From the NCBI GenBank assembly GCA_017406905.1, contig JAFQXN010000006.1, positions 124,001 through 188,000 on the forward strand: DNA of 64,000 nt, written 5' to 3'. Source of the stretch: Candidatus Saccharimonadota bacterium (lineage in GTDB: Bacteria > Patescibacteriota > Saccharimonadia > Saccharimonadales > Saccharimonadaceae). Of this stretch, positions 1 to 64,000 are shown in pieces (the first letter of the stretch is position 1; every line of letters starts with the position of its first letter). A model generated the notes under the pieces. That model worked only from the letters and a program-made list of their open reading frames with translations, made no database searches and was not told the origin of the DNA. The translations under genes were made by a program, and so were the position numbers.

Positions 1-456
1 CAAAATCCGTTCGTCGTACCCCTCGTAGTGAGGGCATAGGATGATGTAATGTGTGGCAGGAGTGGCTGAAATGCCCTTTTCGAAGGGCCTAAGACTTGGG
101 CGAGCGCCCCGGAGCGGCCCGAGAAAAGGGCATTCAGGCAGAACTCCTGCCATCCACTGCGCCATACTCTGATTCCACACCTCACCTACAGGGGTAGGCA
201 AAATCACCTTCGCACTCGGATCCTTAGCTTTAACGGACTCAATAGCTGCAAACACCGGCTCACAACGTAACAACATTCCGTCACCACCTCCATAAGGCGT
301 ATCATCTACGCTTCGGTGTGGCCCCAGTCCAAACTCACGTAAATCCACAAAATCAAACCCCGCCAGCCCTTTATCTACCGCCTTCCACATCATCGAAGTC
401 TTTAGATATGGCTCTATTGCCTCCCGGAACAACGTAATAACAGTAAATTTAATCAT
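1..456 (-). CDS. trmD: tRNA (guanine-37-N1)-methyltransferase TrmD, 3' end cut by window edge
   Basis: TrmD methylates G37 next to the anticodon and prevents frameshifting. The 152 visible residues begin MIKFTVITLFRE and contain the TrmD hallmarks DDTPYGGGDGM (about residues 58-68) and, near the window edge, HYEGYDERI, which belongs to the SAM-binding trefoil knot. The C-terminal part lies outside the window. The start at 456 lies 6 nt after a TATAAT box (463-468), so the message is probably leaderless. About 30 residues between the WNQSMAQWM helix and the ILCPHYEG strand have no place in ordinary TrmD and coincide with a long palindrome at 55-151. The insertion keeps the frame, so the enzyme is probably functional. 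Confidence 0.93.
   Translation of the reverse strand, partial: MIKFTVITLFREAIEPYLKTSMMWKAVDKGLAGFDFVDLREFGLGPHRSVDDTPYGGGDGMLLRCEPVFAAIESVKAKDPSAKVILPTPVGEVWNQSMAQWMAGVLPECPFLGPLRGARPSLRPFEKGISATPATHYIILCPHYEGYDERIL
55..151. repeat. Palindromic element inserted in frame in trmD
   Basis: A 97 bp imperfect palindrome. Outer arms GGCAGGAGT (55-63) and ACTCCTGCC (143-151) are exact complements, and inner arms AATGCCCTTTT (70-80) and AAAAGGGCATT (124-134) pair perfectly. The loop holds a further hairpin, GGGCGAGCGCCC. Read on the + strand the core AAGACTTGGGCGAGCG resembles AAGACTTGGCCAGAGCG of the element between nusG and rplK. In trmD it adds roughly 30 residues between two conserved motifs. 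Core orientation is opposite to the gene, unlike in queA and typA. Confidence 0.75.
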
Positions 457-469
457 GCCTCTATTATAT

Positions 470-621
470 CACATAAAGAAACCGGCCTTCCGACCGGTTC
501 CGCGCTGATGCGCGCCCACCCTTGGGGCACATTGGTTTGTTTTAATCCGCTGTTTTTGTTTTTAATGAGTCTCCACACTCCACTAATCACTCAGTGGAAC
601 CCCTGTGAAGCGTACCAGCTT
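470..621 (-). ncRNA. Candidate small structured RNA upstream of trmD
   Basis: This stretch has no credible reading frame but has its own near-consensus promoter (628-656) and ends in a hairpin terminator (479-498), predicting an RNA of about 140-150 nt. Within it are local hairpins: CCACT/AGTGG (around 575-592), CGCGC/GCGCG with an ATCA loop (around 500-514) and the terminator stem. It lacks the SRP RNA consensus and other RNA signatures I know. It could instead be an untranslated leader for trmD, although trmD has its own TATAAT box beyond the terminator. Confidence 0.35.
479..498 (-). terminator. Hairpin terminator downstream of a possible small RNA
   Basis: On the minus strand AACCGGTC and GGCCGGTT form an 8 bp stem closed by a GGAA tetraloop, followed by TCTTTAT. 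It lies just upstream of the trmD promoter. It would end a transcript started at the promoter at 628-656. Confidence 0.5.
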
Positions 622-627
622 ACTACC

Positions 628-656
628 ATAATAAAGCATAAGCTTATCACTGTCAA
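628..656 (-). promoter_or_regulatory. Promoter TTGACA-17-TATTAT reading toward trmD
   Basis: On the minus strand TTGACA (651-656) and TATTAT (628-633) are 17 bp apart, a near-perfect vegetative sigma-factor promoter. No open reading frame starts within the following 100 bp, so the product is probably the candidate small RNA at 470-621. Confidence 0.5.
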
Positions 657-756
657 GTACTTTTTGCAAAATTTTCCATAGTCGAAGTCACTGCCCATTA
701 CGTTTTGATAGAAAGTTACAACACTGCCAACCAATAAAATAGTGTATAATAAAATC

Positions 757-1101
757 ATGAAGATTTTAGATACTCCCATTACCAAATCAGAACTAATCAA
801 AACATCTTCCAATTTTATTGATGAAAACACCATTAAGGCCGCAGTAGACATCAAACGCGAACTTCTCGCCGTTGATTCGCCTATGCACTATGACTGCGAG
901 CAATTTCTCCTCGAAAATGGTTCTAGTCAGTCAGATATATGGGGAATTAATTTATATCTAGACGAGGATGACCTAGATGACTTAGTCGAATTTGACTCCA
1001 TGATTAATATTCGCCCCGCCCAGGGTAATCGTAGCCGTAGCGTCGAAGATCCCGCCATCCAGTCAAAAATTAAGTCCGTAGTAGCAAAATGGCTGATTTA
1101 A
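757..1101 (+). CDS. Conserved small protein, DUF5674-like
   Basis: A 114-residue protein beginning MKILDTPITKSEL. It has the conserved stretches VDIKRELLAVD, WGINLY and FDSMINIRPAQGNRSR, which I associate with the DUF5674 family; no biochemical role is known to me. The ATG at 757 is preferred over an in-frame upstream alternative codon at 742, because the TATAAT box lies at 745-750, 6 nt upstream, giving a leaderless message. The next gene starts before this one stops (13 nt overlap), suggesting coupled translation and a two-gene unit. Family naming is from memory. Confidence 0.75.
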   Translation: MKILDTPITKSELIKTSSNFIDENTIKAAVDIKRELLAVDSPMHYDCEQFLLENGSSQSDIWGINLYLDEDDLDDLVEFDSMINIRPAQGNRSRSVEDPAIQSKIKSVVAKWLI

Positions 1102-1445
1102 AATACATCCACAGTGCCGAGCTACGCAAAAATTGGTCTAACTACCCTATCACCTACCAAATGGGCAATATCGGCAGCGAAGTTTCACGCTCTCTCAAAT
1201 GGACGGCGAAAGGTAATACGGAACGCGCCGCCACCGCTATCGACCGCGCACTTGAACTATTTGATTTCACTATCTCTGCCAATTGCAACAATCGCCCTCG
1301 GCTGCGTGAGCTTCTTATCGCAAGGGAGGAGTTCTGTGACTATTTTTTCGGCAACAATTCTTGGCACACTGATCCCAAAAAAATGCAAAAATACTACGAC
1401 GGTTTTGTTATGATGGCGCAATTGCATCCTAAATTAGCCGAATGA
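1089..1445 (+). CDS. Small helical protein of unknown function
   Basis: A 118-residue, mostly alpha-helical protein with no motif I can tie to a function. The segment AIDRALELFDFTIS followed by LRELLIAREEFCDYFFG looks like a four-helix bundle and recalls small HEPN-like or CPR hypothetical proteins, but this is only a resemblance. The ATG overlaps the end of the DUF5674-like gene by 13 nt, so it is almost certainly translated from the same message. The tight pairing of two small genes allows a toxin-antitoxin idea, which the sequence does not prove. Confidence 0.7.
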   Translation: MADLKYIHSAELRKNWSNYPITYQMGNIGSEVSRSLKWTAKGNTERAATAIDRALELFDFTISANCNNRPRLRELLIAREEFCDYFFGNNSWHTDPKKMQKYYDGFVMMAQLHPKLAE

Positions 1446-1465
1446 TGAATACCGAGTCTGCGTAA

Positions 1466-2959
<1,494 letters not shown>

Positions 2960-2965
2960 AGCTTA

Positions 2966-4045
2966 TTAGTGAATATAATTGAAGTTTCCTACCTTATCAG
3001 CCGGGATTGTCGCCTGTATCACGCGATATGGCACGTAACCGTAGTTCATCTCTGTCACGGTAATTGAGCCATCGCCATTTACTGCTTCAACGTATCCCAC
3101 GTGACCATACCAACCAGATGAGGTCTGGAAAATTGCACCAGCCGCCGGCGTATGGTTTACCACCGATTTAGTTGCGCGTGCCGCCCAGGTATTAGCATTG
3201 CCTAGAGACCACCCGTACAAATCGTGCAAATCTGGACGTTTGTAATATGCCCAGTTCACACACTGGCCACCACCGGCATCATAAAAGCGATTGTAAAGCA
3301 CGATGATATTTTGCCGTTCGGAAGTATCGCCCAAATAAGTATAAGTGTAAGTTGGCCGCCTCACTACTGGTGCCACGTATTCTGGCCTTTCCTTTTCTGG
3401 CAAAGTACCACCCTTAATGATGATCCTCGCCCCCTCAGAAATACCAGACACCTCGAGGTCATTTAGCGCGATGATTTCCTCAACATTGGAACCATATTTG
3501 TCCGCGATTGACTCCACGGTATCACCAGACTTAACCGTATACACAATACCAGACGTGCTGGGTATGTATAAGACTGTACCAGCCGAAACGTCCGTAGTCT
3601 TCAATCCGTTTGACCATCTAATATCATCTGTAGAAATACCATATTTATTAGCGATGGATTCCATACTTTCACCATCGGCCACTGTATACTCAATTACACC
3701 ACGAGAAGCCGTAATATTAGTCAAATTCGGTTTTTCCAATTTGCCCGCTGAAGTTTGGCCAGAATCATACATCGTGGTAGTCACCACGTAATTAGAGGCC
3801 ACGTCTGAAGCGCTAGCAAGACCTAATGCATCTGACAAGTCCGCCACTACATATAATTCAGATAACTGATCAACCGATACATTGTAATCGTTGGCGGCAA
3901 AAGTATCCAGGCTCAAGTTTACATCTGTATTCTGCTTATCTATTGAGCCTAAAAAAACTACACCCAAAATCGCAATTCCGGTCAAAAAATAAGGTAAAAC
4001 CCCCCGAATCCCCTTAGCATTTGATTTAGTTTTCTTCTTCGTCAT
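2966..4045 (-). CDS. Membrane-anchored LysM-LysM-CHAP peptidoglycan hydrolase
   Basis: A 359-residue cell-wall enzyme. After a lysine-rich N-terminus comes one membrane segment (about 17-36), then two LysM domains that bind peptidoglycan (YTVADGESMESIANKYG and YTVKSGDTVESIADKYG), then a C-terminal CHAP domain with the catalytic cysteine in GGGQCVNWA and the histidine in YGHVGYVE. CHAP enzymes cleave peptide cross-links or the amide bond to muramic acid; which one cannot be told here. The ATG at 4045 overlaps the stop of the upstream RuvX-MltG gene in an ATGA arrangement, so the two are translationally coupled and probably act together in wall remodelling. Confidence 0.92.
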   Translation of the reverse strand: MTKKKTKSNAKGIRGVLPYFLTGIAILGVVFLGSIDKQNTDVNLSLDTFAANDYNVSVDQLSELYVVADLSDALGLASASDVASNYVVTTTMYDSGQTSAGKLEKPNLTNITASRGVIEYTVADGESMESIANKYGISTDDIRWSNGLKTTDVSAGTVLYIPSTSGIVYTVKSGDTVESIADKYGSNVEEIIALNDLEVSGISEGARIIIKGGTLPEKERPEYVAPVVRRPTYTYTYLGDTSERQNIIVLYNRFYDAGGGQCVNWAYYKRPDLHDLYGWSLGNANTWAARATKSVVNHTPAAGAIFQTSSGWYGHVGYVEAVNGDGSITVTEMNYGYVPYRVIQATIPADKVGNFNYIH

Positions 4046-5406
4046 AATGATACATTGCAGAGGTCTTGGCAATGGCTGTAAATGTTCCGGATATGCTCAG
4101 CCTCTGTATAACTATAATACATCAAACCATCATCTCCTGTCAAGAAATATAGATAAGAACTATCAGCTGGCTCCGCCACCGCCAAAAGCGCATTCAGACC
4201 AGGATTAGAGATTGGCCCACAAGGTAAACCTGCGTATAACCTCGTATTATAGCAAGAATTCACCGTAAGAGCGCTCTGATTATCTGAGTGCGTGTCTCTA
4301 TCAGGATCCACTACGTCTAACGCGTAAGACACCGTTACGTCGCTCCCAAGCGGTATTCCATACGCCAAACGTGACAAAAACACCTGTGCTACCGTAGGCT
4401 GCTCAGGGGAAGGGGCTTCCTTTTGCACTATCGAAGCCAAAGTTATCCCCTCAAAGAGAGATAACCCATGTGCTGCATATTTTTCTTCTAAGTTGTTCTC
4501 TGTAATCACCTCTCCCATCCCCTTTAAAAATGTCTCTATTATTTCTTTCACCGTCGCACTTTTATAAAACTCGTGCGTTTCTCCATAAAGGTATCCTTCC
4601 AGGGAAGCCCCCTCTGGACGCTCCTTCAAAAAATCAAAATCATAATCCGCCACAAAAGCCTCTTCTACCTCTGAAGAGCTATATCCTACCTCTATTAAGC
4701 TTTTTTTCACATCAAAAATCGTCTCCCCCGGTTTTATCATGAAACTAAACACCTCGGGCTCAGCCTCCGCCGCTAATTTCGCCAGATATTCTGCATATTC
4801 ACGTTTTTTTGCCTCTCTGTCCAAATACCACATCGTCCCACCGGTAACAACTAAAGCGATTATCGCAAATATAGCTATACCAGTGATCCATTTTGTCGCT
4901 TTTTTCATCTTATGGCGTGCCTTTTTGGTATTTAATTTTACTTTATCAACTTCTTTCTTGGTTAAATTGGTTGTTGTTTCCGCTGCCACTGTTAAGGTAT
5001 TTTCCCTACTCAATCCTTCCAGGAAATCTTGCAAGATAATGGCTGCCGCTTCAGCATCTATCTCTCCCTTTTCGTAATTTTTTTTACGTGCTCTTAATCT
5101 CTCCTCTGCCATTACAGAAGTCAAAGATTCATCCTGGAAACGTACCTTCGCTCCGGGCAGCTTCTCTGTAAGAGTTTTGGCGAAATTACGCACAAATAGC
5201 GACTGCGCAGTTTCTTTGCCCTCATTGCTTCTCGGCAAGCCCAACACGAAAAAATTCGTATTGTTCATTTGTGCGATTCTGGCGATTTTTAGCCATTCTG
5301 AGCCGTCCGCCAGTACATATCCGACCGGTACCGCAATTCTGGTGTCCGAATCTGCACGCGCTACGCCAATGCGCTTCTCGCCTACATCGAGCCCTAATAC
5401 CTTCAT
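4042..5406 (-). CDS. Fusion of RuvX/YqgF nuclease and MltG lytic transglycosylase
   Basis: One 454-residue frame joins two normally separate proteins. Residues 1-140 are a YqgF/RuvX domain with an RNase H fold (MKVLGLDVGEKRIGVA, DESLTS, DAEAAAIILQ), thought to process Holliday junctions or pre-16S rRNA. A lysine-rich linker and a membrane helix (about 173-193) follow, then an MltG domain with the catalytic glutamate in ASIVQKEA and the conserved YNTRLYAGLPCGPISNPG region. MltG cuts glycan strands outside the membrane. The N-terminal domain would stay cytoplasmic. An internal start near the ATG at about residue 166 could also yield MltG alone. The upstream gene stops directly before this ATG, and the hydrolase gene overlaps the end. 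Confidence 0.88.
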   Translation of the reverse strand: MKVLGLDVGEKRIGVARADSDTRIAVPVGYVLADGSEWLKIARIAQMNNTNFFVLGLPRSNEGKETAQSLFVRNFAKTLTEKLPGAKVRFQDESLTSVMAEERLRARKKNYEKGEIDAEAAAIILQDFLEGLSRENTLTVAAETTTNLTKKEVDKVKLNTKKARHKMKKATKWITGIAIFAIIALVVTGGTMWYLDREAKKREYAEYLAKLAAEAEPEVFSFMIKPGETIFDVKKSLIEVGYSSSEVEEAFVADYDFDFLKERPEGASLEGYLYGETHEFYKSATVKEIIETFLKGMGEVITENNLEEKYAAHGLSLFEGITLASIVQKEAPSPEQPTVAQVFLSRLAYGIPLGSDVTVSYALDVVDPDRDTHSDNQSALTVNSCYNTRLYAGLPCGPISNPGLNALLAVAEPADSSYLYFLTGDDGLMYYSYTEAEHIRNIYSHCQDLCNVSL

Positions 5407-7125
5407 CTATTTATCTCTTATCTTAACGTCCACTTTTATCTTATTGGTGTCGTTTGGCACGGTCATCACCCAAGGATAAGAAGTCTTAGTTTCCACGCTT
5501 ACTACTCCACTTATCTCTTTAAGGTCATGCTGAATATCGCCAATTCCCTTACCCTTTGCCATCTCTAACACTTCTTTGTCAGTGACCTTCGGACCTACCG
5601 AATAGGATGTCTTCAGTTTGCCGATATATCCGCCATCGGATTTTACAAAATTCTCCACAAATGGATTATTAATCTCGTAAATCTTCTGGTCGTCCGATAA
5701 ATTCGCTTTTTCAGTAATAAACTGTTCAACCTTCGTCTTATCTATCACGAATATTTTTGCTGTAGTTGTAGCTTTCACCACTGGAGTAACGCCATCTTTC
5801 ACTTCTTCGTCTACCGCTGGAGTTACTGTTACGTCGGCCGTCGTTTGCTCAAAGCTTGAATCAATCGCAATTAGACCGTCACCAACCGTCTCTAACAACT
5901 TTGCCTTATTTTCGGATTCGTTCGCTGCGGTTAATTGTTCTTTAGCCTTTAATACATCAGATTGCTGCACTACGGTAATTATATTATCTGTGCCACCTGA
6001 CATTGGCGATTTGGAATAAACTGCCACATCTGCAGTGGTGTTCCAGCCAGTATCAGCTGCTGAAATATTATAGGCCGTACCTGGCGCCGTCGCCGTTACC
6101 TTAACTTTCGCGTAAATTCTGCACCCCTGGCTCTTAAATTCCTCATAGGTCAACTTTTCGTCTACATTTGCACATACACTATCATCATCTCCGTCATAAT
6201 GCATAGTCACCCCATTGTCTGCGGCGTATGAAAGACCATTAATTGTAAAGAGGTCACCCACATTTATTACCTTAGTACCGCCTCTATATGATACGGTGGC
6301 CACTACTTCAACTTCACCGGTCGCCTTTTCACCCAGATTTTTCTGCCCAGTCGCTTCAAATTTTACCTCTTGCACCGACTCAATCTTTTTCTCTTCAAGA
6401 TAAAACTTACCTTCGTCTGCCTTTTCGTCACTCAAATTCGTCGTAAAGCTTACATTTTCAGAAAAACTCTTATTTTCAGTCTGAATCCACACTGTTATTT
6501 CTACAGCTGGCGCAATTACGAAAGCCCATACCAGGAGCAGTATCAGCGCCACAATACCTATACTACCAAAAATCGTCAACTTTTTGTGCGATTTTACCCA
6601 ATCTGCAATTCCATTAGCTTTAGACTTCTTTTGCTTTGGCTTAGCATCTTCTTCCTTATCATCCTCTTTTTCAGCCTTACTGTCATCCTCTGTATCTTCT
6701 TTGGCCTCAGGCTTGCCACTCTCTGTATCATCTTCATCGTTAGAGCCCTCTTCTTTCTCCTCCGCCTTCTCTTCTTCTGGCTCCGTATTGCTCGTATCTT
6801 CTACGGTCACCACTTCGGATTTTGCGGCTTCCTCCGCTTCGCTCTCCATTGTAGGTATGCTAGGAGCGGTCTGCAAATCCTTCGTCACGGGTAGACGCGT
6901 CGCTGCCGCCAGCTTGATAATCGAAGGATCGGTCGTCACTAATACAATCGTCTTCTCCGCTGTCGTACCCACCTTTGCAATCAGTTTAATATTCACCACG
7001 CTTCTAAATACGCCAGCCTTCTTAGGTGGCACTAATGCCACAATCTTCTCTTTTGAGTTTTCTATTTTTGTAATGACATCAGTAATATCATCTTCTGGTT
7101 CAATATAGATAACGTTCTTATTCAT
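5407..7125 (-). CDS. Single-pass membrane protein with Baseplate-J-like outer domain
   Basis: A 572-residue protein. Its N-terminal 90 residues look like a small alpha/beta cytoplasmic domain (YIEPEDDITDVITKI, KIVALVPPKKAGVFRS). A very acidic low-complexity linker (about 110-170), one membrane helix (LTIFGSIGIVALILLLVWAF) and a large exported region follow. The segment VEVVATVSYRGGTKVINVGD resembles domains annotated as baseplate J/gp47-like in other CPR genomes; I recall this by similarity only. It starts the operon with RuvX-MltG and the CHAP hydrolase, suggesting an envelope role. ATG at 7125 lies 6 nt after a TATATT box, so it is probably leaderless. Confidence 0.7.
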   Translation of the reverse strand: MNKNVIYIEPEDDITDVITKIENSKEKIVALVPPKKAGVFRSVVNIKLIAKVGTTAEKTIVLVTTDPSIIKLAAATRLPVTKDLQTAPSIPTMESEAEEAAKSEVVTVEDTSNTEPEEEKAEEKEEGSNDEDDTESGKPEAKEDTEDDSKAEKEDDKEEDAKPKQKKSKANGIADWVKSHKKLTIFGSIGIVALILLLVWAFVIAPAVEITVWIQTENKSFSENVSFTTNLSDEKADEGKFYLEEKKIESVQEVKFEATGQKNLGEKATGEVEVVATVSYRGGTKVINVGDLFTINGLSYAADNGVTMHYDGDDDSVCANVDEKLTYEEFKSQGCRIYAKVKVTATAPGTAYNISAADTGWNTTADVAVYSKSPMSGGTDNIITVVQQSDVLKAKEQLTAANESENKAKLLETVGDGLIAIDSSFEQTTADVTVTPAVDEEVKDGVTPVVKATTTAKIFVIDKTKVEQFITEKANLSDDQKIYEINNPFVENFVKSDGGYIGKLKTSYSVGPKVTDKEVLEMAKGKGIGDIQHDLKEISGVVSVETKTSYPWVMTVPNDTNKIKVDVKIRDK

Positions 7126-7173
7126 AATTAAAATATACCACATTTTTTCAAGCTTGTGTTAAAATAAGTTTAG

Positions 7174-8637
7174 ATGAATCTTTTTAAACGTAACAATCCT
7201 AATAATGCAGCCAATAGCCAAGCTGGCTTAGCAGAGATGGCCCTCAAAACCATTCATGACGGGGTAGTTATCACCGATAAAGCCGGTGTAATTCAATTTA
7301 TTAATCCCGCCGCCGTCACGATGACAGAATGTGGCTCGGCTAATAATGCCGTAGGTCTAGATTATGGCCTTATTATTAAGCTAGAGTCCAAGGAAGGACG
7401 CCAGCTTACCGAAAATGAAAACCCTCTCATCCAAGCTATGAATACTGGCCAGCCGCTCGAATCTTTCCAGAGCTGTCTGATTGCCGGCCAGGCCGAGAAG
7501 CGCATACCCATCGCCATTTCAGTTTTACCAGTAGATGGCATTGGCCAAAATCGCATCATTACCTTCCGCAATATTACCAAAGAGCTCGAAGAAGAGGGTG
7601 AGCAAACCGAATTTATCTCTACCGCCTCCCACGAAATGCGTACACCAGTCGCTTCCATTGAGGGCTACCTTTCTCTAGCTATCAACCCCCAGACTGCCAC
7701 CATAGATGAGCGCGCCAGAGCCTATTTAAACGCCGCTCACGCTGCCTCTCAGCATCTCGGCAAGCTCTTCCAAGATTTACTAGATGTTACCAAGTTGGAC
7801 GACGGCAAAATTAAACCACATTTTGAGCCAGTTGAAGTCGGCAGCCTCGTTAAGACTATTGCCGACGACTATGCCCTGCAAGCCAAAGAATCCAACATTA
7901 ATTTTCGTTTTGGTTCAGATGAGCCTATCGTGCTCGGTCAGCCTCGTCGCATCAGCCAAGTAGTTTACGGCTCCGTTGATGTCAATTTCATGCGCGAAAT
8001 CCTTGATAACCTCTTAGATAATGCTTTCAAATATACCCCTTCTGGCGGCTCTATCTATGTTAATGTGCGCGGTGATGGCGATCGTGTCCTTATCAATGTC
8101 ACCGATACTGGCATTGGCATTTCTTCAGATGATCTTGGTCATATCTTCCAAAAGTTCTACCGTGCAGATAATTCCGACACTCGCACCATAGGTGGCACCG
8201 GCCTGGGCCTTTATCTGGTCAAGCAGCGCGTCGAAGCTATGGGCGGCCGAGTTTGGGCCGAGTCAGCTTTCGGCGAAGGCTCCACTTTCTACGTCTCGCT
8301 TCCTAGACTCACCAACGATGAATATGAAAAACGCATGATTGCCGTCCGCAACCAAGCCATGCAGGCCCAACTTACTCAATTTCCTCAACCTATGCCCCAA
8401 ACCCCTCAAGCCGTACCCGTCCAGATACCACAGCCGGCTCCGCCCGTAGTTCCGCAAGTTACACAAGTACCCCCTGCTGCACCGGCTCCTGCTCCTCAAC
8501 CTATGCCTCAGGCTCCCCAGCCGTCACCGACTCCACCACCGCCTGCGCCTATCCCGCCCGCTCCGCCAGTTCAGGCCCCACCTGTTCAAATGAACCCAAC
8601 CCTAACCAATAACAATTTAAACGGAGAAGCAAAATGA
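7174..8637 (+). CDS. PAS-domain sensor histidine kinase with proline-rich tail
   Basis: A 487-residue kinase. Residues about 15-140 form a PAS sensor domain (IHDGVVITDKAGVIQFINPAA). A HisKA dimerisation domain follows with the phosphorylated histidine in ASHEMRTPVASIEGY, then a HATPase domain with N box NLLDNAFKYTP, G1 DTGIGI and G2 GGTGLGLYLV. No membrane helix is visible, so it should sense a cytoplasmic signal. The last 100 residues are almost only Pro, Ala and Gln. The gene overlaps the response regulator by 4 nt (ATGA), marking them as a cognate pair. Confidence 0.93.
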   Translation: MNLFKRNNPNNAANSQAGLAEMALKTIHDGVVITDKAGVIQFINPAAVTMTECGSANNAVGLDYGLIIKLESKEGRQLTENENPLIQAMNTGQPLESFQSCLIAGQAEKRIPIAISVLPVDGIGQNRIITFRNITKELEEEGEQTEFISTASHEMRTPVASIEGYLSLAINPQTATIDERARAYLNAAHAASQHLGKLFQDLLDVTKLDDGKIKPHFEPVEVGSLVKTIADDYALQAKESNINFRFGSDEPIVLGQPRRISQVVYGSVDVNFMREILDNLLDNAFKYTPSGGSIYVNVRGDGDRVLINVTDTGIGISSDDLGHIFQKFYRADNSDTRTIGGTGLGLYLVKQRVEAMGGRVWAESAFGEGSTFYVSLPRLTNDEYEKRMIAVRNQAMQAQLTQFPQPMPQTPQAVPVQIPQPAPPVVPQVTQVPPAAPAPAPQPMPQAPQPSPTPPPPAPIPPAPPVQAPPVQMNPTLTNNNLNGEAK

Positions 8638-9173
8638 GTAAAGTAATGGTAGTCGAAGATGATGCAAATCTGCGCGAAATATACAGCATTCGTATCACCG
8701 CAGACGGTTATGACGTAGTTTCCGCCGGCGACGGCGAAGAGGCGTTGGCCGTAGCGGTACGCGAAAAGCCCGACCTCATTTTATCAGACGTTATGATGCC
8801 CAAAATTTCCGGTTTTGATATGCTTGATATTTTGCGCTCCACGCCAGAAACCGCTGGCATTAAAGTTATTATGATGACTGCTCTCTCTGGTGACGATCAG
8901 CGTCAGCGCGGCGAACGTTTAGGCGCCGATCGCTATCTAGTCAAATCTCAAGTCGGTATCGAAGATGTAGTTAATGCCATTCATGATATTCTCGGCGATC
9001 GCCCTGCACCAGCACCGGCTCCTGCTCCAGCCGCCCCAGCTGCTCCACCAGCTTCCGCTTCCAATGCCCAACCCGCCCCAGCTCCTGTCGCTGGTTCGCA
9101 GCCAGCCGCCCCAGTAGCACCTACACCAGAGGTACCTAATGAACAGCCAGCTAACGCCAATCCGGCTCAATAA
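8634..9173 (+). CDS. REC-only response regulator with Ala/Pro-rich tail
   Basis: A 179-residue protein. The first 125 residues are a receiver domain: acidic pocket VVEDD, phospho-aspartate in LILSDVMMPK, conserved Thr in MMTALSG and Lys in YLVKSQ. No DNA-binding or enzymatic output domain follows; instead there are about 50 residues of Ala/Pro repeats, echoing the kinase's tail. Output is therefore probably by protein-protein contact. Coupled to the kinase by a 4 nt overlap; its 3' end overlaps the pseudouridine synthase gene by 35 nt. Confidence 0.92.
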   Translation: MSKVMVVEDDANLREIYSIRITADGYDVVSAGDGEEALAVAVREKPDLILSDVMMPKISGFDMLDILRSTPETAGIKVIMMTALSGDDQRQRGERLGADRYLVKSQVGIEDVVNAIHDILGDRPAPAPAPAPAAPAAPPASASNAQPAPAPVAGSQPAAPVAPTPEVPNEQPANANPAQ

Positions 9174-9852
9174 ATTCCTGGCCGAGCGTCTCGGCATTTC
9201 ACGCCGCGACGCCGACGAATTGATTTCCGCTGGCAAAATCACCATCGGTGACCGCCCCGCTAAGCTCGGCGACAGAGTGGATATTGACAAAATTGATAAA
9301 GTGTGCTATAATGGAAAGATAGTACCACCCCAGGCGGATTTCTTATATATTGCTTTCAATAAACCTATCGGCTACGTTTGTTCTCGCCGCGCTCAAGGCT
9401 CTGCTCCTACGCTTTATGAATTATTGCCACCAGATTATCAAAAGCTTAAGACCGTCGGCCGCCTCGACAAAGACAGCTCCGGCCTAATTTTGCTTACCAA
9501 CGATGGTAATTTTGCTTTTCAGATGACTCACCCTAAGTTCCGTAAACAAAAAGTTTACGAGGTCGAGCTCGACAAACCCCTCGAGCCACTCCATCAGCAA
9601 ATGATTTCCGATTACGGCGTTATGCTCGATGATGGTCCCAGCCAGTTTAAGGTATTTACATCGACGGCAGGGCCTGTCGAGCGGACGTGCTTTACTGTAG
9701 TGTTATCCGAAGGCCGCAATCGCCAGATTCGCCGCACTTTTGCTGCCCTCGGCTATCGAGTTATCAAACTCCATCGCACGCAATTTGGCAAATATCAACT
9801 CAATCATCTCAAACCCGGCGCCTTCGAAATCATTAAAATCTCACCATCATAA
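9139..9852 (+). CDS. RsuA/RluB-type 16S/23S rRNA pseudouridine synthase
   Basis: A 237-residue enzyme with an N-terminal S4 RNA-binding domain (RLNKFLAERLGISRRDADELI) and a pseudouridine synthase domain with the catalytic aspartate in VGRLDKDSSGLILLTNDG and the family motif EGRNRQIRR. Target (16S versus 23S site) cannot be assigned from sequence alone. It begins inside the 3' end of the response regulator gene in another frame, with 35 nt overlap. A perfect consensus promoter lies inside the gene at 9284-9312. Confidence 0.92.
   Translation: MNSQLTPIRLNKFLAERLGISRRDADELISAGKITIGDRPAKLGDRVDIDKIDKVCYNGKIVPPQADFLYIAFNKPIGYVCSRRAQGSAPTLYELLPPDYQKLKTVGRLDKDSSGLILLTNDGNFAFQMTHPKFRKQKVYEVELDKPLEPLHQQMISDYGVMLDDGPSQFKVFTSTAGPVERTCFTVVLSEGRNRQIRRTFAALGYRVIKLHRTQFGKYQLNHLKPGAFEIIKISPS
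9284..9312 (+). promoter_or_regulatory. Perfect consensus promoter inside the pseudouridine synthase gene
   Basis: TTGACA (9284-9289), 17 bp spacer, TATAAT (9307-9312) preceded by TGC. This matches the ideal sigma70/SigA promoter exactly. It points in the gene's direction, so an internal transcript could add expression of ftsA downstream, although ftsA has its own box. Confidence 0.5.
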
Positions 9853-9894
9853 ATGTCCGTCAAGTACGGTTGACTAATGTGTTATAATATAAGT

Positions 9895-11118
9895 ATGAGC
9901 ACCATTCTCGGTCTAGATATCGGTACGGAATTTGTCAAGGCAGTATTAGCTCGTCCTACCAAAAAGGGTGATCTCGAAATCCTTGGCGTCGGCAAAGCCA
10001 AACAGGCCGAAGGCAATATGCACGCCGGCGCCGTCGCTGACATTCCAGCCGTCGTCGCCACGTGTGAAGATGCACTGGTTAAAGTTGAAGAACAAGCTGG
10101 CGAGCGCGCCAGTCTCACTGTCGTAGGCATTGCCGGGGAGCTCATCAAGGGTAATACTACCACTGTGCGCTATAGTCGCAAGAATCCGAATAAGCCCATT
10201 ACCGAGTCCGAGATGCATGAAATTATCGTTAAAGTTCAACAAAAATCCGGCGAAGTCGCTAAAAAGACCGTCGCTCTCGAGACTGGTAACGACAACGTCG
10301 AAGTCCGCCTTATCAATTCAGCCATAGTCTCACTCACCATTGATGGCTACAAGATTAGCAATCCTGTCGGTTTCAAGGGTTCAGATGTAGTCATTCAATT
10401 TTACACCGCGTTTGCTCCACTTATTCACGTTGCCGCCATTGAGAAGGTCTGCGCCGAACTTAATCTAGATTTGCTCACAGTGGCGGTCGAGCCGTTTGCG
10501 GTTTGTCGCGCCTGCCTTGGCGATGATTTAGATTCTAATTTCTCCGGAGTCGTCATAGACATTGGTGGGGGCACCACCGATTTGGCCGTAGTTGAAGACG
10601 GCGGTGTTGAAGGTACCAAAATGTTCTCTATTGGCGGCCGTAGTTTTACTCATCAAATTGCCGAGTCTCTAGGTGTAGATTTTAACACTGCCGAGGAGTA
10701 TAAACTCAATTACGATACCGGCAAGCTAGACGATCGCATCAAGGCTAAAGTTGAGACAGCCCTCTCCCGCAATATTAGTGTGTGGCTCACTGGCATCGAA
10801 GTCGCCCTCGAAGAATTTAACAATATCAGTAGTCTCCCCAGAAACGTGCTCCTTTGCGGTGGTGGTGCTAGCCTTTCTCTATTACAGGAAACTCTCGCTA
10901 TTTCAGATTGGTACACTAAATTACCATTTTCACGTCGCCCCGTCATTCATCTCATCGATGTCAAAGACCTCCCCAATCTCATTATGAAAGATAAAACCCT
11001 CCTCGACCATTCTTTTGCCACCGCGCTTGGTCTACTTCGCGTAGGTATGGACACTCTTGCCGGGGCCCCAGAAGAAAACAAGCTAAAAGCCAAACTTGCT
11101 AAACTCCTCCAAAATTAA
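9895..11118 (+). CDS. ftsA: FtsA-family actin-like cell-division protein
   Basis: A 407-residue actin-fold ATPase. The N-terminus ILGLDIGTEFVKAV and GVVIDIGGGTTDLAV are the phosphate-binding loops, and LLCGGGASL is the adenosine motif. The inserted SHS2-like region (about 85-165) and overall order match FtsA, which tethers FtsZ to the membrane; PilM has a related fold and is the alternative. A C-terminal amphipathic helix could be KLKAKLAKLLQN. The ATG at 9895 lies 6 nt after TATAAT (9883-9888) with TGT before it; starting upstream at 9877 would translate the promoter. Confidence 0.8.
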   Translation: MSTILGLDIGTEFVKAVLARPTKKGDLEILGVGKAKQAEGNMHAGAVADIPAVVATCEDALVKVEEQAGERASLTVVGIAGELIKGNTTTVRYSRKNPNKPITESEMHEIIVKVQQKSGEVAKKTVALETGNDNVEVRLINSAIVSLTIDGYKISNPVGFKGSDVVIQFYTAFAPLIHVAAIEKVCAELNLDLLTVAVEPFAVCRACLGDDLDSNFSGVVIDIGGGTTDLAVVEDGGVEGTKMFSIGGRSFTHQIAESLGVDFNTAEEYKLNYDTGKLDDRIKAKVETALSRNISVWLTGIEVALEEFNNISSLPRNVLLCGGGASLSLLQETLAISDWYTKLPFSRRPVIHLIDVKDLPNLIMKDKTLLDHSFATALGLLRVGMDTLAGAPEENKLKAKLAKLLQN

Positions 11119-11141
11119 GCACTCTGTACATACTGTAGTGC
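11119..11141. terminator. Possible bidirectional hairpin between ftsA and alaS
   Basis: GCACT and AGTGC flank a 13 nt loop in the 34 bp gap between the convergent ends of ftsA and alaS. There is no clear T-run, so this is a weak call. Confidence 0.3.
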
Positions 11142-11152
11142 GCCGTAGGTTT

Positions 11153-13036
11153 CTATTCTAGCACGGCCTTTATTCTTCGCACCCCAGCAGAAGAAGACTC
11201 TTCTTTTTTGATTTTAAAATGTCCCAATACTCCGGTATGCTCCACATGCGGCCCGCCACATACTTCGCGTGACACCGGCGCATCAAAATCTCCGATTGTA
11301 TAGACTTTCAATACATTTGGGTATTTTTCCCAAAATTGCCCGTGCGCTTTCAAAGTATCTTTTGCGTATGCCTTTTCATATTCATCGTACACCACCGGCA
11401 AATCTGCCTCAATCCAATCATTTACTTGCTTTTCTACTGCAACAATTTCCTCCGGCGTCATCTTGTGGTCTAGATTAAAATCAAATCGTACACGCTCTGC
11501 CGTAATGTTTGAACCTTTCTGTGCAATATCGGGTGAAACCAATTTTTGCAAGGCCGCCAGTAGTAAATGTGTAGCGGTGTGGTATTTTACAGTTTGTTCA
11601 CCGTGGTCTTCAAGGCCGCCCTTGAACATACCTTTCGAAGCAGTCTGTGAGCGCTCTCTTTGTTCGGACAATGCTGCTTCAAACTCTTCACGATACTTCG
11701 GTGATAGTGCAATCCCCTCGCGGTAACATTCTTCTACGGATAGCTCCATCGGGAATCCGTAAGTGTCTTGCAGCTTAAACAAATCGTAACCAGACAGGGT
11801 AGCCGAAGATTCTTTTGTTATTTTACGTAGTTCCTTCAATCCTCTGTTCAAAGTTTTCCGGAAGGCACTTTCCTCTCTTAGTAGTACGCCTAGCGCATCC
11901 TCACGATGCGCCAAAATCTCATCTGATAAGTCCGTGTAATTCTTTGCCACTATTGGCACTACCTCGGCCAAGAAATCCGACGCAATTCCTAAATCTAAAG
12001 CCCGCAAAATCGCCCGCCGTATCAATCGCCTGAGTGCATAACCTTGTGTCTTATTAGATGGCACCAACCCTTGCGCCGCTAAGAGGTAGGCTCCGCGCAG
12101 ATGGTCTGCGATTACTCGCATTTCGTCGGTATTATTATCATACGATTTGCCTGAAATTTCCTCAAGCTTCTCTATGATTGGCTTCATCAACGAAATCTTA
12201 AACACGTCAAACGAACCAATCGCCGCCGCCGAGATCCGCTCAAGTCCTCCACCAAAATCTACGTTTTTCTTCTCTAGCTCCTCAAAGGTCCCATCCGGAA
12301 GCCGCCGATATTGCATAAACACCGAATTGCCAATCTCCATAAACCTTGCACCATCGCTCGCTGGATGCGCCAAGCCATATTTTTCTACATCTTGCTTGTC
12401 TTCTCCAAAATCATAAAATACTTCAGAATCTGGCCCACACGGATCGCCAATCGGGGTAGACTCGCAGCCCCCACCACGCGACCACCAGTTCTCATGGTCA
12501 TCATAGAAGAAAATCCTCTCCCCAGGCTTAATGCCACGTTTGTCACCATTCTCGGCTGTGCCAATCTCTGCAATTTTTGCTTCAATACCGACCTCGGCAA
12601 ACACTTTCTGCCAAATCTCTGCCGATTCTGTATCTTTTGGTATACCGTATTTTTCATTCCCGATAAAACAAGTCACATAAATCTTCTCCGGATCTAGCCC
12701 TACCACTTCAGTCAAAAATTCGAAAAAGTTATGTATCTGCTCTTCTTTAAAATAATCTCCTAACGACCAATTCCCCAGCATTTCAAATACAGTCGTGTGT
12801 CGTGGATCTCCCACATCTTCAATATCTTGCAATCTCATAGAGGGCTGCGAATCAGTCAACCTCGTGCCGTCCGGATGGGGCTCGCCTAGTAGATATGGTA
12901 ATAGTGGCTGCATTCCGGAACCGGTAAATAGCGTAGTCGGATCATTCTCTAACACTAGCGGTGCCGGCTGGATGATTTTATGTCCCTTTTTTACTTGAAA
13001 ATCCAAAAACTTTTGTCTAATTTCATTCGCGTTCAT
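11153..13036 (-). CDS. alaS: Alanyl-tRNA synthetase lacking the C-terminal C-Ala region
   Basis: Charges tRNA-Ala. The 627 residues contain the class II catalytic core (FEMLGNWSLGDYFKEE, GGGLERI), the tRNA-recognition region and the editing domain with HTATH (about 485) and the zinc-binding CGGPHVEHTG near the end. The protein stops at VRRIKAVLE; the linker and C-Ala domain that bring E. coli AlaRS to about 876 residues are absent. Proofreading residues are intact. The ATG lies 7 nt after a TATAAT box, so the message is probably leaderless. Confidence 0.95.
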   Translation of the reverse strand: MNANEIRQKFLDFQVKKGHKIIQPAPLVLENDPTTLFTGSGMQPLLPYLLGEPHPDGTRLTDSQPSMRLQDIEDVGDPRHTTVFEMLGNWSLGDYFKEEQIHNFFEFLTEVVGLDPEKIYVTCFIGNEKYGIPKDTESAEIWQKVFAEVGIEAKIAEIGTAENGDKRGIKPGERIFFYDDHENWWSRGGGCESTPIGDPCGPDSEVFYDFGEDKQDVEKYGLAHPASDGARFMEIGNSVFMQYRRLPDGTFEELEKKNVDFGGGLERISAAAIGSFDVFKISLMKPIIEKLEEISGKSYDNNTDEMRVIADHLRGAYLLAAQGLVPSNKTQGYALRRLIRRAILRALDLGIASDFLAEVVPIVAKNYTDLSDEILAHREDALGVLLREESAFRKTLNRGLKELRKITKESSATLSGYDLFKLQDTYGFPMELSVEECYREGIALSPKYREEFEAALSEQRERSQTASKGMFKGGLEDHGEQTVKYHTATHLLLAALQKLVSPDIAQKGSNITAERVRFDFNLDHKMTPEEIVAVEKQVNDWIEADLPVVYDEYEKAYAKDTLKAHGQFWEKYPNVLKVYTIGDFDAPVSREVCGGPHVEHTGVLGHFKIKKEESSSAGVRRIKAVLE

Positions 13037-13113
13037 AGAGATAATTATATCACCACTTGCATCACACGTAAACCTGTGATAGAATAAACATAAGTATTAA
13101 AAAAGGAATTATT

Positions 13114-13319
13114 ATGGCACAAGCAAAGAAAAAACTGCAACCAAAACTGCTAAAAAATCAACTCAATCTCGCAAGACTACTCGAAAGTCCGGCGCAAGAA
13201 GCCAAGTCCGCTATGAGAAATATCAAAAAGGCCAGCAATCCAATATGTTCTTTGTTGTCTCTATGAGTGTCCTCGCTGCGACCTTGCTTTTCGCTAATCT
13301 CTTGATGCTCACTGCTTAA
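13114..13319 (+). pseudogene. Small Lys-rich membrane protein, frame broken at an A6 run
   Basis: The gene has a Shine-Dalgarno (AAGGA) and ATG at 13114. The original frame ends at 13266 after 50 unconvincing residues. A -1 shift at the six A (13129-13134) gives a coherent protein of about 68 residues: basic Lys/Thr/Arg N-terminus, RYEKYQKGQQSN, then a membrane helix (FFVVSMSVLAATLLFANLLM) ending at the TAA at 13317-13319. The AAAAAAC context suits ribosomal or polymerase slippage, and one missing A in the assembly would look identical. It converges on mnmA with a 4 nt overlap. The function is unknown. Confidence 0.6.
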
Positions 13320-14437
13320 TCAGCTATAATTCCTCCCCCCAAACAAATCTCGTCGTTGTACAATACGGCGCTCTGCCCAGAAGCAGGGCGCTTTATTTCT
13401 GATTCAAAATATAACTTTTCTCCATCAAATGTCGCTAGTATTAGCGGTGCTCGGTGCCGAAGGCGAACAGAGATCTGTCTCCCTCGCAATTCGGCAGAAT
13501 TTGCCCGGAAAAATATATCTTTAAGCTTCAGTTCTTTCGTCCAAATTGCTTCATGGTTCAAGTTTTTCGACACATATACAATATTCCGCCCGATATCTTT
13601 TTTAACTACATAATACGGCAGACCACCCGAAATATATAATCCATGCCTCTGGCCAATCGTATAAAATACTGCGCCCTCATGATAGCCTAGTACTCGTTCG
13701 CTTTCAATTTCCCGAATCTCACCTGACTGAGTATCAATATACTCCTTCAAAAAGTCTTTCATTCCCACTTCGCCCACAAAGCATACCCCCATCGATTCTT
13801 TCTTGTAAGCGTTATGCAAACCCCTCTCTTCCGCCAGCTTCTTCACTTCCGGCTTTTTCATATCGCCTATTGGGAAAATAGTATGCGCCAACGCCTCCTC
13901 GCTAATGCGATACAGGAAATATGTCTGATCCTTATTCTCGTCCGCAGCCCTAAGCAAGTCTATATAGGCGGGTGACGGCTCTGGAGAGCCCCCCCCATTG
14001 AGCTCTTGTGAAATGGAGGAGGAGAAGAGTCGGCAGGACCCACCTAGAATAGCCCTCGCATAGTGCCCCGTGGCAATAAAATCCGCCCCCGCCTCCATCG
14101 CTCTTTTATAAAACAGCTTGAACTTAATCTCCTGATTGCACATAATGTCTGGATTTGGCGTGTTCCCCGCCTGAAACTCCCGCAACATATATTCTACTAC
14201 TTTCTCACGATATTCTTTCTCAAAATCCCACACTAGAAAATCAATCCCTAGCTTTACCGCTACTCGCTTTGCGTCAGCCAAATCTTCCGCCCAAGGGCAT
14301 TTCATTCCTGGCAAATCTTGCGACCAATTTTTCATATAGACCCCAACCACCTTATAGCCCTGCTCCTTCAAAAGCAAAGCCGACACGCTCGAATCCACCC
14401 CGCCACTCATCCCTACATACACTATGGGTTTACTCAT
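13316..14437 (-). CDS. mnmA: tRNA-uridine 2-thiolase MnmA
   Basis: MnmA adds sulfur to C2 of U34 in tRNA-Lys/Glu/Gln. The 373-residue protein has the PP-loop GMSGGVDSS (about 9-17), the first catalytic cysteine in NPDIMCNQEIKF and the second in MGVCFVGE, followed by the GQRHGLY region. Residues about 129-159, between GHYAR and DENKDQTYFL, are an extra loop of Gly/Ser/Pro encoded by a palindromic element. The ATG overlaps the stop of the upstream cysteine desulfurase gene (ATGA), so sulfur donor and acceptor are coupled. A consensus promoter inside the desulfurase gene (14683-14711) could also feed it. Confidence 0.95.
   Translation of the reverse strand: MSKPIVYVGMSGGVDSSVSALLLKEQGYKVVGVYMKNWSQDLPGMKCPWAEDLADAKRVAVKLGIDFLVWDFEKEYREKVVEYMLREFQAGNTPNPDIMCNQEIKFKLFYKRAMEAGADFIATGHYARAILGGSCRLFSSSISQELNGGGSPEPSPAYIDLLRAADENKDQTYFLYRISEEALAHTIFPIGDMKKPEVKKLAEERGLHNAYKKESMGVCFVGEVGMKDFLKEYIDTQSGEIREIESERVLGYHEGAVFYTIGQRHGLYISGGLPYYVVKKDIGRNIVYVSKNLNHEAIWTKELKLKDIFFRANSAELRGRQISVRLRHRAPLILATFDGEKLYFESEIKRPASGQSAVLYNDEICLGGGIIAD
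13960..14052. repeat. Palindromic element inserted in frame in mnmA
   Basis: About 93 bp. AGGCGGGTGACGGCTCT (13966-13982) pairs with AGAGTCGGCAGGACCCACCT (14026-14045) with a 3 nt indel, and complementarity extends outward over CTATAT / AGAATAG. The inside contains C- and G-rich runs. It adds about 24-30 residues to MnmA. The CTTGG core of other copies is not recognisable here, so membership in the same family is inferred from size, structure and location. Confidence 0.6.
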
Positions 14438-15579
14438 ATTTCTAACCTTTTTCTTTCTATCTCAACGGCCTCATTTATAATCTTTGCGGCCTCTAAAATC
14501 TGTTCTTCATTATTTGTTTCACCCAAGGTCAACCTCAAAGAGCCCGCAATCTGTGTTTCCGAAAGCCCAATCGCTGCCAACACGTGCGATCGTACGCCTT
14601 TCGAGGCAGCACAAGCCGCGCCGGTCGCCACATACACACCACGCTCTTCAAGAAGGAATACTAACCTCTCTGCATCTATACCATTATAGCATACTACTAT
14701 GAAATTGTCAAGTGTATGCTTTTTATTTATCAACTCATACCCCTGTAAATTTTTCAGCAAAATCTCTCGCCATGCAGTATATTTTTTACGATTTCCGCTT
14801 AGGTGCTCTTTTGCCAATTTCGCCGCTTCGGCAAACCCAATCACCCCAGGTACATTTTCCGTACCAGACCGTAGTCCCTTTTCCTGGCCTCCGCCCACAG
14901 TCAAAGGAGAAAGCCGGACTCCGTGCGCCACATATAATGCTCCTACGCCTTTTGGCCCATACACTTTTGCGGCATTGAGTGTTAATAAATCCACCCCCAA
15001 CCTCGCCACATTTATATCCAACAAATTAAGCGCTTGAGACGCGTCAGAATGTAGCAATAGTTGCGTTTTTACGCCTCGCTTCAGCCGATCAAGTTTTACT
15101 TCGCGAATTATGCCGGCAATTTCCGCCAGAGGCTGAATCACGCCCAATTCATTATTCACTAATGACACGGAAATCATCTCCACTTCATCTGTAAGCTTCG
15201 CTCTTAAATCCGCCAAATCTATTACTCCAGATGGCAAGACTCGTATTGCCAACCCACCGCAAGCTTCAGCCACTCGCCTCACCGAATCATGTTCAGTCTC
15301 GAGATATAGAATTAAAGCCCGTTTGGATGCTTTACCCCCTACAGCCGTGAACGCCAAATTATTCGCCTCAGTCGCCCCAGCAGTTATTACAAGATCAGCA
15401 GCTTTTGCGCCAATTGCGTGTGCAATCACCCCTTTTGCCTCTATGTAATCCGCCGCCACCTTCTTAGCCGGTAAGTATGCCGCGCTCGGATTAAAAAAAT
15501 CCCTCGCAAAATAAGGCTCCATCGCCCTCAAGACTTTCTCGGCTACCGGTGTTGCCGCCGCATGATCCAGATATATCAT
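14434..15579 (-). CDS. IscS/NifS-type cysteine desulfurase
   Basis: A PLP enzyme that takes sulfur from cysteine. Of its 381 residues, MIYLDHAAATP opens the fold, LNAAKVYGPKG carries the PLP lysine, RSGTENVPG follows, and the sulfur-carrying cysteine is in ATGAACAASKG. Gene order and the 4 nt overlap with mnmA indicate a dedicated donor for tRNA thiolation, as with YrvO-MnmA in Bacillus (known for that pair, inferred here). The ATG lies 6 nt after a TGTTATAAT box. A second, SufS-like enzyme is encoded at 44393-45556. Confidence 0.93.
   Translation of the reverse strand: MIYLDHAAATPVAEKVLRAMEPYFARDFFNPSAAYLPAKKVAADYIEAKGVIAHAIGAKAADLVITAGATEANNLAFTAVGGKASKRALILYLETEHDSVRRVAEACGGLAIRVLPSGVIDLADLRAKLTDEVEMISVSLVNNELGVIQPLAEIAGIIREVKLDRLKRGVKTQLLLHSDASQALNLLDINVARLGVDLLTLNAAKVYGPKGVGALYVAHGVRLSPLTVGGGQEKGLRSGTENVPGVIGFAEAAKLAKEHLSGNRKKYTAWREILLKNLQGYELINKKHTLDNFIVVCYNGIDAERLVFLLEERGVYVATGAACAASKGVRSHVLAAIGLSETQIAGSLRLTLGETNNEEQILEAAKIINEAVEIERKRLEI
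14683..14711 (-). promoter_or_regulatory. Perfect consensus promoter inside the desulfurase gene, toward mnmA
   Basis: On the minus strand TTGACA (14706-14711), exactly 17 bp, TATAAT (14683-14688) preceded by TGC. It lies about 250 bp upstream of mnmA and could supply extra mnmA message. It closely resembles the internal promoter at 9284-9312, also in the bases TATAATGG. Confidence 0.5.
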
Positions 15580-15601
15580 AATAATATTATAACATAATTT
15601 G

Positions 15602-16021
15602 TCACTCTAGGGAAGTCTCGTCCGTACTTACCGCCCGGAACACAATCTCCTCTACACCCTCATCAGGATTACTCAAAGTCAGAGTCCCTTTGTCCTGGTC
15701 TATTTTATAGACATACTCATTCTCTAGTGTATACAGCCAATCCGTCTCAATCTTTAGCTTGTCGCCCTCTATCGCCCAGATAAAATCATAATTATTTGTC
15801 TGATTATTGGTCGTCAAACTCCCTTTGCCAATCTCTGTAAAAGTCCATACCACGCCCGGCGCACCTTCTTCTTCCCAGCTCCCAACTTCCACTAAATACT
15901 CCCCATCCTGTATTGCTGGCTTGCTCACGAACCCTAGCACCAAAAACACCACACCTACTACCAGCGTGATCATCCCGACTACAAATACTATAATTGAAAC
16001 AATTTTCTTCTTATCTTTCAT
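15602..16021 (-). CDS. Small membrane-anchored protein of unknown function
   Basis: A 139-residue protein with a basic N-terminus and one long hydrophobic segment (about 7-32), then an exported domain of beta-type sequence (YLVEVGSWEEEGAPG, LTTNNQTNNYDFIWAIEGD). The exported part looks like a small barrel of the kind that reports a measured value against a threshold, but I do not recognise the family. There is no lipobox cysteine. The ATG lies 6 nt after TAAAAT, giving a probable leaderless message. It lies just upstream of the desulfurase gene in the same direction. Confidence 0.7.
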   Translation of the reverse strand: MKDKKKIVSIIVFVVGMITLVVGVVFLVLGFVSKPAIQDGEYLVEVGSWEEEGAPGVVWTFTEIGKGSLTTNNQTNNYDFIWAIEGDKLKIETDWLYTLENEYVYKIDQDKGTLTLSNPDEGVEEIVFRAVSTDETSLE

Positions 16022-16102
16022 AACCTTATTTTAACAATAGAGTTATGATTTTACAAGCATTTTACTTGCATCGCTCGCGATGGATATGCCACGTATAGAA
16101 TA

Positions 16103-16489
16103 TTAGCTATATAATTTATTCTTCACTAATGTTAGATATGACTGCGCCGCCTTGACGAAATTTTCCAATTCATCACCCTCAATCTTCTTATACACCCCAC
16201 CAGTCGGTCTTTTATATACCCCAGTTGGCCGCACTTCATAACGCACAGTGATTTCTTGTGGCCTTCCCGCCGCATCCATCCAACTTTCGTACCAGTACCA
16301 CACGTTTTTCTTTGATGCAAAAAATTCCCTCTGGTGTCCCTCTGGTATCGGACCAAACAATGTCCGCCCCAGACTAGATTCAGCGTTGATTAAGTCATCC
16401 AGATTTAACTTATTTGAATATCTGCCGCGTGATTTTTTGTAGTTTTTGGGCTCGGCAAGCGGCAATCTTAACAATTTCTTAAGCGGCAT
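16103..16489 (-). CDS. Conserved CPR-type hypothetical protein
   Basis: A 128-residue soluble protein with the distinctive segment FGPIPEGHQREFF, followed by WYWYESW and RYEVRPTGVYK. I recall similar proteins in Saccharibacteria annotated as hypothetical; the function is unknown. The ATG lies inside the 3' end of the small gene at 16468-16617 (22 nt overlap), so the two are co-translated. Confidence 0.75.
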   Translation of the reverse strand: MPLKKLLRLPLAEPKNYKKSRGRYSNKLNLDDLINAESSLGRTLFGPIPEGHQREFFASKKNVWYWYESWMDAAGRPQEITVRYEVRPTGVYKRPTGGVYKKIEGDELENFVKAAQSYLTLVKNKLYS

Positions 16490-16617
16490 CTCTCAATCTC
16501 CTCGGCAATTTCATTCAATTCTTTGTAAATTTCTAATGATTCTTTCGTAGCATCAAAATTATAAGCTTCGCGCTTCGCGAAGGAAGGTATCTGAAAAACT
16601 GAGTTTTTTTCCTTCAT
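16468..16617 (-). CDS. 49-residue small protein, leaderless
   Basis: A short frame with clear start signals: TATAAT at 16624-16629 ends 6 nt before the ATG at 16617, the spacing used across this window. The product (MKEKNSVFQIPSF at its start) is charged, with a likely helix KESLEIYKELNEIAEEIER, and ends CRLRNC. It overlaps the next gene by 22 nt. Codon use and promoter support it; the function is unknown. A small palindrome (TTCGCG/CGCGAA) sits in the first third. Confidence 0.6.
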   Translation of the reverse strand: MKEKNSVFQIPSFAKREAYNFDATKESLEIYKELNEIAEEIERCRLRNC

Positions 16618-16656
16618 CTCACTATTATATCACAAGATAAGAAAAAAGTCAATACG

Positions 16657-17403
16657 CTACAGCCTAAATAAGGTCTCGGTATTTTGCGTAGTGGTTTTTA
16701 TTACGTCTTTTACGGGCAATTCTAACTTCTGTGCCAACCACTTTGCTATCTCTGGCACAAAAGCCGGCTCATTTATCTGCCCCCTAAATGGTACAGGTGC
16801 CAAAAACGGAGCATCAGTCTCTAGCAAAATTCTCTCAATTGGTGGTGTAGGCAAAGTAGAATAAGTAGCTAAGCCATTCACGCCCACATAAAAATCCGTA
16901 GTTTCTAGAATCTTCCTCAAGACTTTCTTGCTATCAGTAAAACTATGTACTACGCCGCACACATCCGGGAAATTCGCTACCACCGGGAAGAAATCATTAA
17001 AAGCCCCTCGCACATGAAAAGCAACTGGCAAATCATTATCTACCGCAAGCTGCAACATTTGTTCAAATAATCGAATCTGTCCCTCTCGGTCATATCCTTC
17101 GGAATGATAATCTAGCCCTACTTCACCAATTGCCACCGGAAGCGTCGTAAGACGCCCCCCGGCAGGGGCTTGAATGCAATTCTCAGGGTGTACCCCATAA
17201 GTCCAATACACTCCTTCATGTTTTTCCGCAAAATCTTTTGCATTCTCTGAATCTTCCGGATCAGTCCCAATGCAAATAATTTTCTCCACGCCAACCTCGC
17301 GCGCTCGTACCAGCATTTCCTCCGCCTGTTTTTCCGAGAAAAACTCCCTATCGTGCAGATGACAATGAGAATCAATCAAAAAATCCGACCGCTCGCTAGG
17401 CAT
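16657..17403 (-). CDS. tatD: TatD-family metal-dependent DNase
   Basis: A 248-residue TIM-barrel hydrolase. Metal ligands are visible as IDSHCHLHD (about 10-18), the glutamate in AIGEVGLDYH, the histidine in VAFHVRG, VVHSFTD, and the aspartate in LLETDAPFL. TatD enzymes degrade DNA 3' to 5' and act in DNA repair or quality control. The ATG overlaps the typA stop by 8 nt, so the two genes form an operon. Confidence 0.92.
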   Translation of the reverse strand: MPSERSDFLIDSHCHLHDREFFSEKQAEEMLVRAREVGVEKIICIGTDPEDSENAKDFAEKHEGVYWTYGVHPENCIQAPAGGRLTTLPVAIGEVGLDYHSEGYDREGQIRLFEQMLQLAVDNDLPVAFHVRGAFNDFFPVVANFPDVCGVVHSFTDSKKVLRKILETTDFYVGVNGLATYSTLPTPPIERILLETDAPFLAPVPFRGQINEPAFVPEIAKWLAQKLELPVKDVIKTTTQNTETLFRL

Positions 17404-19279
17404 TACGATTTTCTCGCTTTCTTTTTACTGGATCAAGCTGTCGCTTGCGCAATCTCAAAGATTTTGGCGTCACTTCTAATAACTCATCATCAAGCAAAAA
17501 ATCCAAACATTGTTCAAGCGACAATTGTGTATAGGGTGTCAACTGAATCGCTCCGTCTGATGCGTGAGTCCGCATATTGGTTAATTGCTTTTCGCGACAG
17601 ATATTAATGTCTAAATCATCTTTCTTATTGGATAACCCTACAATCATCCCCTGATACACTGGTACTTGCGGTGGTATAAACAAAGTACCGCGCGCCTGCG
17701 CTGCATCCAATGCGTATGCGGTAGACACGCCATCTTCAAACGAAATCAGAGCCCCATTTCGCTCCGGCTTAAATCTTCCCTCTACTGGGCGATAACCGGC
17801 TGGAATGCTAGACATTATTACCGTGCCCTTCGTGGCGGTTAGCAGATTATTCCTCAGCCCAATCAACGCCGCCGTGGAAATTTCATATACAAATCTCGTA
17901 TTCCCAGAAGTAGTGACTTCTTGGGATTTCATCTCGGCCTTCCTGATGCCTAACTCTTGCGACACTGCGCCCACAAATTCCGGCGCTACTTCCACAGTCA
18001 AATTTTCAATCGGCTCTGATTTTACGCCATCAATCTCGCGATAAACCACTTCTGGCCGCCCCGCCTCAAGCTCATAGCCCTCACGTCGCATTGTTTCTAT
18101 CAGCACGCTCAAGTGCAATTCGCCTCGCCCTGACACTTTGTAGCCCAAGCCATCTGGCTCAATCTTCAAAGCTATATTAGTTTCGAGCTCCCGCTCTAAT
18201 CTCTCTGCAATTTGCCGTGAAGTCGTAAAATCGCCTTCACGTCCCTTAAGTGGTGAAGTATTTGGTCCAATATATATAGAAAGCGTAGGCGCTTCCAGCT
18301 CGATTGTCGGCAAAGCTTCTGGATTATCTCCTGTAGCAATTGTATCGCCAATATTTGCCTCAGCTATACCTGTCAAAGCCACAATATCCCCCGCAATCGC
18401 CTTTGGCACTTCTTCCTTCGCCAAACCACGATATGAAAAAATCCGGTCAATCTTGGCAGGCAGCACTTTTAATCCATCTTCTTCTGGTATGCTTGAGGCC
18501 GTTCGGCCAAGCTTACAATCCTCAGAAGATAGGTTAATATGTTGCATTAGCTTGATATTTTGGCCCTTCTTCAGCTTCCCCTGAAAAATCTTCCCAATAC
18601 AATACTTCCCCAGATAATTATCGCTCGCCAGTGCCGCCACCAATAATTGCGCTGATTCCGAATCAGCTTCCACGCTTGGCGCTGGAATATCGTTAATAAT
18701 CGCCTCAAAAATCACATGTAAATCGTCGTCTAGCTCGGTAGTTTTCCCCGCCCTACCCTCTCGCGCTACTGCATAGTATACCGGGTAAAAAAGCTGCGAC
18801 TCTTCCGTGGCCAGCTCAAGAAACAAACTCTCTATTTCATCTTCCACCTCTGCAATGCGCGCCGCTGGCTTATCGATTTTATTAATAATCACCACAGGCT
18901 TTAATTTCAAATCTAGTGCTTTCTGTAAGACGAATTTCGTCTGTGGCATTGGGCCTTCTTGCGCATCTACAATCAAAAGCACGCCATCCGCCATATTGAG
19001 CGTCCGCTCCACTTCTCCAGAAAAATCCGCGTGCCCTGGCGTATCAATAATATTGATTTTATAATCATTATAATACACGCAAGTCTGCTTAGCCGTAATG
19101 GTAATCCCTCTTTCATGCTCCTGATCCATCGAATCCATAATCAAAGTCTGCTGCATCTCCGCCTGATTATCGCGAAAAGTATGAGACTGCTTCAAAAGAC
19201 CATCTACAAGCGTAGTCTTACCGTGGTCTACGTGTGCAATTATAGCCACATTCCTAATTCTGTCTTTGTTTAAAACCAT
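17396..19279 (-). CDS. typA: Ribosome-associated translational GTPase TypA/BipA
   Basis: TypA is an EF-G-like GTPase that helps ribosome assembly. The 627 residues include P-loop [22 protein letters not shown] and the C-terminal BipA domain. Residues about 245-270 (including [13 protein letters not shown]) are an extra loop in domain 2 encoded by a palindromic element, and the same peptide occurs in QueA. The ATG at 19279 is preferred over an in-frame ATG at 19288: the latter overlaps the TATAAT box (19287-19292), while 19279 lies 7 nt after it and matches the family's N-terminus. Confidence 0.95.
18469..18547 (-). repeat. Palindromic element in typA, sister of the queA copy
   Basis: About 79 bp. 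On the minus strand the arms TTAACCTATCTTCTGAGG and CCAGAAGAAGATGGATTAA pair with small mismatches around the core AGCTTGGCCGAACGGCC (within 18495-18515). Core and adjoining CTTCTGAGGA are identical to the queA element, in the same orientation and reading frame, giving [12 protein letters not shown] in both proteins. Confidence 0.8.
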
Positions 19280-19356
19280 AAAGGCCATTATAACATAATA
19301 TTAAAATAAAAACAACCGGTTTTACCCAGTTATTTTTATCTTCTTGAGCTATTTTG

Positions 19357-21042
19357 CTAGCTGAATTTGCCAGTATTTGGCGCTTTCGGAATTACCTCTT
19401 CGTTTTCGCTACTACTTCTGCCATATCCACTCAGTTTTAATTCTACGCTCACAGCCTCTCCGCGCACGTCATCGCCCAGCGGTATTAAAGTCAATATATT
19501 CTCATTTACGCCAGTTAGTCCATGAATCACCACTTCAGGCTCTTCAATTATGCCTAGCACTCGCTCATTAAGTGCTACCAACACCTTGTGTCCGTTCGTT
19601 GTAAATTTCACCTTCATCGCACCATCGCCAATCTGCTTTACCTCATCTATCGTTAGCGAAGGTTTGGCTTCTAGTGCATCATCTTCTTCCACTCTCGGCA
19701 AACTATCATACCTGCTCATGATGTAATCAATCAAGAGGCTTAGCTCGTCAAAATCTGTCACCACTTTCCCGTCCGTTGCTTCCGCCAAAGCCTTATACAT
19801 TTCCGCATATTCCGGCGTAGTGATAATATAGAAATTCACCGGATCAATTCTCTTACTCAGTTGCACCACTTCATCAAAACTCATTCCATCTCTATCCGGC
19901 GACAAGAAATCCGCATCAGTTAGTACTACTAAAGATTTGGTCGAGCCTTGTTTCCACTCTAAATCAGTCATCACCTTAAACGACGCTGACAATAATGACT
20001 CCGGCGTGTCGCCCCCGCCATCCGCCGTAATATTTTGCAATTCTTCTTGTAAAATTTCCAAAGTACAATCATTAAATCCACAATGTTTTACCGGCTCATA
20101 AGGGTCGTCCAGATCACGATAATCATACAATGCCACTCTTCCCCCCGAGTTTAAAGTTTCCGTTGCCAGTCTCAGCGCCTCCGCCTTATACTCATCTATC
20201 ATGCTAGCCATTGAACCAGTTGAATCAATCACAATCGCCGTATCGTGCGGAGAAGAAATGTGATTTTCTATTCCAAAATACTGTGTAATCTTATCAAAAA
20301 TTACCCGTGATGCATCTTCATACAAATTCTCCGATACATACGCCAAATGGTCGCTCATGCTAAGATGCGAGCTGCAGAAAATATCTCTCTTATTGCACCA
20401 TGTTCCAACCTTTCCCGTGAAATCCTCAGGCTCATACGGAATATATGCCCCCAGCAGCCCTTTATATGCTGCACAATCTGGCACGTACATCCGATAATCC
20501 GACAATTTACCCCCACGGCACGCTGCCGGCATTACTCCCTGGCCTTCTGGCAAGTATAATTTAGGATCCCCGAACGTCGCCGCATAAATCACTCTATCCG
20601 CTCTTAAACTCCCTAATGCTTTTGACACCACCATCGCCCCCTGCGAGTATCCACCCAATACATATTTAGTCTTTGAACACCCAGAGTTATTTATTAATTT
20701 GTCAAGTTTTTTCACACCGTCCTTCACGCTTTCACCAAACTCATAGGCCTCGCCCGCTCCAAAGAAAGCTCTTGCTGCCACTCCAATATCATCCACTCCT
20801 ATACCAATTGCCGGATAGTCTAAGTCAATAAATTCATAATCCAAATCTGTTGTTACCAACTTAATTTCTATTGTCTTTTTATATTCCAAGTAATTCTTAT
20901 CTACCCACCTTTCTCCGCCCGAACCCCGCGCAAATACCACTCTTACGTCTGGGCAACTTTCAGCCTGCGCAATTCCGCTCGGCATGCTTGCCATTATTAA
21001 CCCCACCGCCAGAGCTAGATACACACATTTCTTCCCTCGCAT
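19357..21042 (-). CDS. Secreted cutinase-like esterase fused to a VWA domain
   Basis: A 561-residue exported protein. A signal peptide (about 1-27, ending IAQAES) is followed by a cutinase-type alpha/beta hydrolase: VVFARGSGGE, nucleophile in LGGYSQGAM, DPKLYLPEG and a late histidine (SDHLAY). From about 262 a von Willebrand A domain begins with the metal site DSTGSMAS and includes VVLTDADFL. The end holds a small beta domain and APNTGKFS. Cutinases cleave esters of lipids or polymers and are common in Actinobacteria. A GAGGAG ribosome site precedes the ATG and a promoter lies at 21068-21097, unlike the leaderless neighbours. Confidence 0.85.
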   Translation of the reverse strand: MRGKKCVYLALAVGLIMASMPSGIAQAESCPDVRVVFARGSGGERWVDKNYLEYKKTIEIKLVTTDLDYEFIDLDYPAIGIGVDDIGVAARAFFGAGEAYEFGESVKDGVKKLDKLINNSGCSKTKYVLGGYSQGAMVVSKALGSLRADRVIYAATFGDPKLYLPEGQGVMPAACRGGKLSDYRMYVPDCAAYKGLLGAYIPYEPEDFTGKVGTWCNKRDIFCSSHLSMSDHLAYVSENLYEDASRVIFDKITQYFGIENHISSPHDTAIVIDSTGSMASMIDEYKAEALRLATETLNSGGRVALYDYRDLDDPYEPVKHCGFNDCTLEILQEELQNITADGGGDTPESLLSASFKVMTDLEWKQGSTKSLVVLTDADFLSPDRDGMSFDEVVQLSKRIDPVNFYIITTPEYAEMYKALAEATDGKVVTDFDELSLLIDYIMSRYDSLPRVEEDDALEAKPSLTIDEVKQIGDGAMKVKFTTNGHKVLVALNERVLGIIEEPEVVIHGLTGVNENILTLIPLGDDVRGEAVSVELKLSGYGRSSSENEEVIPKAPNTGKFS

Positions 21043-21144
21043 TTTTCTCCTCTATTACTTTTGCGAGATTATATTCATAAAATCGTAAAATATTCAACCC
21101 CTCATCAGTTGCTTATGGTATAATTAAACTAATCTGGAGGTACT
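21043..21144. promoter_or_regulatory. Divergent promoter region, cutinase-VWA / dCMP deaminase
   Basis: Leftward: TTGAAT (21092-21097), 18 bp, TATAAT (21068-21073), then a short leader with GAGGAG. Rightward: TATAAT (21119-21124), then a leader with a strong GGAGGT site before the ATG at 21145. Both genes have leaders and ribosome sites. Confidence 0.6.
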
Positions 21145-21693
21145 ATGAATCAAAAACAGCACGAGTGGGATAAATACTTTATGCAAATTGCCGAGACCGT
21201 TGCAACCAAAAGCAAAGATCCATCATCCAAAATGGGTTGCGTAATCGTTGACCAAAACAAGCGCGTAGTTTCCCTGGGCTATAACGGTATGGTACAAGGC
21301 GCCGACGAACACAAGATGACTCTAAGCGAACGTCCCATGAAATATTATTTTTCTATTCACTCAGAAATGAACGCCGTTCTTTTCGCCCACCAAGATCTCA
21401 CTGGCTGCACGGTTTATAATCGCGTCGCTACTTGCGAAAATTGCCTCAAATATTGTCTACAGGCCGGCATCAAACGTTTCGTTTACAAAGAACTTCGCGT
21501 CCACTCTCACTCTAGCGATCCTAAGAAGTCTATGACCAACGTCGAAACAGACGAAGCCGTCATCCGACTCTTGTCTTCCATGCCAGACGTTGCCACTCTC
21601 AATATCACAAATGGTAAAACCTACATTGAGGATATTCTCGATTCTTATGCCAAAGATTCCCCGGAGTATGCTAGATTATCTGGCTGGGTGTAA
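21145..21693 (+). CDS. Deoxycytidylate (dCMP) deaminase family protein
   Basis: A 182-residue zinc-dependent deaminase converting dCMP to dUMP. The zinc/proton-shuttle motif is HSEMNAV (about 72-78), and the second pair of cysteines is in TCENCLKYC, where most relatives have PCxxC. The N-terminus (DKYFMQIAETVATKSKDPSSKMGCVIVD) matches ComEB/dCMP deaminases. A strong Shine-Dalgarno (TGGAGGT) precedes the ATG. Ung and tmk lie just downstream, forming a dUMP/dTMP-handling neighbourhood. Confidence 0.9.
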   Translation: MNQKQHEWDKYFMQIAETVATKSKDPSSKMGCVIVDQNKRVVSLGYNGMVQGADEHKMTLSERPMKYYFSIHSEMNAVLFAHQDLTGCTVYNRVATCENCLKYCLQAGIKRFVYKELRVHSHSSDPKKSMTNVETDEAVIRLLSSMPDVATLNITNGKTYIEDILDSYAKDSPEYARLSGWV

Positions 21694-21697
21694 TTAT

Positions 21698-22345
21698 CTA
21701 CCAGACAATCGGCTCTAGGCCATTTTGCTCTAAAAATTCATTACATCTTGAAAAGTGATGGTTCCCAAAAAATCCCGCATGTGCTGATAGCGGCGAAGGG
21801 TGGGGCGATTCCAGCACTAAGTGTTTCGAAGCGTCAATCAAAGACTTTTTGTTTCGCGCGTCTCTCCCCCACAAAATAAACACCAAATGTGGTCGCTCAC
21901 GGTTCAAATACTCAATCGTTGCCGTCGTAAAAGTCTCCCAACCTTTTCCGCTATGAGATTTTGGCCTATGTGCCTCAACTGTTAAAACTGTATTTAATAA
22001 TAATACACCCTGCTTCTGCCAATTTCGCAAACTGCCTGTTGGGTTTGCGTGCCGCCCAATATCATCATCAATTTCTTTATAAATATTTATCAAGCTGGGG
22101 GGTATCGGTTGCGAATTTGGTACCGAAAAAGCCAACCCCTCCGCTGCGCCGGGCGTATGATATGGATCCTGGCCCAATATCACTACCTTTACGTCATTTA
22201 AATCCGTAGTAAAGGCCGAAAACACCAATGTCTTCTTCGGAAAAATTGTTTTCTTTTCATATTCATCGTGTAAAAACTCTGCCAAATCTTGGAAATAAGG
22301 TTTATTAAATTCACTTTGTAAAAATGGTTTCCAACTCTCGTGCAT
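21698..22345 (-). CDS. ung: Uracil-DNA glycosylase
   Basis: A 215-residue family 1 enzyme removing uracil from DNA. The catalytic water-activating motif VVILGQDPYHTPGAAEGLAFS and the DNA-intercalating motif SPHPSPLSAHAGF are intact. The ATG at 22345 is 6 nt after TATAAT (22352-22357); a longer frame upstream reads through the box and is rejected. It converges on the dCMP deaminase gene and diverges from tmk. Confidence 0.95.
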   Translation of the reverse strand: MHESWKPFLQSEFNKPYFQDLAEFLHDEYEKKTIFPKKTLVFSAFTTDLNDVKVVILGQDPYHTPGAAEGLAFSVPNSQPIPPSLINIYKEIDDDIGRHANPTGSLRNWQKQGVLLLNTVLTVEAHRPKSHSGKGWETFTTATIEYLNRERPHLVFILWGRDARNKKSLIDASKHLVLESPHPSPLSAHAGFFGNHHFSRCNEFLEQNGLEPIVW

Positions 22346-22405
22346 GATATAATTATAACACAAGGCAGTTATCTTAATAACACAAGATAGACCATAGGAG
22401 AAAAT

Positions 22406-23020
22406 ATGTACATCGTAATCGAAGGCCAAGACGGTACTGGCAAATCTACCCAAGCACGTTTATTGCAAGAATATTACGAAAAGCAAGGCAAAAAAGTTGT
22501 TGTCATGGACGAACCAGACGGCGATTTGCCTCAGGCTCACGAAATCCACGATTTAATTTTAGTTCAAGGCAAGGAATATGGCCTTGAGTCCATGACCAAT
22601 GTTCTACTTTTTACTGCCGCTCGCGTCGAACTTTGGCGCAAAATTGCCGAGCCGGTTCTCCGCGAAAGTGGCGTGGTTATTTCGGCACGCAATTATTGGT
22701 CTACTTTAGCTTATCAAGGCTACGGAGAAGGTGTTTCACGTAGTAAAATCATCCGTCTCACCAAAGATGCTCTACCGGACAAATACTGCCATCCGGATTA
22801 TGGTTTTATTTTGACCGTCTCCGACCAAATTCGTCTTGCGCGACAAGGCCGTCGCGGCAAATCTACCGAGACTTTTGAAGCCAAACCAGACGATTTTCAG
22901 CAAAGAGTCAATGCGGCTTATCCCAAAATCGCTAAAGAGTTCAGTCTCAAGCTTATCGACGCTTCCGGCACTATCGATGAAGTTTTTGAGAAAATAATAA
23001 ACTCTTTGCAATTGTTATAA
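22406..23020 (+). CDS. tmk: Thymidylate kinase
   Basis: Phosphorylates dTMP to dTDP. The 204 residues begin MYIVIEGQDGTGKST (P-loop) and contain the DEPDGD segment, the SARNYWSTLAYQG substrate region and a lid with ARQGRRGKST. A Shine-Dalgarno (AGGAG) precedes the ATG. It diverges from ung across a 60 bp gap. Confidence 0.92.
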   Translation: MYIVIEGQDGTGKSTQARLLQEYYEKQGKKVVVMDEPDGDLPQAHEIHDLILVQGKEYGLESMTNVLLFTAARVELWRKIAEPVLRESGVVISARNYWSTLAYQGYGEGVSRSKIIRLTKDALPDKYCHPDYGFILTVSDQIRLARQGRRGKSTETFEAKPDDFQQRVNAAYPKIAKEFSLKLIDASGTIDEVFEKIINSLQLL

Positions 23021-23053
23021 GACAGCTAAAATTAAAAGAGTTTATCATTTTCG
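23021..23053. terminator. Hairpin at the convergent tmk / ABC ends
   Basis: AGACAGCTA and TAGCTATCT (running just into the ABC gene's 3' end) pair with one mismatch around an AT-rich loop. It could serve as a bidirectional terminator; the T-run is poor. Confidence 0.35.
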
Positions 23054-24787
23054 CTAGCTATCTGCAAATTGCGAATTGTACAGCTCCGCATAAAATCCAC
23101 CCGCTTTCAAAAGCGACTCGTGATTTCCCTGCTCCACAATTGCGCCGTCCCGCATTACTAAAATCAAATCCGCATTTCGTATCGTTGAAAGCCGATGTGC
23201 AATCACAAACGATGTTCGTCCATGTGTTAATTTCTCAAACGAATCTTGGATTAGCTGCTCCGTTCGCGTATCAACATTTGAAGTCGCCTCATCTAAAATC
23301 ATCATCGGTGGATTTGCCACCATGGCTCGCGCAATCGTGATTAACTGTTTTTCACCAGCAGAAATATTATCCGAATCTTCTGAAATTTCTGAATGGTAAG
23401 TTTTTGGCAACGCTTCAATTACGTGATGCACGTTGCTAGATTTTGCCGCCCGCACAATATCCTCAAAGGTCGCAGACTGATTCCCATATCGCAAATTATC
23501 TTCCACCGTACCAGAAAACAGCCACGTATCTTGTAGCACCATGCCAAACATCTTCCGCACGTCCGCCCGCTTCATCTCGCGCGTCGGTACCCCATCAATC
23601 GTAATGTATCCAGATGTTGGATCGTAAAACCTCATCAGTAGGTTAATAATCGTAGTTTTCCCCGCGCCGGTTGGCCCCACGATTGCCACATTTGTTCCCG
23701 GCTCAACTTTCATAGAAAAGTCCCGAATCACTGGCGCATCTTTATTGTAGCTAAAATTCACATTATGGAATTCTACTTCGCCCCTCACCTTATCGATGGT
23801 TTGTGCTGGCGAAAAATCTGGCTCTTCCTCCGACAGATTCAAAAATTCAAAAATTCTTTTAGACGAAGCCAGCAAGCCCTGAATGGTCGTAGTTGTAGAT
23901 GCCACTTCCGTAATCGGGCGATTAAACCGCGACACATATTGTACGAAAGCCTGCAAAGAGCCAATATTAATTCTCCCTTGTATCACAAATACACCGCCCA
24001 AAATACAAATTGCGATATAGCCAAGATTGGTAAAGATTTGTGTCGCCGGCATTGATAATGCTGATAATACTTGAGCCTTAAACGTAATTTTTGCTAACTT
24101 CTGATTTGTCTTGCTAAATTCCTTAAAAGAGGCCACTTCATGCGAATTAGATTTAATAATTATCTGTCCGGCATAGTCTTCTTCAATTGTGCTATTTAGT
24201 GTGCCCAATACATTTTGTCTTTCTACAAAATATTTCTGAGCATAATTAGTAATTTTCCCTACTACTAATACCGAAATCGGCACCACCACAAAAGCAACCA
24301 GCGACAACGGAACCGAAATCGTTAGCATAATTACCATTACGCCAATCAACGTCGTCAAACTCAAAGATACATCAGTAATTTCTTGCGACAACGAAGTCGC
24401 CAATACATCAACGTCATTTGACATTCGCGACAAAGTGTCACCGTATTTATGTTTATCAAAATATGAAATTGGTAACCGCGCAATCTTAGCGATTATTTTA
24501 TTGCGCAATTCTTGCGTATATCGTGCAGCTACAATAGTCAAAATATAAGCTTGTGCATAGTTTAAGCCTGCCGCCACCACGAATAATACCACCACAATAA
24601 TCGCTTTTTGTGCCACAGCCGCAAAATCAATGTTTGGATAAGTTTCTACCGCAATATTTGTCATATCTCCTAATATTTTTGGAATAAAAATCGTCAACAC
24701 GGCAGAACCTACCGCCAAAACCACCGAAATAATTACGCGAAAGCGATAATTTTTCATCGAAATTAAAAACTGTTTAAACGTCCGCAT
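23054..24787 (-). CDS. ABC exporter half-transporter, canonical catalytic site
   Basis: A 577-residue protein with six membrane helices (about 15-300) and a nucleotide-binding domain: Walker A GPTGAGKTT, a degenerate signature ISAGEKQ, Walker B MMILDEATSNVD and HRLSTI. It overlaps the upstream half-transporter by 14 nt. The partner has a normal signature VSGGQKQ but an altered Walker B, so the two complement each other as a heterodimer of the TM287/288 or BmrCD type (known for that class). The substrate is unknown; lipids, peptides or drugs are possible. Confidence 0.9.
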   Translation of the reverse strand: MRTFKQFLISMKNYRFRVIISVVLAVGSAVLTIFIPKILGDMTNIAVETYPNIDFAAVAQKAIIVVVLFVVAAGLNYAQAYILTIVAARYTQELRNKIIAKIARLPISYFDKHKYGDTLSRMSNDVDVLATSLSQEITDVSLSLTTLIGVMVIMLTISVPLSLVAFVVVPISVLVVGKITNYAQKYFVERQNVLGTLNSTIEEDYAGQIIIKSNSHEVASFKEFSKTNQKLAKITFKAQVLSALSMPATQIFTNLGYIAICILGGVFVIQGRINIGSLQAFVQYVSRFNRPITEVASTTTTIQGLLASSKRIFEFLNLSEEEPDFSPAQTIDKVRGEVEFHNVNFSYNKDAPVIRDFSMKVEPGTNVAIVGPTGAGKTTIINLLMRFYDPTSGYITIDGVPTREMKRADVRKMFGMVLQDTWLFSGTVEDNLRYGNQSATFEDIVRAAKSSNVHHVIEALPKTYHSEISEDSDNISAGEKQLITIARAMVANPPMMILDEATSNVDTRTEQLIQDSFEKLTHGRTSFVIAHRLSTIRNADLILVMRDGAIVEQGNHESLLKAGGFYAELYNSQFADS

Positions 24788-26531
24788 TTGCTAATCTCAT
24801 TTCTTTCTTATATTCTTTGTCGGACAACTGTGATCTCACAATGTCACGATAAACCGGGCATTTGCCAAGCAATTCAAAATGTTTACCTTTGCCCACAATT
24901 TTGCCATCATCTAACACCACGATTTGATCGGCATCTTTTATCGTGTTCACTCGTTGTGCCACAATCAGAGTCACCATATCTGCCGTGATTGGCTTCAGTG
25001 CGGCGCGCAATTTAGCATCAGTTTTCATGTCTAAAGCCGAAAACGAATCATCAAATATAAAAATATCTGGATTTTTACAAATTGCTCGTGCAATCGAGAT
25101 TCTTTGTTTCTGCCCGCCAGAGACATTCGCCCCACCTTGTGAAATGTGCGCCGAATATCCTCCTGGCAATTTTTGAATAAAATCATCCGCCTGTGCGATT
25201 CTTGCTGCTTGTCGAATTTGTTCTTTCGTAGCGCTTTGCGCCCCAAAAGCAATATTGGATTTAACCGTACCCGCAAACAACACTCCTTTTTGCGGCACTA
25301 AACCGACCCGCTTCATCAAATCGTCTTTGCTATAATCTTTAATATTAATTCCATTTATCAAAATGTCTCCGCTTGTAGCCTCATAAAATCTTGGTACCAA
25401 ATTAATCAAGGTAGATTTACCGGAACCAGTCGAACCAATAAAGGCTGTCGTCTCCCCCACTTTTGCCGTAAATGATATATCGTCTAAAACTTTTTCCTCG
25501 GCGCCAGGATACCGAAAATCCACTTTTCTAAATTCCACCGACGGTGATTTTTCCGGCACGCCCACAGTTTCTGCCCGCCATTTTATTTTTGAATCGATAT
25601 TTAATACTTCATTTATCCTTCCCGCGCAAACATTGGCTCTCGGCAACATCACAAAAAGTATCGACAACATAATAAAAGACATCATTACGTAGGTCACATA
25701 TTGGGCAAAAGCCGACATATTCCCGAGATACGCGAAATCCTTATTTAGAAGCGTAATCCCCACATAGGCGCACAGCAGAGTTAAACCATTAAATATAATA
25801 TTAATCAAAGGGCCTTCTAATTTTAAAACCTTATCCAAAAAAATTGAAAGTTTTGTCAAATCACTATTAGTTTTCTCAAATTTATTTTGTTCTAGTTTTT
25901 CATTATTAAACGCTCTAATTACTCTCAAGCCTGTCAAATTCTCACGCGCCAAAAGCGTAATTTTATCTACAAGCTTCTGAAAAATACTAAATTTCGGTAG
26001 CACCAAAGCCATAATAATTACTACAGACACGATTACTGCTGCTACGCCCACCGCAATAATCCAAGTCATATCTGGCGCTGTTTGTATTGCCATAATTAAA
26101 GAAATAATACAAAACATCGGCGCCAGTAACATTACTGACAGCATCATCATTACGGTTTCTTGTACTTGACGAATATCATTAGTCGTCCTATTGATGAGCG
26201 AAGCTGTACTAAAATCTTTCGTATCTGCAAGATTAAGCGATAATACCTTAGCATATAAATCCGCTCGCACATCTTTAGCAAATTCAGCTCCCACTTTTGC
26301 CGAAATGAAACTCGCCAAGAACGCACACGCCGCTGCAACCACTGCAATTAGCAACATCAACCCACCAGTTCGCCAAATATATCCGACATCTTCGGCCACA
26401 ATACCTTTATTTATGACATCCGCCATCAACGCTGGTAGCTGCAGAGTAGCATACACTTGCGCACCGGTAGATACTAACAAAATTATCACTTGCCACCAAT
26501 ACGGTCTTAAATATTTTAGAAGTTTTAACAT
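24774..26531 (-). CDS. ABC exporter half-transporter, degenerate catalytic site
   Basis: A 585-residue partner of the preceding protein, with membrane helices (about 10-290), Walker A GSTGSGKST, signature VSGGQKQ and Walker B IFIFDDSFSALD. Aspartate replaces the catalytic glutamate and AQRVNTI replaces the usual H-loop histidine, so this site is probably non-hydrolysing. The ATG at 26531 is preferred over a TTG at 26567 that lies inside the upstream gene; GGA lies about 10 nt before it. It is part of a co-directional run 28732 to 23054. Confidence 0.9.
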   Translation of the reverse strand: MLKLLKYLRPYWWQVIILLVSTGAQVYATLQLPALMADVINKGIVAEDVGYIWRTGGLMLLIAVVAAACAFLASFISAKVGAEFAKDVRADLYAKVLSLNLADTKDFSTASLINRTTNDIRQVQETVMMMLSVMLLAPMFCIISLIMAIQTAPDMTWIIAVGVAAVIVSVVIIMALVLPKFSIFQKLVDKITLLARENLTGLRVIRAFNNEKLEQNKFEKTNSDLTKLSIFLDKVLKLEGPLINIIFNGLTLLCAYVGITLLNKDFAYLGNMSAFAQYVTYVMMSFIMLSILFVMLPRANVCAGRINEVLNIDSKIKWRAETVGVPEKSPSVEFRKVDFRYPGAEEKVLDDISFTAKVGETTAFIGSTGSGKSTLINLVPRFYEATSGDILINGINIKDYSKDDLMKRVGLVPQKGVLFAGTVKSNIAFGAQSATKEQIRQAARIAQADDFIQKLPGGYSAHISQGGANVSGGQKQRISIARAICKNPDIFIFDDSFSALDMKTDAKLRAALKPITADMVTLIVAQRVNTIKDADQIVVLDDGKIVGKGKHFELLGKCPVYRDIVRSQLSDKEYKKEMRLANADV

Positions 26532-26538
26532 AAGTTCG

Positions 26539-27627
26539 TCATTCCATTTTACCACGTTTCTTTTCAAAGTGCATCACTAAATAAATTATCAACCCCATAA
26601 TTATATATATATAATACGAAAACAGTCGCCACACCAACATCGCCCAAAAGACGTATCCGGTAGATAGCGCCGAAAACACTACGAAAAATGTGCCTTCCGC
26701 TGCGCCTGAGTTCCCTGGCGTCGGTATAAAGTAAATCGCACTCATTACTGCCACTGTCGTACCAAAGCACGACCAAAATCCCACATCCCCGCCAAACGCC
26801 GTTAGTACAAAGTACGGAATCGACGCCACCAACAAATTAAAAACCAAAGAAAGTGCAATTACTTTAATAAATAACCCACGATTTTTCATAATCATCTTTA
26901 CGGATTTTGCATATTCTCCGATTTCTTCTTCCACTTTTAGCAATTTTTCTTCACGATTTTTGATGATTTTTAATTTTGCTAAAACTTTTACGCCCCACTT
27001 AATAAATCGTGTAGTGACTTTCGGGAAAAAACTTACCCCCATCACCATCACTGGCCAAAATGCATAAAATGCCAGCCCTATCCACGCTGTGATTATCAAA
27101 GCTGGATAATCTCCCGCTACCCCACCAAACAAAAAACAAACCAATGCAATCATAATAAAAGCAATTTGAAGTGAGATCATCCCGAATATAGGCACAGCAG
27201 TAGATGCTCCTTTTGGCAGCCCGCTATTTTTCCTCATGTAATAAATTTGAAATGGCTGACCGCCAACCGCCGCCGGCGTCACGTTATCATAATATCTGCC
27301 CAGTAATACTGTACGGCGTGCTATTTTCCAATCATTATTTTTTTTGCCTTCTTCTTTAGTCTTCATTTTGCGCATCATTAATACGTATTTAAAAATTTCT
27401 GCCGTAATTGCCACCACAAAACATAAGACGGCTGGCACCAAAAACCAACCATTAATTTTGACATCTTTTAATTCCGCTGCAGTCTCAGAATTGCCAAATT
27501 CCGACACTGCCGCCGCTGCGATTACAGCCACATTCATCAAAACAAACAAAAATATCAATAATGGTTTGCGCCACTTCTTTTTCTTCGCCACGTCATTTTT
27601 GGCGACTTGAAGTTCCGCTTCAGACAT
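26539..27627 (-). CDS. LPG-synthase/UPF0104 flippase-like membrane protein
   Basis: A 362-residue protein with about eight membrane helices. The conserved region RRTVLLGRYYDNVTPAAVGGQPFQ and the late IYFIPTPGNSGAAEG motif identify the lysylphosphatidylglycerol synthase transmembrane family (PF03706), members of which flip or modify lipids. The soluble aminoacyl-transferase domain of MprF is absent. The N-terminus is basic and cytoplasmic. It is tightly spaced after the AI-2E-family gene and before the ABC pair, so a shared role in lipid or envelope export is plausible but inferred. Confidence 0.85.
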   Translation of the reverse strand: MSEAELQVAKNDVAKKKKWRKPLLIFLFVLMNVAVIAAAAVSEFGNSETAAELKDVKINGWFLVPAVLCFVVAITAEIFKYVLMMRKMKTKEEGKKNNDWKIARRTVLLGRYYDNVTPAAVGGQPFQIYYMRKNSGLPKGASTAVPIFGMISLQIAFIMIALVCFLFGGVAGDYPALIITAWIGLAFYAFWPVMVMGVSFFPKVTTRFIKWGVKVLAKLKIIKNREEKLLKVEEEIGEYAKSVKMIMKNRGLFIKVIALSLVFNLLVASIPYFVLTAFGGDVGFWSCFGTTVAVMSAIYFIPTPGNSGAAEGTFFVVFSALSTGYVFWAMLVWRLFSYYIYIIMGLIIYLVMHFEKKRGKME

Positions 27628-27628
27628 C

Positions 27629-28732
27629 CTATTCCCTAGAGGCCTTAATATTCGGATATTCTTCCAACAAAACCCTTATGCACCCAGCAATCGGAATAGC
27701 AATAATCGCACCGAGTAGGCCAAACATATACATACCAATAGTAATCGCACACAAAATCACGACCGGCCGCAAGTTTAATGCGTCACCTTGGATCTTTGGC
27801 GAAATGACATTATTTTCAACCTGTGCATATACTATATATACTACTGCGAAAATCAATGCTGCCACAGGATTTGAGAAAAATAGCAAAACCGTCACTAAAG
27901 TACCGCCGATGAATTGCCCAAACATCGGAATAAGATAAAACAGCATAGTAATCATACCCATCGGTGCCGCCAGACTTGGTGAAAAGCCTAGTATTAAAGC
28001 CAATATAAATACAATAGTCATCGATGCACAACCGTCAATGATCGCTACAATTACTTGTCTGGAAACATAAGTAGATACTACATTCGCCATCCTCGAAGCT
28101 ATTCTTTGCGCTACTTTTACCGACTTCTTATCTTTCCCGGAGCCTAAACTCGCCCAAATCGCCCGCATCATGCTCGGCCCTTCTAGTAGGAATAATAAAG
28201 TTAGTATCAGCACCAAAACAATTTTCATTACCGCATCGGCTACACCACTTACACTTGAAACTAGGCTATTCCCCAGCACTCCCAATAAATCGTTCGACAA
28301 ACCATTTAGCGAATTAGCAATCTCACTTTGCAGATTGTTAATGCCGATTGTTTTTCCAAAATTATTAATCCCCTCCCAGCCACCAAGAGTATTTTCAAAA
28401 GTATCTGGAAAATGTTGTACGAATTTGGCGGTCTCGTTCACTACTACTGGCCCCACCACTGCGACTACCCCGCCAATTACTACCACCACAATCAAATACG
28501 CTAATACGGCTGAAGCTGTCTGATGTTTTTTCTCGGTACCAAAATGCCTAGTAAAGAAATCGTTTACCTTGCGCACTAAAGGCTTCAAGGCCAATGCTAA
28601 GAAAATCGAAATGCCGATAATTAGTAATCCCGTCAGCGCCTTGAAGAATAGAAACAGCGCGCAAGCGATAATCAACGGTACTACCCAAAACTTTATAAAC
28701 GTCCTGAAATCAGTTTCAATTTGCTTAGACAT
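27629..28732 (-). CDS. AI-2E family (YdiK/PerM-type) membrane transporter
   Basis: A 367-residue protein with about eight membrane helices, paired early helices (PLIIACALFLFFKALTGLL) and the family's conserved late region LGFSPSLAAPMGMITMLFYLIPMFG with ISPKIQGDALNLRPV. PF01594 members export varied small molecules; calling the substrate autoinducer-2 would be unsafe. The ATG at 28732 has a strong AAGGAGGT site just upstream and a TACAAT box, so it is leadered. A much longer in-frame extension upstream reads through intergenic DNA and is rejected. Confidence 0.88.
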   Translation of the reverse strand: MSKQIETDFRTFIKFWVVPLIIACALFLFFKALTGLLIIGISIFLALALKPLVRKVNDFFTRHFGTEKKHQTASAVLAYLIVVVVIGGVVAVVGPVVVNETAKFVQHFPDTFENTLGGWEGINNFGKTIGINNLQSEIANSLNGLSNDLLGVLGNSLVSSVSGVADAVMKIVLVLILTLLFLLEGPSMMRAIWASLGSGKDKKSVKVAQRIASRMANVVSTYVSRQVIVAIIDGCASMTIVFILALILGFSPSLAAPMGMITMLFYLIPMFGQFIGGTLVTVLLFFSNPVAALIFAVVYIVYAQVENNVISPKIQGDALNLRPVVILCAITIGMYMFGLLGAIIAIPIAGCIRVLLEEYPNIKASRE

Positions 28733-28779
28733 ATACCTCCTTATAGATTTATTGTAACATAAATGGTATAATAATGTAA

Positions 28780-29331
28780 ATGAAATTATTAATGCATACT
28801 TGTTGTGCACCATGTAGTGTGTACTGCGTAGACAGTTTACGTGCCGAAAATATTGAGCCGACACTTTTTTGGTACAATCCCAACATTCATCCTTATATCG
28901 AATATAAAACTCGCCGCGATTGTCTTAAAGATTATGCCAAACAAATCGATGTTGATTTGATTATTCAGGAAGAATATGGTCTTGATGAATTTTGCCGCAA
29001 CGTCATTTCAGACATCCCTAATCGCTGTGTTAATTATTGCTATAAAAAGCGCCTCACCGAAGTCGCCCGTTACGCTGCCAAAAATGGTTATGACGCCTTC
29101 ACCACCACGTTATTGGTTTCACCTTATCAAAAACACGAAGAAATCATATCCGTATGTCAAGAACTCGCCGCTCTTTCGGGTTTGGAATTTCTTTATCGTG
29201 ATTTTCGCGTAGGTTTCCGCGAGGGGCAAGCCAAAGCTCGCGAACTTGGCCTCTATATGCAAAAATACTGCGGCTGCATTTTTTCAGAAGAAGATCGCTA
29301 CCGCAAGCAAATTCATAAAAATATGGTATAA
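28780..29331 (+). CDS. queH: Epoxyqueuosine reductase QueH
   Basis: QueH performs the last step of queuosine formation, reducing epoxyqueuosine in tRNA. The 183 residues carry the cysteines typical of the DUF208 family: HTCCAPCSVYC near the N-terminus, NRCVNYCYKKR, and YCGCIFSE near the C-terminus. They form the iron-sulfur and metal sites. TATAAT (28767-28772) ends 7 nt before the ATG. Its stop codon lies within the queA promoter. It is the first of three queuosine genes in a row. Confidence 0.92.
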   Translation: MKLLMHTCCAPCSVYCVDSLRAENIEPTLFWYNPNIHPYIEYKTRRDCLKDYAKQIDVDLIIQEEYGLDEFCRNVISDIPNRCVNYCYKKRLTEVARYAAKNGYDAFTTTLLVSPYQKHEEIISVCQELAALSGLEFLYRDFRVGFREGQAKARELGLYMQKYCGCIFSEEDRYRKQIHKNMV

Positions 29332-29340
29332 TATAAAAAT

Positions 29341-32879
<3,539 letters not shown>

Positions 32880-32896
<17 letters not shown>

Positions 32897-33632
32897 TTAA
32901 CACCTCCTCTAATATTGCTACCATTTTGCTATATTTATCTCGTGACACGCCATGTCTTCCGACTGTTTTTATTGCGCTAAGATATTTGTCGTTTTCTTTC
33001 ACTACTTTTGGAATATTTTGCGCAGCAATCAGTTGGTCTTTATCTCCATATATCAATATGGCTCTAGTTTTTAATTCAACAAGATTTCTATAATTATTTT
33101 TATTTAGCACAATATATTCCATAGAATTTTTAAATGGTTTTTCTTCTACTACTTTCTTATTTTTTAACGCAACTACATCACGAAATACTTTTATTGCCTC
33201 AAGGAAAGCAGGATTGCTTAAATCTTTTTCTGTATAAACTGGTGGAGAAATCAATATTAACTCATCTATTGTCTTTTTATAAGTATTTGCATATCTAGTC
33301 ACAATTAAAGTTCCCATAGAATGTCCCACTAAAACTACTGGAGTATCTATCTCTAATTTTTCTATTGAATTATGTAATGCTGTTAGTTGTTCTTTATAAT
33401 CATAATTTAATTCATCATTCTTATATGATTTTCCAGAACCTAATAAATCAAAAGCAATAAATCTTATTTCTTTTAATGACTGTATACTTTCTAGATAATC
33501 TAATGCTTTTTCGAAACTAGACCAATCCGCCGAAATCCCATGAACACAAATCACCGTTAATTTCGGATTTTTCACCGCACAATAATCATGTGCCTTATTC
33601 AAAAACAAATTCTGCTCGGATTGTTTGTTCAT
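32880..33632 (-). CDS. Alpha/beta-hydrolase of unknown substrate
   Basis: A 250-residue hydrolase with oxyanion-hole region VHGISADW, nucleophile elbow GHSMGT (about residue 100), the acid in YGDKDQL and a late histidine in VGRHGVS. No signal peptide is present, so it acts in the cytoplasm. The gene is visibly richer in A+T than its neighbours (many AAA, AAT and TTA codons), which may mean recent acquisition. It abuts the upstream DHH gene with no gap. Confidence 0.85.
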
Positions 33633-34616
33633 TTATGTAATTATAGCATATAGTTCTGGTATAATCTTAACCAAATCTCGCACTACCTCGTCGTATGTGG
33701 TATCGTATGTCCGAAATCCGGCCGCTTGTGGGTGCCCACCGCCACCAAAATACCCTGCAATTTTATCCGCAATTAATGTGTTTGAATCTGTACGAATTTT
33801 GCCAGTCAACTTACCATCTGGATAAGTTTTGATAGCTACTGCTACCCTTACTCCTTCTACTAATCTCATCTCTTCTAGAATCAGCACGTTAGGATTATAT
33901 TCATCGGAATATTCTCGAATATCATCCCAAGGTATATGCACCGTCGCTAGTTCTCCATCTAAAGAATATTCAATTCTCTTAATCAAATCTGCCTTGTAAT
34001 CTAGAATCCGTGGCGACTTTTTCATGAATTCACGTCGTCGTTCTTCAAGCACTGATATATCTGCCCCAAGCCTAGTTAAATCTGCCGCTATTTCAAAAGT
34101 CTCCGCAGACACCGAAGAACTTGTCAAACCTAAAGTATCCGACAAAATTCCCTGAAAAATCGCCTCTGCTGCATCAGGATTTATTTCTATATTTTGTTCT
34201 CTAGCTATTCGGTAAATAACTTCTGCACACGCCGGTCGCGTTTCGATAATCGCTCTATGTTCGAAATCAATATCATCTTCAGTTTCGTGATGGTCTATTA
34301 CTAACACCGGCGCGCTATATAGTCGATTTCTGATTGCTGCATCTTCAAGTAATTTAGAGAGTAAAATCTTTGCCGCAGTATCGACAATAATATATCCATC
34401 CGCCCTGTAATCAAATTCATTAGTCACTCGCGACCAATCTTTAAAATAATGCAAATATTTAGGAATATCAACCGGACAATATAAACTTATTTCTTTATCA
34501 CTCAATAAATAATCTAACGCAATCGCACTGCCCAAAGAATCTCCATCTGGATTTTCTGCTTGAATTACGCATATTTTCTGTTTATCTTTTATAAACTCTG
34601 AAAAATCACCATACAT
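33633..34616 (-). CDS. DHH/DHHA1 phosphoesterase (NrnA/RecJ-like)
   Basis: A 327-residue metal-dependent phosphoesterase. The DHH domain holds NPDGDSLGSA and VIDHHETEDD; the DHHA1 domain ends with GGGGHPQAAGFR. NrnA-type members degrade nano-RNA, pAp or cyclic dinucleotides; the exact substrate is not determinable here. The ATG at 34616 (MYGDFSEF) is chosen because TATAAT (34623-34628) lies 6 nt upstream. Earlier in-frame starts read MCYN through the promoter. Confidence 0.9.
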   Translation of the reverse strand: MYGDFSEFIKDKQKICVIQAENPDGDSLGSAIALDYLLSDKEISLYCPVDIPKYLHYFKDWSRVTNEFDYRADGYIIVDTAAKILLSKLLEDAAIRNRLYSAPVLVIDHHETEDDIDFEHRAIIETRPACAEVIYRIAREQNIEINPDAAEAIFQGILSDTLGLTSSSVSAETFEIAADLTRLGADISVLEERRREFMKKSPRILDYKADLIKRIEYSLDGELATVHIPWDDIREYSDEYNPNVLILEEMRLVEGVRVAVAIKTYPDGKLTGKIRTDSNTLIADKIAGYFGGGGHPQAAGFRTYDTTYDEVVRDLVKIIPELYAIIT

Positions 34617-34677
34617 ATACATATTATAACACAAATTTAAGGTAGCTTAAGCAGTCTGTGTATGCTAATATAGATAT

Positions 34678-35109
34678 ATGACTATTATTCGCGCCAATAA
34701 GAGATTTCGTCGCTTCGAAGATGTTACGCCAGACATTTTGCAAGAAGAAGGCGTTAAACTTTTACTTTGCGATCTCGATAATACCCTCAGACTTCACTCC
34801 GAAAAAGAGCCGGCTGACGAGCTCGCCGACTGGATTGACGATTGTCGTAAGGCTGGTGTACAGATTGTTATCATTTCTAACAATGGTCGCAAAAAAATGA
34901 TGCAGAAATTTTGTGAGCCTATCAATGTCCCTTGCGTCTGGTGGGCCAAAAAGCCTATGAGCAAGAAACTCACTGAGGCCATGGACAAATACAAAACCCC
35001 GCCAGAAAAGACCGTTATGTTAGGTGACAAATGGTCTACCGATGTTCTTGCTGCTAAGTTCGCCAAAATTCGCGCCTGGAAAGTCGACCACCGTCGCGAC
35101 ATCGTTTAA
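34678..35109 (+). CDS. YqeG-like HAD phosphatase
   Basis: A 143-residue HAD-fold protein with motif I LLCDLDNTLR, motif II IISNN, a lysine in WWAKKPMSKK and motif IV MLGDKWSTDV. This order matches the YqeG IIIA subfamily, which includes phosphatidylglycerophosphate phosphatases in some lineages. A lipid role would suit the adjacent cdsA, but that is inference. The ATG is 6 nt after a weak TAATAT box. Confidence 0.85.
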   Translation: MTIIRANKRFRRFEDVTPDILQEEGVKLLLCDLDNTLRLHSEKEPADELADWIDDCRKAGVQIVIISNNGRKKMMQKFCEPINVPCVWWAKKPMSKKLTEAMDKYKTPPEKTVMLGDKWSTDVLAAKFAKIRAWKVDHRRDIV

Positions 35110-35110
35110 T

Positions 35111-35794
35111 TTATATCAGTGATATTATCAATAATACCGTCCCGGCAAAAGCCGTGGAATCTATTCTATCTAAAAAACCACCATGCCCTTCCGAGCCGCC
35201 CACTACCACTTCCAATTTTTTGAAAAATTTATTTTTTATTATTATCTCGTTTGAATCTTTAACCTTAAATTGTCGTTTCAAGAAGCTTTCAAACAAATCA
35301 CCCACCAATGCGAGTGGCCCACAGAACAGATAAATATAATCCGTCTCAAAGCTTCCACGCGCTGCCATTAGAATCGCCACCATGCCTATAGCTGCCAGAA
35401 GCCCTAGGATGGTTCCCTCCCAAGTTTTATTTTTTGAAATATGTGGGAATGGTCGCGATTTCTTTACTATCTTTCCGCCTAGCATTTTCCCAAATAAATA
35501 TGCAAATATATCATACCCTGGCACACCCAATATAATATACCAAAAATGCGCTAAATCTATTTTTGCTACAAACACCGAACCACCTACCAAAAGGCCAATC
35601 TCAATAATTGCCAGCAATACATTTATCGCGTTGCATTTTTTCTCGAAGAAGCTCAGAAGTTCAATCGCTGACACTACCGCGAACACTCCGAATATGATTT
35701 TAAACGGTATACTATCAAAAGTATATAAAGACACCAGAGCCACCACGAACAAGCCCAAACCTACGATGAATCTTGTTCGGAAGTTTTTATCCAT
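35111..35794 (-). CDS. cdsA: Phosphatidate cytidylyltransferase CdsA
   Basis: Makes CDP-diacylglycerol for phospholipid synthesis. The 227-residue membrane protein has about six helices and the family signature at its C-terminal half: GDLFESFLKRQFKVKDS and GGSEGHGGFLDRIDS. SKNKTWEGT is also conserved. The ATG is 6 nt after TATAAT. It converges on the YqeG-like gene. Confidence 0.93.
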   Translation of the reverse strand: MDKNFRTRFIVGLGLFVVALVSLYTFDSIPFKIIFGVFAVVSAIELLSFFEKKCNAINVLLAIIEIGLLVGGSVFVAKIDLAHFWYIILGVPGYDIFAYLFGKMLGGKIVKKSRPFPHISKNKTWEGTILGLLAAIGMVAILMAARGSFETDYIYLFCGPLALVGDLFESFLKRQFKVKDSNEIIIKNKFFKKLEVVVGGSEGHGGFLDRIDSTAFAGTVLLIISLI

Positions 35795-35839
35795 ACTCGT
35801 ATTATATCATAAACCTTATCTGGGTGGTATAATGTATAT

Positions 35840-37582
35840 ATGCCTATAGATTTTGTTTACAAAAAAATCAAAAACACCTTACGGAAAATCGATATGAAGC
35901 TCGAACGCGCCAAATACGGCTATATTGATAAACTTCCTAAGGACATCGAATACTTCAATGGTGGTCTTTATGATGCTGTTTATGAAGCTTCTTGTAAATG
36001 GCCGCACAATGTTGCTCTTGAATATTACAATATGCAAATCACATACAAAGATATGATTAAAAAAATCAATAAAGTCGCCGCCGCTCTTAAGGTCATCGGC
36101 GCAGAACGTGGTGACAATATCACCGTCTGTATGCCCAATACACCAGAAGAAGTCTATATGTTTTATGCTATTAACGAAATCGGTGCTGTCGCCAATATGA
36201 TCCATCCTCTTTCTTCTGAAAAAGAAATCGAAGATTATCTCAACCAAGCCCATTCTAAAATTATGCTTTGTATTGATATTTCCTATCCTAAAGTCGAAGC
36301 CATCATTAAAAACACCGAGGTTGAACAAGTCGTAGTAGTTTCCGCTACTCGTTCAATGGATTTTCTAGTTCGCGTCGTTTATAAGCTCACCAAAGGTCGC
36401 AAAAATCATATCAAAAAAGGTCAATACGTTTCAACTTGGGATAAATTTTTATCCAACGCCAATAAATTTATTGGTAATCCCCACGCCCGCGTCAATTCTA
36501 CCGATTCCGCCGTAATTATGTACTCTGGCGGCACCACCGGCAAGCCCAAAGGCATCATTCTCTCCAATCTTAATTTTAACGCTCAGGCTCTCGGTGCCAA
36601 ATATCTCGTGCCAGAGCTCATCAAGTCTGAACATTCATTTCTTACTTTCTTGCCGAATTTTCACGCCTTTGGTTTGGGCGTCTGTATGCACATGCCATTA
36701 TATTTTGGTTGTCGTATCGTATTGATCCCCCAGTTTAATGCCAAAAAATTCAAAAAATACATCAAAAAATACAAAATCAATATCTTAGTCGGTGTTCCTA
36801 CTGTTTTTGATTATTTTACCAAGCTTAAATTTGGTAAAAACGAATTAAAAGGCATCAAGGGTGTAGTTTCTGGCGGCGACATAATTAGTATGTCTACCAA
36901 AGAGCGCATCAATGACTTTCTTAAGGCGCATGGTTCTAAAGCCGTGCTAGAAAACGGCTACGGTCTCACAGAAGCTTCTGGCGGTTTTATTTTTTCACCT
37001 CGTAGCGTCGCCGAAGATCCAGATGCTATCGGTTATCCTATTCCAGACAATGAAGTTATTATCGTAGATCCTAATACTTGCAAAGAAGTCAGCCTCGGTG
37101 AAGATGGCGAGATCGCCGTCCGCGGCTTATCCGTCATGAAGGGCTATCTTAATAATCCCACCGACACAGCCGCCGCCTTTATTAAAGTTGGCCACAAAAA
37201 ATATCTTCGCACAGGAGATATTGGTTATAAAGACGAGCGTGGCGTCTATCATTTTCGTACCCGCCTCAAGCGCATGATTATTAGTAACGGCTATAATATT
37301 TATCCAGCCAATATTGAAGATGTCACTTTAAGATGTAAATTAGTAGCGGCTTGCGCCGCCATCGGTCGCGAAGACAAGTTGCGCGGAGAGAAAGTCGTCA
37401 TTTTTATAGTCTTAAAAGATCAAGCCTCAGAACGCGCCGTCAAAAAAGAGCTCAATAATATATACAGAAAATACCTAGCCAAATACGAAATCCCTCGCGA
37501 GATTCGTTTTATTTCAGAATTGCCTAAAACTAAACTAGCCAAAGTAGACTTTAAAGCATTGCAAGACCTATCTAAAGATTAG
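35840..37582 (+). CDS. AMP-forming acyl-CoA synthetase/ligase
   Basis: A 580-residue ANL-superfamily enzyme. The AMP-binding loop is MYSGGTTGKPKGI, followed by YGLTEASGG, RTGDIGYKDERGVYHF and the hinge RLKRMIISNGYNIYP. The closest group by layout is long-chain acyl-CoA synthetases; the acyl substrate is unknown. Together with CdsA and the PlsC-like protein at 52586 it suggests that scavenged fatty acids are activated and built into lipids. TATAAT (35828-35833) lies 6 nt before the ATG. It overlaps recR convergently by 11 nt. Confidence 0.9.
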   Translation: MPIDFVYKKIKNTLRKIDMKLERAKYGYIDKLPKDIEYFNGGLYDAVYEASCKWPHNVALEYYNMQITYKDMIKKINKVAAALKVIGAERGDNITVCMPNTPEEVYMFYAINEIGAVANMIHPLSSEKEIEDYLNQAHSKIMLCIDISYPKVEAIIKNTEVEQVVVVSATRSMDFLVRVVYKLTKGRKNHIKKGQYVSTWDKFLSNANKFIGNPHARVNSTDSAVIMYSGGTTGKPKGIILSNLNFNAQALGAKYLVPELIKSEHSFLTFLPNFHAFGLGVCMHMPLYFGCRIVLIPQFNAKKFKKYIKKYKINILVGVPTVFDYFTKLKFGKNELKGIKGVVSGGDIISMSTKERINDFLKAHGSKAVLENGYGLTEASGGFIFSPRSVAEDPDAIGYPIPDNEVIIVDPNTCKEVSLGEDGEIAVRGLSVMKGYLNNPTDTAAAFIKVGHKKYLRTGDIGYKDERGVYHFRTRLKRMIISNGYNIYPANIEDVTLRCKLVAACAAIGREDKLRGEKVVIFIVLKDQASERAVKKELNNIYRKYLAKYEIPREIRFISELPKTKLAKVDFKALQDLSKD

Positions 37583-38177
37583 TCCGGTTTTCAAGTGCTG
37601 CGCTCAGTGTAATTTGGTCCGCATAGGACAAATCTATCCCAAGCGGCAATCCTCTCGCTAGTCTCGTCAATTTGAGTGCCGGGTTTTGTTCGTGCAGCAT
37701 CTTTTCCAGTAGCAAAGCCGTAGATTCGCCCTCCACCGAAGGATTCGTCGCGATAATTACTTCTGTCACATTATCGTTATTCACACGCTTTATTAACTCG
37801 CCAATATGTAGTTGGTCTGGCGTGATGCCATCGATTGGCGAAATCGCTCCGCCTAGCACATGATACGTGCCTTTATAGGCCTTAGTTTGTTCAATCGCAT
37901 AAATATCTAAGGGCTCTTCTACTACTAGCACGGTGGTTCTATCTCGCGTAGGATCCGTGTAAAAAGCCGAAACATCTTCGTCTGCGTCGATCAATGCAAA
38001 AGTTACCGGGCAAGATTTTACGCCATCATGTAGTCCGGCCAAAGCTTCAGCAATATTATCTGAAATCTTATTACTTGCCTTAAAAAGATAATAAGCGTAT
38101 CTTTCGGCAGTACGAGAACCCACGCCCGGCAACATGCCAAGCGCCTCTATCACATTTGTCAGAGCTTGTGGTAGCAT
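37572..38177 (-). CDS. recR: Recombination protein RecR without zinc cysteines
   Basis: RecR loads RecA on gaps with RecO/F. The 201 residues show the helix-hairpin-helix MLPGVGSRTAERYAYYL, a Toprim domain (VLVVEEPLDIYAIE, TNPSVEGESTA) and RLARGLPLGIDLSYAD. The four-cysteine zinc finger expected near residues 57-72 is gone: only the first cysteine (KSCPVTF) remains. The ATG at 38177 starts 1 nt after the ybaB stop and fits the family's length better than a longer frame at 38198. Confidence 0.92.
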   Translation of the reverse strand: MLPQALTNVIEALGMLPGVGSRTAERYAYYLFKASNKISDNIAEALAGLHDGVKSCPVTFALIDADEDVSAFYTDPTRDRTTVLVVEEPLDIYAIEQTKAYKGTYHVLGGAISPIDGITPDQLHIGELIKRVNNDNVTEVIIATNPSVEGESTALLLEKMLHEQNPALKLTRLARGLPLGIDLSYADQITLSAALENRTNL

Positions 38178-38178
38178 T

Positions 38179-38475
38179 TTACATTCCGAGACTGCCAAGC
38201 CCGCCCATTAGAGGCTTCATCTTGTCTGAAGCAATTTCTTGCGCCTTAGCAAAGCCATCACGCATACAATTCTCAATCCAACGTTCCAATTCGTGAATAT
38301 CATTAAGGTCTACCTTTTCCGGATCGATCTTGACTTTTTTTACTTTCAATTCGCCATTAATCTGTACTATTACCGCACCATCACCGGCCTCTACTTCTAC
38401 GATTTCATTTTTTAATTCTTTTTGTGCCTTGCGCAACTGATTTAATAATTTCATTTGGTCCATTGTCTGTCCCAT
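38179..38475 (-). CDS. YbaB/EbfC-family nucleoid-associated protein
   Basis: A 98-residue DNA-binding protein: N-terminal coiled helix (KLLNQLRKAQKELKNEIVEVEAG), beta strands VIVQINGELKVKKVKIDP, and a C-terminal helix with a methionine/glycine tail. ybaB-recR pairing is widespread. A Shine-Dalgarno (AAGGAG) sits at the end of the upstream gene, whose stop is 1 nt before this ATG. Confidence 0.92.
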   Translation of the reverse strand: MGQTMDQMKLLNQLRKAQKELKNEIVEVEAGDGAVIVQINGELKVKKVKIDPEKVDLNDIHELERWIENCMRDGFAKAQEIASDKMKPLMGGLGSLGM

Positions 38476-38476
38476 T

Positions 38477-39928
38477 TTATTCTCCTTCTACTTTTTCGGT
38501 GTAAGTATATAGATATATTATATCAGAATTATCCATTCTGGGCGAAGTAATAATGCGAGAAAGTTGATAGCTCGCCGATGCATTGTCGTCCAATTTCCCA
38601 AGCACCGCTAGTTTATCGGCTTTCCCCTCAAGTTTATCAGTTACCTTTATATCGGAACTCGCCTCTAAGATTTTATAAAAATCATAATTGTCTGTTACTA
38701 ATAACGTTTCATCATTTAAATTACGCCTAATTACGGATAATTTATCGCTGAATTCATTTACTACACTCGGGTTATAACGATACCCGTAAACATATTGTAA
38801 CAAACCTGGAATAATTATAATACCAAATAATATCGTGAGTGGGAAGAGTGCTGAAATCCTAGCGTATGGATTTTCTGGAAATAAACCATACCACTTTTCT
38901 AGCAAATATTTCAAACCATGCGCTACCAAAATTGAAAACGGTAAAATGAAGAAAATTATTGCATCTGGGTTAAAACCAGTAATTATCAGGCAAAAAACAA
39001 TCAATACCGAAGCGATTGAGTTGCGAGATGCAAAAAATCCTTTTGTAGTAGAAAATAAACCTATCAACACGAGGGCGAAAATAGGCAAACTCACTAATGG
39101 CGACAAGAATACACTTTCCAAGCTATTATGCCAAGAAAACATCAGGGCCAAACCTGCACCGATATTTCCAAAAAAGTTTCCAATATGAAAATCACTTGCA
39201 AACAGCAATTCCTGCAATACTTCCGGGTGATTAAAAATGCTAATTCCCAGCACCGTAAACCCGCCTAGCATCATTAGTCCTACCAATACGAGCGGCAATT
39301 TTGGCAAATCTTTAATCACAAATCTCAAATGGGGTTGCAATAGCACAAACATTACACAGAACACTGCAAAATATATCATGTATGGTGTAAAAATCGAAAG
39401 TAACATCGCAATCGCAAAAAAGAATGAATACGATGGCTTGGGCCGCTTTTCACCCTGAATCTTAGAACCTAGCCACAAAAGTAATGTTGGCCAAAACACA
39501 ATCATAATCAATGGCGTGCCATTTCCAGCCAAAAACAAAAACGGTGTAGAAAGTACCACCAAACATGACGCCAAAAGCGAAACATTACTCTTGAACCAAC
39601 GGTTTAGCAGCAAAATCAGTAAAAATCCTAACAGCAACCCCATTAATACACTCGGCAATTTGATTGAATAAGCCGATAGCCCCAAAAACGTAATAGAAAA
39701 CTTTTGCAATAATCTATACGGCAAATCCACCAAATCACCATTTATAATGCCATCCTTACCTAAATAATACGAACTCGTTGCCGATTCGATTTCGGCACCA
39801 GATAAACCTTTTTGTGCCACCAACGGCAACCCAATCAAAAGTATCCCAAATGCTAAACCTAAAACAATATAACCGATAATAAATCTATACCGGTACAAAA
39901 AAAGTTTCGAAATCGGAGTTTTCTTCAC
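38477..39928 (-). CDS. Polytopic membrane protein, GT-C glycosyltransferase-like
   Basis: A 483-residue protein with about ten membrane helices and a C-terminal exported tail (SVIRRNLNDETLLVTDNYDFYKILEA). The layout, with an early periplasmic loop containing SATSSYYLGKDG and LPYRLLQ, resembles ArnT/PMT-type GT-C glycosyltransferases that use lipid-linked sugars; the catalytic DE/ED motif is not obvious, so this is tentative. The start is the GTG at 39928, 6 nt after TATAAT (39935-39940); an upstream TTG would translate the box as CYN. Confidence 0.7.
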   Translation of the reverse strand: MKKTPISKLFLYRYRFIIGYIVLGLAFGILLIGLPLVAQKGLSGAEIESATSSYYLGKDGIINGDLVDLPYRLLQKFSITFLGLSAYSIKLPSVLMGLLLGFLLILLLNRWFKSNVSLLASCLVVLSTPFLFLAGNGTPLIMIVFWPTLLLWLGSKIQGEKRPKPSYSFFFAIAMLLSIFTPYMIYFAVFCVMFVLLQPHLRFVIKDLPKLPLVLVGLMMLGGFTVLGISIFNHPEVLQELLFASDFHIGNFFGNIGAGLALMFSWHNSLESVFLSPLVSLPIFALVLIGLFSTTKGFFASRNSIASVLIVFCLIITGFNPDAIIFFILPFSILVAHGLKYLLEKWYGLFPENPYARISALFPLTILFGIIIIPGLLQYVYGYRYNPSVVNEFSDKLSVIRRNLNDETLLVTDNYDFYKILEASSDIKVTDKLEGKADKLAVLGKLDDNASASYQLSRIITSPRMDNSDIIYLYTYTEKVEGE

Positions 39929-39966
39929 ATAAGTATTATAGCACAAAAATCCATTATATAATATAT

Positions 39967-41334
39967 CTACTCGCGAGTTGTGTCTAGTGACATAAAGCGC
40001 AAAAGCTCCGGATGGAAGTAAAGTTCAATTTTGCCCACAGCCCCGTGCCTATGCTTTGCAATCAAAAGTTCAGTAATATGTGTCTCTTCGTAATTATCGT
40101 CATTTTGTTTATAATAATCCGGGCGGTGCAAAAACATCACAAGGTCTGCGTCCTGCTCGATAGAGCCAGATTCACGCAAATCTGACAGTACTGGCCGCGG
40201 ATCATCTCGCCCAGTTACGTTACGCGATAACTGCGCCAACGCGACCACCGGTATTTCAAGTTCACGTGCTAGAATCTTTAGGCCACGTGAAATTTCCGTT
40301 ACCTCTTGTACACGATTCCCTTTATACCGATCGGAACCTTGAATTAGCTGCAAATAATCTACTATCACAATCCCAATATCGTGATCATGCTGCGCACGCC
40401 TAGCCTTATTGCGTAATTCCACAATCGTCATCGAACTCGTATCGTCTATATAGATTGGTATTTCATCCATCTCGCCCAGGGCATCGCCAATTCGTGAAAA
40501 TTCTTCATCAGATAAATTACCGGTTCGCATTTTCCAGTTGTCCACGCCGGAAACATCAGAAATCATCCTATCTACAATTTCGTTTGCCGCCATCTCCATT
40601 GAGAAAAACAGCACACCCTTCTTATTAATGCTAGCAATATTATATGCTAAGTTTTGTGCGAAAGTCGTCTTACCCATCGCCGGGCGTGCACCTACAATCA
40701 CTAAATCACCCTTCTGAAGGCCAGCAGTTTTCTTGTCTAAATCCCTGAATCCAGTCTTCAATCCGCGTAACGCACCTTTATTTTTTTGCAATTCTTCAAT
40801 CCTGTCAAACGCATCTGCCAATAACTCATCCATCGCCACATAATCACTCTTAATAATCTTATCAGATACTTCGAATAACTGCTTTTCTGCTACGCCTATC
40901 AAATCATCCGCGTTTGCACCCTCTTCGTATGCTTTCTCTGCAATTTCTGTACCAGCCTTAATCAATCTTCTTCTGACTGATGCTTTCTCTATAATATCCG
41001 CGTATGCTTTTGCGTGCGCCGCCGCTGGTACAAAATTAGACAATTCCGTAAGATAAGGTGCCCCGCCAATTTCTTTTAAATTTTTCGTAGATTTTAATTC
41101 TGCAGTAAGTGTTAATAAATCAATTGGCTTATGTTGGTCATATAATTGTAACATCGCGTCAAAAATAATCTCATGGCGTTTTTCGTAAAAATCTCTCGGC
41201 CGCAAAATCGTCAAAATTTCTGGCAAAACACTATCTTGCAGCATCACCGCACCCAGCAGGGATTTCTCGGCCACTATATCTTGCGGCGGCACTCTGCCAC
41301 CGGATTTATTAGAACGGGTTTCCTCCTCCATCAT
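39967..41334 (-). CDS. dnaB: Replicative DNA helicase DnaB
   Basis: Unwinds DNA at the fork. The 455 residues have the N-terminal DnaB domain (EKSLLGAVMLQDSVLPEIL), a linker, and the RecA-like domain with Walker A GARPAMGKTT, Walker B IVIVDYLQLI and SDLRESGSIEQDADLVMFLHR. No intein is present. ATG at 41334 (or 41331) is chosen over a GTG at 41349; GAGAGG lies just upstream and a TATAAT box (41352-41357) within the dnaX 3' end. It overlaps dnaX by 26 nt. Confidence 0.95.
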   Translation of the reverse strand: MMEEETRSNKSGGRVPPQDIVAEKSLLGAVMLQDSVLPEILTILRPRDFYEKRHEIIFDAMLQLYDQHKPIDLLTLTAELKSTKNLKEIGGAPYLTELSNFVPAAAHAKAYADIIEKASVRRRLIKAGTEIAEKAYEEGANADDLIGVAEKQLFEVSDKIIKSDYVAMDELLADAFDRIEELQKNKGALRGLKTGFRDLDKKTAGLQKGDLVIVGARPAMGKTTFAQNLAYNIASINKKGVLFFSMEMAANEIVDRMISDVSGVDNWKMRTGNLSDEEFSRIGDALGEMDEIPIYIDDTSSMTIVELRNKARRAQHDHDIGIVIVDYLQLIQGSDRYKGNRVQEVTEISRGLKILARELEIPVVALAQLSRNVTGRDDPRPVLSDLRESGSIEQDADLVMFLHRPDYYKQNDDNYEETHITELLIAKHRHGAVGKIELYFHPELLRFMSLDTTRE

Positions 41335-42637
41335 TTTGTACCTCTCCACCCATTATAGCAGAAATTTTTGCCAAAGTCTCATCCTTCATTTGATTATTTT
41401 GTGATTCTTCTGCATCATGAATCACCACTTTTATTCCGTTGGCCGCATCCACCAAAATACGCTTATTATTATCTCTCGCTAAAATACTTTTCACGATTTT
41501 TTTGTGCGGATAAATGTGCAGCGTATTGCTTACTATTTCATGATTGGTTTTCATAAGCTGAGAATATACTGCATCGCTTAGACTCTGCACTTTTGCCACG
41601 TAGGCACCCCAATCAAATGTCGCGGCTGACGGGGCAGGAGACGAAACCTGCTTTTCCTGAAGCACAAGGTTCTGATCTGGGCTTTTAACTCTAACCGGAG
41701 AAGAACCAGACTTGACTTTTAATGCCAATGCTGTAAGTAATTTTGCTTCGGCATACGGCGCCTTTACTTCTGGCAATTTTGCCAAAAGTGGCATCAACTC
41801 AGGCTTTGGCTCGGCTATTATCATTAAAATCATTTCCTCCGCCAAAGTTTCAGGCTTTACTCCAGCCGCCAACAAATCTTTCAAAATATTTGAAATTTTT
41901 ACAATATCACCACTAGCATAACAAGATAATAATTCAACAATCTTTCCATCTTCCGGTAGCCCCATAGCTGACACTACCATATCTTTTGTGATTTCGGCAT
42001 CGGATAGTGTGGAAATTTGATCAAGTAACGATAGTGAATCCCTAAAAGAACCGCCACCTCGTTTCGTCACGATTTTTAAAGCATCTTCATTAATTTTAAT
42101 TCCCTCTTTTTCCGCCACCGATCGCAAAAAATCATACATTATTTCGCTATCGGCCAATTTAAAGGTATAAGTCTGCGCTCTAGAAGTAATTGTTACTGGC
42201 ACTTTATAGGCGTCTGTCGTCGCCATAACAAAAATCGCGTGTGCCGGTGGCTCCTCTAATGTTTTCAGTAGTGCATTAAACGCTTCTTTTGTCAGCATGT
42301 GCACCTCATCGATAATATATATTTTATATTTTCCACTCGTAGGCGCAATTGCTACCTTCTCCCTTAGCTCACGGATATTGTCAATTCCGCGATTACTCGC
42401 GCCATCAATCTCAATAATATCTACATAGTCATCTTCCAGTTCGTATTTGAAACCATTCACCTCATGCGCAAAAATTCTCGCCACAGAAGTTTTGCCAGTG
42501 CCCCTAGGCCCCACAAAAAGATACGCGTGCCCTACTTTGCCTGCCTCCAGGGATTTCATTAGCGGCTCCGTCACCTGTTTCTGCCCCACCACATCGCTAA
42601 GCTTCAGCGGCCGATACCTTCGATACAAACTCTTCAT
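41309..42637 (-). CDS. dnaX: DNA polymerase III clamp-loader subunit DnaX, short form
   Basis: Clamp-loader ATPase, 442 residues. Walker A GPRGTGKTSVARIF, Walker B YIIDEVHML, sensor I MATTDAYKV and SRAQTYTF are present. Between the Walker A helix and IEIDGASNRGIDNIR the usual four-cysteine zinc module is replaced by a short FAHEVNGFKYELEDD segment. The C-terminal tau-type extension is short, and a Ser/Pro linker (about 310-345) contains small inverted repeats. ATG at 42637 follows TATAAT by 7 nt. Confidence 0.93.
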   Translation of the reverse strand: MKSLYRRYRPLKLSDVVGQKQVTEPLMKSLEAGKVGHAYLFVGPRGTGKTSVARIFAHEVNGFKYELEDDYVDIIEIDGASNRGIDNIRELREKVAIAPTSGKYKIYIIDEVHMLTKEAFNALLKTLEEPPAHAIFVMATTDAYKVPVTITSRAQTYTFKLADSEIMYDFLRSVAEKEGIKINEDALKIVTKRGGGSFRDSLSLLDQISTLSDAEITKDMVVSAMGLPEDGKIVELLSCYASGDIVKISNILKDLLAAGVKPETLAEEMILMIIAEPKPELMPLLAKLPEVKAPYAEAKLLTALALKVKSGSSPVRVKSPDQNLVLQEKQVSSPAPSAATFDWGAYVAKVQSLSDAVYSQLMKTNHEIVSNTLHIYPHKKIVKSILARDNNKRILVDAANGIKVVIHDAEESQNNQMKDETLAKISAIMGGEVQNDGGGNPF

Positions 42638-42657
42638 ATATATTATTATAGCACAAA

Positions 42658-43176
42658 CTACAGGGCTGCTTCTACGGCTGCCCAAGTCGCATCATCATTC
42701 TTTGCCGGAATCGTCACAGACACCTGCGAACCCTCGTGCAAATGAAAATAAGTCACCGAAGCATATAGAATCTGATACTCTTTTCCAGAAACTTCCACAA
42801 AATACTTATCGTCATGGTGTGTAAGTGTACCAATTACCGTCTTGCGCTCTACTGGGCCAATTTGTTTGTATAAGAACTTGCCATCCTCAGTAATCGTTAA
42901 TTTCATAATATCGCCCTCAACCAGTTTAGACTTAGAGGCGTAATTAGCTGGTACTGGATAATTTTTCCCATCTGGGCCAATCATAATCTGGCCGTCAAAA
43001 ATCCCCTCAATAATCTTACCCTCTGGGCTAGAAACCACCGTCTCTCTCGGCGCAGAAATCGCCTCGCCATCACCAATAATTGAAATCAACAACTCCTTCG
43101 CGGCGGACAAACTAGTCTCCGCTTCGCTCAACAAGCTACGCAATCTTTTTATTTGTTTTTCCGGTATTTCAGACAT
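42658..43176 (-). CDS. Conserved CPR-type hypothetical protein
   Basis: A 172-residue soluble protein: N-terminal coiled coil (EKQIKRLRSLLSEAETSLSAAKELL), then beta-rich domains with EGIFDGQIMIGPDGKNYPVP and YASKSKLVEGDIMKL. I recall this arrangement in other CPR genomes without known function; the middle looks like an OB- or S1-like nucleic-acid or metal-sensing barrel, unproven. ATG at 43176 has GAGGTG upstream, with AT-rich promoter sequence around 43195-43225. Confidence 0.72.
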   Translation of the reverse strand: MSEIPEKQIKRLRSLLSEAETSLSAAKELLISIIGDGEAISAPRETVVSSPEGKIIEGIFDGQIMIGPDGKNYPVPANYASKSKLVEGDIMKLTITEDGKFLYKQIGPVERKTVIGTLTHHDDKYFVEVSGKEYQILYASVTYFHLHEGSQVSVTIPAKNDDATWAAVEAAL

Positions 43177-43312
43177 CACCTCGCATCCTGTCTAAATATA
43201 GTATTAATATTATATTATATCTTTCCAGTAGTAAAGTCAAGGTTTTTTTCTGAAAGTTTTCCACCTTCAAAACACCGGTCACGCCCAAAGTGTTGTAAAA
43301 TTTACAATGAAG
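43177..43312. other. Intergenic region with inverted repeats and promoter
   Basis: The 136 bp gap holds a perfect inverted repeat TTGTAAA/TTTACAA around 43293-43308, just after the stop of the thioredoxin-fold gene. It also has a weaker AACAC/GTGTT hairpin nearby, and an AT-rich minus-strand promoter (TTGACT with TATAAT/TAATAT) for the gene at 42658-43176. No protein is encoded. Confidence 0.45.
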
Positions 43313-44374
43313 CTACTCTGACTTCCACAGTCCAGTATGTCTGGCCCCATCATAAATCATCGTAGGAATACCTTTGACTTTCAACTCGTTCTCCACAATA
43401 TTACGATTCTCATTCATTTTGTCGGTAATTTCTGGATAGTCCACAATATTGCGAATTTCTTTAATGCCGTCCTTATCTACGCCCGCTTCGCTCAGCCATT
43501 GCTCTAATTTATCTATGGCTTCTTCGCGCGAATAATCTTCATTAAACTTATTCTGGTAAGAAACGCCCTCGCTGTCTCTATCGGTAAACACATGGTCAAT
43601 CAAACCTAATGCCAACCCAGACTCAAATTGCTCTGCCGCGAACATATATCGCACAATAATCTCAGAATTTTTGAATTTATATTCGTCATTGGCATCTTGA
43701 ATTGCAAATGGTACCAGCCTTACATTATACTGCTCGAAAAACCCTGCCGCCTTTTGATTACGGTATGAGACCATACACACAGAACAGCCGGGATCAAATA
43801 TATCCACTGCAATCTTATCTGATACGTTGCCACCATTTTCTGCACTTATGACTGAGATATAATTAAAATCATAATCCTCCGCATTATAGCTACGGAATTT
43901 ATCTGGGATTGCCTCAAATATTTCACCCCATTCCGTAAACCATCTGCCAGTTGCTTCAAAAACATTAGTCGGCTCCGTCTCGTCAATCGAGCAAACCTCT
44001 GCGCCTAGCGAGCAAGCTGATGGTTTTGTCACATTGCAACTCCCCAGTGCCCACAAGGCCAACAAAGACTTAATCGCCGTCAGAATCGCCCATACCGCTA
44101 TTATTACAATCAACACCGATAGCACCTCAATCAATATCGAAAGTGGTTTCAGCCACTTAGGATGCTTAATTATCACCCGGCTAAGCAGCGTATTTTTAAT
44201 ATCGTCCTTAAACCCTGTTTCACATTTTTGTAAACGCACTTTCTTCCATAAACACCCCCACGCTTTTTTAAATGCTTTCAAGTAAGCTTTCCCTACTTTT
44301 GGCTTAAAGATTGAAATCACGGCAACAAAAACCCCAATAATTGCCAAAATAATAAATGCAGCTATACACACCAT
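43313..44374 (-). CDS. Membrane protein with exported thioredoxin-fold (CxxC) domain
   Basis: A 353-residue protein with a first membrane helix (about 1-22), a basic cytoplasmic stretch, a second membrane region (about 78-110) and an exported C-terminal domain. The latter has IFDPGCSVCMVSYRN, a CxxC redox motif, and VKGIPTMIYDG with the cis-proline typical of thioredoxin folds. It probably oxidises or reduces disulfides outside the membrane. Four more cysteines lie in the loop after the second helix. A TACAAT box lies 9 nt before the ATG. Confidence 0.8.
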   Translation of the reverse strand: MVCIAAFIILAIIGVFVAVISIFKPKVGKAYLKAFKKAWGCLWKKVRLQKCETGFKDDIKNTLLSRVIIKHPKWLKPLSILIEVLSVLIVIIAVWAILTAIKSLLALWALGSCNVTKPSACSLGAEVCSIDETEPTNVFEATGRWFTEWGEIFEAIPDKFRSYNAEDYDFNYISVISAENGGNVSDKIAVDIFDPGCSVCMVSYRNQKAAGFFEQYNVRLVPFAIQDANDEYKFKNSEIIVRYMFAAEQFESGLALGLIDHVFTDRDSEGVSYQNKFNEDYSREEAIDKLEQWLSEAGVDKDGIKEIRNIVDYPEITDKMNENRNIVENELKVKGIPTMIYDGARHTGLWKSE

Positions 44375-44392
44375 AATAAAATTATTGTAGCA

Positions 44393-45556
44393 CTAGTGTA
44401 ATATTTTTTCCATAACTTTTTTGACTTTTGTCACGTCTTCTCGTCGATTATGTAGTCCCAACGAAAACCTAATTAGCGGCGGCATTCCCAGTACGTGGTC
44501 AAGGTAATAATGCGCACAAAAGTATCCAGTCCTTGCCATGATATTCTCACGCGAAAGTGCCGCACCTAGTAGATGCGAATCCAGCCCCTCCACGTAGAAT
44601 GACATTGTTGGATTTGCTTCTTTATTTACCAAATGCACTTTCTCAGAACTTTTCAAAAAATCATACAAATCGTGATAATTTTCTTCCAAGTTTTTCCAAT
44701 CTGCCTTTGGCAATTTCACTAGCCAATCTAATGCCGCACCTAATCCAATAATTTCTCCCCAAGCTTGAAGACCAGATTCAAATCTAGTGTATCGATGTTC
44801 CTTCCCCTCAGCAGATAGCAAATAAGCATCTTTTGTTACATCATCCACCATACCGCCACCTACAAATCCTACAGACATTTTTGCAGCCAAATCGTCGCGC
44901 CACACAATCACGCCCAGCGAAGGTGCGTATAGTTTATGTGCCGAGAAACAAATCGCGTCCACCTCTACGCCTCGTAAAACTTCTGCAGAATGTGCCATAG
45001 CCTGCGCCGCGTCAATAATCACAATCCCGCCAGCTTTATGTATTTTTTTAGTTAGCTCGGCTACATTTGACAATTTACGCCCATCAAAATTCGATGCACA
45101 ATTTACCACTACTATCGCATCCGTAAAATCATAGCTATCCACATCAATCGTACCATCATCATTTCTCACCATCACCTCGCGCGGCAACCCAGTACGCTCA
45201 TGAAAAGCCATCGATGCCAAAAACGGCGAATTATGCTCAATCTCACTGGTCATAATCTTCTTAAACGCATCCTGTCGTATTTGCGATAAAATCAAATTAA
45301 TGCCATAAGTCGTATTCAATGTAAAACTAACGGTATATTTCTTACCAGAAAGTTTTAAAAACTTCAATACTTTCTCTCTGGTCGCTTCGACTTTCCCATC
45401 TGTCACCACGCCCCATTTATATTTCACTCTCTCGCCACACGAATTATGCTCAGTATAATAATTATTCACCGCTTCAATCACGCAGCGTGGCCGCAAGCTT
45501 TGGCAAGCTCCATCCAAATACACTTCCCCCTCACCTAAATAATCAAAATCTTCCAT
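44393..45556 (-). CDS. SufS-like class V aminotransferase/cysteine desulfurase
   Basis: A 387-residue PLP enzyme: YLDGACQSLRP at the N-terminus, HNSPFLASM, DAAQAMAHS, the PLP lysine in FSAHKLYAPS and the active cysteine in ARTGYFCAHYYL. This differs from the IscS-type enzyme at 14434. Neither sufB/C/D nor sufU lies nearby, so its sulfur acceptor is unknown. ATG is 6 nt after TATAAT (45563-45568), directly downstream of the rplL terminator. Confidence 0.85.
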   Translation of the reverse strand: MEDFDYLGEGEVYLDGACQSLRPRCVIEAVNNYYTEHNSCGERVKYKWGVVTDGKVEATREKVLKFLKLSGKKYTVSFTLNTTYGINLILSQIRQDAFKKIMTSEIEHNSPFLASMAFHERTGLPREVMVRNDDGTIDVDSYDFTDAIVVVNCASNFDGRKLSNVAELTKKIHKAGGIVIIDAAQAMAHSAEVLRGVEVDAICFSAHKLYAPSLGVIVWRDDLAAKMSVGFVGGGMVDDVTKDAYLLSAEGKEHRYTRFESGLQAWGEIIGLGAALDWLVKLPKADWKNLEENYHDLYDFLKSSEKVHLVNKEANPTMSFYVEGLDSHLLGAALSRENIMARTGYFCAHYYLDHVLGMPPLIRFSLGLHNRREDVTKVKKVMEKILH

Positions 45557-45580
45557 ACAGCCATTATATCATAAAAACAA

Positions 45581-45634
45581 AAAACCCTCTAAGGACTGCA
45601 GGCTTGGTCGCGCTGTGTGTCCGAAAAGGGTTTT
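45581..45634 (-). terminator. rplJL terminator, also a palindromic-element-like hairpin
   Basis: AAAACCCTCTAAGGAC (45581-45596) pairs with GTCCGAAAAGGGTTTT (45619-45634) with few mismatches; on the minus strand the stem is followed by T-rich sequence. The loop contains AGGCTTGGTCGCGCTGTGTG, resembling the core of the palindromic elements. Confidence 0.75.
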
Positions 45635-45663
45635 GATTCAACAATTAGCTAACCATTTGAAGA

Positions 45664-46035
45664 TTAAGCAAGCTCTACAGTCGCACCAGCTTCTTCGAGA
45701 GCCTTCTTCATCGCTTCAGCATCAGCCTTCGCGACTTTCTCTTTGACGGTCGCAGGAGCACCATCTACGATAGCCTTAGCTTCGCCAAGACCAAGCCCAG
45801 TGGCTTCCTTCACGGCCTTGATCACTGCAATCTTTTGTGCACCAGCATCTTTAAGTACCACATCGTACTCGGATTTGCCTTCATCTGCACCAGCAGCTTC
45901 GCCACCAGCTACAGCGACTACCGCCGCCGCTGGCTCAATGCCGTATTCATCTTTAAGTAAAGTCTTGAGTTCATTGACTTCAAGCACGGTCATATTGACA
46001 AGCTCTTCAGCCAACTTCTTAATATCAGTTGCCAT
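45664..46035 (-). CDS. rplL: 50S ribosomal protein L7/L12
   Basis: 123 residues. An N-terminal dimerisation domain ([20 protein letters not shown]), an Ala/Gly hinge and the C-terminal factor-binding domain with [27 protein letters not shown]. It recruits translation factors to the ribosome stalk. A Shine-Dalgarno (AAAGGA) precedes the ATG, 20 nt after rplJ. Confidence 0.97.
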
Positions 46036-46055
46036 ATAATATCCTTTCTTTGTAA

Positions 46056-46622
46056 TTATTTGGTTGCTTCCTCAGTCGGCTGCTCTTCTGCCGGCTTCTC
46101 TTCGGCAGACGCTTCAGCTGGCTTTGCGGTTACGGTCTCAGGCTTGTTTTCCAAACCGGAAACAATACCATTGATGCCAGAAAGAAGCGTATCGACGACC
46201 TGTGCAATAAGCTCGTTTTTGGTTGGAAGATTACCGAGAGTGGTGACTTCATCTTTGGAAAGAGCAGCGCCATCGCTTCCGAAGCCACCCACTAATTCCA
46301 TCTTTGCGTGAGTTTTTGCAAATTTTGTCAAAACTTTCGCAGCGTCAAAATCTTCATCCGAACCAAGAGCGTACAAAAGTTGGCCAGTTAAGCCAGAAGT
46401 CTCGGTGTCTTTATAAGCCGCAATTTCTTTCATCGCGACTTTCACCAAGCGGTTCTTTACCACTTTTATTTTTACGCCCATCTCACGAGCCATTTTGCGA
46501 AGCTCTTGCAACTCTGCCACGGTCAAACCTTCGTACTTAGCGTATACGACCATCTTTGAGTTGTTAAGCAGTTCCGTCAAATCAGCAACCAACGTAGTCT
46601 TTTTATCTTTTGAAATTGCCAT
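46056..46622 (-). CDS. rplJ: 50S ribosomal protein L10
   Basis: 188 residues. It anchors L7/L12 on the ribosome. N-terminal [31 protein letters not shown] and [14 protein letters not shown] are typical; the tail is Glu/Ala/Thr-rich. An L10-type leader precedes it, implying autoregulation by L10-L12 binding. AAAGGA lies before the ATG. Confidence 0.97.
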
Positions 46623-46745
46623 AAAAAGTTCCTTTGGTTATGTTAATATTTGGCTAGCTAATTGTTAAGCGTGCGTCACCAAACAAATTTAAGAAAATTC
46701 CTCGGTGGCATAATTAAGAGTACACTCCGCCACTGTCTTTGGTAA
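46623..46745 (-). promoter_or_regulatory. Ribosomal protein L10 leader RNA
   Basis: The transcribed leader contains AAAGACAGTGGCGG (from 46740 down) and, after a short hairpin, GCCACCGAGG (46699-46710), which match the paired kink-turn segments of the known L10 leader. L10 (with L12) binding there would repress rplJL translation. Confidence 0.75.
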
Positions 46746-46753
46746 CTGCCCTA

Positions 46754-46782
46754 ATTATACCACTAAGCATAAATAAATGCAA
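46754..46782 (-). promoter_or_regulatory. rplJL promoter
   Basis: TTGCAT (46777-46782), 17 bp, TATAAT (46754-46759) preceded by TGG, about 130 bp before rplJ, directly upstream of the L10 leader. Confidence 0.7.
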
Positions 46783-46783
46783 G

Positions 46784-46808
46784 AAAAAGCCCGCTCTTCC
46801 GAACGGGC
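46784..46808 (-). terminator. Terminator of the acidic-tail membrane protein gene
   Basis: On the minus strand GCCCGTTC and GAGCGGGC form an 8 bp stem with a GGAA tetraloop, followed by five T. It separates the 46816-47592 gene from the rplJ promoter. Confidence 0.85.
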
Positions 46809-46815
46809 CCAGAGG

Positions 46816-47592
46816 TTATAAAGCGTTGAGCTTCGAAAGTAGGTTCAAAGCCCAATCCGATTCTTCGGGTTTGTGGGGTTCCTCGATTTCCTCTTCCGTC
46901 GGGTTCACCTCCAGCTCAGGCTCCTCGATTTCTTTCTCCGACTCTACCGCCGACTCCGGCTCTTCAAAGTCGGACTCCTCGACCACGGGTTCTTTCTCCT
47001 GATCGAGTTCCTCAGAGTCGAACCCTGTATTCTCCGGCCGAGATTCTTTTAAAATGCTCCTTTCAAATACGATTTCGTCCATCGGGGCAAAGCCTTGCCT
47101 TTCCGGTTGGGGCGGAATCTCGTCTGAGGAGCTGTACCTGTTCTTGTAGGCTAGCTCCATAATCTCTGGATACATACTCAGGTAGGCATCAATTCGGTTT
47201 TCCGAAATCATCATTCGGAAATCCATTTTACGGTAGTATACCCATCGAACGATGCTGCCTACGACGAGTACCACGACTGCCACCGCAATCATCGCCACCA
47301 GGCCGGGAAGCGGTACGGCACTGTTCAGCTTATGGAGCAACCGCATCGCTACATACACGATAGCGGTTATCCCGCCCACCAGAGCAAGGAAACTAATCAT
47401 CGCCGAAAACGAGCCTCGGCAGTTGAATCGCTCTTGGTTTGCGTTGTAGTACCGCAGGCAGGCTTGGAAGTCGCTGTACTGCTTTTTCCATGCCCAGCCA
47501 CTTACCACGCGGGAATCACTATAAGCGATTTCCGCCCAGTCACGTTTCCTTTCCAGGAAAAACGTATCGGGCTTGAATACCAATTTAAACAT
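46816..47592 (-). CDS. Two-helix membrane protein with acidic C-terminal tail
   Basis: A 258-residue protein. An N-terminal soluble segment (MFKLVFKPDTFFLERKRDW), two membrane helices (about 65-90 and 98-122), a short domain, and an extremely Glu/Pro-rich tail over the last 80 residues. No family was recognised. ATG at 47592 has GAGGTG just upstream and a TATAAT box some 70 nt further back, so it is leadered; a TTG at 47640 is rejected. The gene seems more G+C-rich in codon choice than its neighbours. Confidence 0.7.
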   Translation of the reverse strand: MFKLVFKPDTFFLERKRDWAEIAYSDSRVVSGWAWKKQYSDFQACLRYYNANQERFNCRGSFSAMISFLALVGGITAIVYVAMRLLHKLNSAVPLPGLVAMIAVAVVVLVVGSIVRWVYYRKMDFRMMISENRIDAYLSMYPEIMELAYKNRYSSSDEIPPQPERQGFAPMDEIVFERSILKESRPENTGFDSEELDQEKEPVVEESDFEEPESAVESEKEIEEPELEVNPTEEEIEEPHKPEESDWALNLLSKLNAL

Positions 47593-47692
47593 ACTATTCA
47601 CCTCTTTCCAAAAGTACGAAAAAGTGTCCTTTAGATGCAAAGAAACACCCCCTCACCTTTAATTATATCACACTTCCGCGAAAAAGTCAATA

Positions 47693-48256
47693 CTAAGATA
47701 AACGTTTTGTCGTCACAAACTGGAAAATCGAGCCAATTACAGATAGTCCTATCAACATTGGCCAGTAATACGCCTCTTGATTTATCTCTGTAGCAAGTGC
47801 GAAAATCGCCAAAGTCAGTGCATACGCTCCCGCTACGGCCGTCGCCACTATTGTCGCCGGCTTCATTATCATCACTGCGGCCCCAGCCGCTATCACGCCC
47901 ACTACACCACCAATGGCCAGGGTAGACATCTCTGCGCCAAAGTATCTTACCGTGACTATCATCACTAGGGCAAAACATATTCCCCCCAGGCATAATTTTT
48001 CAATTGAAAACCCAAGCAGTGCCAGCAGTAAGCCTCCAGCTATCGGCAAAAGCAACTGATAAAGCGAATTCCCCGCAATCTCCGGCACCATATTATTCAC
48101 CGTGGGCATCAAAAATCCCATCAAATTATATCCGAGGATGAACCAAATTATAAAAAATGCAATCTTCTTCACCCGATACCCGAATAACAGTACCGTCAAC
48201 CCCAGGGCAATAAAAATCAACAACTCATAGATTTCCATTTTGCCTACAAATTCCAT
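47693..48256 (-). CDS. Polytopic membrane protein, DUF4203-like
   Basis: A 187-residue protein with about seven short membrane helices and a repeated Gly-rich pattern (LPIAGGLLLALLGFSIEKLCLGGICFALVMI is typical of its style). It resembles DUF4203/TMEM198-type proteins; no function is known. ATG at 48256 is 6 nt after TATAAT (48263-48268, preceded by TGT); the longer frame reads CYN through it. It lies directly after the rplKA terminator. Confidence 0.65.
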   Translation of the reverse strand: MEFVGKMEIYELLIFIALGLTVLLFGYRVKKIAFFIIWFILGYNLMGFLMPTVNNMVPEIAGNSLYQLLLPIAGGLLLALLGFSIEKLCLGGICFALVMIVTVRYFGAEMSTLAIGGVVGVIAAGAAVMIMKPATIVATAVAGAYALTLAIFALATEINQEAYYWPMLIGLSVIGSIFQFVTTKRLS

Positions 48257-48272
48257 AAGCTCATTATAACAC

Positions 48273-48323
48273 AAAAATAACGGGCAACCCAAACTAAACA
48301 CGCATTCAGATCACCCGTTATTT
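48273..48323 (-). terminator. rplKA terminator
   Basis: AAATAACGGG and CCCGTTATTT form a 10 bp stem around a 29 nt loop, followed by TTG in a T-rich tract on the minus strand. The large loop resembles the rplL terminator design but lacks the CTTGG core. Confidence 0.7.
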
Positions 48324-48324
48324 A

Positions 48325-49236
48325 TTAGTTATAAAGATTTTCGATTTGAATCGAAGGCCCCATCGTGGTAGTAATAAAGATGGACTTTACGTATGTACCC
48401 TTTAGTGAGGCAGGCTTCTGAGCCTTCAAAGAATCGAGGAAAGCATTAATGTTCTCGAGTAATTTTTCCGCTCCGAACGACACCTTGCCTACGCCAATAT
48501 GTACAATTGCTTGTTTATCTACGCGGTATTCCACCTTACCAGCTTTCGCCTCTTTTACGGCTTTTTCTACATCTGTAGTTACCGTGCCAGCCTTTGGATT
48601 TGGCATTAAACCTTTTGGCCCCAACAAGCGTGCAAACTTACCTAATTTTGGCATATACTGCGGTGTAGAAATCAATACGTCGAAATCAATCACGCCTTTT
48701 TCGAGCTGTTTCAAAAATTCTTCATCTTCAGCAACGTCTGCACCAGCAGCTTTCGCCGCCTTGCAAATATCAAGAGGCGCAAAAACCGCCACGCGCACAG
48801 TCTTACCGTTCCCGTTTGGTAGCACTAAAGTAGTACGAATATTTTGGTCAGCTTGTCGCGGATCAACCCCAAGACGTGCGTGCACTTCCACGCTGGCATC
48901 GAATTTAACCGGACTAGTCTTCACGGCTAAATCAATAGCCTCATTCAAATTATAGACTTTACCCTTTTCAATCAATTTCGCTGTCTCCTGATACTTCTTG
49001 CCGCGACGCTCTATCCTAGGACGCGTCACCGGCGCAGCACCTTTTGGCTTTTCGCCTGCAGCTTCCGCAGCTGCGCGCTCAGCTTTACGAGCCTGGCGCT
49101 CTTCCTCGGCCTTTACTTCCTCAAGATGTTTCTTGGATTTCTTCCCAGACTTTGCAAAAGTCTCCTGGGTATCAACTTCCTCAGCCACCTCAGGCATCTC
49201 AATATTTTTTAAATCTTTGGCTTCTTCTTCTGCCAT
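48325..49236 (-). CDS. rplA: 50S ribosomal protein L1 with N-terminal extension
   Basis: 303 residues. The L1 core starts near residue 75 (KYQETAKLIEKGKVYNLNEAIDLAVKT) and includes FDASVEVHARLGVDPRQADQNIR and the C-terminal TMGPSIQIE. About 70 residues of charged Lys/Glu/Ala-rich sequence precede it, absent from typical L1. A small inverted repeat (about 49144-49169) lies in the extension. AAAGGA lies before the ATG; it is co-transcribed with rplK. Confidence 0.95.
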   Translation of the reverse strand: MAEEEAKDLKNIEMPEVAEEVDTQETFAKSGKKSKKHLEEVKAEEERQARKAERAAAEAAGEKPKGAAPVTRPRIERRGKKYQETAKLIEKGKVYNLNEAIDLAVKTSPVKFDASVEVHARLGVDPRQADQNIRTTLVLPNGNGKTVRVAVFAPLDICKAAKAAGADVAEDEEFLKQLEKGVIDFDVLISTPQYMPKLGKFARLLGPKGLMPNPKAGTVTTDVEKAVKEAKAGKVEYRVDKQAIVHIGVGKVSFGAEKLLENINAFLDSLKAQKPASLKGTYVKSIFITTTMGPSIQIENLYN

Positions 49237-49291
49237 AATTTCCTTTCGTGGTAATCGCGGGCTCTAGCCCTCCCACAGTTATAATTAATAA

Positions 49292-49720
49292 TTATTCTTC
49301 TACCGTCACACCCATCGAGCGTGCTGTACCGGCCACAATCTTAATCGCCCCCTCAATGTCCACAGCGTTAAGCTGATCCATTTTCTTTTCTGCGATTTCT
49401 TGAAGTTGAGCTTTAGTAATCTTGCCAACTTTGTCAACGTTCGGCTTACCAGAACCTTTTTCAATCTTGATTGCCTCACGAATCAAATCATCCACAGGCT
49501 GACCAAGCGACTTCCAATCAAAAGTCCTATCTTCAAATACCCGAATGTGCACGATTACGTTCTTACCCATTAAATCTTTGGTAGCTTCATTAAACGGATT
49601 GATAAAATCCATCATATTGAGGCCCCACTGACCTAGCGTAGAACCTACCGGAGGCCCCGCTGTCGCGCGCCCCGCTGGGATACGAAGTTTCAAATTACCG
49701 ATAACTTTTTTTTCTGCCAT
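49292..49720 (-). CDS. rplK: 50S ribosomal protein L11
   Basis: 142 residues of normal length. KLRIPAGRATAGPPVGSTLGQWGLN and the C-terminal GTARSMGVTVE are typical. It forms the GTPase-associated centre with 23S rRNA. AGAGGG precedes the ATG. Transcribed from its own promoter (49769-49797) with rplA. Confidence 0.97.
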   Translation of the reverse strand: MAEKKVIGNLKLRIPAGRATAGPPVGSTLGQWGLNMMDFINPFNEATKDLMGKNVIVHIRVFEDRTFDWKSLGQPVDDLIREAIKIEKGSGKPNVDKVGKITKAQLQEIAEKKMDQLNAVDIEGAIKIVAGTARSMGVTVEE

Positions 49721-49768
49721 AAACCCTCTTATTTATTATTTAAGTAGAAGCAATTGCGTAACAAACTA

Positions 49769-49797
49769 ATTATAACAATAAAAGCTAAAAAAGTAAA
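49769..49797 (-). promoter_or_regulatory. rplKA promoter
   Basis: TTTACT (49792-49797), 17 bp, TATAAT (49769-49774), giving a leader of about 40 nt with a Shine-Dalgarno. It lies between the nusG-side palindromic element and rplK. Confidence 0.6.
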
Positions 49798-49799
49798 GA

Positions 49800-49895
49800 G
49801 GTATGAATATTTGCAAATGTGCCCTAAGGGACATGAAGACTTGGCCAGAGCGGCCTGGAGCGTGCCCTTCGGGCACGCTTGCAAATATTCATACC
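49800..49895. repeat. Intergenic cloverleaf palindromic element between nusG and rplK
   Basis: Outer arms of 17 bp (49800-49816 and 49879-49895) are perfectly complementary. Inside lie three hairpins: ATGTGCCC/GGGACAT, GGCC/GGCC within ACTTGGCCAGAGCGGCCTGG, and CGTGCCC/GGGCACG. The middle one carries the family core. It starts 3 nt after the nusG stop, and on the minus strand T-rich sequence follows, so it may also end secE-nusG transcripts. Confidence 0.85.
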
Positions 49896-49898
49896 TTG

Positions 49899-50444
49899 CT
49901 AAAGCTGTTTTACTTGCAACGCATCAAGCTCGACTGGCGTCTCACGCCCAAACATCGACACCATCACTTTCAGCTTACCCTTAGCCGCATCAATCTCTGA
50001 AATCGCGCCATCAAATCCCTTAAATGGCCCGTCTGTGATGGACACCACTTCCCCAACTTCATACTTCACGGAGAATTTTGGATCTTCTACACCCATTCGT
50101 TTCTTGATTTTAGTGATTTCTTTCTCTGAAACTGGTGTCGGTTGAGTGCCAGTACCAATAAATCCAGTCACGCCAGGTGTATTGCGTATGATGTACCACG
50201 TCTCGTCTGACAATTTCATATCCACCAATACATAACCTTGCAAAATCTTCCTATCTACGATTTTGCGCTTTCCGTTTTTAATTTCAATTTGTTTTTCCTT
50301 TGGCACAATTGCCTCAAAAATCTTGTCAGCCATTTCTACCGTGCCAGTTCGCTGATTTATTGAATCCGCCACTTTGTCTTCGTAGCCACTATACGTAGAA
50401 ATCGCATACCAAGCCCGCGTATCATCATATCTGTTTACAGCCAT
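49899..50444 (-). CDS. nusG: Transcription elongation factor NusG
   Basis: 181 residues. The NGN domain (AWYAISTYSGYEDKVADSI, GYVLVDMKLSDETWYIIRNTPGVTGFIG) is followed by a KOW domain (EVGEVVSITDGPFKGFDGAISEID). It couples RNA polymerase to ribosomes or Rho. AAAGGA lies before the ATG, 13 nt after secE. Confidence 0.97.
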   Translation of the reverse strand: MAVNRYDDTRAWYAISTYSGYEDKVADSINQRTGTVEMADKIFEAIVPKEKQIEIKNGKRKIVDRKILQGYVLVDMKLSDETWYIIRNTPGVTGFIGTGTQPTPVSEKEITKIKKRMGVEDPKFSVKYEVGEVVSITDGPFKGFDGAISEIDAAKGKLKVMVSMFGRETPVELDALQVKQL

Positions 50445-50457
50445 CGCAATCCTTTCT

Positions 50458-50766
50458 TTACTTAGTTAATATTGTATTAAATAGCCATGAGAATAGTAGG
50501 TCAAGCAGCGAGATAAAAACCATAAAAATCGCCGTATAAACCAAGACCGCGAGCACCATCTTCCAGGTCGCCTTACGATTTGGCCATCGTACCTGCCGAA
50601 GCTCGTGCCATGCGTCACGTAGATATCTAAACAACGCTACGAATGGACGAATCAATATAAATGGCTTCTTCTCTTTCTTTTTTCCTTTTGTTTTTGCAGG
50701 CTTACTTGTACTCACTTCCCGCTCGGCCTCTTTGTCACTTGCCTTAATTCTTGTAACTTTAGCCAT
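50458..50766 (-). CDS. secE: Preprotein translocase subunit SecE
   Basis: 102 residues with a basic N-terminal region, the amphipathic helix FRYLRDAWHELRQVRWPNRK and a single C-terminal membrane helix. It clamps SecY. AAAGGAG lies before the ATG. It forms a secE-nusG operon. Confidence 0.95.
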   Translation of the reverse strand: MAKVTRIKASDKEAEREVSTSKPAKTKGKKKEKKPFILIRPFVALFRYLRDAWHELRQVRWPNRKATWKMVLAVLVYTAIFMVFISLLDLLFSWLFNTILTK

Positions 50767-50786
50767 TTTACTCCTTTATAATGTAT

Positions 50787-50810
50787 CAAAAAAGTCTGAT
50801 ACCAGACTTG
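50787..50810 (-). terminator. Terminator after the glucan phosphorylase gene
   Basis: AAGTCTG, GTAT loop, CAGACTT, then a run of T on the minus strand: a classic intrinsic terminator between the phosphorylase stop (50822) and secE. It could also act as an attenuator for secE. Confidence 0.85.
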
Positions 50811-50821
50811 TCAATATTATA

Positions 50822-52564
50822 CTACGTCGGAAAAAGATAGTCAATATAATCCCTTAGCATTCTCGCGCCAGAAATCACTGGCAAATACGCCGCCAACTGC
50901 TTTTGCAATATGTATTCTAAATCAAAATCATTATTCCAAGCCCTCAGCGCCTCGTCCATCCTTTGATAAAGCGCTTCTAGCTCTTCATCCTCTCTTCCGC
51001 CAGACACATTCAGATACGAATTAACCGAGGCGTCCGCCACGCCTCCATCGTGTGTAGATATTAACATATTTAAATTTGCGACATCTTTCATCCATGAAGT
51101 GCCACAAGCCTCCAACCCCACAATTGGCACATTTATTGCCGCATTCGCTCCCACCGAAAGTCCATAAGCCAAACGCTCGTCATAATCCGGCAGATAATGT
51201 ACATGAGTCCTCAGATAATCATCATTCCTTATGATTTCCAGCAACCGATAAAGCTTGCTAGACATATTCGCATCGCCCGCGTGCACTCTGCCAGATATTA
51301 TATAATGCGCATTATATTTCTCTAGTATTGCTCTTAACTTTGCAGGATTACGAAATGGTAATTCCGGCCTTTTATAATCCACAAATCTTCGCTTAAAATC
51401 AAAAATAAAATCATTTTCCCCAAACTGCAAAATTTGACCATTATGATTTGGCCTCTGTTTGAGTATTTCGTTTAGTACTTCTCGCCCAATTTTCTTAAAA
51501 CCCCGAATCTTTTCCGCCGTAAATAAATCTAATTTTTCAGTATAATTTACCACCGGCGCACCATTTCTATCTAAAATGCCCATTTCACGACAAAAATCCA
51601 TAATTTCCGGTAAAACCCAAGTATCCATATCTATACCATTAGTTATGGCCTTAAATTTTACCTTGTTGCCAGCAATATCTTTGTAATTTGCCACGCGCGC
51701 ATGCAATTTAGACACGCCAGAACGTAATTCGGATATTTCAATCGTCACCGAAGAGAGTTTAATATGATTATCTACAAATTTATCGGATAGCCACTTTCGC
51801 ACCGCTAAAGATTTTAGATTAGGAAACACAAAACGCTCAAATTGCTCGCGACTAAATTCTGCCTCTGCAGCTTGGACTAAAGTATGATTGGTGTATAGAG
51901 TATGTTTTCGTGTATAGACTACTGCTTCATAAAAATCCATTCCATTTCGTACCAATTCATCCAGGCGAGCTAATGCTGCAAAAAACGTCGCCACTTCGTT
52001 TAATTGCATAATTGCTGGCTTTAGACCCAACAACTTCAACGCGGCATATCCACCAAAACCTAAAGATACTTCCTGATAAAGCCTATGGTCTGAACCGCTC
52101 ATGTCTGCGTATAGTTCCCTGAAATTCGGCTCTGTAATTGCAATAATTCTCGTGCTGTTGAACTTTTTCTCGATCACATCCAATTTACACAATTCGTCAC
52201 AGCATTTTACGAACACCGAATCCACGAATCTAAACCCAAAATCACCATATGATACAGGCCTTCGTTCATCTACGATTTTACCATCTTTAATTGTTTGATG
52301 TACTTCATAAGGGTAAAATGGCGTAATCAGCGCAAAAGGTACTTCCATTTTTTCTGCCACCCTACGCGTATCAGCAGCCAACACACCTAGGCCACCGCCA
52401 CCACGAATCCCATTCTTCTGGTCATATAGTTCTATCGTCCAATAAGTATATGGCCTCTCCGGCGAGATAGCTTTGGTAAGGTTATTTCTCTCCATCGCTT
52501 CATAAAAGACATCTACGTCCTCAATATTTTCCAAAGGGTGATAAAAATACGGCTCGTTATCCAT
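50822..52564 (-). CDS. Alpha-glucan (glycogen/starch) phosphorylase-like, GT35
   Basis: A 580-residue PLP-dependent phosphorylase releasing glucose-1-phosphate. Landmarks: GGGGLGVLAADT, LNEVATFFAALARLDE, YTNHTLVQAAEAEF, ITNGIDMDTWV, GRVHAGDANMSS and the PLP region EACGTSWMKDVANLN with the lysine. Shorter than the 800-residue classical enzymes, like compact glucan phosphorylases; phosphate and sugar residues were not individually verified. ATG is about 10 nt after a TATAAT box. With GH97 at 62335 it suggests alpha-glucan use. Confidence 0.85.
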   Translation of the reverse strand: MDNEPYFYHPLENIEDVDVFYEAMERNNLTKAISPERPYTYWTIELYDQKNGIRGGGGLGVLAADTRRVAEKMEVPFALITPFYPYEVHQTIKDGKIVDERRPVSYGDFGFRFVDSVFVKCCDELCKLDVIEKKFNSTRIIAITEPNFRELYADMSGSDHRLYQEVSLGFGGYAALKLLGLKPAIMQLNEVATFFAALARLDELVRNGMDFYEAVVYTRKHTLYTNHTLVQAAEAEFSREQFERFVFPNLKSLAVRKWLSDKFVDNHIKLSSVTIEISELRSGVSKLHARVANYKDIAGNKVKFKAITNGIDMDTWVLPEIMDFCREMGILDRNGAPVVNYTEKLDLFTAEKIRGFKKIGREVLNEILKQRPNHNGQILQFGENDFIFDFKRRFVDYKRPELPFRNPAKLRAILEKYNAHYIISGRVHAGDANMSSKLYRLLEIIRNDDYLRTHVHYLPDYDERLAYGLSVGANAAINVPIVGLEACGTSWMKDVANLNMLISTHDGGVADASVNSYLNVSGGREDEELEALYQRMDEALRAWNNDFDLEYILQKQLAAYLPVISGARMLRDYIDYLFPT

Positions 52565-52585
52565 ACTACTTATGATTATATCACA

Positions 52586-53545
52586 CTAATACCAAAATCT
52601 TTTTGGCAATTTTTGCGCAATTCGCTCGTGAAAATCATAATCAAAACCTTCCAGACGTTTTGGTTCTTTAGTTTTAAAATATTTCTTACGAATTTCTGCT
52701 GCTGTCATTATTTCGCCCGGCACCAGCCGATATTTTTTGCCAAAATTTAATCCTCGTTTGTAATCTTTTGGCGGAATTACGGCCATTGGCAGAAAATCAC
52801 ACTTCATCTCCGGATCTGAATATAATTTTAGCGCCAGCATAGACATCGTAGGAATAATTTCTTCTTCACCTTTGAACACTTTTTCGTTTTTAAACACGGT
52901 CGCCTGCCTAGTCGCAGAGGGTGCTACAAATATTACTCCGCCGTTCCGAATCGCTTCATGCGACAAATCTGTGTAAATATCTCTAAACTCTCGCTTCAAC
53001 CGCTCACCCTGTTCATAAAGGAATGTCCCTTCCTTTAAATCCATCTTACGCCAAGTAGAAGGTGTGATTGTCGGGGTAATAATAATGCCAAGTCTTTTTA
53101 TCCTGTCATAATTCGGTGCTAAAGCCTCATACCAAGGCAAATTTACCGGAAAATACATCGGTTTATCACCCATAATGTCGATTTTCATTACTAAAATTCG
53201 CGCAATCTCACCTAGCGAAGGATGATTAAAGCCGATCACTAAGCCATTTTCGCTATCTTTTGGCATACCATTATATGTGCCAGGAGTTATCTTTGACAAA
53301 ACTTTTACCAATTTACGCCGCGCTGCTTGATTATGTTTTTCGGTGTCTTTTTTAGGCCCAGTCGTACCAAAAAAATAATTGATTGCCGCATTACAGGCTT
53401 TGCCAACGGTCACCATCTCTTTACGCAAATCATCTGCACCAAGCGTTTTTAGCAAAGAATAATCCTCATACCGAATTTTATCTATTATTTCTTCCGCAGA
53501 TAATTTTTCGAGCTGTTTTCTAGTAAAAGTTTTTTTCTTTGCCAT
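52586..53545 (-). CDS. PlsC-like acyltransferase with altered HX4D motif
   Basis: A 319-residue protein. The region IGFNHPSLGEIAR sits where acyltransferases have NHX4D, with Glu in place of Asp, and VAPSATR stands for the EGTR motif; FPVNLPWYEAL also fits. It probably acylates a glycerol-phosphate lipid, but the altered motif leaves this open. The ATG at 53545 is used because an earlier ATG at 53557 overlaps the TATAAT box. Confidence 0.65.
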   Translation of the reverse strand: MAKKKTFTRKQLEKLSAEEIIDKIRYEDYSLLKTLGADDLRKEMVTVGKACNAAINYFFGTTGPKKDTEKHNQAARRKLVKVLSKITPGTYNGMPKDSENGLVIGFNHPSLGEIARILVMKIDIMGDKPMYFPVNLPWYEALAPNYDRIKRLGIIITPTITPSTWRKMDLKEGTFLYEQGERLKREFRDIYTDLSHEAIRNGGVIFVAPSATRQATVFKNEKVFKGEEEIIPTMSMLALKLYSDPEMKCDFLPMAVIPPKDYKRGLNFGKKYRLVPGEIMTAAEIRKKYFKTKEPKRLEGFDYDFHERIAQKLPKRFWY

Positions 53546-53598
53546 AACAATCTTCATTATAGCATTTTTTCAAATTTTATGATAGAATATAACAAGAA

Positions 53599-53673
53599 TG
53601 GGGATTCGCCAAGTGGTAAGGCAGTGGGTTCTGGTCCCACCATTCGGGGGTTCGAATCCCTCATCCCCAGCCA
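53599..53673 (+). tRNA. tRNA-Gln (anticodon CTG)
   Basis: Full cloverleaf: acceptor stem TGGGGAT/ATCCCCA, D arm CGCCAAGTGGTAAGGCA, anticodon stem GTGGG/CCCAC around TTCTGGT (anticodon CTG), T arm GGGGGTTCGAATCCCTC, discriminator G and encoded CCA. A TAGAAT box lies just upstream. Confidence 0.97.
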
Positions 53674-53676
53674 AGC

Positions 53677-53700
53677 ATAAGCCCTATGGGCTTATTTTTC
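53677..53700 (+). terminator. tRNA-Gln terminator
   Basis: ATAAGCCC, TAT loop, GGGCTTAT, then five T, immediately after the tRNA. Confidence 0.88.
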
Positions 53701-53715
53701 ATATTCCCCATCCCC

Positions 53716-56700
53716 CTACTCGCTTCTCAAAGCTTCCACCGGATCTTTCTTTGATGCGGAACGAGCAGGTATTAATCCACCAATCAATGTCAAAATCACA
53801 CTGAGGATTATCAAAAGGGCCGCAGTACGCGGATCCAGCGCCGCGGATAAAGGAATATCGCCAGTAAAATGATGCAAGACCAAATTAATCGGCGGAATCA
53901 TCAAATAAGAAATCACCACCCCGAATACTCCAGACAAAAATCCAATAATAAATGTCTCCGCATTAAATATATTCGAAATATTTCGTTTGCTCGCGCCAAT
54001 CGCTCGCAGTATTCCGATTTCTTTCTTCCGCTCGTACACTGAAATATACGTAATCACGCCAATCATAATTGAGCTTACCACCAACGATATTGATACAAAT
54101 GCAATCAAAACATAACTCACCGCATCTACAATCACTTTCACGCTAGACATCAACGCGCCCGTCGTATCAGTATAATCAATCACTTTATCTTCATCATTAT
54201 AAGACCGCATTAGTTCATTATATTGTTCCAAAAATTCAATAAAATGCGTTTTGCCATCAAAACTTGTGAAATAAAACGCAAGCTCGGTCGGGTCATCCAA
54301 ATCTTGATACCCTAAAGCCGACAAATTCGAAGCTAGCGTTGCTTTCTTCTTCGTAAACATCGCTGTCACCACTCTAGACAACTCGTCTTCAGTAAAATTC
54401 AAACGAAATGCCGAAAGTAATGCAGATTCGTCAATATTAAATGCCTTTGAAAAACTTCCTGTCAAATATGACGTTAGCCCGCCCACTGCCGTCAAAATTT
54501 CCTTCTTCATAATTATTTCCGTAATCGCAATTGCCAACGACTCAAACGCCTTCTCCACCAGCGCCATCGCCCCATATTGCTCCAACACCGCATTATATAT
54601 CTCATCCACTATCATAATCGGCATCGTTTCAATGTCGTATGACCCCATCGCCACGCCAAAAGCTTGCGCGTACGCTTCAAGCATCCCTTGCAAAAGTCCC
54701 CGATACGTAGTTTTAAAAGTCTCCCCCGGAATCAAATATTCCGCTTCCAAATCTGAAAAATCTTGCTCACTCAAATATTCATCCACTATTTTCTCGATGT
54801 CGGCCTTCATAAACGCCCCCGCCGGATATTTTTCCTTTATATACGCAGCCAATCCTTTCGCTAATTCCTCAAACCTCGCTGTCAGCGTATCTTTTACTGG
54901 CGCCACATCCGCCGTAATATCGTTAGAAATCTCCGTCATATATTCACTCGTCTTTGCTGCTATCGCGTTTTGGTCAATTTTTACATTAAAAGCTTGCGAC
55001 AATTTTTCGTTATCTACCGACACCAAATCTTCAAATTCAAAATTAAAATCATTCCCTTCCTCACCAAACTTTTTATTCGAAAAAATATCAATCGTCGGAT
55101 TCGCTAGCTGCTTTTTCACTACTTCAGTTTTGCTAGACGCTTCAATAATGTGTGTCACTAAACTTGGCAAATACGCCACACCGCTACCGCTCGATAGCAT
55201 CTCAGAATTTGGTGTTGCCACGCCTACAATTTTCAGCCGCTCTGACTTATCATATATATTCATCATATAAGCATCATCACTGCTCATATCTTCATAGACA
55301 TCATATTTTTCATTAAACTTATAGATATCTGTCGCATTCATCAAACGCAAATCCGCACTCATAATCTCATCGTATGTTAATTCTAGAGGCTCATTATTAA
55401 TTTCTACATTTTCGCCACTCAAAATTTTCGATACAATCTCGTTCAACTCTTCAGTATCATGAAATCCCAAAGAATAAGTTAACAAATCTGAAATTTGTCC
55501 GGCGTCCGTCAATACTACCAAAAGCTCATCGTACTTTTCCGGATAGCGACCAGCTACAATTTTTGTATCATTTTTCAAATTCTCTAGTTCATATTGTTGA
55601 AATACCGACGTCATAGAAGAATATGTGCTAAGAAGTGACGATTCGCCAATCAACGAAGTAAATAAATTACTCGGATTTAATTTAGCCAACTTGCCCGTTG
55701 TATCAATCGTATAAATATTCGGATCAACATTATATTCTCGCTCAATCAACCTAATATCATCACGCACTTCGTCATAGTGCCTTTCCAAATAACTTCGAAA
55801 ACTTTGCAAATCATTATTTGACACGCTCCCCAACGCACCAGTCAAAACTTGGTTTTCTCGCACTATATTATCAGTCTGTGCTCCATCTCCGTCTCCAGCA
55901 ATACTTAGCAATATTCCTGTTAAATCCGCCGATTCTTTCATTAACGCCAGCGGATATGACGTCAAAGTATCTTCTTCAATTTTATCTATATAATTCTGAA
56001 ATCCTGTAGACACCGCCGAAATCAAAGCAATACCGATAATCCCAATCGAACCAGCAAAAGCCACTAGCGTTGTCCGTCCTTTCTTTGTCAATAAATTCTT
56101 CAAAGATAAAGACAATGCCGTTACGAAAGACATTTTTGTTTTTCTACTTTTCTTTTCGGCTTCCGCCAAATCCAAATCAGTCTTCACCGCACCATCATAA
56201 GGATTTGAATCTGAAGTAATCTTCCCGTCTTTCAAAGTTATAATTCTCGTTGCGTATTTATCTGCCAAGTCCGGATTATGCGTCACCATTATTACCAACC
56301 GATTTTTTGCAATCTTCTTTAATAAGTCCATAATCTGCACACTGGTTTCAGAATCTAGCGCGCCAGTTGGTTCATCCGCCAGTAAAATATCCGGGTCGTT
56401 CACCAGTGCCCTTGCAATCGCCACTCTCTGCATTTGTCCACCAGATAATTGATTCGGGCGTTTATCAATATGTTCGGCCAGCCCTACGTCCTTCAGCGCT
56501 TTCTTTGCTCTCCTTATCGACTCGCGCTTAGAAATACCCGACAATGTCAAAGCCAATCTTACATTTTGTAGCACTGTTTGGTGCGGAATCAAATTATAAC
56601 TTTGAAATACAAAACCCACTCGATGATTTCTATAACTATCCCAATCTTTATCCCGAAACTTTTTCGTACTTTTTTCGTTAATTATTAAATCGCCCTTAGT

Positions 56701-56871
56701 GTAATGATCTAACCCGCCAATAATATTCAGCAGAGTAGTCTTACCCGAGCCACTTGGACCCAAAATTGCCACAAATTCCGATGTGCGAAAATTAATGCTC
56801 ACCTTATCTAATACCGTGCGCCGAATCCCACCGGTCTCGTAGACCTTCGTCACTCCCCGAATCTCTAACAT
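53716..56871 (-). CDS. MacB-like ABC protein: ATPase fused to FtsX-type permease
   Basis: A 1051-residue protein. Residues 1-230 are an ABC ATPase of the MacB/LolD type: GPSGSGKTT, LSGGQMQRVAIARAL, LLADEPTGALD. After a linker, a first membrane helix (about 265-290) opens a very long exported region (about 290-900), followed by three helices (FVSISLVVSSIMIGVITYI, FLSGVFGVVISYLMI, LIILSVILTLIGGLI). ERKKEIGILRAIGASKRNI is the FtsX/MacB signature. Such mechanotransducers export peptides or act on cell-wall enzymes. No partner permease or membrane-fusion protein lies next to it. Confidence 0.92.
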   Translation of the reverse strand: MLEIRGVTKVYETGGIRRTVLDKVSINFRTSEFVAILGPSGSGKTTLLNIIGGLDHYTKGDLIINEKSTKKFRDKDWDSYRNHRVGFVFQSYNLIPHQTVLQNVRLALTLSGISKRESIRRAKKALKDVGLAEHIDKRPNQLSGGQMQRVAIARALVNDPDILLADEPTGALDSETSVQIMDLLKKIAKNRLVIMVTHNPDLADKYATRIITLKDGKITSDSNPYDGAVKTDLDLAEAEKKSRKTKMSFVTALSLSLKNLLTKKGRTTLVAFAGSIGIIGIALISAVSTGFQNYIDKIEEDTLTSYPLALMKESADLTGILLSIAGDGDGAQTDNIVRENQVLTGALGSVSNNDLQSFRSYLERHYDEVRDDIRLIEREYNVDPNIYTIDTTGKLAKLNPSNLFTSLIGESSLLSTYSSMTSVFQQYELENLKNDTKIVAGRYPEKYDELLVVLTDAGQISDLLTYSLGFHDTEELNEIVSKILSGENVEINNEPLELTYDEIMSADLRLMNATDIYKFNEKYDVYEDMSSDDAYMMNIYDKSERLKIVGVATPNSEMLSSGSGVAYLPSLVTHIIEASSKTEVVKKQLANPTIDIFSNKKFGEEGNDFNFEFEDLVSVDNEKLSQAFNVKIDQNAIAAKTSEYMTEISNDITADVAPVKDTLTARFEELAKGLAAYIKEKYPAGAFMKADIEKIVDEYLSEQDFSDLEAEYLIPGETFKTTYRGLLQGMLEAYAQAFGVAMGSYDIETMPIMIVDEIYNAVLEQYGAMALVEKAFESLAIAITEIIMKKEILTAVGGLTSYLTGSFSKAFNIDESALLSAFRLNFTEDELSRVVTAMFTKKKATLASNLSALGYQDLDDPTELAFYFTSFDGKTHFIEFLEQYNELMRSYNDEDKVIDYTDTTGALMSSVKVIVDAVSYVLIAFVSISLVVSSIMIGVITYISVYERKKEIGILRAIGASKRNISNIFNAETFIIGFLSGVFGVVISYLMIPPINLVLHHFTGDIPLSAALDPRTAALLIILSVILTLIGGLIPARSASKKDPVEALRSE

Positions 56872-56895
56872 ATATACTATATATTATAGCATAAT

Positions 56896-58467
56896 TTATC
56901 GCCGAGTTTGCCGACTATTTGCGCCCGGCGCACTACCTGGCATATTATATTGGTTCACACTAGAATTACCCACGGTTGTCGTAATGTTTGAAATCTTAAA
57001 ATCCTGATATTCCTCACCATTTATATATATTGTATAGGTTTCTCCCAGCACAAACTTTTCCGAACCCGCCGCCAAATGATTAAAAGTCTTAGCGGCAGTG
57101 TGCGACAAAATCGTCTCACCGGCAGAATTTTTAATCTCTATATTAGTTTGCGCTGCTTGAGCAGAACCAAAATACACACTAATATTTAATACAGAAGGCG
57201 CATCACCAAGTGTCTCGGCCATACCACTAGCCCCCACCGCTACCACCGTACCACCAGACATCACAATTCCTGCACCGGAATCTAGTGCGCCATTGCCATT
57301 ATTAGTCGGCCCATCTACTGCCACGTTCCCGCCGTTGAAATATATATACCCATTGCTGTCTATGCCATCGCCAGCGGCGTTCACATAAATATCGCCACCA
57401 TTCACCGACAGCACGCAATTCAAATCTGCATCAAAAGCCCCTGCGCCAGGCCGATTGTTCGCCGAACCATCCGCTCCGCCTCCAGCGTTCATGCCGTCAT
57501 CTGAAGCTACAATGTGTAAATTCCCGCCATTCACGGTAATTACCTGCGCTTCAAGCCCTTCGTAAGATTTTTTAATCTCCACATTTCCGCCGTCAATAAT
57601 TAACTCCCTATCCGCGTGTATTCCATCGTCACCAGAGTTAATACTATAATTCCCGTCTATAATCCCCACATAATTATTTGAATGAATCGCATCATCATAA
57701 GATTCAATCGTAAAATCACCATTATATATTAATATACTATTCGTAGCCTTTACACCCTTCGCAGAAGTCGCAATTTCAAAATCTCCATTTTCAATCAACA
57801 CAAAACCTTTACCGTTATCGGTCTCGTTTGTGGATTTAATTGCATCCGCTACGGTATTGATATTAAATTTCCCATCCACTACATACACCGAATCTTTGCC
57901 ACGAATACCATCATCTTTTGCCACTATATTATATATACCACCATTAAATTTCACATCATCTTTACCGACAATCGCATCTAGATAATTTGCCGTAATATTT
58001 AAGGTTCCCTCACCCTGAAAAGTTAAATCAGCTTTCGAATAAATCGCCCCGCTTACGTCTTCATCATAATCGCTAGCGTAACTCCCACCATCTTCTAGAG
58101 CATTATCACCTACCAACTCTATCACCAAATCTTCCGCCGAAGCGCAAAGAATCGCTGGTCCAGTGTTGTTCTTAATCGTCGCGTTGTCAAGAACCAAGCG
58201 CACCTCGCCCACGCCGGCCTGCACTTTTATCATTCCATTCGTTAGCGTACCAGTAATATGATAAGTTCCAGATTCCGCAATCGTCACACTTTCAGACAAT
58301 TCAATATCTACCGTCTGGTATCTGTCCCAATTTATCTTCAAATCGCCATTATCTACATCTATTGCGCCGATGATTTTTGTCGCATCGCTTTTTGTATGGC
58401 TAATATTTAATACCACACCGACAACCACCACTGTCACCAGTAGCAATATCGCAACTATTCGTTTCAA
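56896..58467 (-). CDS. Exported beta-helix protein, Cthe_2159 carbohydrate-binding family
   Basis: A 523-residue protein with a membrane or signal helix (about 5-25) and a repetitive right-handed beta-helix: runs such as LDAIVGKDDVKFNGG, DDGIRGKDSVYVVDG, GDDGIHADRELIIDGG and GDGIDSNGYIYFNGG recur about every 25 residues. This matches the Cthe_2159 (PF14262) polysaccharide-binding family. The start is probably the TTG at 58467, overlapping the upstream stop as TTGA with GAGGAGG just before it; an ATG at 58515 would lie wholly in the upstream gene. Confidence 0.85.
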   Translation of the reverse strand: MKRIVAILLLVTVVVVGVVLNISHTKSDATKIIGAIDVDNGDLKINWDRYQTVDIELSESVTIAESGTYHITGTLTNGMIKVQAGVGEVRLVLDNATIKNNTGPAILCASAEDLVIELVGDNALEDGGSYASDYDEDVSGAIYSKADLTFQGEGTLNITANYLDAIVGKDDVKFNGGIYNIVAKDDGIRGKDSVYVVDGKFNINTVADAIKSTNETDNGKGFVLIENGDFEIATSAKGVKATNSILIYNGDFTIESYDDAIHSNNYVGIIDGNYSINSGDDGIHADRELIIDGGNVEIKKSYEGLEAQVITVNGGNLHIVASDDGMNAGGGADGSANNRPGAGAFDADLNCVLSVNGGDIYVNAAGDGIDSNGYIYFNGGNVAVDGPTNNGNGALDSGAGIVMSGGTVVAVGASGMAETLGDAPSVLNISVYFGSAQAAQTNIEIKNSAGETILSHTAAKTFNHLAAGSEKFVLGETYTIYINGEEYQDFKISNITTTVGNSSVNQYNMPGSAPGANSRQTRR

Positions 58468-59135
58468 ATCTCCTCCTCGAGGCACGGATGCGAAAGCAAA
58501 ACTTTCAGATTGCAATTCTTCACACGAATTTCATCCAAGAAATCTTTTTCTTTCACGCCAGGCTTCATCACTACATCATAAGTCAATTTATAAAGACTGC
58601 CCATATTCATAGTTTTCATCCGTACCAAATCTACTTTCGATGTATATTTCTTAAAGATTTCGTCAAACACCTCTTCGTAATCTAAATCTTCCGGAATCAC
58701 AATCTTCAACACGCGCCTCTTTTTGTTTGGCTCAAGGAAATTAGTGTAAGAAAAGAGGAAGATTGCAATAATAGATATTATAGTAATTATCACCGCAAAC
58801 AACACGTGCCCCATACCCAGTGCCAACCCCACCATCATCGCAAAGAAGACGCTCAATAGCTCTTTTGCATCACCCTGGATAGAACGGAAGCGAATCAACG
58901 AAAATGCACCCAAAATTGCAATCGAAGTCCCAAGATTGCCATTTATCATTATCATCACCGCCATCACCAAAATCGGCAACGTCGCCAGTGTAACCAAAAA
59001 CCCTTTCGTCGTCTGCGAGGTCTTCATGTGCGTAATTGCAATCGCTACACCCAAAACCAATGCCATGCCGGCGCAAATCAATGCGGTCGTTATATCTAGT
59101 CCTGCCGCAGTTGAATCAAAGATACTATTAAACAT
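58464..59135 (-). CDS. DUF4956 membrane protein
   Basis: A 223-residue protein with about four N-terminal membrane helices (ALICAGMALVLGVAIAITHM onward), the conserved loop LGAFSLIRFRSIQGDAKELLSVFFAMMVGLALGMG and a soluble C-terminal domain. DUF4956 is commonly encoded beside VTC-domain proteins and Cthe_2159/CotH proteins, as here; I infer a joint role. AAAGGA lies before the ATG; it overlaps the VTC gene by 8 nt. Confidence 0.9.
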   Translation of the reverse strand: MFNSIFDSTAAGLDITTALICAGMALVLGVAIAITHMKTSQTTKGFLVTLATLPILVMAVMIMINGNLGTSIAILGAFSLIRFRSIQGDAKELLSVFFAMMVGLALGMGHVLFAVIITIISIIAIFLFSYTNFLEPNKKRRVLKIVIPEDLDYEEVFDEIFKKYTSKVDLVRMKTMNMGSLYKLTYDVVMKPGVKEKDFLDEIRVKNCNLKVLLSHPCLEEEI

Positions 59136-59853
59136 CTTCTTCCTTTCTTATTTTTTCGTATATTTTACCTACTTTTGAAAATTGCTGAGGAAAAACCTTA
59201 TTCTCCGACATAGCTTTCACCAGCCAGAGCGGAAGCACACCATGCGCTTTTACTTCCATAATAATATTACGTTTGTCCTTAAAATAAATTTTATCACGTT
59301 TTCCTTTAGCCAAGCTTAATTTTTTCGTACGATATTTTAAATTCTCGTCAAAAGTAATTCTTAATCCATCATCGCCCTTGTAACTCTCGCGATCATACAT
59401 TACCAATATCTTCGGTTTCAAATCAAACTGCTTCATTAAATAATCCACTTCCCGCGCAATTTGTAAATCGTTCTTTGTCTCTACTACCTTTTGTGAAAGT
59501 TCTGTCATCGAAGCCTTTCCTGCCACAAAATCCTCAAAATCTTTATGCGTTACCATCACGCGCCGCTTATAACCCACATTATAATCACATCCACGCATCT
59601 TTGTTTTAATTTCTAAAAACACTCGATCATACCCACCGTAACTTCTCGCGCGCAGCTTCTCCTTGAACGGTGGCTGGTCTATCGACTGTATAATCAAATC
59701 ATAATTATCCGTGTCAAAATACAAATTCAAAACTTCCGAACGAAAATACCCGTCCTTCCGCATATTTTCTTTAATCAATTTCAAAAAAGCTTTCTTATCG
59801 GCAGCAGTAATCAGATATTTTTTTTCAACTCTATCAAATACTTTCGCTTCCAT
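59128..59853 (-). CDS. VTC-domain (polyphosphate polymerase-like) protein
   Basis: A 241-residue tunnel-fold protein. Basic/acidic VTC motifs include VEKKYLITAADK, LNLYFDTDNYD, KLRARSYGG, FLEIKTKMRG, KRRVMV, and LVMYDRESYKG. Catalytic VTC domains make polyphosphate from ATP; the bacterial ones near DUF4956/CotH are mostly uncharacterised. No membrane segment. A TATATT-type box lies 6 nt before the ATG. Confidence 0.88.
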   Translation of the reverse strand: MEAKVFDRVEKKYLITAADKKAFLKLIKENMRKDGYFRSEVLNLYFDTDNYDLIIQSIDQPPFKEKLRARSYGGYDRVFLEIKTKMRGCDYNVGYKRRVMVTHKDFEDFVAGKASMTELSQKVVETKNDLQIAREVDYLMKQFDLKPKILVMYDRESYKGDDGLRITFDENLKYRTKKLSLAKGKRDKIYFKDKRNIIMEVKAHGVLPLWLVKAMSENKVFPQQFSKVGKIYEKIRKEEDV

Positions 59854-59897
59854 ATATATAATATATAATAAAAACCTTAAAATTAGTTGAAAATCAC

Positions 59898-60815
59898 CTA
59901 CCCCGCGTAGAATTTATCCTCAATCATCTTGCCTAGATCACGAATCCGCTGAAATGGCACTTGATTGGTCATTACCACTACAATAAAATGCCTATCTTCC
60001 TCTACGAATTCCACTATCGCCGCATCGTGATAGATATTCCAGGAGCTACCGTTCCAATCCCAGCCCACCTTATTATATACATTTGCCTTCGTAAAACCAC
60101 TCGGCAACCCTTGCCGCCAATCGTAATAATTCTTCACTGGCTGCACTAGAAACGAATCTTTCATTTGTGCGACAAGTGTCTCATCTTCAATATCTGGGTG
60201 CGCATAATATATCTTCATTATTTCCATAATATCTTCTGGATTTGATACTAAATGAGAAATGTCTGAATTCACTATCTTAAAATCGTCTCGTATAATTTCA
60301 TCCAATCTATCGTATCCTATCATCGCCCATAGCGTCTCCGCACACTCCGAATTAGACTCCCGAATCGCTAAATCCAAGCATTTTAATATGGTATTTCCCG
60401 TAGAGCCAGCCATATCATCACCATTCCATTCCCCAGTCTCCACTCTCCGATACCCTTCATATACCACAAATAATTTATACAAAGATGCAGTGCCATAATC
60501 TTCCTTAGGGTTATATTCTCCCACTACTTCATCTCTCTCTAAATCATAAATCAATACACTCCTATTCCCGCCCACAGAGTTAGCCCATTCGTCTACCACT
60601 GGCTGAAAATCAATTTTCGCCACTTCCACCTCTGTAGTTGCGGAGTTTTCATAGGCGCTCTCTTCATCACTTGAGTCGAGCAATTCTGAGACAGTATCAG
60701 AGGCAGAATCTTCTTCCGGCGCCCCTGTTTTTATCAAAATCCCAGCTACCACCACCCCTGTAGCCACCAAAATCCCCAAAATCACTAAGAATAGAGCTAC
60801 GCCTCTCTTTCTCAT
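59898..60815 (-). CDS. Exported serine hydrolase of the class A beta-lactamase fold
   Basis: A 305-residue protein: N-terminal membrane helix (about 5-27), an acidic Ser-rich linker, then a domain with SLYKLFVVYEG (SxxK), SNSECAE (SDN-like) and NKVGWDWNG (KTG-like). These mark the beta-lactamase/D-Ala-D-Ala peptidase fold (PF13354). A wall-peptidase role is as likely as antibiotic hydrolysis. ATG at 60815 follows the CapA-like gene's stop by 4 nt; a GTG at 60833 is less likely. Confidence 0.85.
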   Translation of the reverse strand: MRKRGVALFLVILGILVATGVVVAGILIKTGAPEEDSASDTVSELLDSSDEESAYENSATTEVEVAKIDFQPVVDEWANSVGGNRSVLIYDLERDEVVGEYNPKEDYGTASLYKLFVVYEGYRRVETGEWNGDDMAGSTGNTILKCLDLAIRESNSECAETLWAMIGYDRLDEIIRDDFKIVNSDISHLVSNPEDIMEIMKIYYAHPDIEDETLVAQMKDSFLVQPVKNYYDWRQGLPSGFTKANVYNKVGWDWNGSSWNIYHDAAIVEFVEEDRHFIVVVMTNQVPFQRIRDLGKMIEDKFYAG

Positions 60816-60819
60816 AAAA

Positions 60820-62277
60820 TTACGGCCTCTCACTTACTAATCTATCCAAGAACCACTTCGCCGTCTCCGCGTCGAGCAATTTGGTCTGCATTGTATTATC
60901 ATAAACTGTCGGCACAATCTTCGTTTGCAACAATTTGCCATCGTAGAAATAATGCGCCAATATCAAGCTTCGCGTTGTGCCTGGCCACCAAACTTGGTCA
61001 AAGAACAAATTCCCCAACCCATAATAAATCACACCGTCTTCGTATAATTCAAACGTCTGCGGCTGATGCGCCGAAGTACCCACCACTACATCCGCACCCA
61101 ATTCAATCAAATGACGAAAAAACCCTACTTGATCGCCCGCCGCCGAATCCGCATAATCACAAGTCCTGTCTTCATATTCTGAAGCATACGCACTACATTC
61201 ATAGTATTGAATGTCCACAATTACCACGTCGCCCCGCTCTTTCGCAGCTTTGATTTCTTCTACCGCATTCTCCTCATAGTATTGATTCGCACCGGGCGTT
61301 GCATCGTATGTTGCTCCACCAGTAGATAAGTTATAAGCCAAAAACGTAATACCTGTACCTTTTTCGTCAATCTCCAATGGCACCGCTGCTCCCTCGGCCG
61401 TCTTGCCACCACCCACAATCTTAATTCCTTTTTCATTATACAAATCAATCGTCTCAAGCGCCGCTTGATCACCGCAATCTTGATTATGATTGCCAGTCAA
61501 TTCTACAATATCTAAACCAATCGCCAGGAGCGTGTCGATAAATCTCTTATCCGAACAAATATTGCTCGCGCTCGCATAATCCGTAAACGAAGATTCATTT
61601 GAAGTATGCGTTAAATCAAACCCTGACAAATAATCTTTAATATTCTCCGCAAAATACGTCGCATCACCTACTTTGTATAACTTTTCATTCATCCCACGCG
61701 AGAGAGCCGTCACACCAGTCTGCGCAAAAGTCAATACAGTAGATTTCTCTGGGAATTTTTTCGTGAATGCTTCACTTACCAGCGGCTTGATTTCTTCGCC
61801 ATATTTCTCCGAGTCAAAAGAAATCACCCGAAATTTCGCCCCACCATCAAAATCATCAAGAAAATATTTATCGTCTATCGCTAACAATCTCTTAGTGTAA
61901 TCTAATTCTCCCACCGGAATCATCTCGTAATTATTTAATTCTTCTGATGAGACACTTGTCGTATTATCATAAAAATCCGTCACCGGCACGGTAATTTCAT
62001 ACAGGAAATCACCTTCTTTCAGCTCCGGCCGCGTATAACTCTCAGTTGCACTGATTTTTACATCCTTATCCAAATCTACTTCTTCTGTAAAAATCTCTTT
62101 CAAGACCGCCATCTCGGCATCACTCAAGCTTTCATCATAATATACTACCCCGGGTATCCGAAAAATACCCGTCTTCGTAAACCATTGTATCCCAAAAAAC
62201 ACCCCAGCCCCGATCGCGGCAAACACCACTACACTTACTATAAATAACTTTGCACGGCCTTTTCGTCTTCTTGTCAT
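60820..62277 (-). CDS. CapA/PgsA-like metallophosphatase-fold membrane protein
   Basis: A 485-residue protein with one membrane helix (about 10-31) and an exported domain with the PGA_cap (PF09587) pattern: THTSNESSFTD, ELTGNHNQDCGDQ, VVIVDIQYYE, VVVGTSAHQPQTFELYEDGVIYYGLGN. In capsule operons CapA is needed for poly-glutamate; no capB/C is seen here, so a related wall role is more likely. ATG is 6 nt after TATAAT; first gene of a unit with the serine hydrolase. Confidence 0.88.
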   Translation of the reverse strand: MTRRRKGRAKLFIVSVVVFAAIGAGVFFGIQWFTKTGIFRIPGVVYYDESLSDAEMAVLKEIFTEEVDLDKDVKISATESYTRPELKEGDFLYEITVPVTDFYDNTTSVSSEELNNYEMIPVGELDYTKRLLAIDDKYFLDDFDGGAKFRVISFDSEKYGEEIKPLVSEAFTKKFPEKSTVLTFAQTGVTALSRGMNEKLYKVGDATYFAENIKDYLSGFDLTHTSNESSFTDYASASNICSDKRFIDTLLAIGLDIVELTGNHNQDCGDQAALETIDLYNEKGIKIVGGGKTAEGAAVPLEIDEKGTGITFLAYNLSTGGATYDATPGANQYYEENAVEEIKAAKERGDVVIVDIQYYECSAYASEYEDRTCDYADSAAGDQVGFFRHLIELGADVVVGTSAHQPQTFELYEDGVIYYGLGNLFFDQVWWPGTTRSLILAHYFYDGKLLQTKIVPTVYDNTMQTKLLDAETAKWFLDRLVSERP

Positions 62278-62334
62278 ATTTTTATTATATCATATCCGCA
62301 GCCACCGCATCATAAACTATGTTATAATGATACT

Positions 62335-64000
62335 ATGTTTAAGTGGGCAAACTGGTTCGGTCGCAATGAAGTCGAAAAAGACATTCTCTCTCCCAACGGT
62401 CAGATTAAATGTCATTTCATGTTAAAATCCGGCCAAATCTCATATTCCGTTTATAAAAACGACAAGCTCATCATCAAGCCATCTTTTTTGGGTTTCTTAA
62501 TTTGCGGCGAAGCCCCTCTCGGCAATAATCTCAAACTTATCCGCGAACAAAAAAAGAAATCTGACGAAATTATCGAAATGCCATGGGGTGAAGACCGTTT
62601 TATCAAAAATAATTACACCGAAACCGCTTTCTACCTCACCGAAAACAAAGAACCTCATCGTATCATTACGCTTAGATTCCGCGTTTTTGATAATGGCGTA
62701 GCTTTCCGTTACGAAATCCCACCTCAGCCTAAATTCCAACAAATCACCATTCAGGACGAGCTCACTGAATTTAACCTCGATCTTAACACCATCGCCTGGA
62801 AAATCCCCGCCTATCAGCCAGATCGTTATGAATATAATTACGAGAAATCCATCGTTTATGATTTAAAAAATTCCGTCCATACTCCGCTCACCCTCAAGAC
62901 TCCTAATGGCTTCTATCTGGCCATTCATGAGGCTGCACTTTATGATTATGGCTCTATGACTATCAAACTTAACGACCGTTATGCCCTCAAATCCGACATC
63001 ACTCCACTTTCGGATGGCACCAAAGCTCACGTTGGGCTTCCATTTCAAACCCCATGGCGCTTAATTATGATTGCTGATTCTGCCATCGAACTTACCACAA
63101 ATCGCATCATGTATGCGCTCAATGATGCCCCCACTAGTGATTTCAGTTGGGTTAAAACTCTCAAATTTATCGGTATCTGGTGGGCGATGTATGTTGGCGA
63201 ATGGACTTGGGCTCCCGGTGAGCGCCACGGCGCCACCACCGAGCACGCCAAAGAATATATCAACGCCGCTGTTCGCCTCGGCATTTCCGGCCTTCTTATC
63301 GAAGGTTGGAATGAAGGTTGGGAAGGCGATTGGCTCGAAAACGGCATCAATAACAAATTCACCGTTGCTACACCAGATTTCAATTTAGAAGAAGTTGCTC
63401 GTTATGCCGATGCTCATCAAATTGAGCTTGTCGGCCACCATGAAACCGTCGGTTTTATCGATAATTACGAAAATCAACTTGAGGCCGCCTATAATTATTA
63501 CGCTGCCAATCACATTCATTACATCAAAACCGGCTACGCCGGTAGTACCATGCTTATCAACGGCCGCCGCGAGTTTCATCATTCCCAGCTCGGCGTCAAA
63601 CATTACCAAAAAACCGTCGAACTTGCCGCTAAGAAACATATCTGCCTAGATATTCACGAGCCTATCAAGGGCACCGGCATCGAACGCACCTGGCCTAATC
63701 TCCTTTCTCGCGAAGGCGCTCGCGGCCAAGAATATGAAGGTGGCGCTCTCAGCCCATCGCACGCTTGCTATTTGCCATACACTAGATTACTCGCCGGCGG
63801 CATGGATTATACCAGTGGCATTCTTGATCTCGCCAACAGCGTCAAACGCATGGCCACCACTCTATCTCGTCAGCTCGCCTATTTCGTCACTATTTATTCT
63901 GGTATGCAAATGGCCGCCGACCGCCCGTTCATCTACGAAGATCGTTTTCCTAAAGAATTTGATTTTATTCGTCAAGTTCCCACCAACTTCGCGCGTACTA
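62335..64000 (+). CDS. GH97 alpha-glycosidase, 3' end cut by window edge
   Basis: At least 555 residues. An N-terminal beta-sandwich, then a TIM barrel with IGIWWAMYVGEWTW, EGWNEGWEGDW, GHHETVG and HEPIKGTGIERTWPNL followed by SREGARGQEYEGG. These match GH97 enzymes such as SusB; the glutamates in the last motif suggest the inverting subgroup. There is no signal peptide, so it acts in the cytoplasm, on imported malto-oligosaccharides or similar. TATAAT (62323-62328) lies 6 nt before the ATG. Confidence 0.9.
   Translation, partial: MFKWANWFGRNEVEKDILSPNGQIKCHFMLKSGQISYSVYKNDKLIIKPSFLGFLICGEAPLGNNLKLIREQKKKSDEIIEMPWGEDRFIKNNYTETAFYLTENKEPHRIITLRFRVFDNGVAFRYEIPPQPKFQQITIQDELTEFNLDLNTIAWKIPAYQPDRYEYNYEKSIVYDLKNSVHTPLTLKTPNGFYLAIHEAALYDYGSMTIKLNDRYALKSDITPLSDGTKAHVGLPFQTPWRLIMIADSAIELTTNRIMYALNDAPTSDFSWVKTLKFIGIWWAMYVGEWTWAPGERHGATTEHAKEYINAAVRLGISGLLIEGWNEGWEGDWLENGINNKFTVATPDFNLEEVARYADAHQIELVGHHETVGFIDNYENQLEAAYNYYAANHIHYIKTGYAGSTMLINGRREFHHSQLGVKHYQKTVELAAKKHICLDIHEPIKGTGIERTWPNLLSREGARGQEYEGGALSPSHACYLPYTRLLAGGMDYTSGILDLANSVKRMATTLSRQLAYFVTIYSGMQMAADRPFIYEDRFPKEFDFIRQVPTNFART

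Follow-up and report, generated by a model that had tools for sequence, protein, structure and literature searches.

Some Saccharibacteria inhabit the guts of animals, where these minute cells presumably live on the surface of other bacteria. In the stretch of 64,000 nucleotides analysed here (the window), which comes from a saccharibacterial genome of 584,732 bases in 13 contigs, one gene joins a cutinase to a von Willebrand factor A (vWA) domain and ends in a peptide that resembles a sortase signal with no membrane helix behind it. What would such a protein do for its owner, and how would it be kept in place?

The gene encodes 561 amino acids from an ATG codon with GGAG, a ribosome-binding-like sequence, directly 5′ of it (Table 1). 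The sequence-only reading had proposed a secreted cutinase with a vWA domain, and both halves of that proposal were borne out. The two Pfam families scored above their cut-offs (PF01083 Cutinase, 63.3 bits against 25.9, E 3.6e-17; PF25106 VWA_4, 38.4 bits against 27, E 1.2e-9), with PF13519 falling below its own (22.0 against 27 bits), and a Sec signal can be read at the N-terminus. By a crude count, 59/62 proteins of the genus have a signal-like N-terminus. No carbohydrate-binding domain was matched in the protein by Pfam. From the promoter-like and terminator-like sites on either side, the gene would seem to form a transcription unit by itself; in the region such sites are no more frequent than chance would have it (six promoter-like sites against 4.3 expected, one terminator-like hairpin against 1.3 in shuffled sequence).

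Table 1. Features of the cutinase-vWA gene and its protein (positions in the window, residues of the protein).
Feature	Position	Strand	Basis
Cutinase-vWA gene, 561 aa	19357..21042	-	ORF and Pfam
Putative Sec signal peptide, residues 1-27	20962..21042	-	Sequence reading: hydrophobic core, then AQA-ES
Cutinase (CE5-type alpha/beta hydrolase) domain, residues 29-246	20305..20958	-	Pfam and fold match
Putative catalytic Ser133 codon (GYSQG)	20644..20646	-	Alignment
Putative catalytic Asp220 codon (CNKRDIFC)	20383..20385	-	Alignment
Putative catalytic His232 codon (SDHLAY)	20347..20349	-	Alignment
vWA domain, residues 263-448 (Pfam match 269-427)	19699..20256	-	Pfam and fold match
MIDAS-type residues in vWA: D273-x-T-x-S277 (T275), T346, D376; all present in the window protein			
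C-terminal beta-sandwich, residues 463-534	19441..19656	-	Model secondary structure; PKD (Fn3/PKD-like) there in relatives
Conserved end PKAPNTG-KFS, residues 552-561, no membrane helix	19360..19389	-	Sequence and conservation
Promoter-like TTGAAT-18-TATAAT 5′ of gene	21068..21097	-	Consensus match only, weak
Terminator-like hairpin, 17 pairs, 3′ of stop codon	19303..19342	-	Weak

Is the hydrolase half likely to be active? Residues S133, D220 and H232 align with chain positions 105, 160 and 173 of Humicola insolens cutinase (4oyy_A), and all three are invariant in 27/27 aligned proteins; across the wider genus set the counts are 62/62, 62/62 and 60/62 respectively. The sequence-only reading had left room for the catalytic Asp and His to be missing, but both are there, and loss of the catalytic residues is ruled out by the alignment together with its invariant columns. 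Ser133-Asp220-His232 is thus the predicted catalytic triad, an assignment that comes from the alignment. Modelled alone, the cutinase domain (pLDDT 71.2, pTM 0.74, with pLDDT below 50 in the approximate ranges 160-202 and 219-229) adopts the cutinase alpha/beta-hydrolase fold and superimposes on 1oxm_A with a VIA Z of 16.5 (rmsd 2.9 over 168 aligned residues). This was the best Z among the 50 matches listed by VIA-align, which comprised cutinases, cutinase-like enzymes, acetylxylan esterases and Rv3802c of Mycobacterium tuberculosis; the acetylxylan esterase 1bs9 was the best Foldseek match and equals the cutinases by Z. The window protein therefore has its fold and its Ser-Asp-His residues in common with cutinases, CE5 acetylxylan esterases and the mycobacterial Culp proteins (Rv3802c), and differs from the matched cutinase and CE5 structures in its vWA fusion and in its sequence, to which they are about 18-24% identical.

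The model of the whole protein, built on the 27-row alignment (pLDDT 71.7, pTM 0.58), places this alpha/beta hydrolase before a vWA domain of Rossmann fold, a seven-strand beta-sandwich (463-534) and a disordered linker; the C-terminal tail is modelled at low confidence. The vWA model comes closest to an integrin beta I domain (integrin beta3, 3ze2_D; VIA Z 21.2, rmsd 2.2, 183 aligned), with which it has in common the fold, the D-x-[ST]-x-S motif and the third Asp. In the genus, D273 is kept in 56/59 rows and S277 in 54/59. The MIDAS Asp/Ser/Asp are conserved across the family, and the Thr position varies. An earlier suggestion of a metal-dependent adhesion domain agrees with the integrin-type vWA and its kept MIDAS residues; metal dependence need not be strict in every member, as the Thr is variable. 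Fusion to an esterase and this variable Thr also set the window protein and its family apart from integrin beta I and other vWA domains.

The fusion recurs far too widely for an accident of one assembly. A cutinase match was obtained in 129/295 genomes of the family and in 69/74 genomes of the window's genus (rows counted), which leaves five genus members with no match; in a sample of 379 genomes of the phylum only 12 had a cutinase, eight of them family members, so that the gene is rare outside the family. For comparison of the proteins we combined 110 family loci, from which weak, fragmentary and some sister-genus rows had been left out, with 29 loci of relatives and the window (140 in all, 128 after removal of repeats), and searched them for vWA with a profile made from the 27-row alignment of the window protein and its relatives. 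The domain was detected in 60/62 proteins of the window's genus and in 23/23 further relatives from the 29-locus set, as well as in 9/15 proteins of minor genera, and in only 2/28 of the sister genus g11. The sequence-only reading had raised the prospect that relatives would lack the fusion; the genus counts dispose of that, and we give practically no credence to an artefact of assembly or annotation, or to an open reading frame that arose by chance, because the same domain order and the same chromosomal place are found in many independent metagenome-assembled genomes. In two members of the window's genus (L159 and L163) no vWA was detectable, and cutinase, sandwich and a tail-like end were kept; together with the two of 62 proteins that have another residue in the His column, they indicate that neither part is indispensable.

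Its chromosomal place, between the genes for dCMP deaminase and BipA, is conserved: among the 29 relative loci, several of which end at contig ends, dCMP deaminase was present in 27 and BipA in 25. Identity among relatives is 53-71% for the cutinase-vWA protein against 84-88% for the flanking BipA, and this faster change fits a surface protein. The gene is, then, a chromosomal, vertically kept and fast-changing one. Large secreted proteins are encoded between the cutinase-vWA and BipA genes in three relatives (L035:8013-10281, L039:8129-10064 and L032:8113-9751), two of them with PxTG and a transmembrane segment; the interval is a variable surface-protein spot in some relatives.

In a tree of the cutinase domain alone, the window's genus and g11 group together (95/91). 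The two vWA-bearing g11 proteins pair with each other (93/72) and are sister to the nine other g11 rows of that tree, a placement for which loss of vWA inside g11 is the simplest reading. The cutinase genes of g11 show a further peculiarity, an in-frame TGA in 12 of 28 (L028, L112, L113, L129, L135, L164, L168-L171, L174 and L178). It often falls at columns where relatives have Trp (22/24 and 10/10 at two columns). RF2 scored above its cut-off in 42/45 genomes, and in 5/5 TGA-bearing genomes inspected the sole tRNA-Trp seen was tRNA-Trp(CCA). The TGA codons may reflect readthrough, decay or ambiguous decoding.

Taking these features together, we infer that the window protein is probably an active ester hydrolase at the surface where the epibiont touches its partner, held by the vWA domain and carried on a sandwich stalk. 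The protein would leave the gut Saccharibacterium by Sec export; its adhesion-type vWA domain, on the beta-sandwich stalk, would hold the esterase against the partner's surface, and the cutinase domain would split an ester-linked lipid (or another ester), by which fatty acids would be freed or the partner's envelope loosened. The substrate might instead be plant material, the esterase acting on cutin, suberin or acetylated xylan of feed particles with vWA and sandwich as its holder. CE5-type folds do cover acetylxylan esterases besides cutinases, with 1bs9 a case in point, and 18/29 relative loci come from samples named as ruminant gut or rumen (sheep, goat, cattle, yak, buffalo and roe deer). 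Such a habitat is weak evidence, since the genome contigs searched are rich in ruminant metagenome-assembled genomes; the mostly ruminant origin fits a partner lipid and a plant ester alike. Moreover, epibionts with small genomes are not known to use polysaccharide as food, and the protein has no matched domain for binding carbohydrate. On balance a plant target seems improbable, and an ester of the partner's surface is the reading that we prefer.

How would the protein be retained? The sequence-only reading had pointed out that APNTGKFS looks like a sorting signal with no membrane helix after it, and this kind of end proved to be widely kept within the genus. In the window protein only KFS follows APNTG, and the best mean hydropathy of any 17 residues within the last 90 is 1.27. 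Among 81 complete C-termini of the genus and the relatives of the 29-locus set, 74 carry P-x-[TSAC]-G inside the last 14 residues; in 1000 shuffles of the last 60 residues the count averaged 1.23 and never exceeded 5, a control that flatters the pattern, which was chosen after the tails had been inspected, although the margin is still large. The consensus is [I/V]-P-K-A-P-[N/D]-T-G-[R/K]-R, with P preceding K in 62/74 tails and T, A, S and C filling the T position 57, 7, 6 and 4 times. The protein ends two to five residues past the Gly in 71/81 and exactly two past it in 46. In three of the seven proteins that lack the motif at the end, it lies further in or is a variant (PNTS, PNTG or PQTG, then other sequence).

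The ends differ between genera when they are split by a crude hydropathy rule into those with a transmembrane (TM) segment and those with the motif. Of 60 complete proteins of the window's genus, 52 had the motif and no TM segment, two the motif plus a hydrophobic segment and six neither (two further C-termini were missing), against 26/28 hydrophobic, TM-like ends in g11, where one protein ended in the motif (L023, which has kept vWA) and one in neither; the minor genera had six TM ends and six with neither, and three C-termini were missing from the sequence set. Tethering in the sister genus would thus be by a C-terminal membrane helix, and in a homologue from Arthrobacter, described below, by LASTG, a TM segment and RRRR; in the window's genus the PKAPNTG tag would stand in place of the helix. 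That the tail is the remains of a frameshifted TM segment is disfavoured, as genomes independent of each other end the frame directly behind the tail, and do so with differing stop codons.

Because the window's genus has no helix here and has kept a conserved tag at the very end, we infer that the tag is most likely a signal for retention or delivery. It could be a working sortase substrate that needs no helix, the protein being fully exported before a sortase, from the epibiont or from its partner, couples it to a surface. APNTG resembles the xPxTG of TM-bearing proteins from the same genome, where canonical-looking ends (motif, helix and basic tail) carry VPDTG, MPNTG, LPNTG, TPETG and APETG; a stricter listing has an additional LPNTG (L085) but no longer the TPETG of L096, and among its entries is a membrane protein, L074, that is likely to be a false positive. 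One of the proteins on that genome's contig C9 (L097, at about 275-295 kb) is a secreted protein of 1325 residues with the canonical-looking end APETG, TM and KR. Three sortase matches exceed the cut-off in the window's genome, and the Arthrobacter homologue has a full sortase signal. Like substrates of the LPXTG type, the window protein combines, by sequence reading, a signal peptide with xPxTG near the C-terminus; unlike them it has no hydrophobic helix or basic tail past the motif. The known sortase signals all need both, and we therefore do not class the protein as a sortase substrate, since the helix is a defining feature that was tested for, although it may work like one. The T is replaced by A, S or C in 17/74 tails. 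Sortase itself explains nothing, being near universal in the family (293/295 genomes), and in one genome that carries the cutinase (G277) sortase was not matched. Profiles of sorting signals in Pfam and NCBIfam gave no match at E up to 1; such profiles take in the helix, and a match was likewise missing for the canonical tail of the Arthrobacter protein. A helix-free sortase tag is accordingly possible and, in our judgement, rather doubtful.

The tail could also be a remnant, or a docking peptide that has nothing to do with sortase and binds, for example, another surface protein, with the esterase simply being released. The tolerance of A, S or C at the T position and the missing TM segment agree with this, as does the finding that the cutinase-vWA protein is the only secreted protein found to end at the motif in the window's genome and a 330-kb contig of a relative (G163). 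A remnant, however, would not be expected to persist behind a hypervariable linker in 74/81 proteins. We regard a remnant or docking peptide as a serious contender that falls somewhat short of being probable.

The earlier suggestion of a link with Actinobacteria was upheld by plasmid records, among which 24 had a cutinase match, all of them from Actinomycetota. The best (E 3e-26), and the closest match from an annotated record, comes from Arthrobacter sp. zg-Y1110, an isolate of marmot gut, in which a plasmid of 400 kb carries an open frame for 831 aa with a GTG start (NZ_CP104273.1, 311829-314324; L188:5824-8319). The existing annotation covers the protein from the vWA domain onwards only (WP_231711996.1, 'PKD domain-containing protein'), which leaves some 355 residues, those of the cutinase half, without annotation in the table used. 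The domain order is that of the window protein, a secreted cutinase followed by vWA and a PKD/Fn3-like stalk; the Arthrobacter protein differs in its canonical sortase signal (by reading; LASTG, hydrophobic helix, RRRR), its length and its high GC. It is 35% identical to the window protein over 479 columns and 47% identical to the homologue of another saccharibacterial genome (G058) over 675. The gene has a GC of 0.609 against 0.659 and 0.647 in its flanks, which is neutral or speaks weakly for arrival by transfer.

Four Rhodococcus plasmid proteins (WP_231783644.1, WP_268656063.1, WP_192378962.1 and WP_138846271.1), annotated 'Cutinase family protein', also carry cutinase and vWA in one chain, the first with PKD too (Pfam). 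They occupy a far branch of the tree, score low (15-24 bits) with the saccharibacterial cutinase model and have neither a PKAPNTG-type tail nor a C-terminal membrane helix. Three Rhodococcus cutinase-vWA proteins (L194, L195 and L196) end in glycine-rich repeats, e.g. FPGTGSA...FGR.

In trees of the fused domains the Arthrobacter protein nests among the saccharibacterial ones (98/95 and 96/93), and forcing Saccharibacteria together cost 11.6 log units (AU p 0.028), or 14.8 (p 0.011) when four long rows were removed, a test whose clade was chosen with the tree already in view and whose actinobacterial rows came from plasmids only. The nesting belongs to the fused-domain trees alone: in the cutinase-only tree the position of Arthrobacter has too little support to be resolved (39/78), and one Rhodococcus fusion protein is placed within g11 at the end of a branch 4.6 long, which must be artefactual. 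The direction implied by the sequence-only reading, from host to epibiont, is not favoured by a fused-domain tree that puts Arthrobacter inside Saccharibacteria, at an actinobacterial sampling that is thin. As a marker of common descent we also considered a 'lid' motif, LPEG plus VPDC, present in 50/60 genus proteins, 23/23 further relatives and Arthrobacter, and in 0/28 of the sister genus and 0/15 other saccharibacterial proteins; it does not support a place for Arthrobacter next to G058 and could be read against it, and we give it no weight. A scan of viral contigs returned no relative that would indicate phage origin, and phage records yielded only short LysB-type matches to the cutinase domain (25% of the query among the matches listed) and none to the Arthrobacter protein.

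The domains are known, and the cutinase-vWA fusion as such already exists in Actinomycetota, in the Rhodococcus plasmid proteins. As far as our literature searches show, what is new is that a saccharibacterial genus has such a protein in nearly all its members, and with a tail that is sorting-like yet helix-free; in titles and the beginnings of abstracts, with subscription papers and preprints outside the search, we found no paper on a saccharibacterial cutinase.

The molecules of contact between epibiont and partner are largely unknown, and the cutinase-vWA protein offers a near-universal, fast-changing secreted candidate in one gut genus, with an enzyme activity and an adhesion fold that can both be named. 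The copy on the Arthrobacter plasmid is a concrete case of a family common to Saccharibacteria and Actinomycetota. The boldest combination of these observations, that the tag works as a helix-free sortase signal coupling the exported esterase-adhesin to an outside surface, possibly through the sortase of an actinobacterial partner, and that the gene family has moved between the two groups, strikes us as a long shot; if true, the epibiont would be decorating its partner with an esterase of its own making. The tail thereby poses the question of whether a sortase-like motif can serve without a membrane helix.

Follow-up and report, generated by a model that had tools for sequence, protein, structure and literature searches.

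Element in the nusG–rplK spacer

Within the window (the whole 64,000-nt stretch of DNA analyzed), the spacer between nusG (49899..50444, − strand) and rplK (ribosomal protein L11; 49292..49720, −) contained a 98-nt element of inverted-repeat type (49799..49896; apex-sense strand +), which the covariance model recovered at 55.8 bits (E 5.5e-12). The element lay where the first-pass annotation had placed it, between two features: (i) the stop codon of nusG, whose end at 49899 was 2 nt from the element, and (ii) the rplK promoter TTTACT-17-TATAAT with a TG ahead of the −10 box (49769..49797, −), whose −35 hexamer, beginning at 49797, was separated from the element by 1 nt and which had the same layout in element-free relatives. 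An Rfam L10 leader was present upstream of rplJ elsewhere in the window (46613–46760, −).

The segments 49799–49830 and 49865–49896 paired at 91% complementarity and constituted the top short-range inverted repeat of the window. The inverted repeat was exact for 18 nt at both element ends, with the 91% complementarity reaching on to 32 nt: the left stem arm AGGTATGAATATTTGCAA (49799..49816, +) was locus-specific and occurred nowhere else in the window except as its own inverse, and the right stem arm (49879..49896, +) was its exact reverse complement. DNA folding of the + strand gave a 17-bp outer stem (49799–49815 with 49880–49896) at −33.9 kcal/mol (z −8.8; 0 of 200 shuffles equally stable), reproducing the perfect outer stem and three hairpins of the first-pass annotation: (i) hairpin 1 at 49817..49834 (+); (ii) hairpin 2 at 49840..49858 (+), with the apex GGCC-AGAGC-GGCC, whose GGCC/GGCC pairs showed no variation across the Bifidobacterium alignment (see below); and (iii) hairpin 3 at 49859..49879 (+), formed by GCGTGCCC and GGGCACGC. 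The conserved core AAGACTTGGCCAGAGCGGCCTGGAGCG (49836..49862, +) was shared with other copies. Under RNA parameters, the minimum was a single long interrupted rod (z −8.4, 171-nt region), and thus the earlier description as a cloverleaf is true of single-stranded DNA and not of RNA.

Copies in the genome and genus

The core had been assigned to a family, rightly: at least 10 dispersed copies were found in the 0.58-Mb, 13-contig Saccharibacteria genome (Nanosyncoccus genus) from which the window came, seven by BLAST (the window copy and six other places) and another three, inside the window, with the covariance model. These three were all inserted in frame: (i) in trmD (66..140, +), antisense to the gene; (ii) in queA (30078..30152, +), sense to the gene and with perfect 16-bp arms; and (iii) a weak copy (18465..18538, −; E 0.0083) in a gene named as TypA/BipA-like GTPase by sequence reading, without a family search. 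The last copy is probably decayed; the peptide it encoded was set beside the queA insert peptide (12 residues each). Across the genus, matches were found in 29 of 60 genomes, with a maximum of 12 per genome. The three-hairpin plan recurred in dozens of other copies, supporting the suggestion that the nusG–rplK copy is the intact form of the element, for which the first-pass annotation had named the lack of any other such copy as the adverse outcome.

The copies shared a nearly invariant apex, AAGACTYGGCCnGAGCGGCCYGGAGCG, situated mid-stem, and the stem around it (mostly 16–30 bp) was paired everywhere and different in sequence at each locus. Mean arm length was 22.7 bp in 94 Saccharibacteria copies and 25.5 bp in 67 Bifidobacterium copies. 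In Saccharibacteria copies, the apex usually lay between two small self-complementary segments (hairpins 1 and 3), which were usually replaced by a GAC/GTC stem in Bifidobacterium copies. When 38 Bifidobacterium copies were aligned on the apex, 95.7% of cells paired vs. 30–45% in slid controls, and 19 of 23 stem pairs differed on both sides around the constant apex hairpin. The Bifidobacterium copies had common outer ends A|G...C|G with G-rich starts. No terminal consensus was found in the Saccharibacteria copies, in which gene copies and spacer copies each had a weak arm consensus of their own; the common outer ends and the weak arm consensus count against arms made purely from the target.

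Two side observations concerned copy architecture. A spacer version in which an additional shared outer repeat (about ATTAACTTAAGCAT...ATGCTTAAGTTAAT) enclosed the core, and which came closer to classical MITEs, was seen at L069, L071, L076–L078, L083, L084 (G043), and L081 (G047). At L371 (G060:C1:1843971-1844044) of B. catenulatum subsp. kashiwanohense, a second, variant-core hairpin was located near the main copy; from this case, copies seem to cluster.

Distribution across taxa

The exact apex pattern was present in two phyla. In the Saccharibacteria order it was restricted to the genus of the window (8 of 43 genomes), with none in 252 genomes of other genera, and it was also present in 38 of 151 Bifidobacteriaceae genomes (control hits 0). 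The covariance model under strict filters gave no hit across another 197 genomes from the class of Bifidobacterium (Actinomycetes), and an apex scan of 84,980 species returned, among the matches listed, Saccharibacteria and Bifidobacteriaceae only. The apex flank differed slightly between the two groups, being mostly CAT in Saccharibacteria and CGT in Bifidobacterium, and therefore cross-contamination of assemblies would be insufficient as an explanation.

The core had no match in phages and plasmids, and none in viral contigs. A tRNA-derived origin, suspected from D-arm-like letters, was rejected after ARAGORN and Rfam showed no tRNA there. The literature search, which covered few subscription journals, turned up no account of elements of this type in either Saccharibacteria or Bifidobacterium, and a family of small mobile hairpins with fixed tip and locus-specific stem is apparently undescribed.

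Empty and filled sites

The sequence comparison was also applied to sites with and without the element. Of the 30 genus genomes read, most had a short (34–98 nt), element-free nusG–rplK spacer; same-place copies with differing stems were found in G000 and G047, a copy with reversed core in G025, and other hairpin inserts in G004, G046, and G050. The CTTTACTTTTT stretch adjoining the window copy was also present in two element-free relatives (L107 and L117) and thus lies outside the insertion. The tsaD loop (VYANW to LALVVSGG) was empty in 31 genomes, with 42–66 nt and arms of at most 9 nt, and filled in about 25 others, with in-frame inserts bringing it to 84–234 nt, mostly 11–31 nt arms, and several kinds of core. 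For a B. catenulatum locus, the search for empty sites returned only five filled orthologues, the spacer of other species being too diverged. No target-site duplication was seen at the nusG–rplK and tsaD empty sites, among genomes that provided no near-identical empty/filled pair.

At L182/L035 and L023 of tsaD, the right arm spanned the FPLL codons, a stretch that the empty genes conserve; the left arm reproduced the reverse complement of these codons as written in its own genome (about 11 nt exact, two copies). This left arm, an inverted copy of target codons, is the most direct sign of a stem built from the target; at other sites the arms stopped short of conserved codons, and the inverted target copy was clear at tsaD alone. 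Sites were independently re-used with unrelated stems: gatA four times, tlyA three times, a glycosyltransferase gene three times, and an exonuclease gene and a DegT-type gene each more than once.

In-frame insertion was observed in conserved protein genes including trmD, queA, tsaD, lepA, leuS, tlyA, topA, gatA, and uvrB, among others, and the genes bearing inserts retained their family-level matches. Structured inserts within essential genes might bring to mind an RNA intron, which the message would lose, or a translational-bypass element, which would be skipped, but the inspected copies in conserved genes were in frame and stop-free, neither of which a removed element would need, and there is very little chance that such elements are at work here, the least of any reading considered.

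Other inserts shared these sites. Several additional families of inserts, with different cores (such as CCCGTAACGACGGGC, CAAGGCCGTTCGGCC, and TTCTTCAGCGGGACTTGAA) and locus-specific arms, were found in the tsaD loop (L197, L189, L190, L212, L213, L146, and others) and at nusG–rplK (L109 and L110). In-frame palindromes with 13–20 nt arms and no recognizable core were found in the same insertion loops of lepA (L150) and tsaD (L198); these are possibly remnants or core-free events. In 12 genomes (G053, G043, G023, G045, G030, G050, G052, G058, G037, G020, G018, and G046), lepA (EF4) was present in two open frames, separated at the palindrome-insert loop (L199–L210) by roughly 0.5–3 kb of intervening sequence, and in G030 the lepA halves were on opposite strands.

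Strand preference and stem changes

Stem mismatches were asymmetric between strands: on the apex-sense strand, G.T exceeded A.C by 67 vs. 35 (p 0.002) in Saccharibacteria and by 45 vs. 18 (p 0.0009) in Bifidobacterium, and gene-antisense copies had the same excess (20 vs. 7, p 0.019), these p-values being approximate since the copies are partly related by descent. Pairing in mRNA would reverse the excess in gene-antisense copies, and its retention thus points to single-stranded DNA and not mRNA. In single-stranded DNA folding, the apex-sense strand was the more stable one in 75 of 93 (75 vs. 18) and 48 of 64 (48 vs. 16) copies. These results point to the folded apex-sense DNA strand.

The same data bear on an RNA element acting on mRNA as a terminator, attenuator, or RNase III processing site, a role that the first-pass annotation had offered in the form of a co-opted terminator or processing site. 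Such a role would suit the very stable fold, the numerous spacer copies, and the position of the window copy at the end of nusG ahead of the rplK promoter, but it is improbable, and co-option as a terminator unsupported at sequence level, on several counts: (i) the G.T excess tracks the apex-sense and not the transcribed strand, and in the window copy the G.T-favoring strand is not the one transcribed from nusG and rplK; (ii) the T-rich stretch is the −35 region of rplK and is older than the insertion; (iii) no terminator-like site, with a GC-rich stem running straight into a T run, was found; (iv) many copies lie within open reading frames; and (v) Rfam 15 gave nothing above the gathering score, with miRNA matches below threshold only.

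In pairs of orthologous copies (L219/L222; L238/L280, upstream of a dnaJ-like gene; and L028/L063), the apex was kept and the stems had diverged pairwise. Orthologous Bifidobacterium copies displayed wobble intermediates, and one and the same stem pair was T-A at three of five near-identical loci and G-C at the other two. Paired changes of this kind can be explained by compensatory selection or by template switching, which creates and mends hairpin stems (PMC8794818).

These paired substitutions with their wobble intermediates and the single G-C/T-A double difference, together with the semi-conserved stem ends in Bifidobacterium and the weak arm consensus in Saccharibacteria, would fit an ordinary MITE-like element that brings its stem along on insertion, the stems then diverging under pairing selection with no target copying. 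That account is unlikely, though to be taken seriously: two tsaD copies hold inverted FPLL codons of their own genome, the stems at re-used sites are wholly different, and lasting pairing in a dead MITE copy has no known reason.

Comparison with known systems

Two sources (PMC10969869, PMC2229807) describe Rickettsia palindromic elements (RPE; Ogata et al. 2000) as palindromic repeats of about 100–150 bp, grouped in several families that are characterized by terminal inverted repeats; in a small-genome bacterium, they occupy spacers and also conserved protein genes, where they are inserted in frame. The present family resembles these nearest in kind, by description, but the phyla differ and its copies share the apex alone, with terminal stems unlike at each locus; the shared terminal inverted repeats of RPEs and MITEs are lacking from it, and it is therefore not filed as RPE. 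Template-switch (quasipalindrome) mutations likewise generate inverted repeats, or make them more perfect, in a single event that copies arm from arm (PMC8794818, PMC8604942), but these are local, whereas here a conserved foreign apex centers each palindrome. The coding palindromes of Nematomorpha mitochondria are also locus-specific inverted repeats inside coding sequence, but they encode conserved protein sequence in both arms, and the abstract describing them mentions no shared apex element (PMC6649704).

REP/REPIN–RAYT elements and bacterial MITEs are, like the present family, short, dispersed, gene-free hairpins, but here in-gene insertion is frequent and terminal repeats are not shared in Saccharibacteria. 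A RAYT/IS200-type REP element mobilized by Y1 transposase would share with the family the hairpin, the single-stranded DNA strand preference, and the dispersed copies; it is nevertheless highly improbable, given that two of the 60 genus genomes had Y1_Tnp (PF01797), neither of them copy-rich, and that a fixed end tetranucleotide (such as GTAG) was absent from Saccharibacteria, with A|G...C|G in Bifidobacterium only. The search for an enzyme serving the element yielded none. In integron attC sites, recombination acts on one folded DNA strand, structure is more conserved than sequence, and the ends are conserved with a variable middle. The present family is the reverse, with conserved apex and variable ends.

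Proposed mechanism and significance

The preferred reading, given a probability of roughly 55%, is that of a palindromic mobile element, small, non-autonomous, and shared horizontally, with a stem made or repaired by fold-back copying; confidence is strong for the mobile-element part and moderate for the stem-copying part. We infer mobility by a single-stranded DNA route with fold-back synthesis and a recognizing protein. The fixed part would be the 27–60 nt apex, probably recognized by protein as a single-stranded DNA hairpin of the apex-sense strand, and the stem would not belong to it. Once the apex had reached a new site, the nascent strand would fold back on it by its 3′ end and copy the adjacent target, leaving one native arm and one new inverted copy; any later mutation in one arm would be matched in the other, by copying or by compensation. 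Copies would survive in spacers, and also in essential protein genes if in frame and stop-free, and the nusG–rplK copy would be a spacer insertion of such an element. More tentatively, and with the odds somewhat against it, the hairpin tip may be the sole heritable part in this class of mobile DNA, which would move as one folded strand, build its stem at each new site by inverted target copying, and have passed between Saccharibacteria and Bifidobacterium.

Small palindromic elements known so far are defined by conserved ends, whereas here the tip is conserved and the ends are site-specific; this arrangement suggests another DNA insertion route and points to a tip-binding factor. The inserts also constitute a natural experiment on the insert tolerance of essential proteins. 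Finally, a 27-nt tip common to one Saccharibacteria genus and Bifidobacteriaceae and absent from the 197 other Actinomycetes and 252 other-genus Saccharibacteria sampled suggests contact between the two groups, and it may be speculated that one of them lives on the other.
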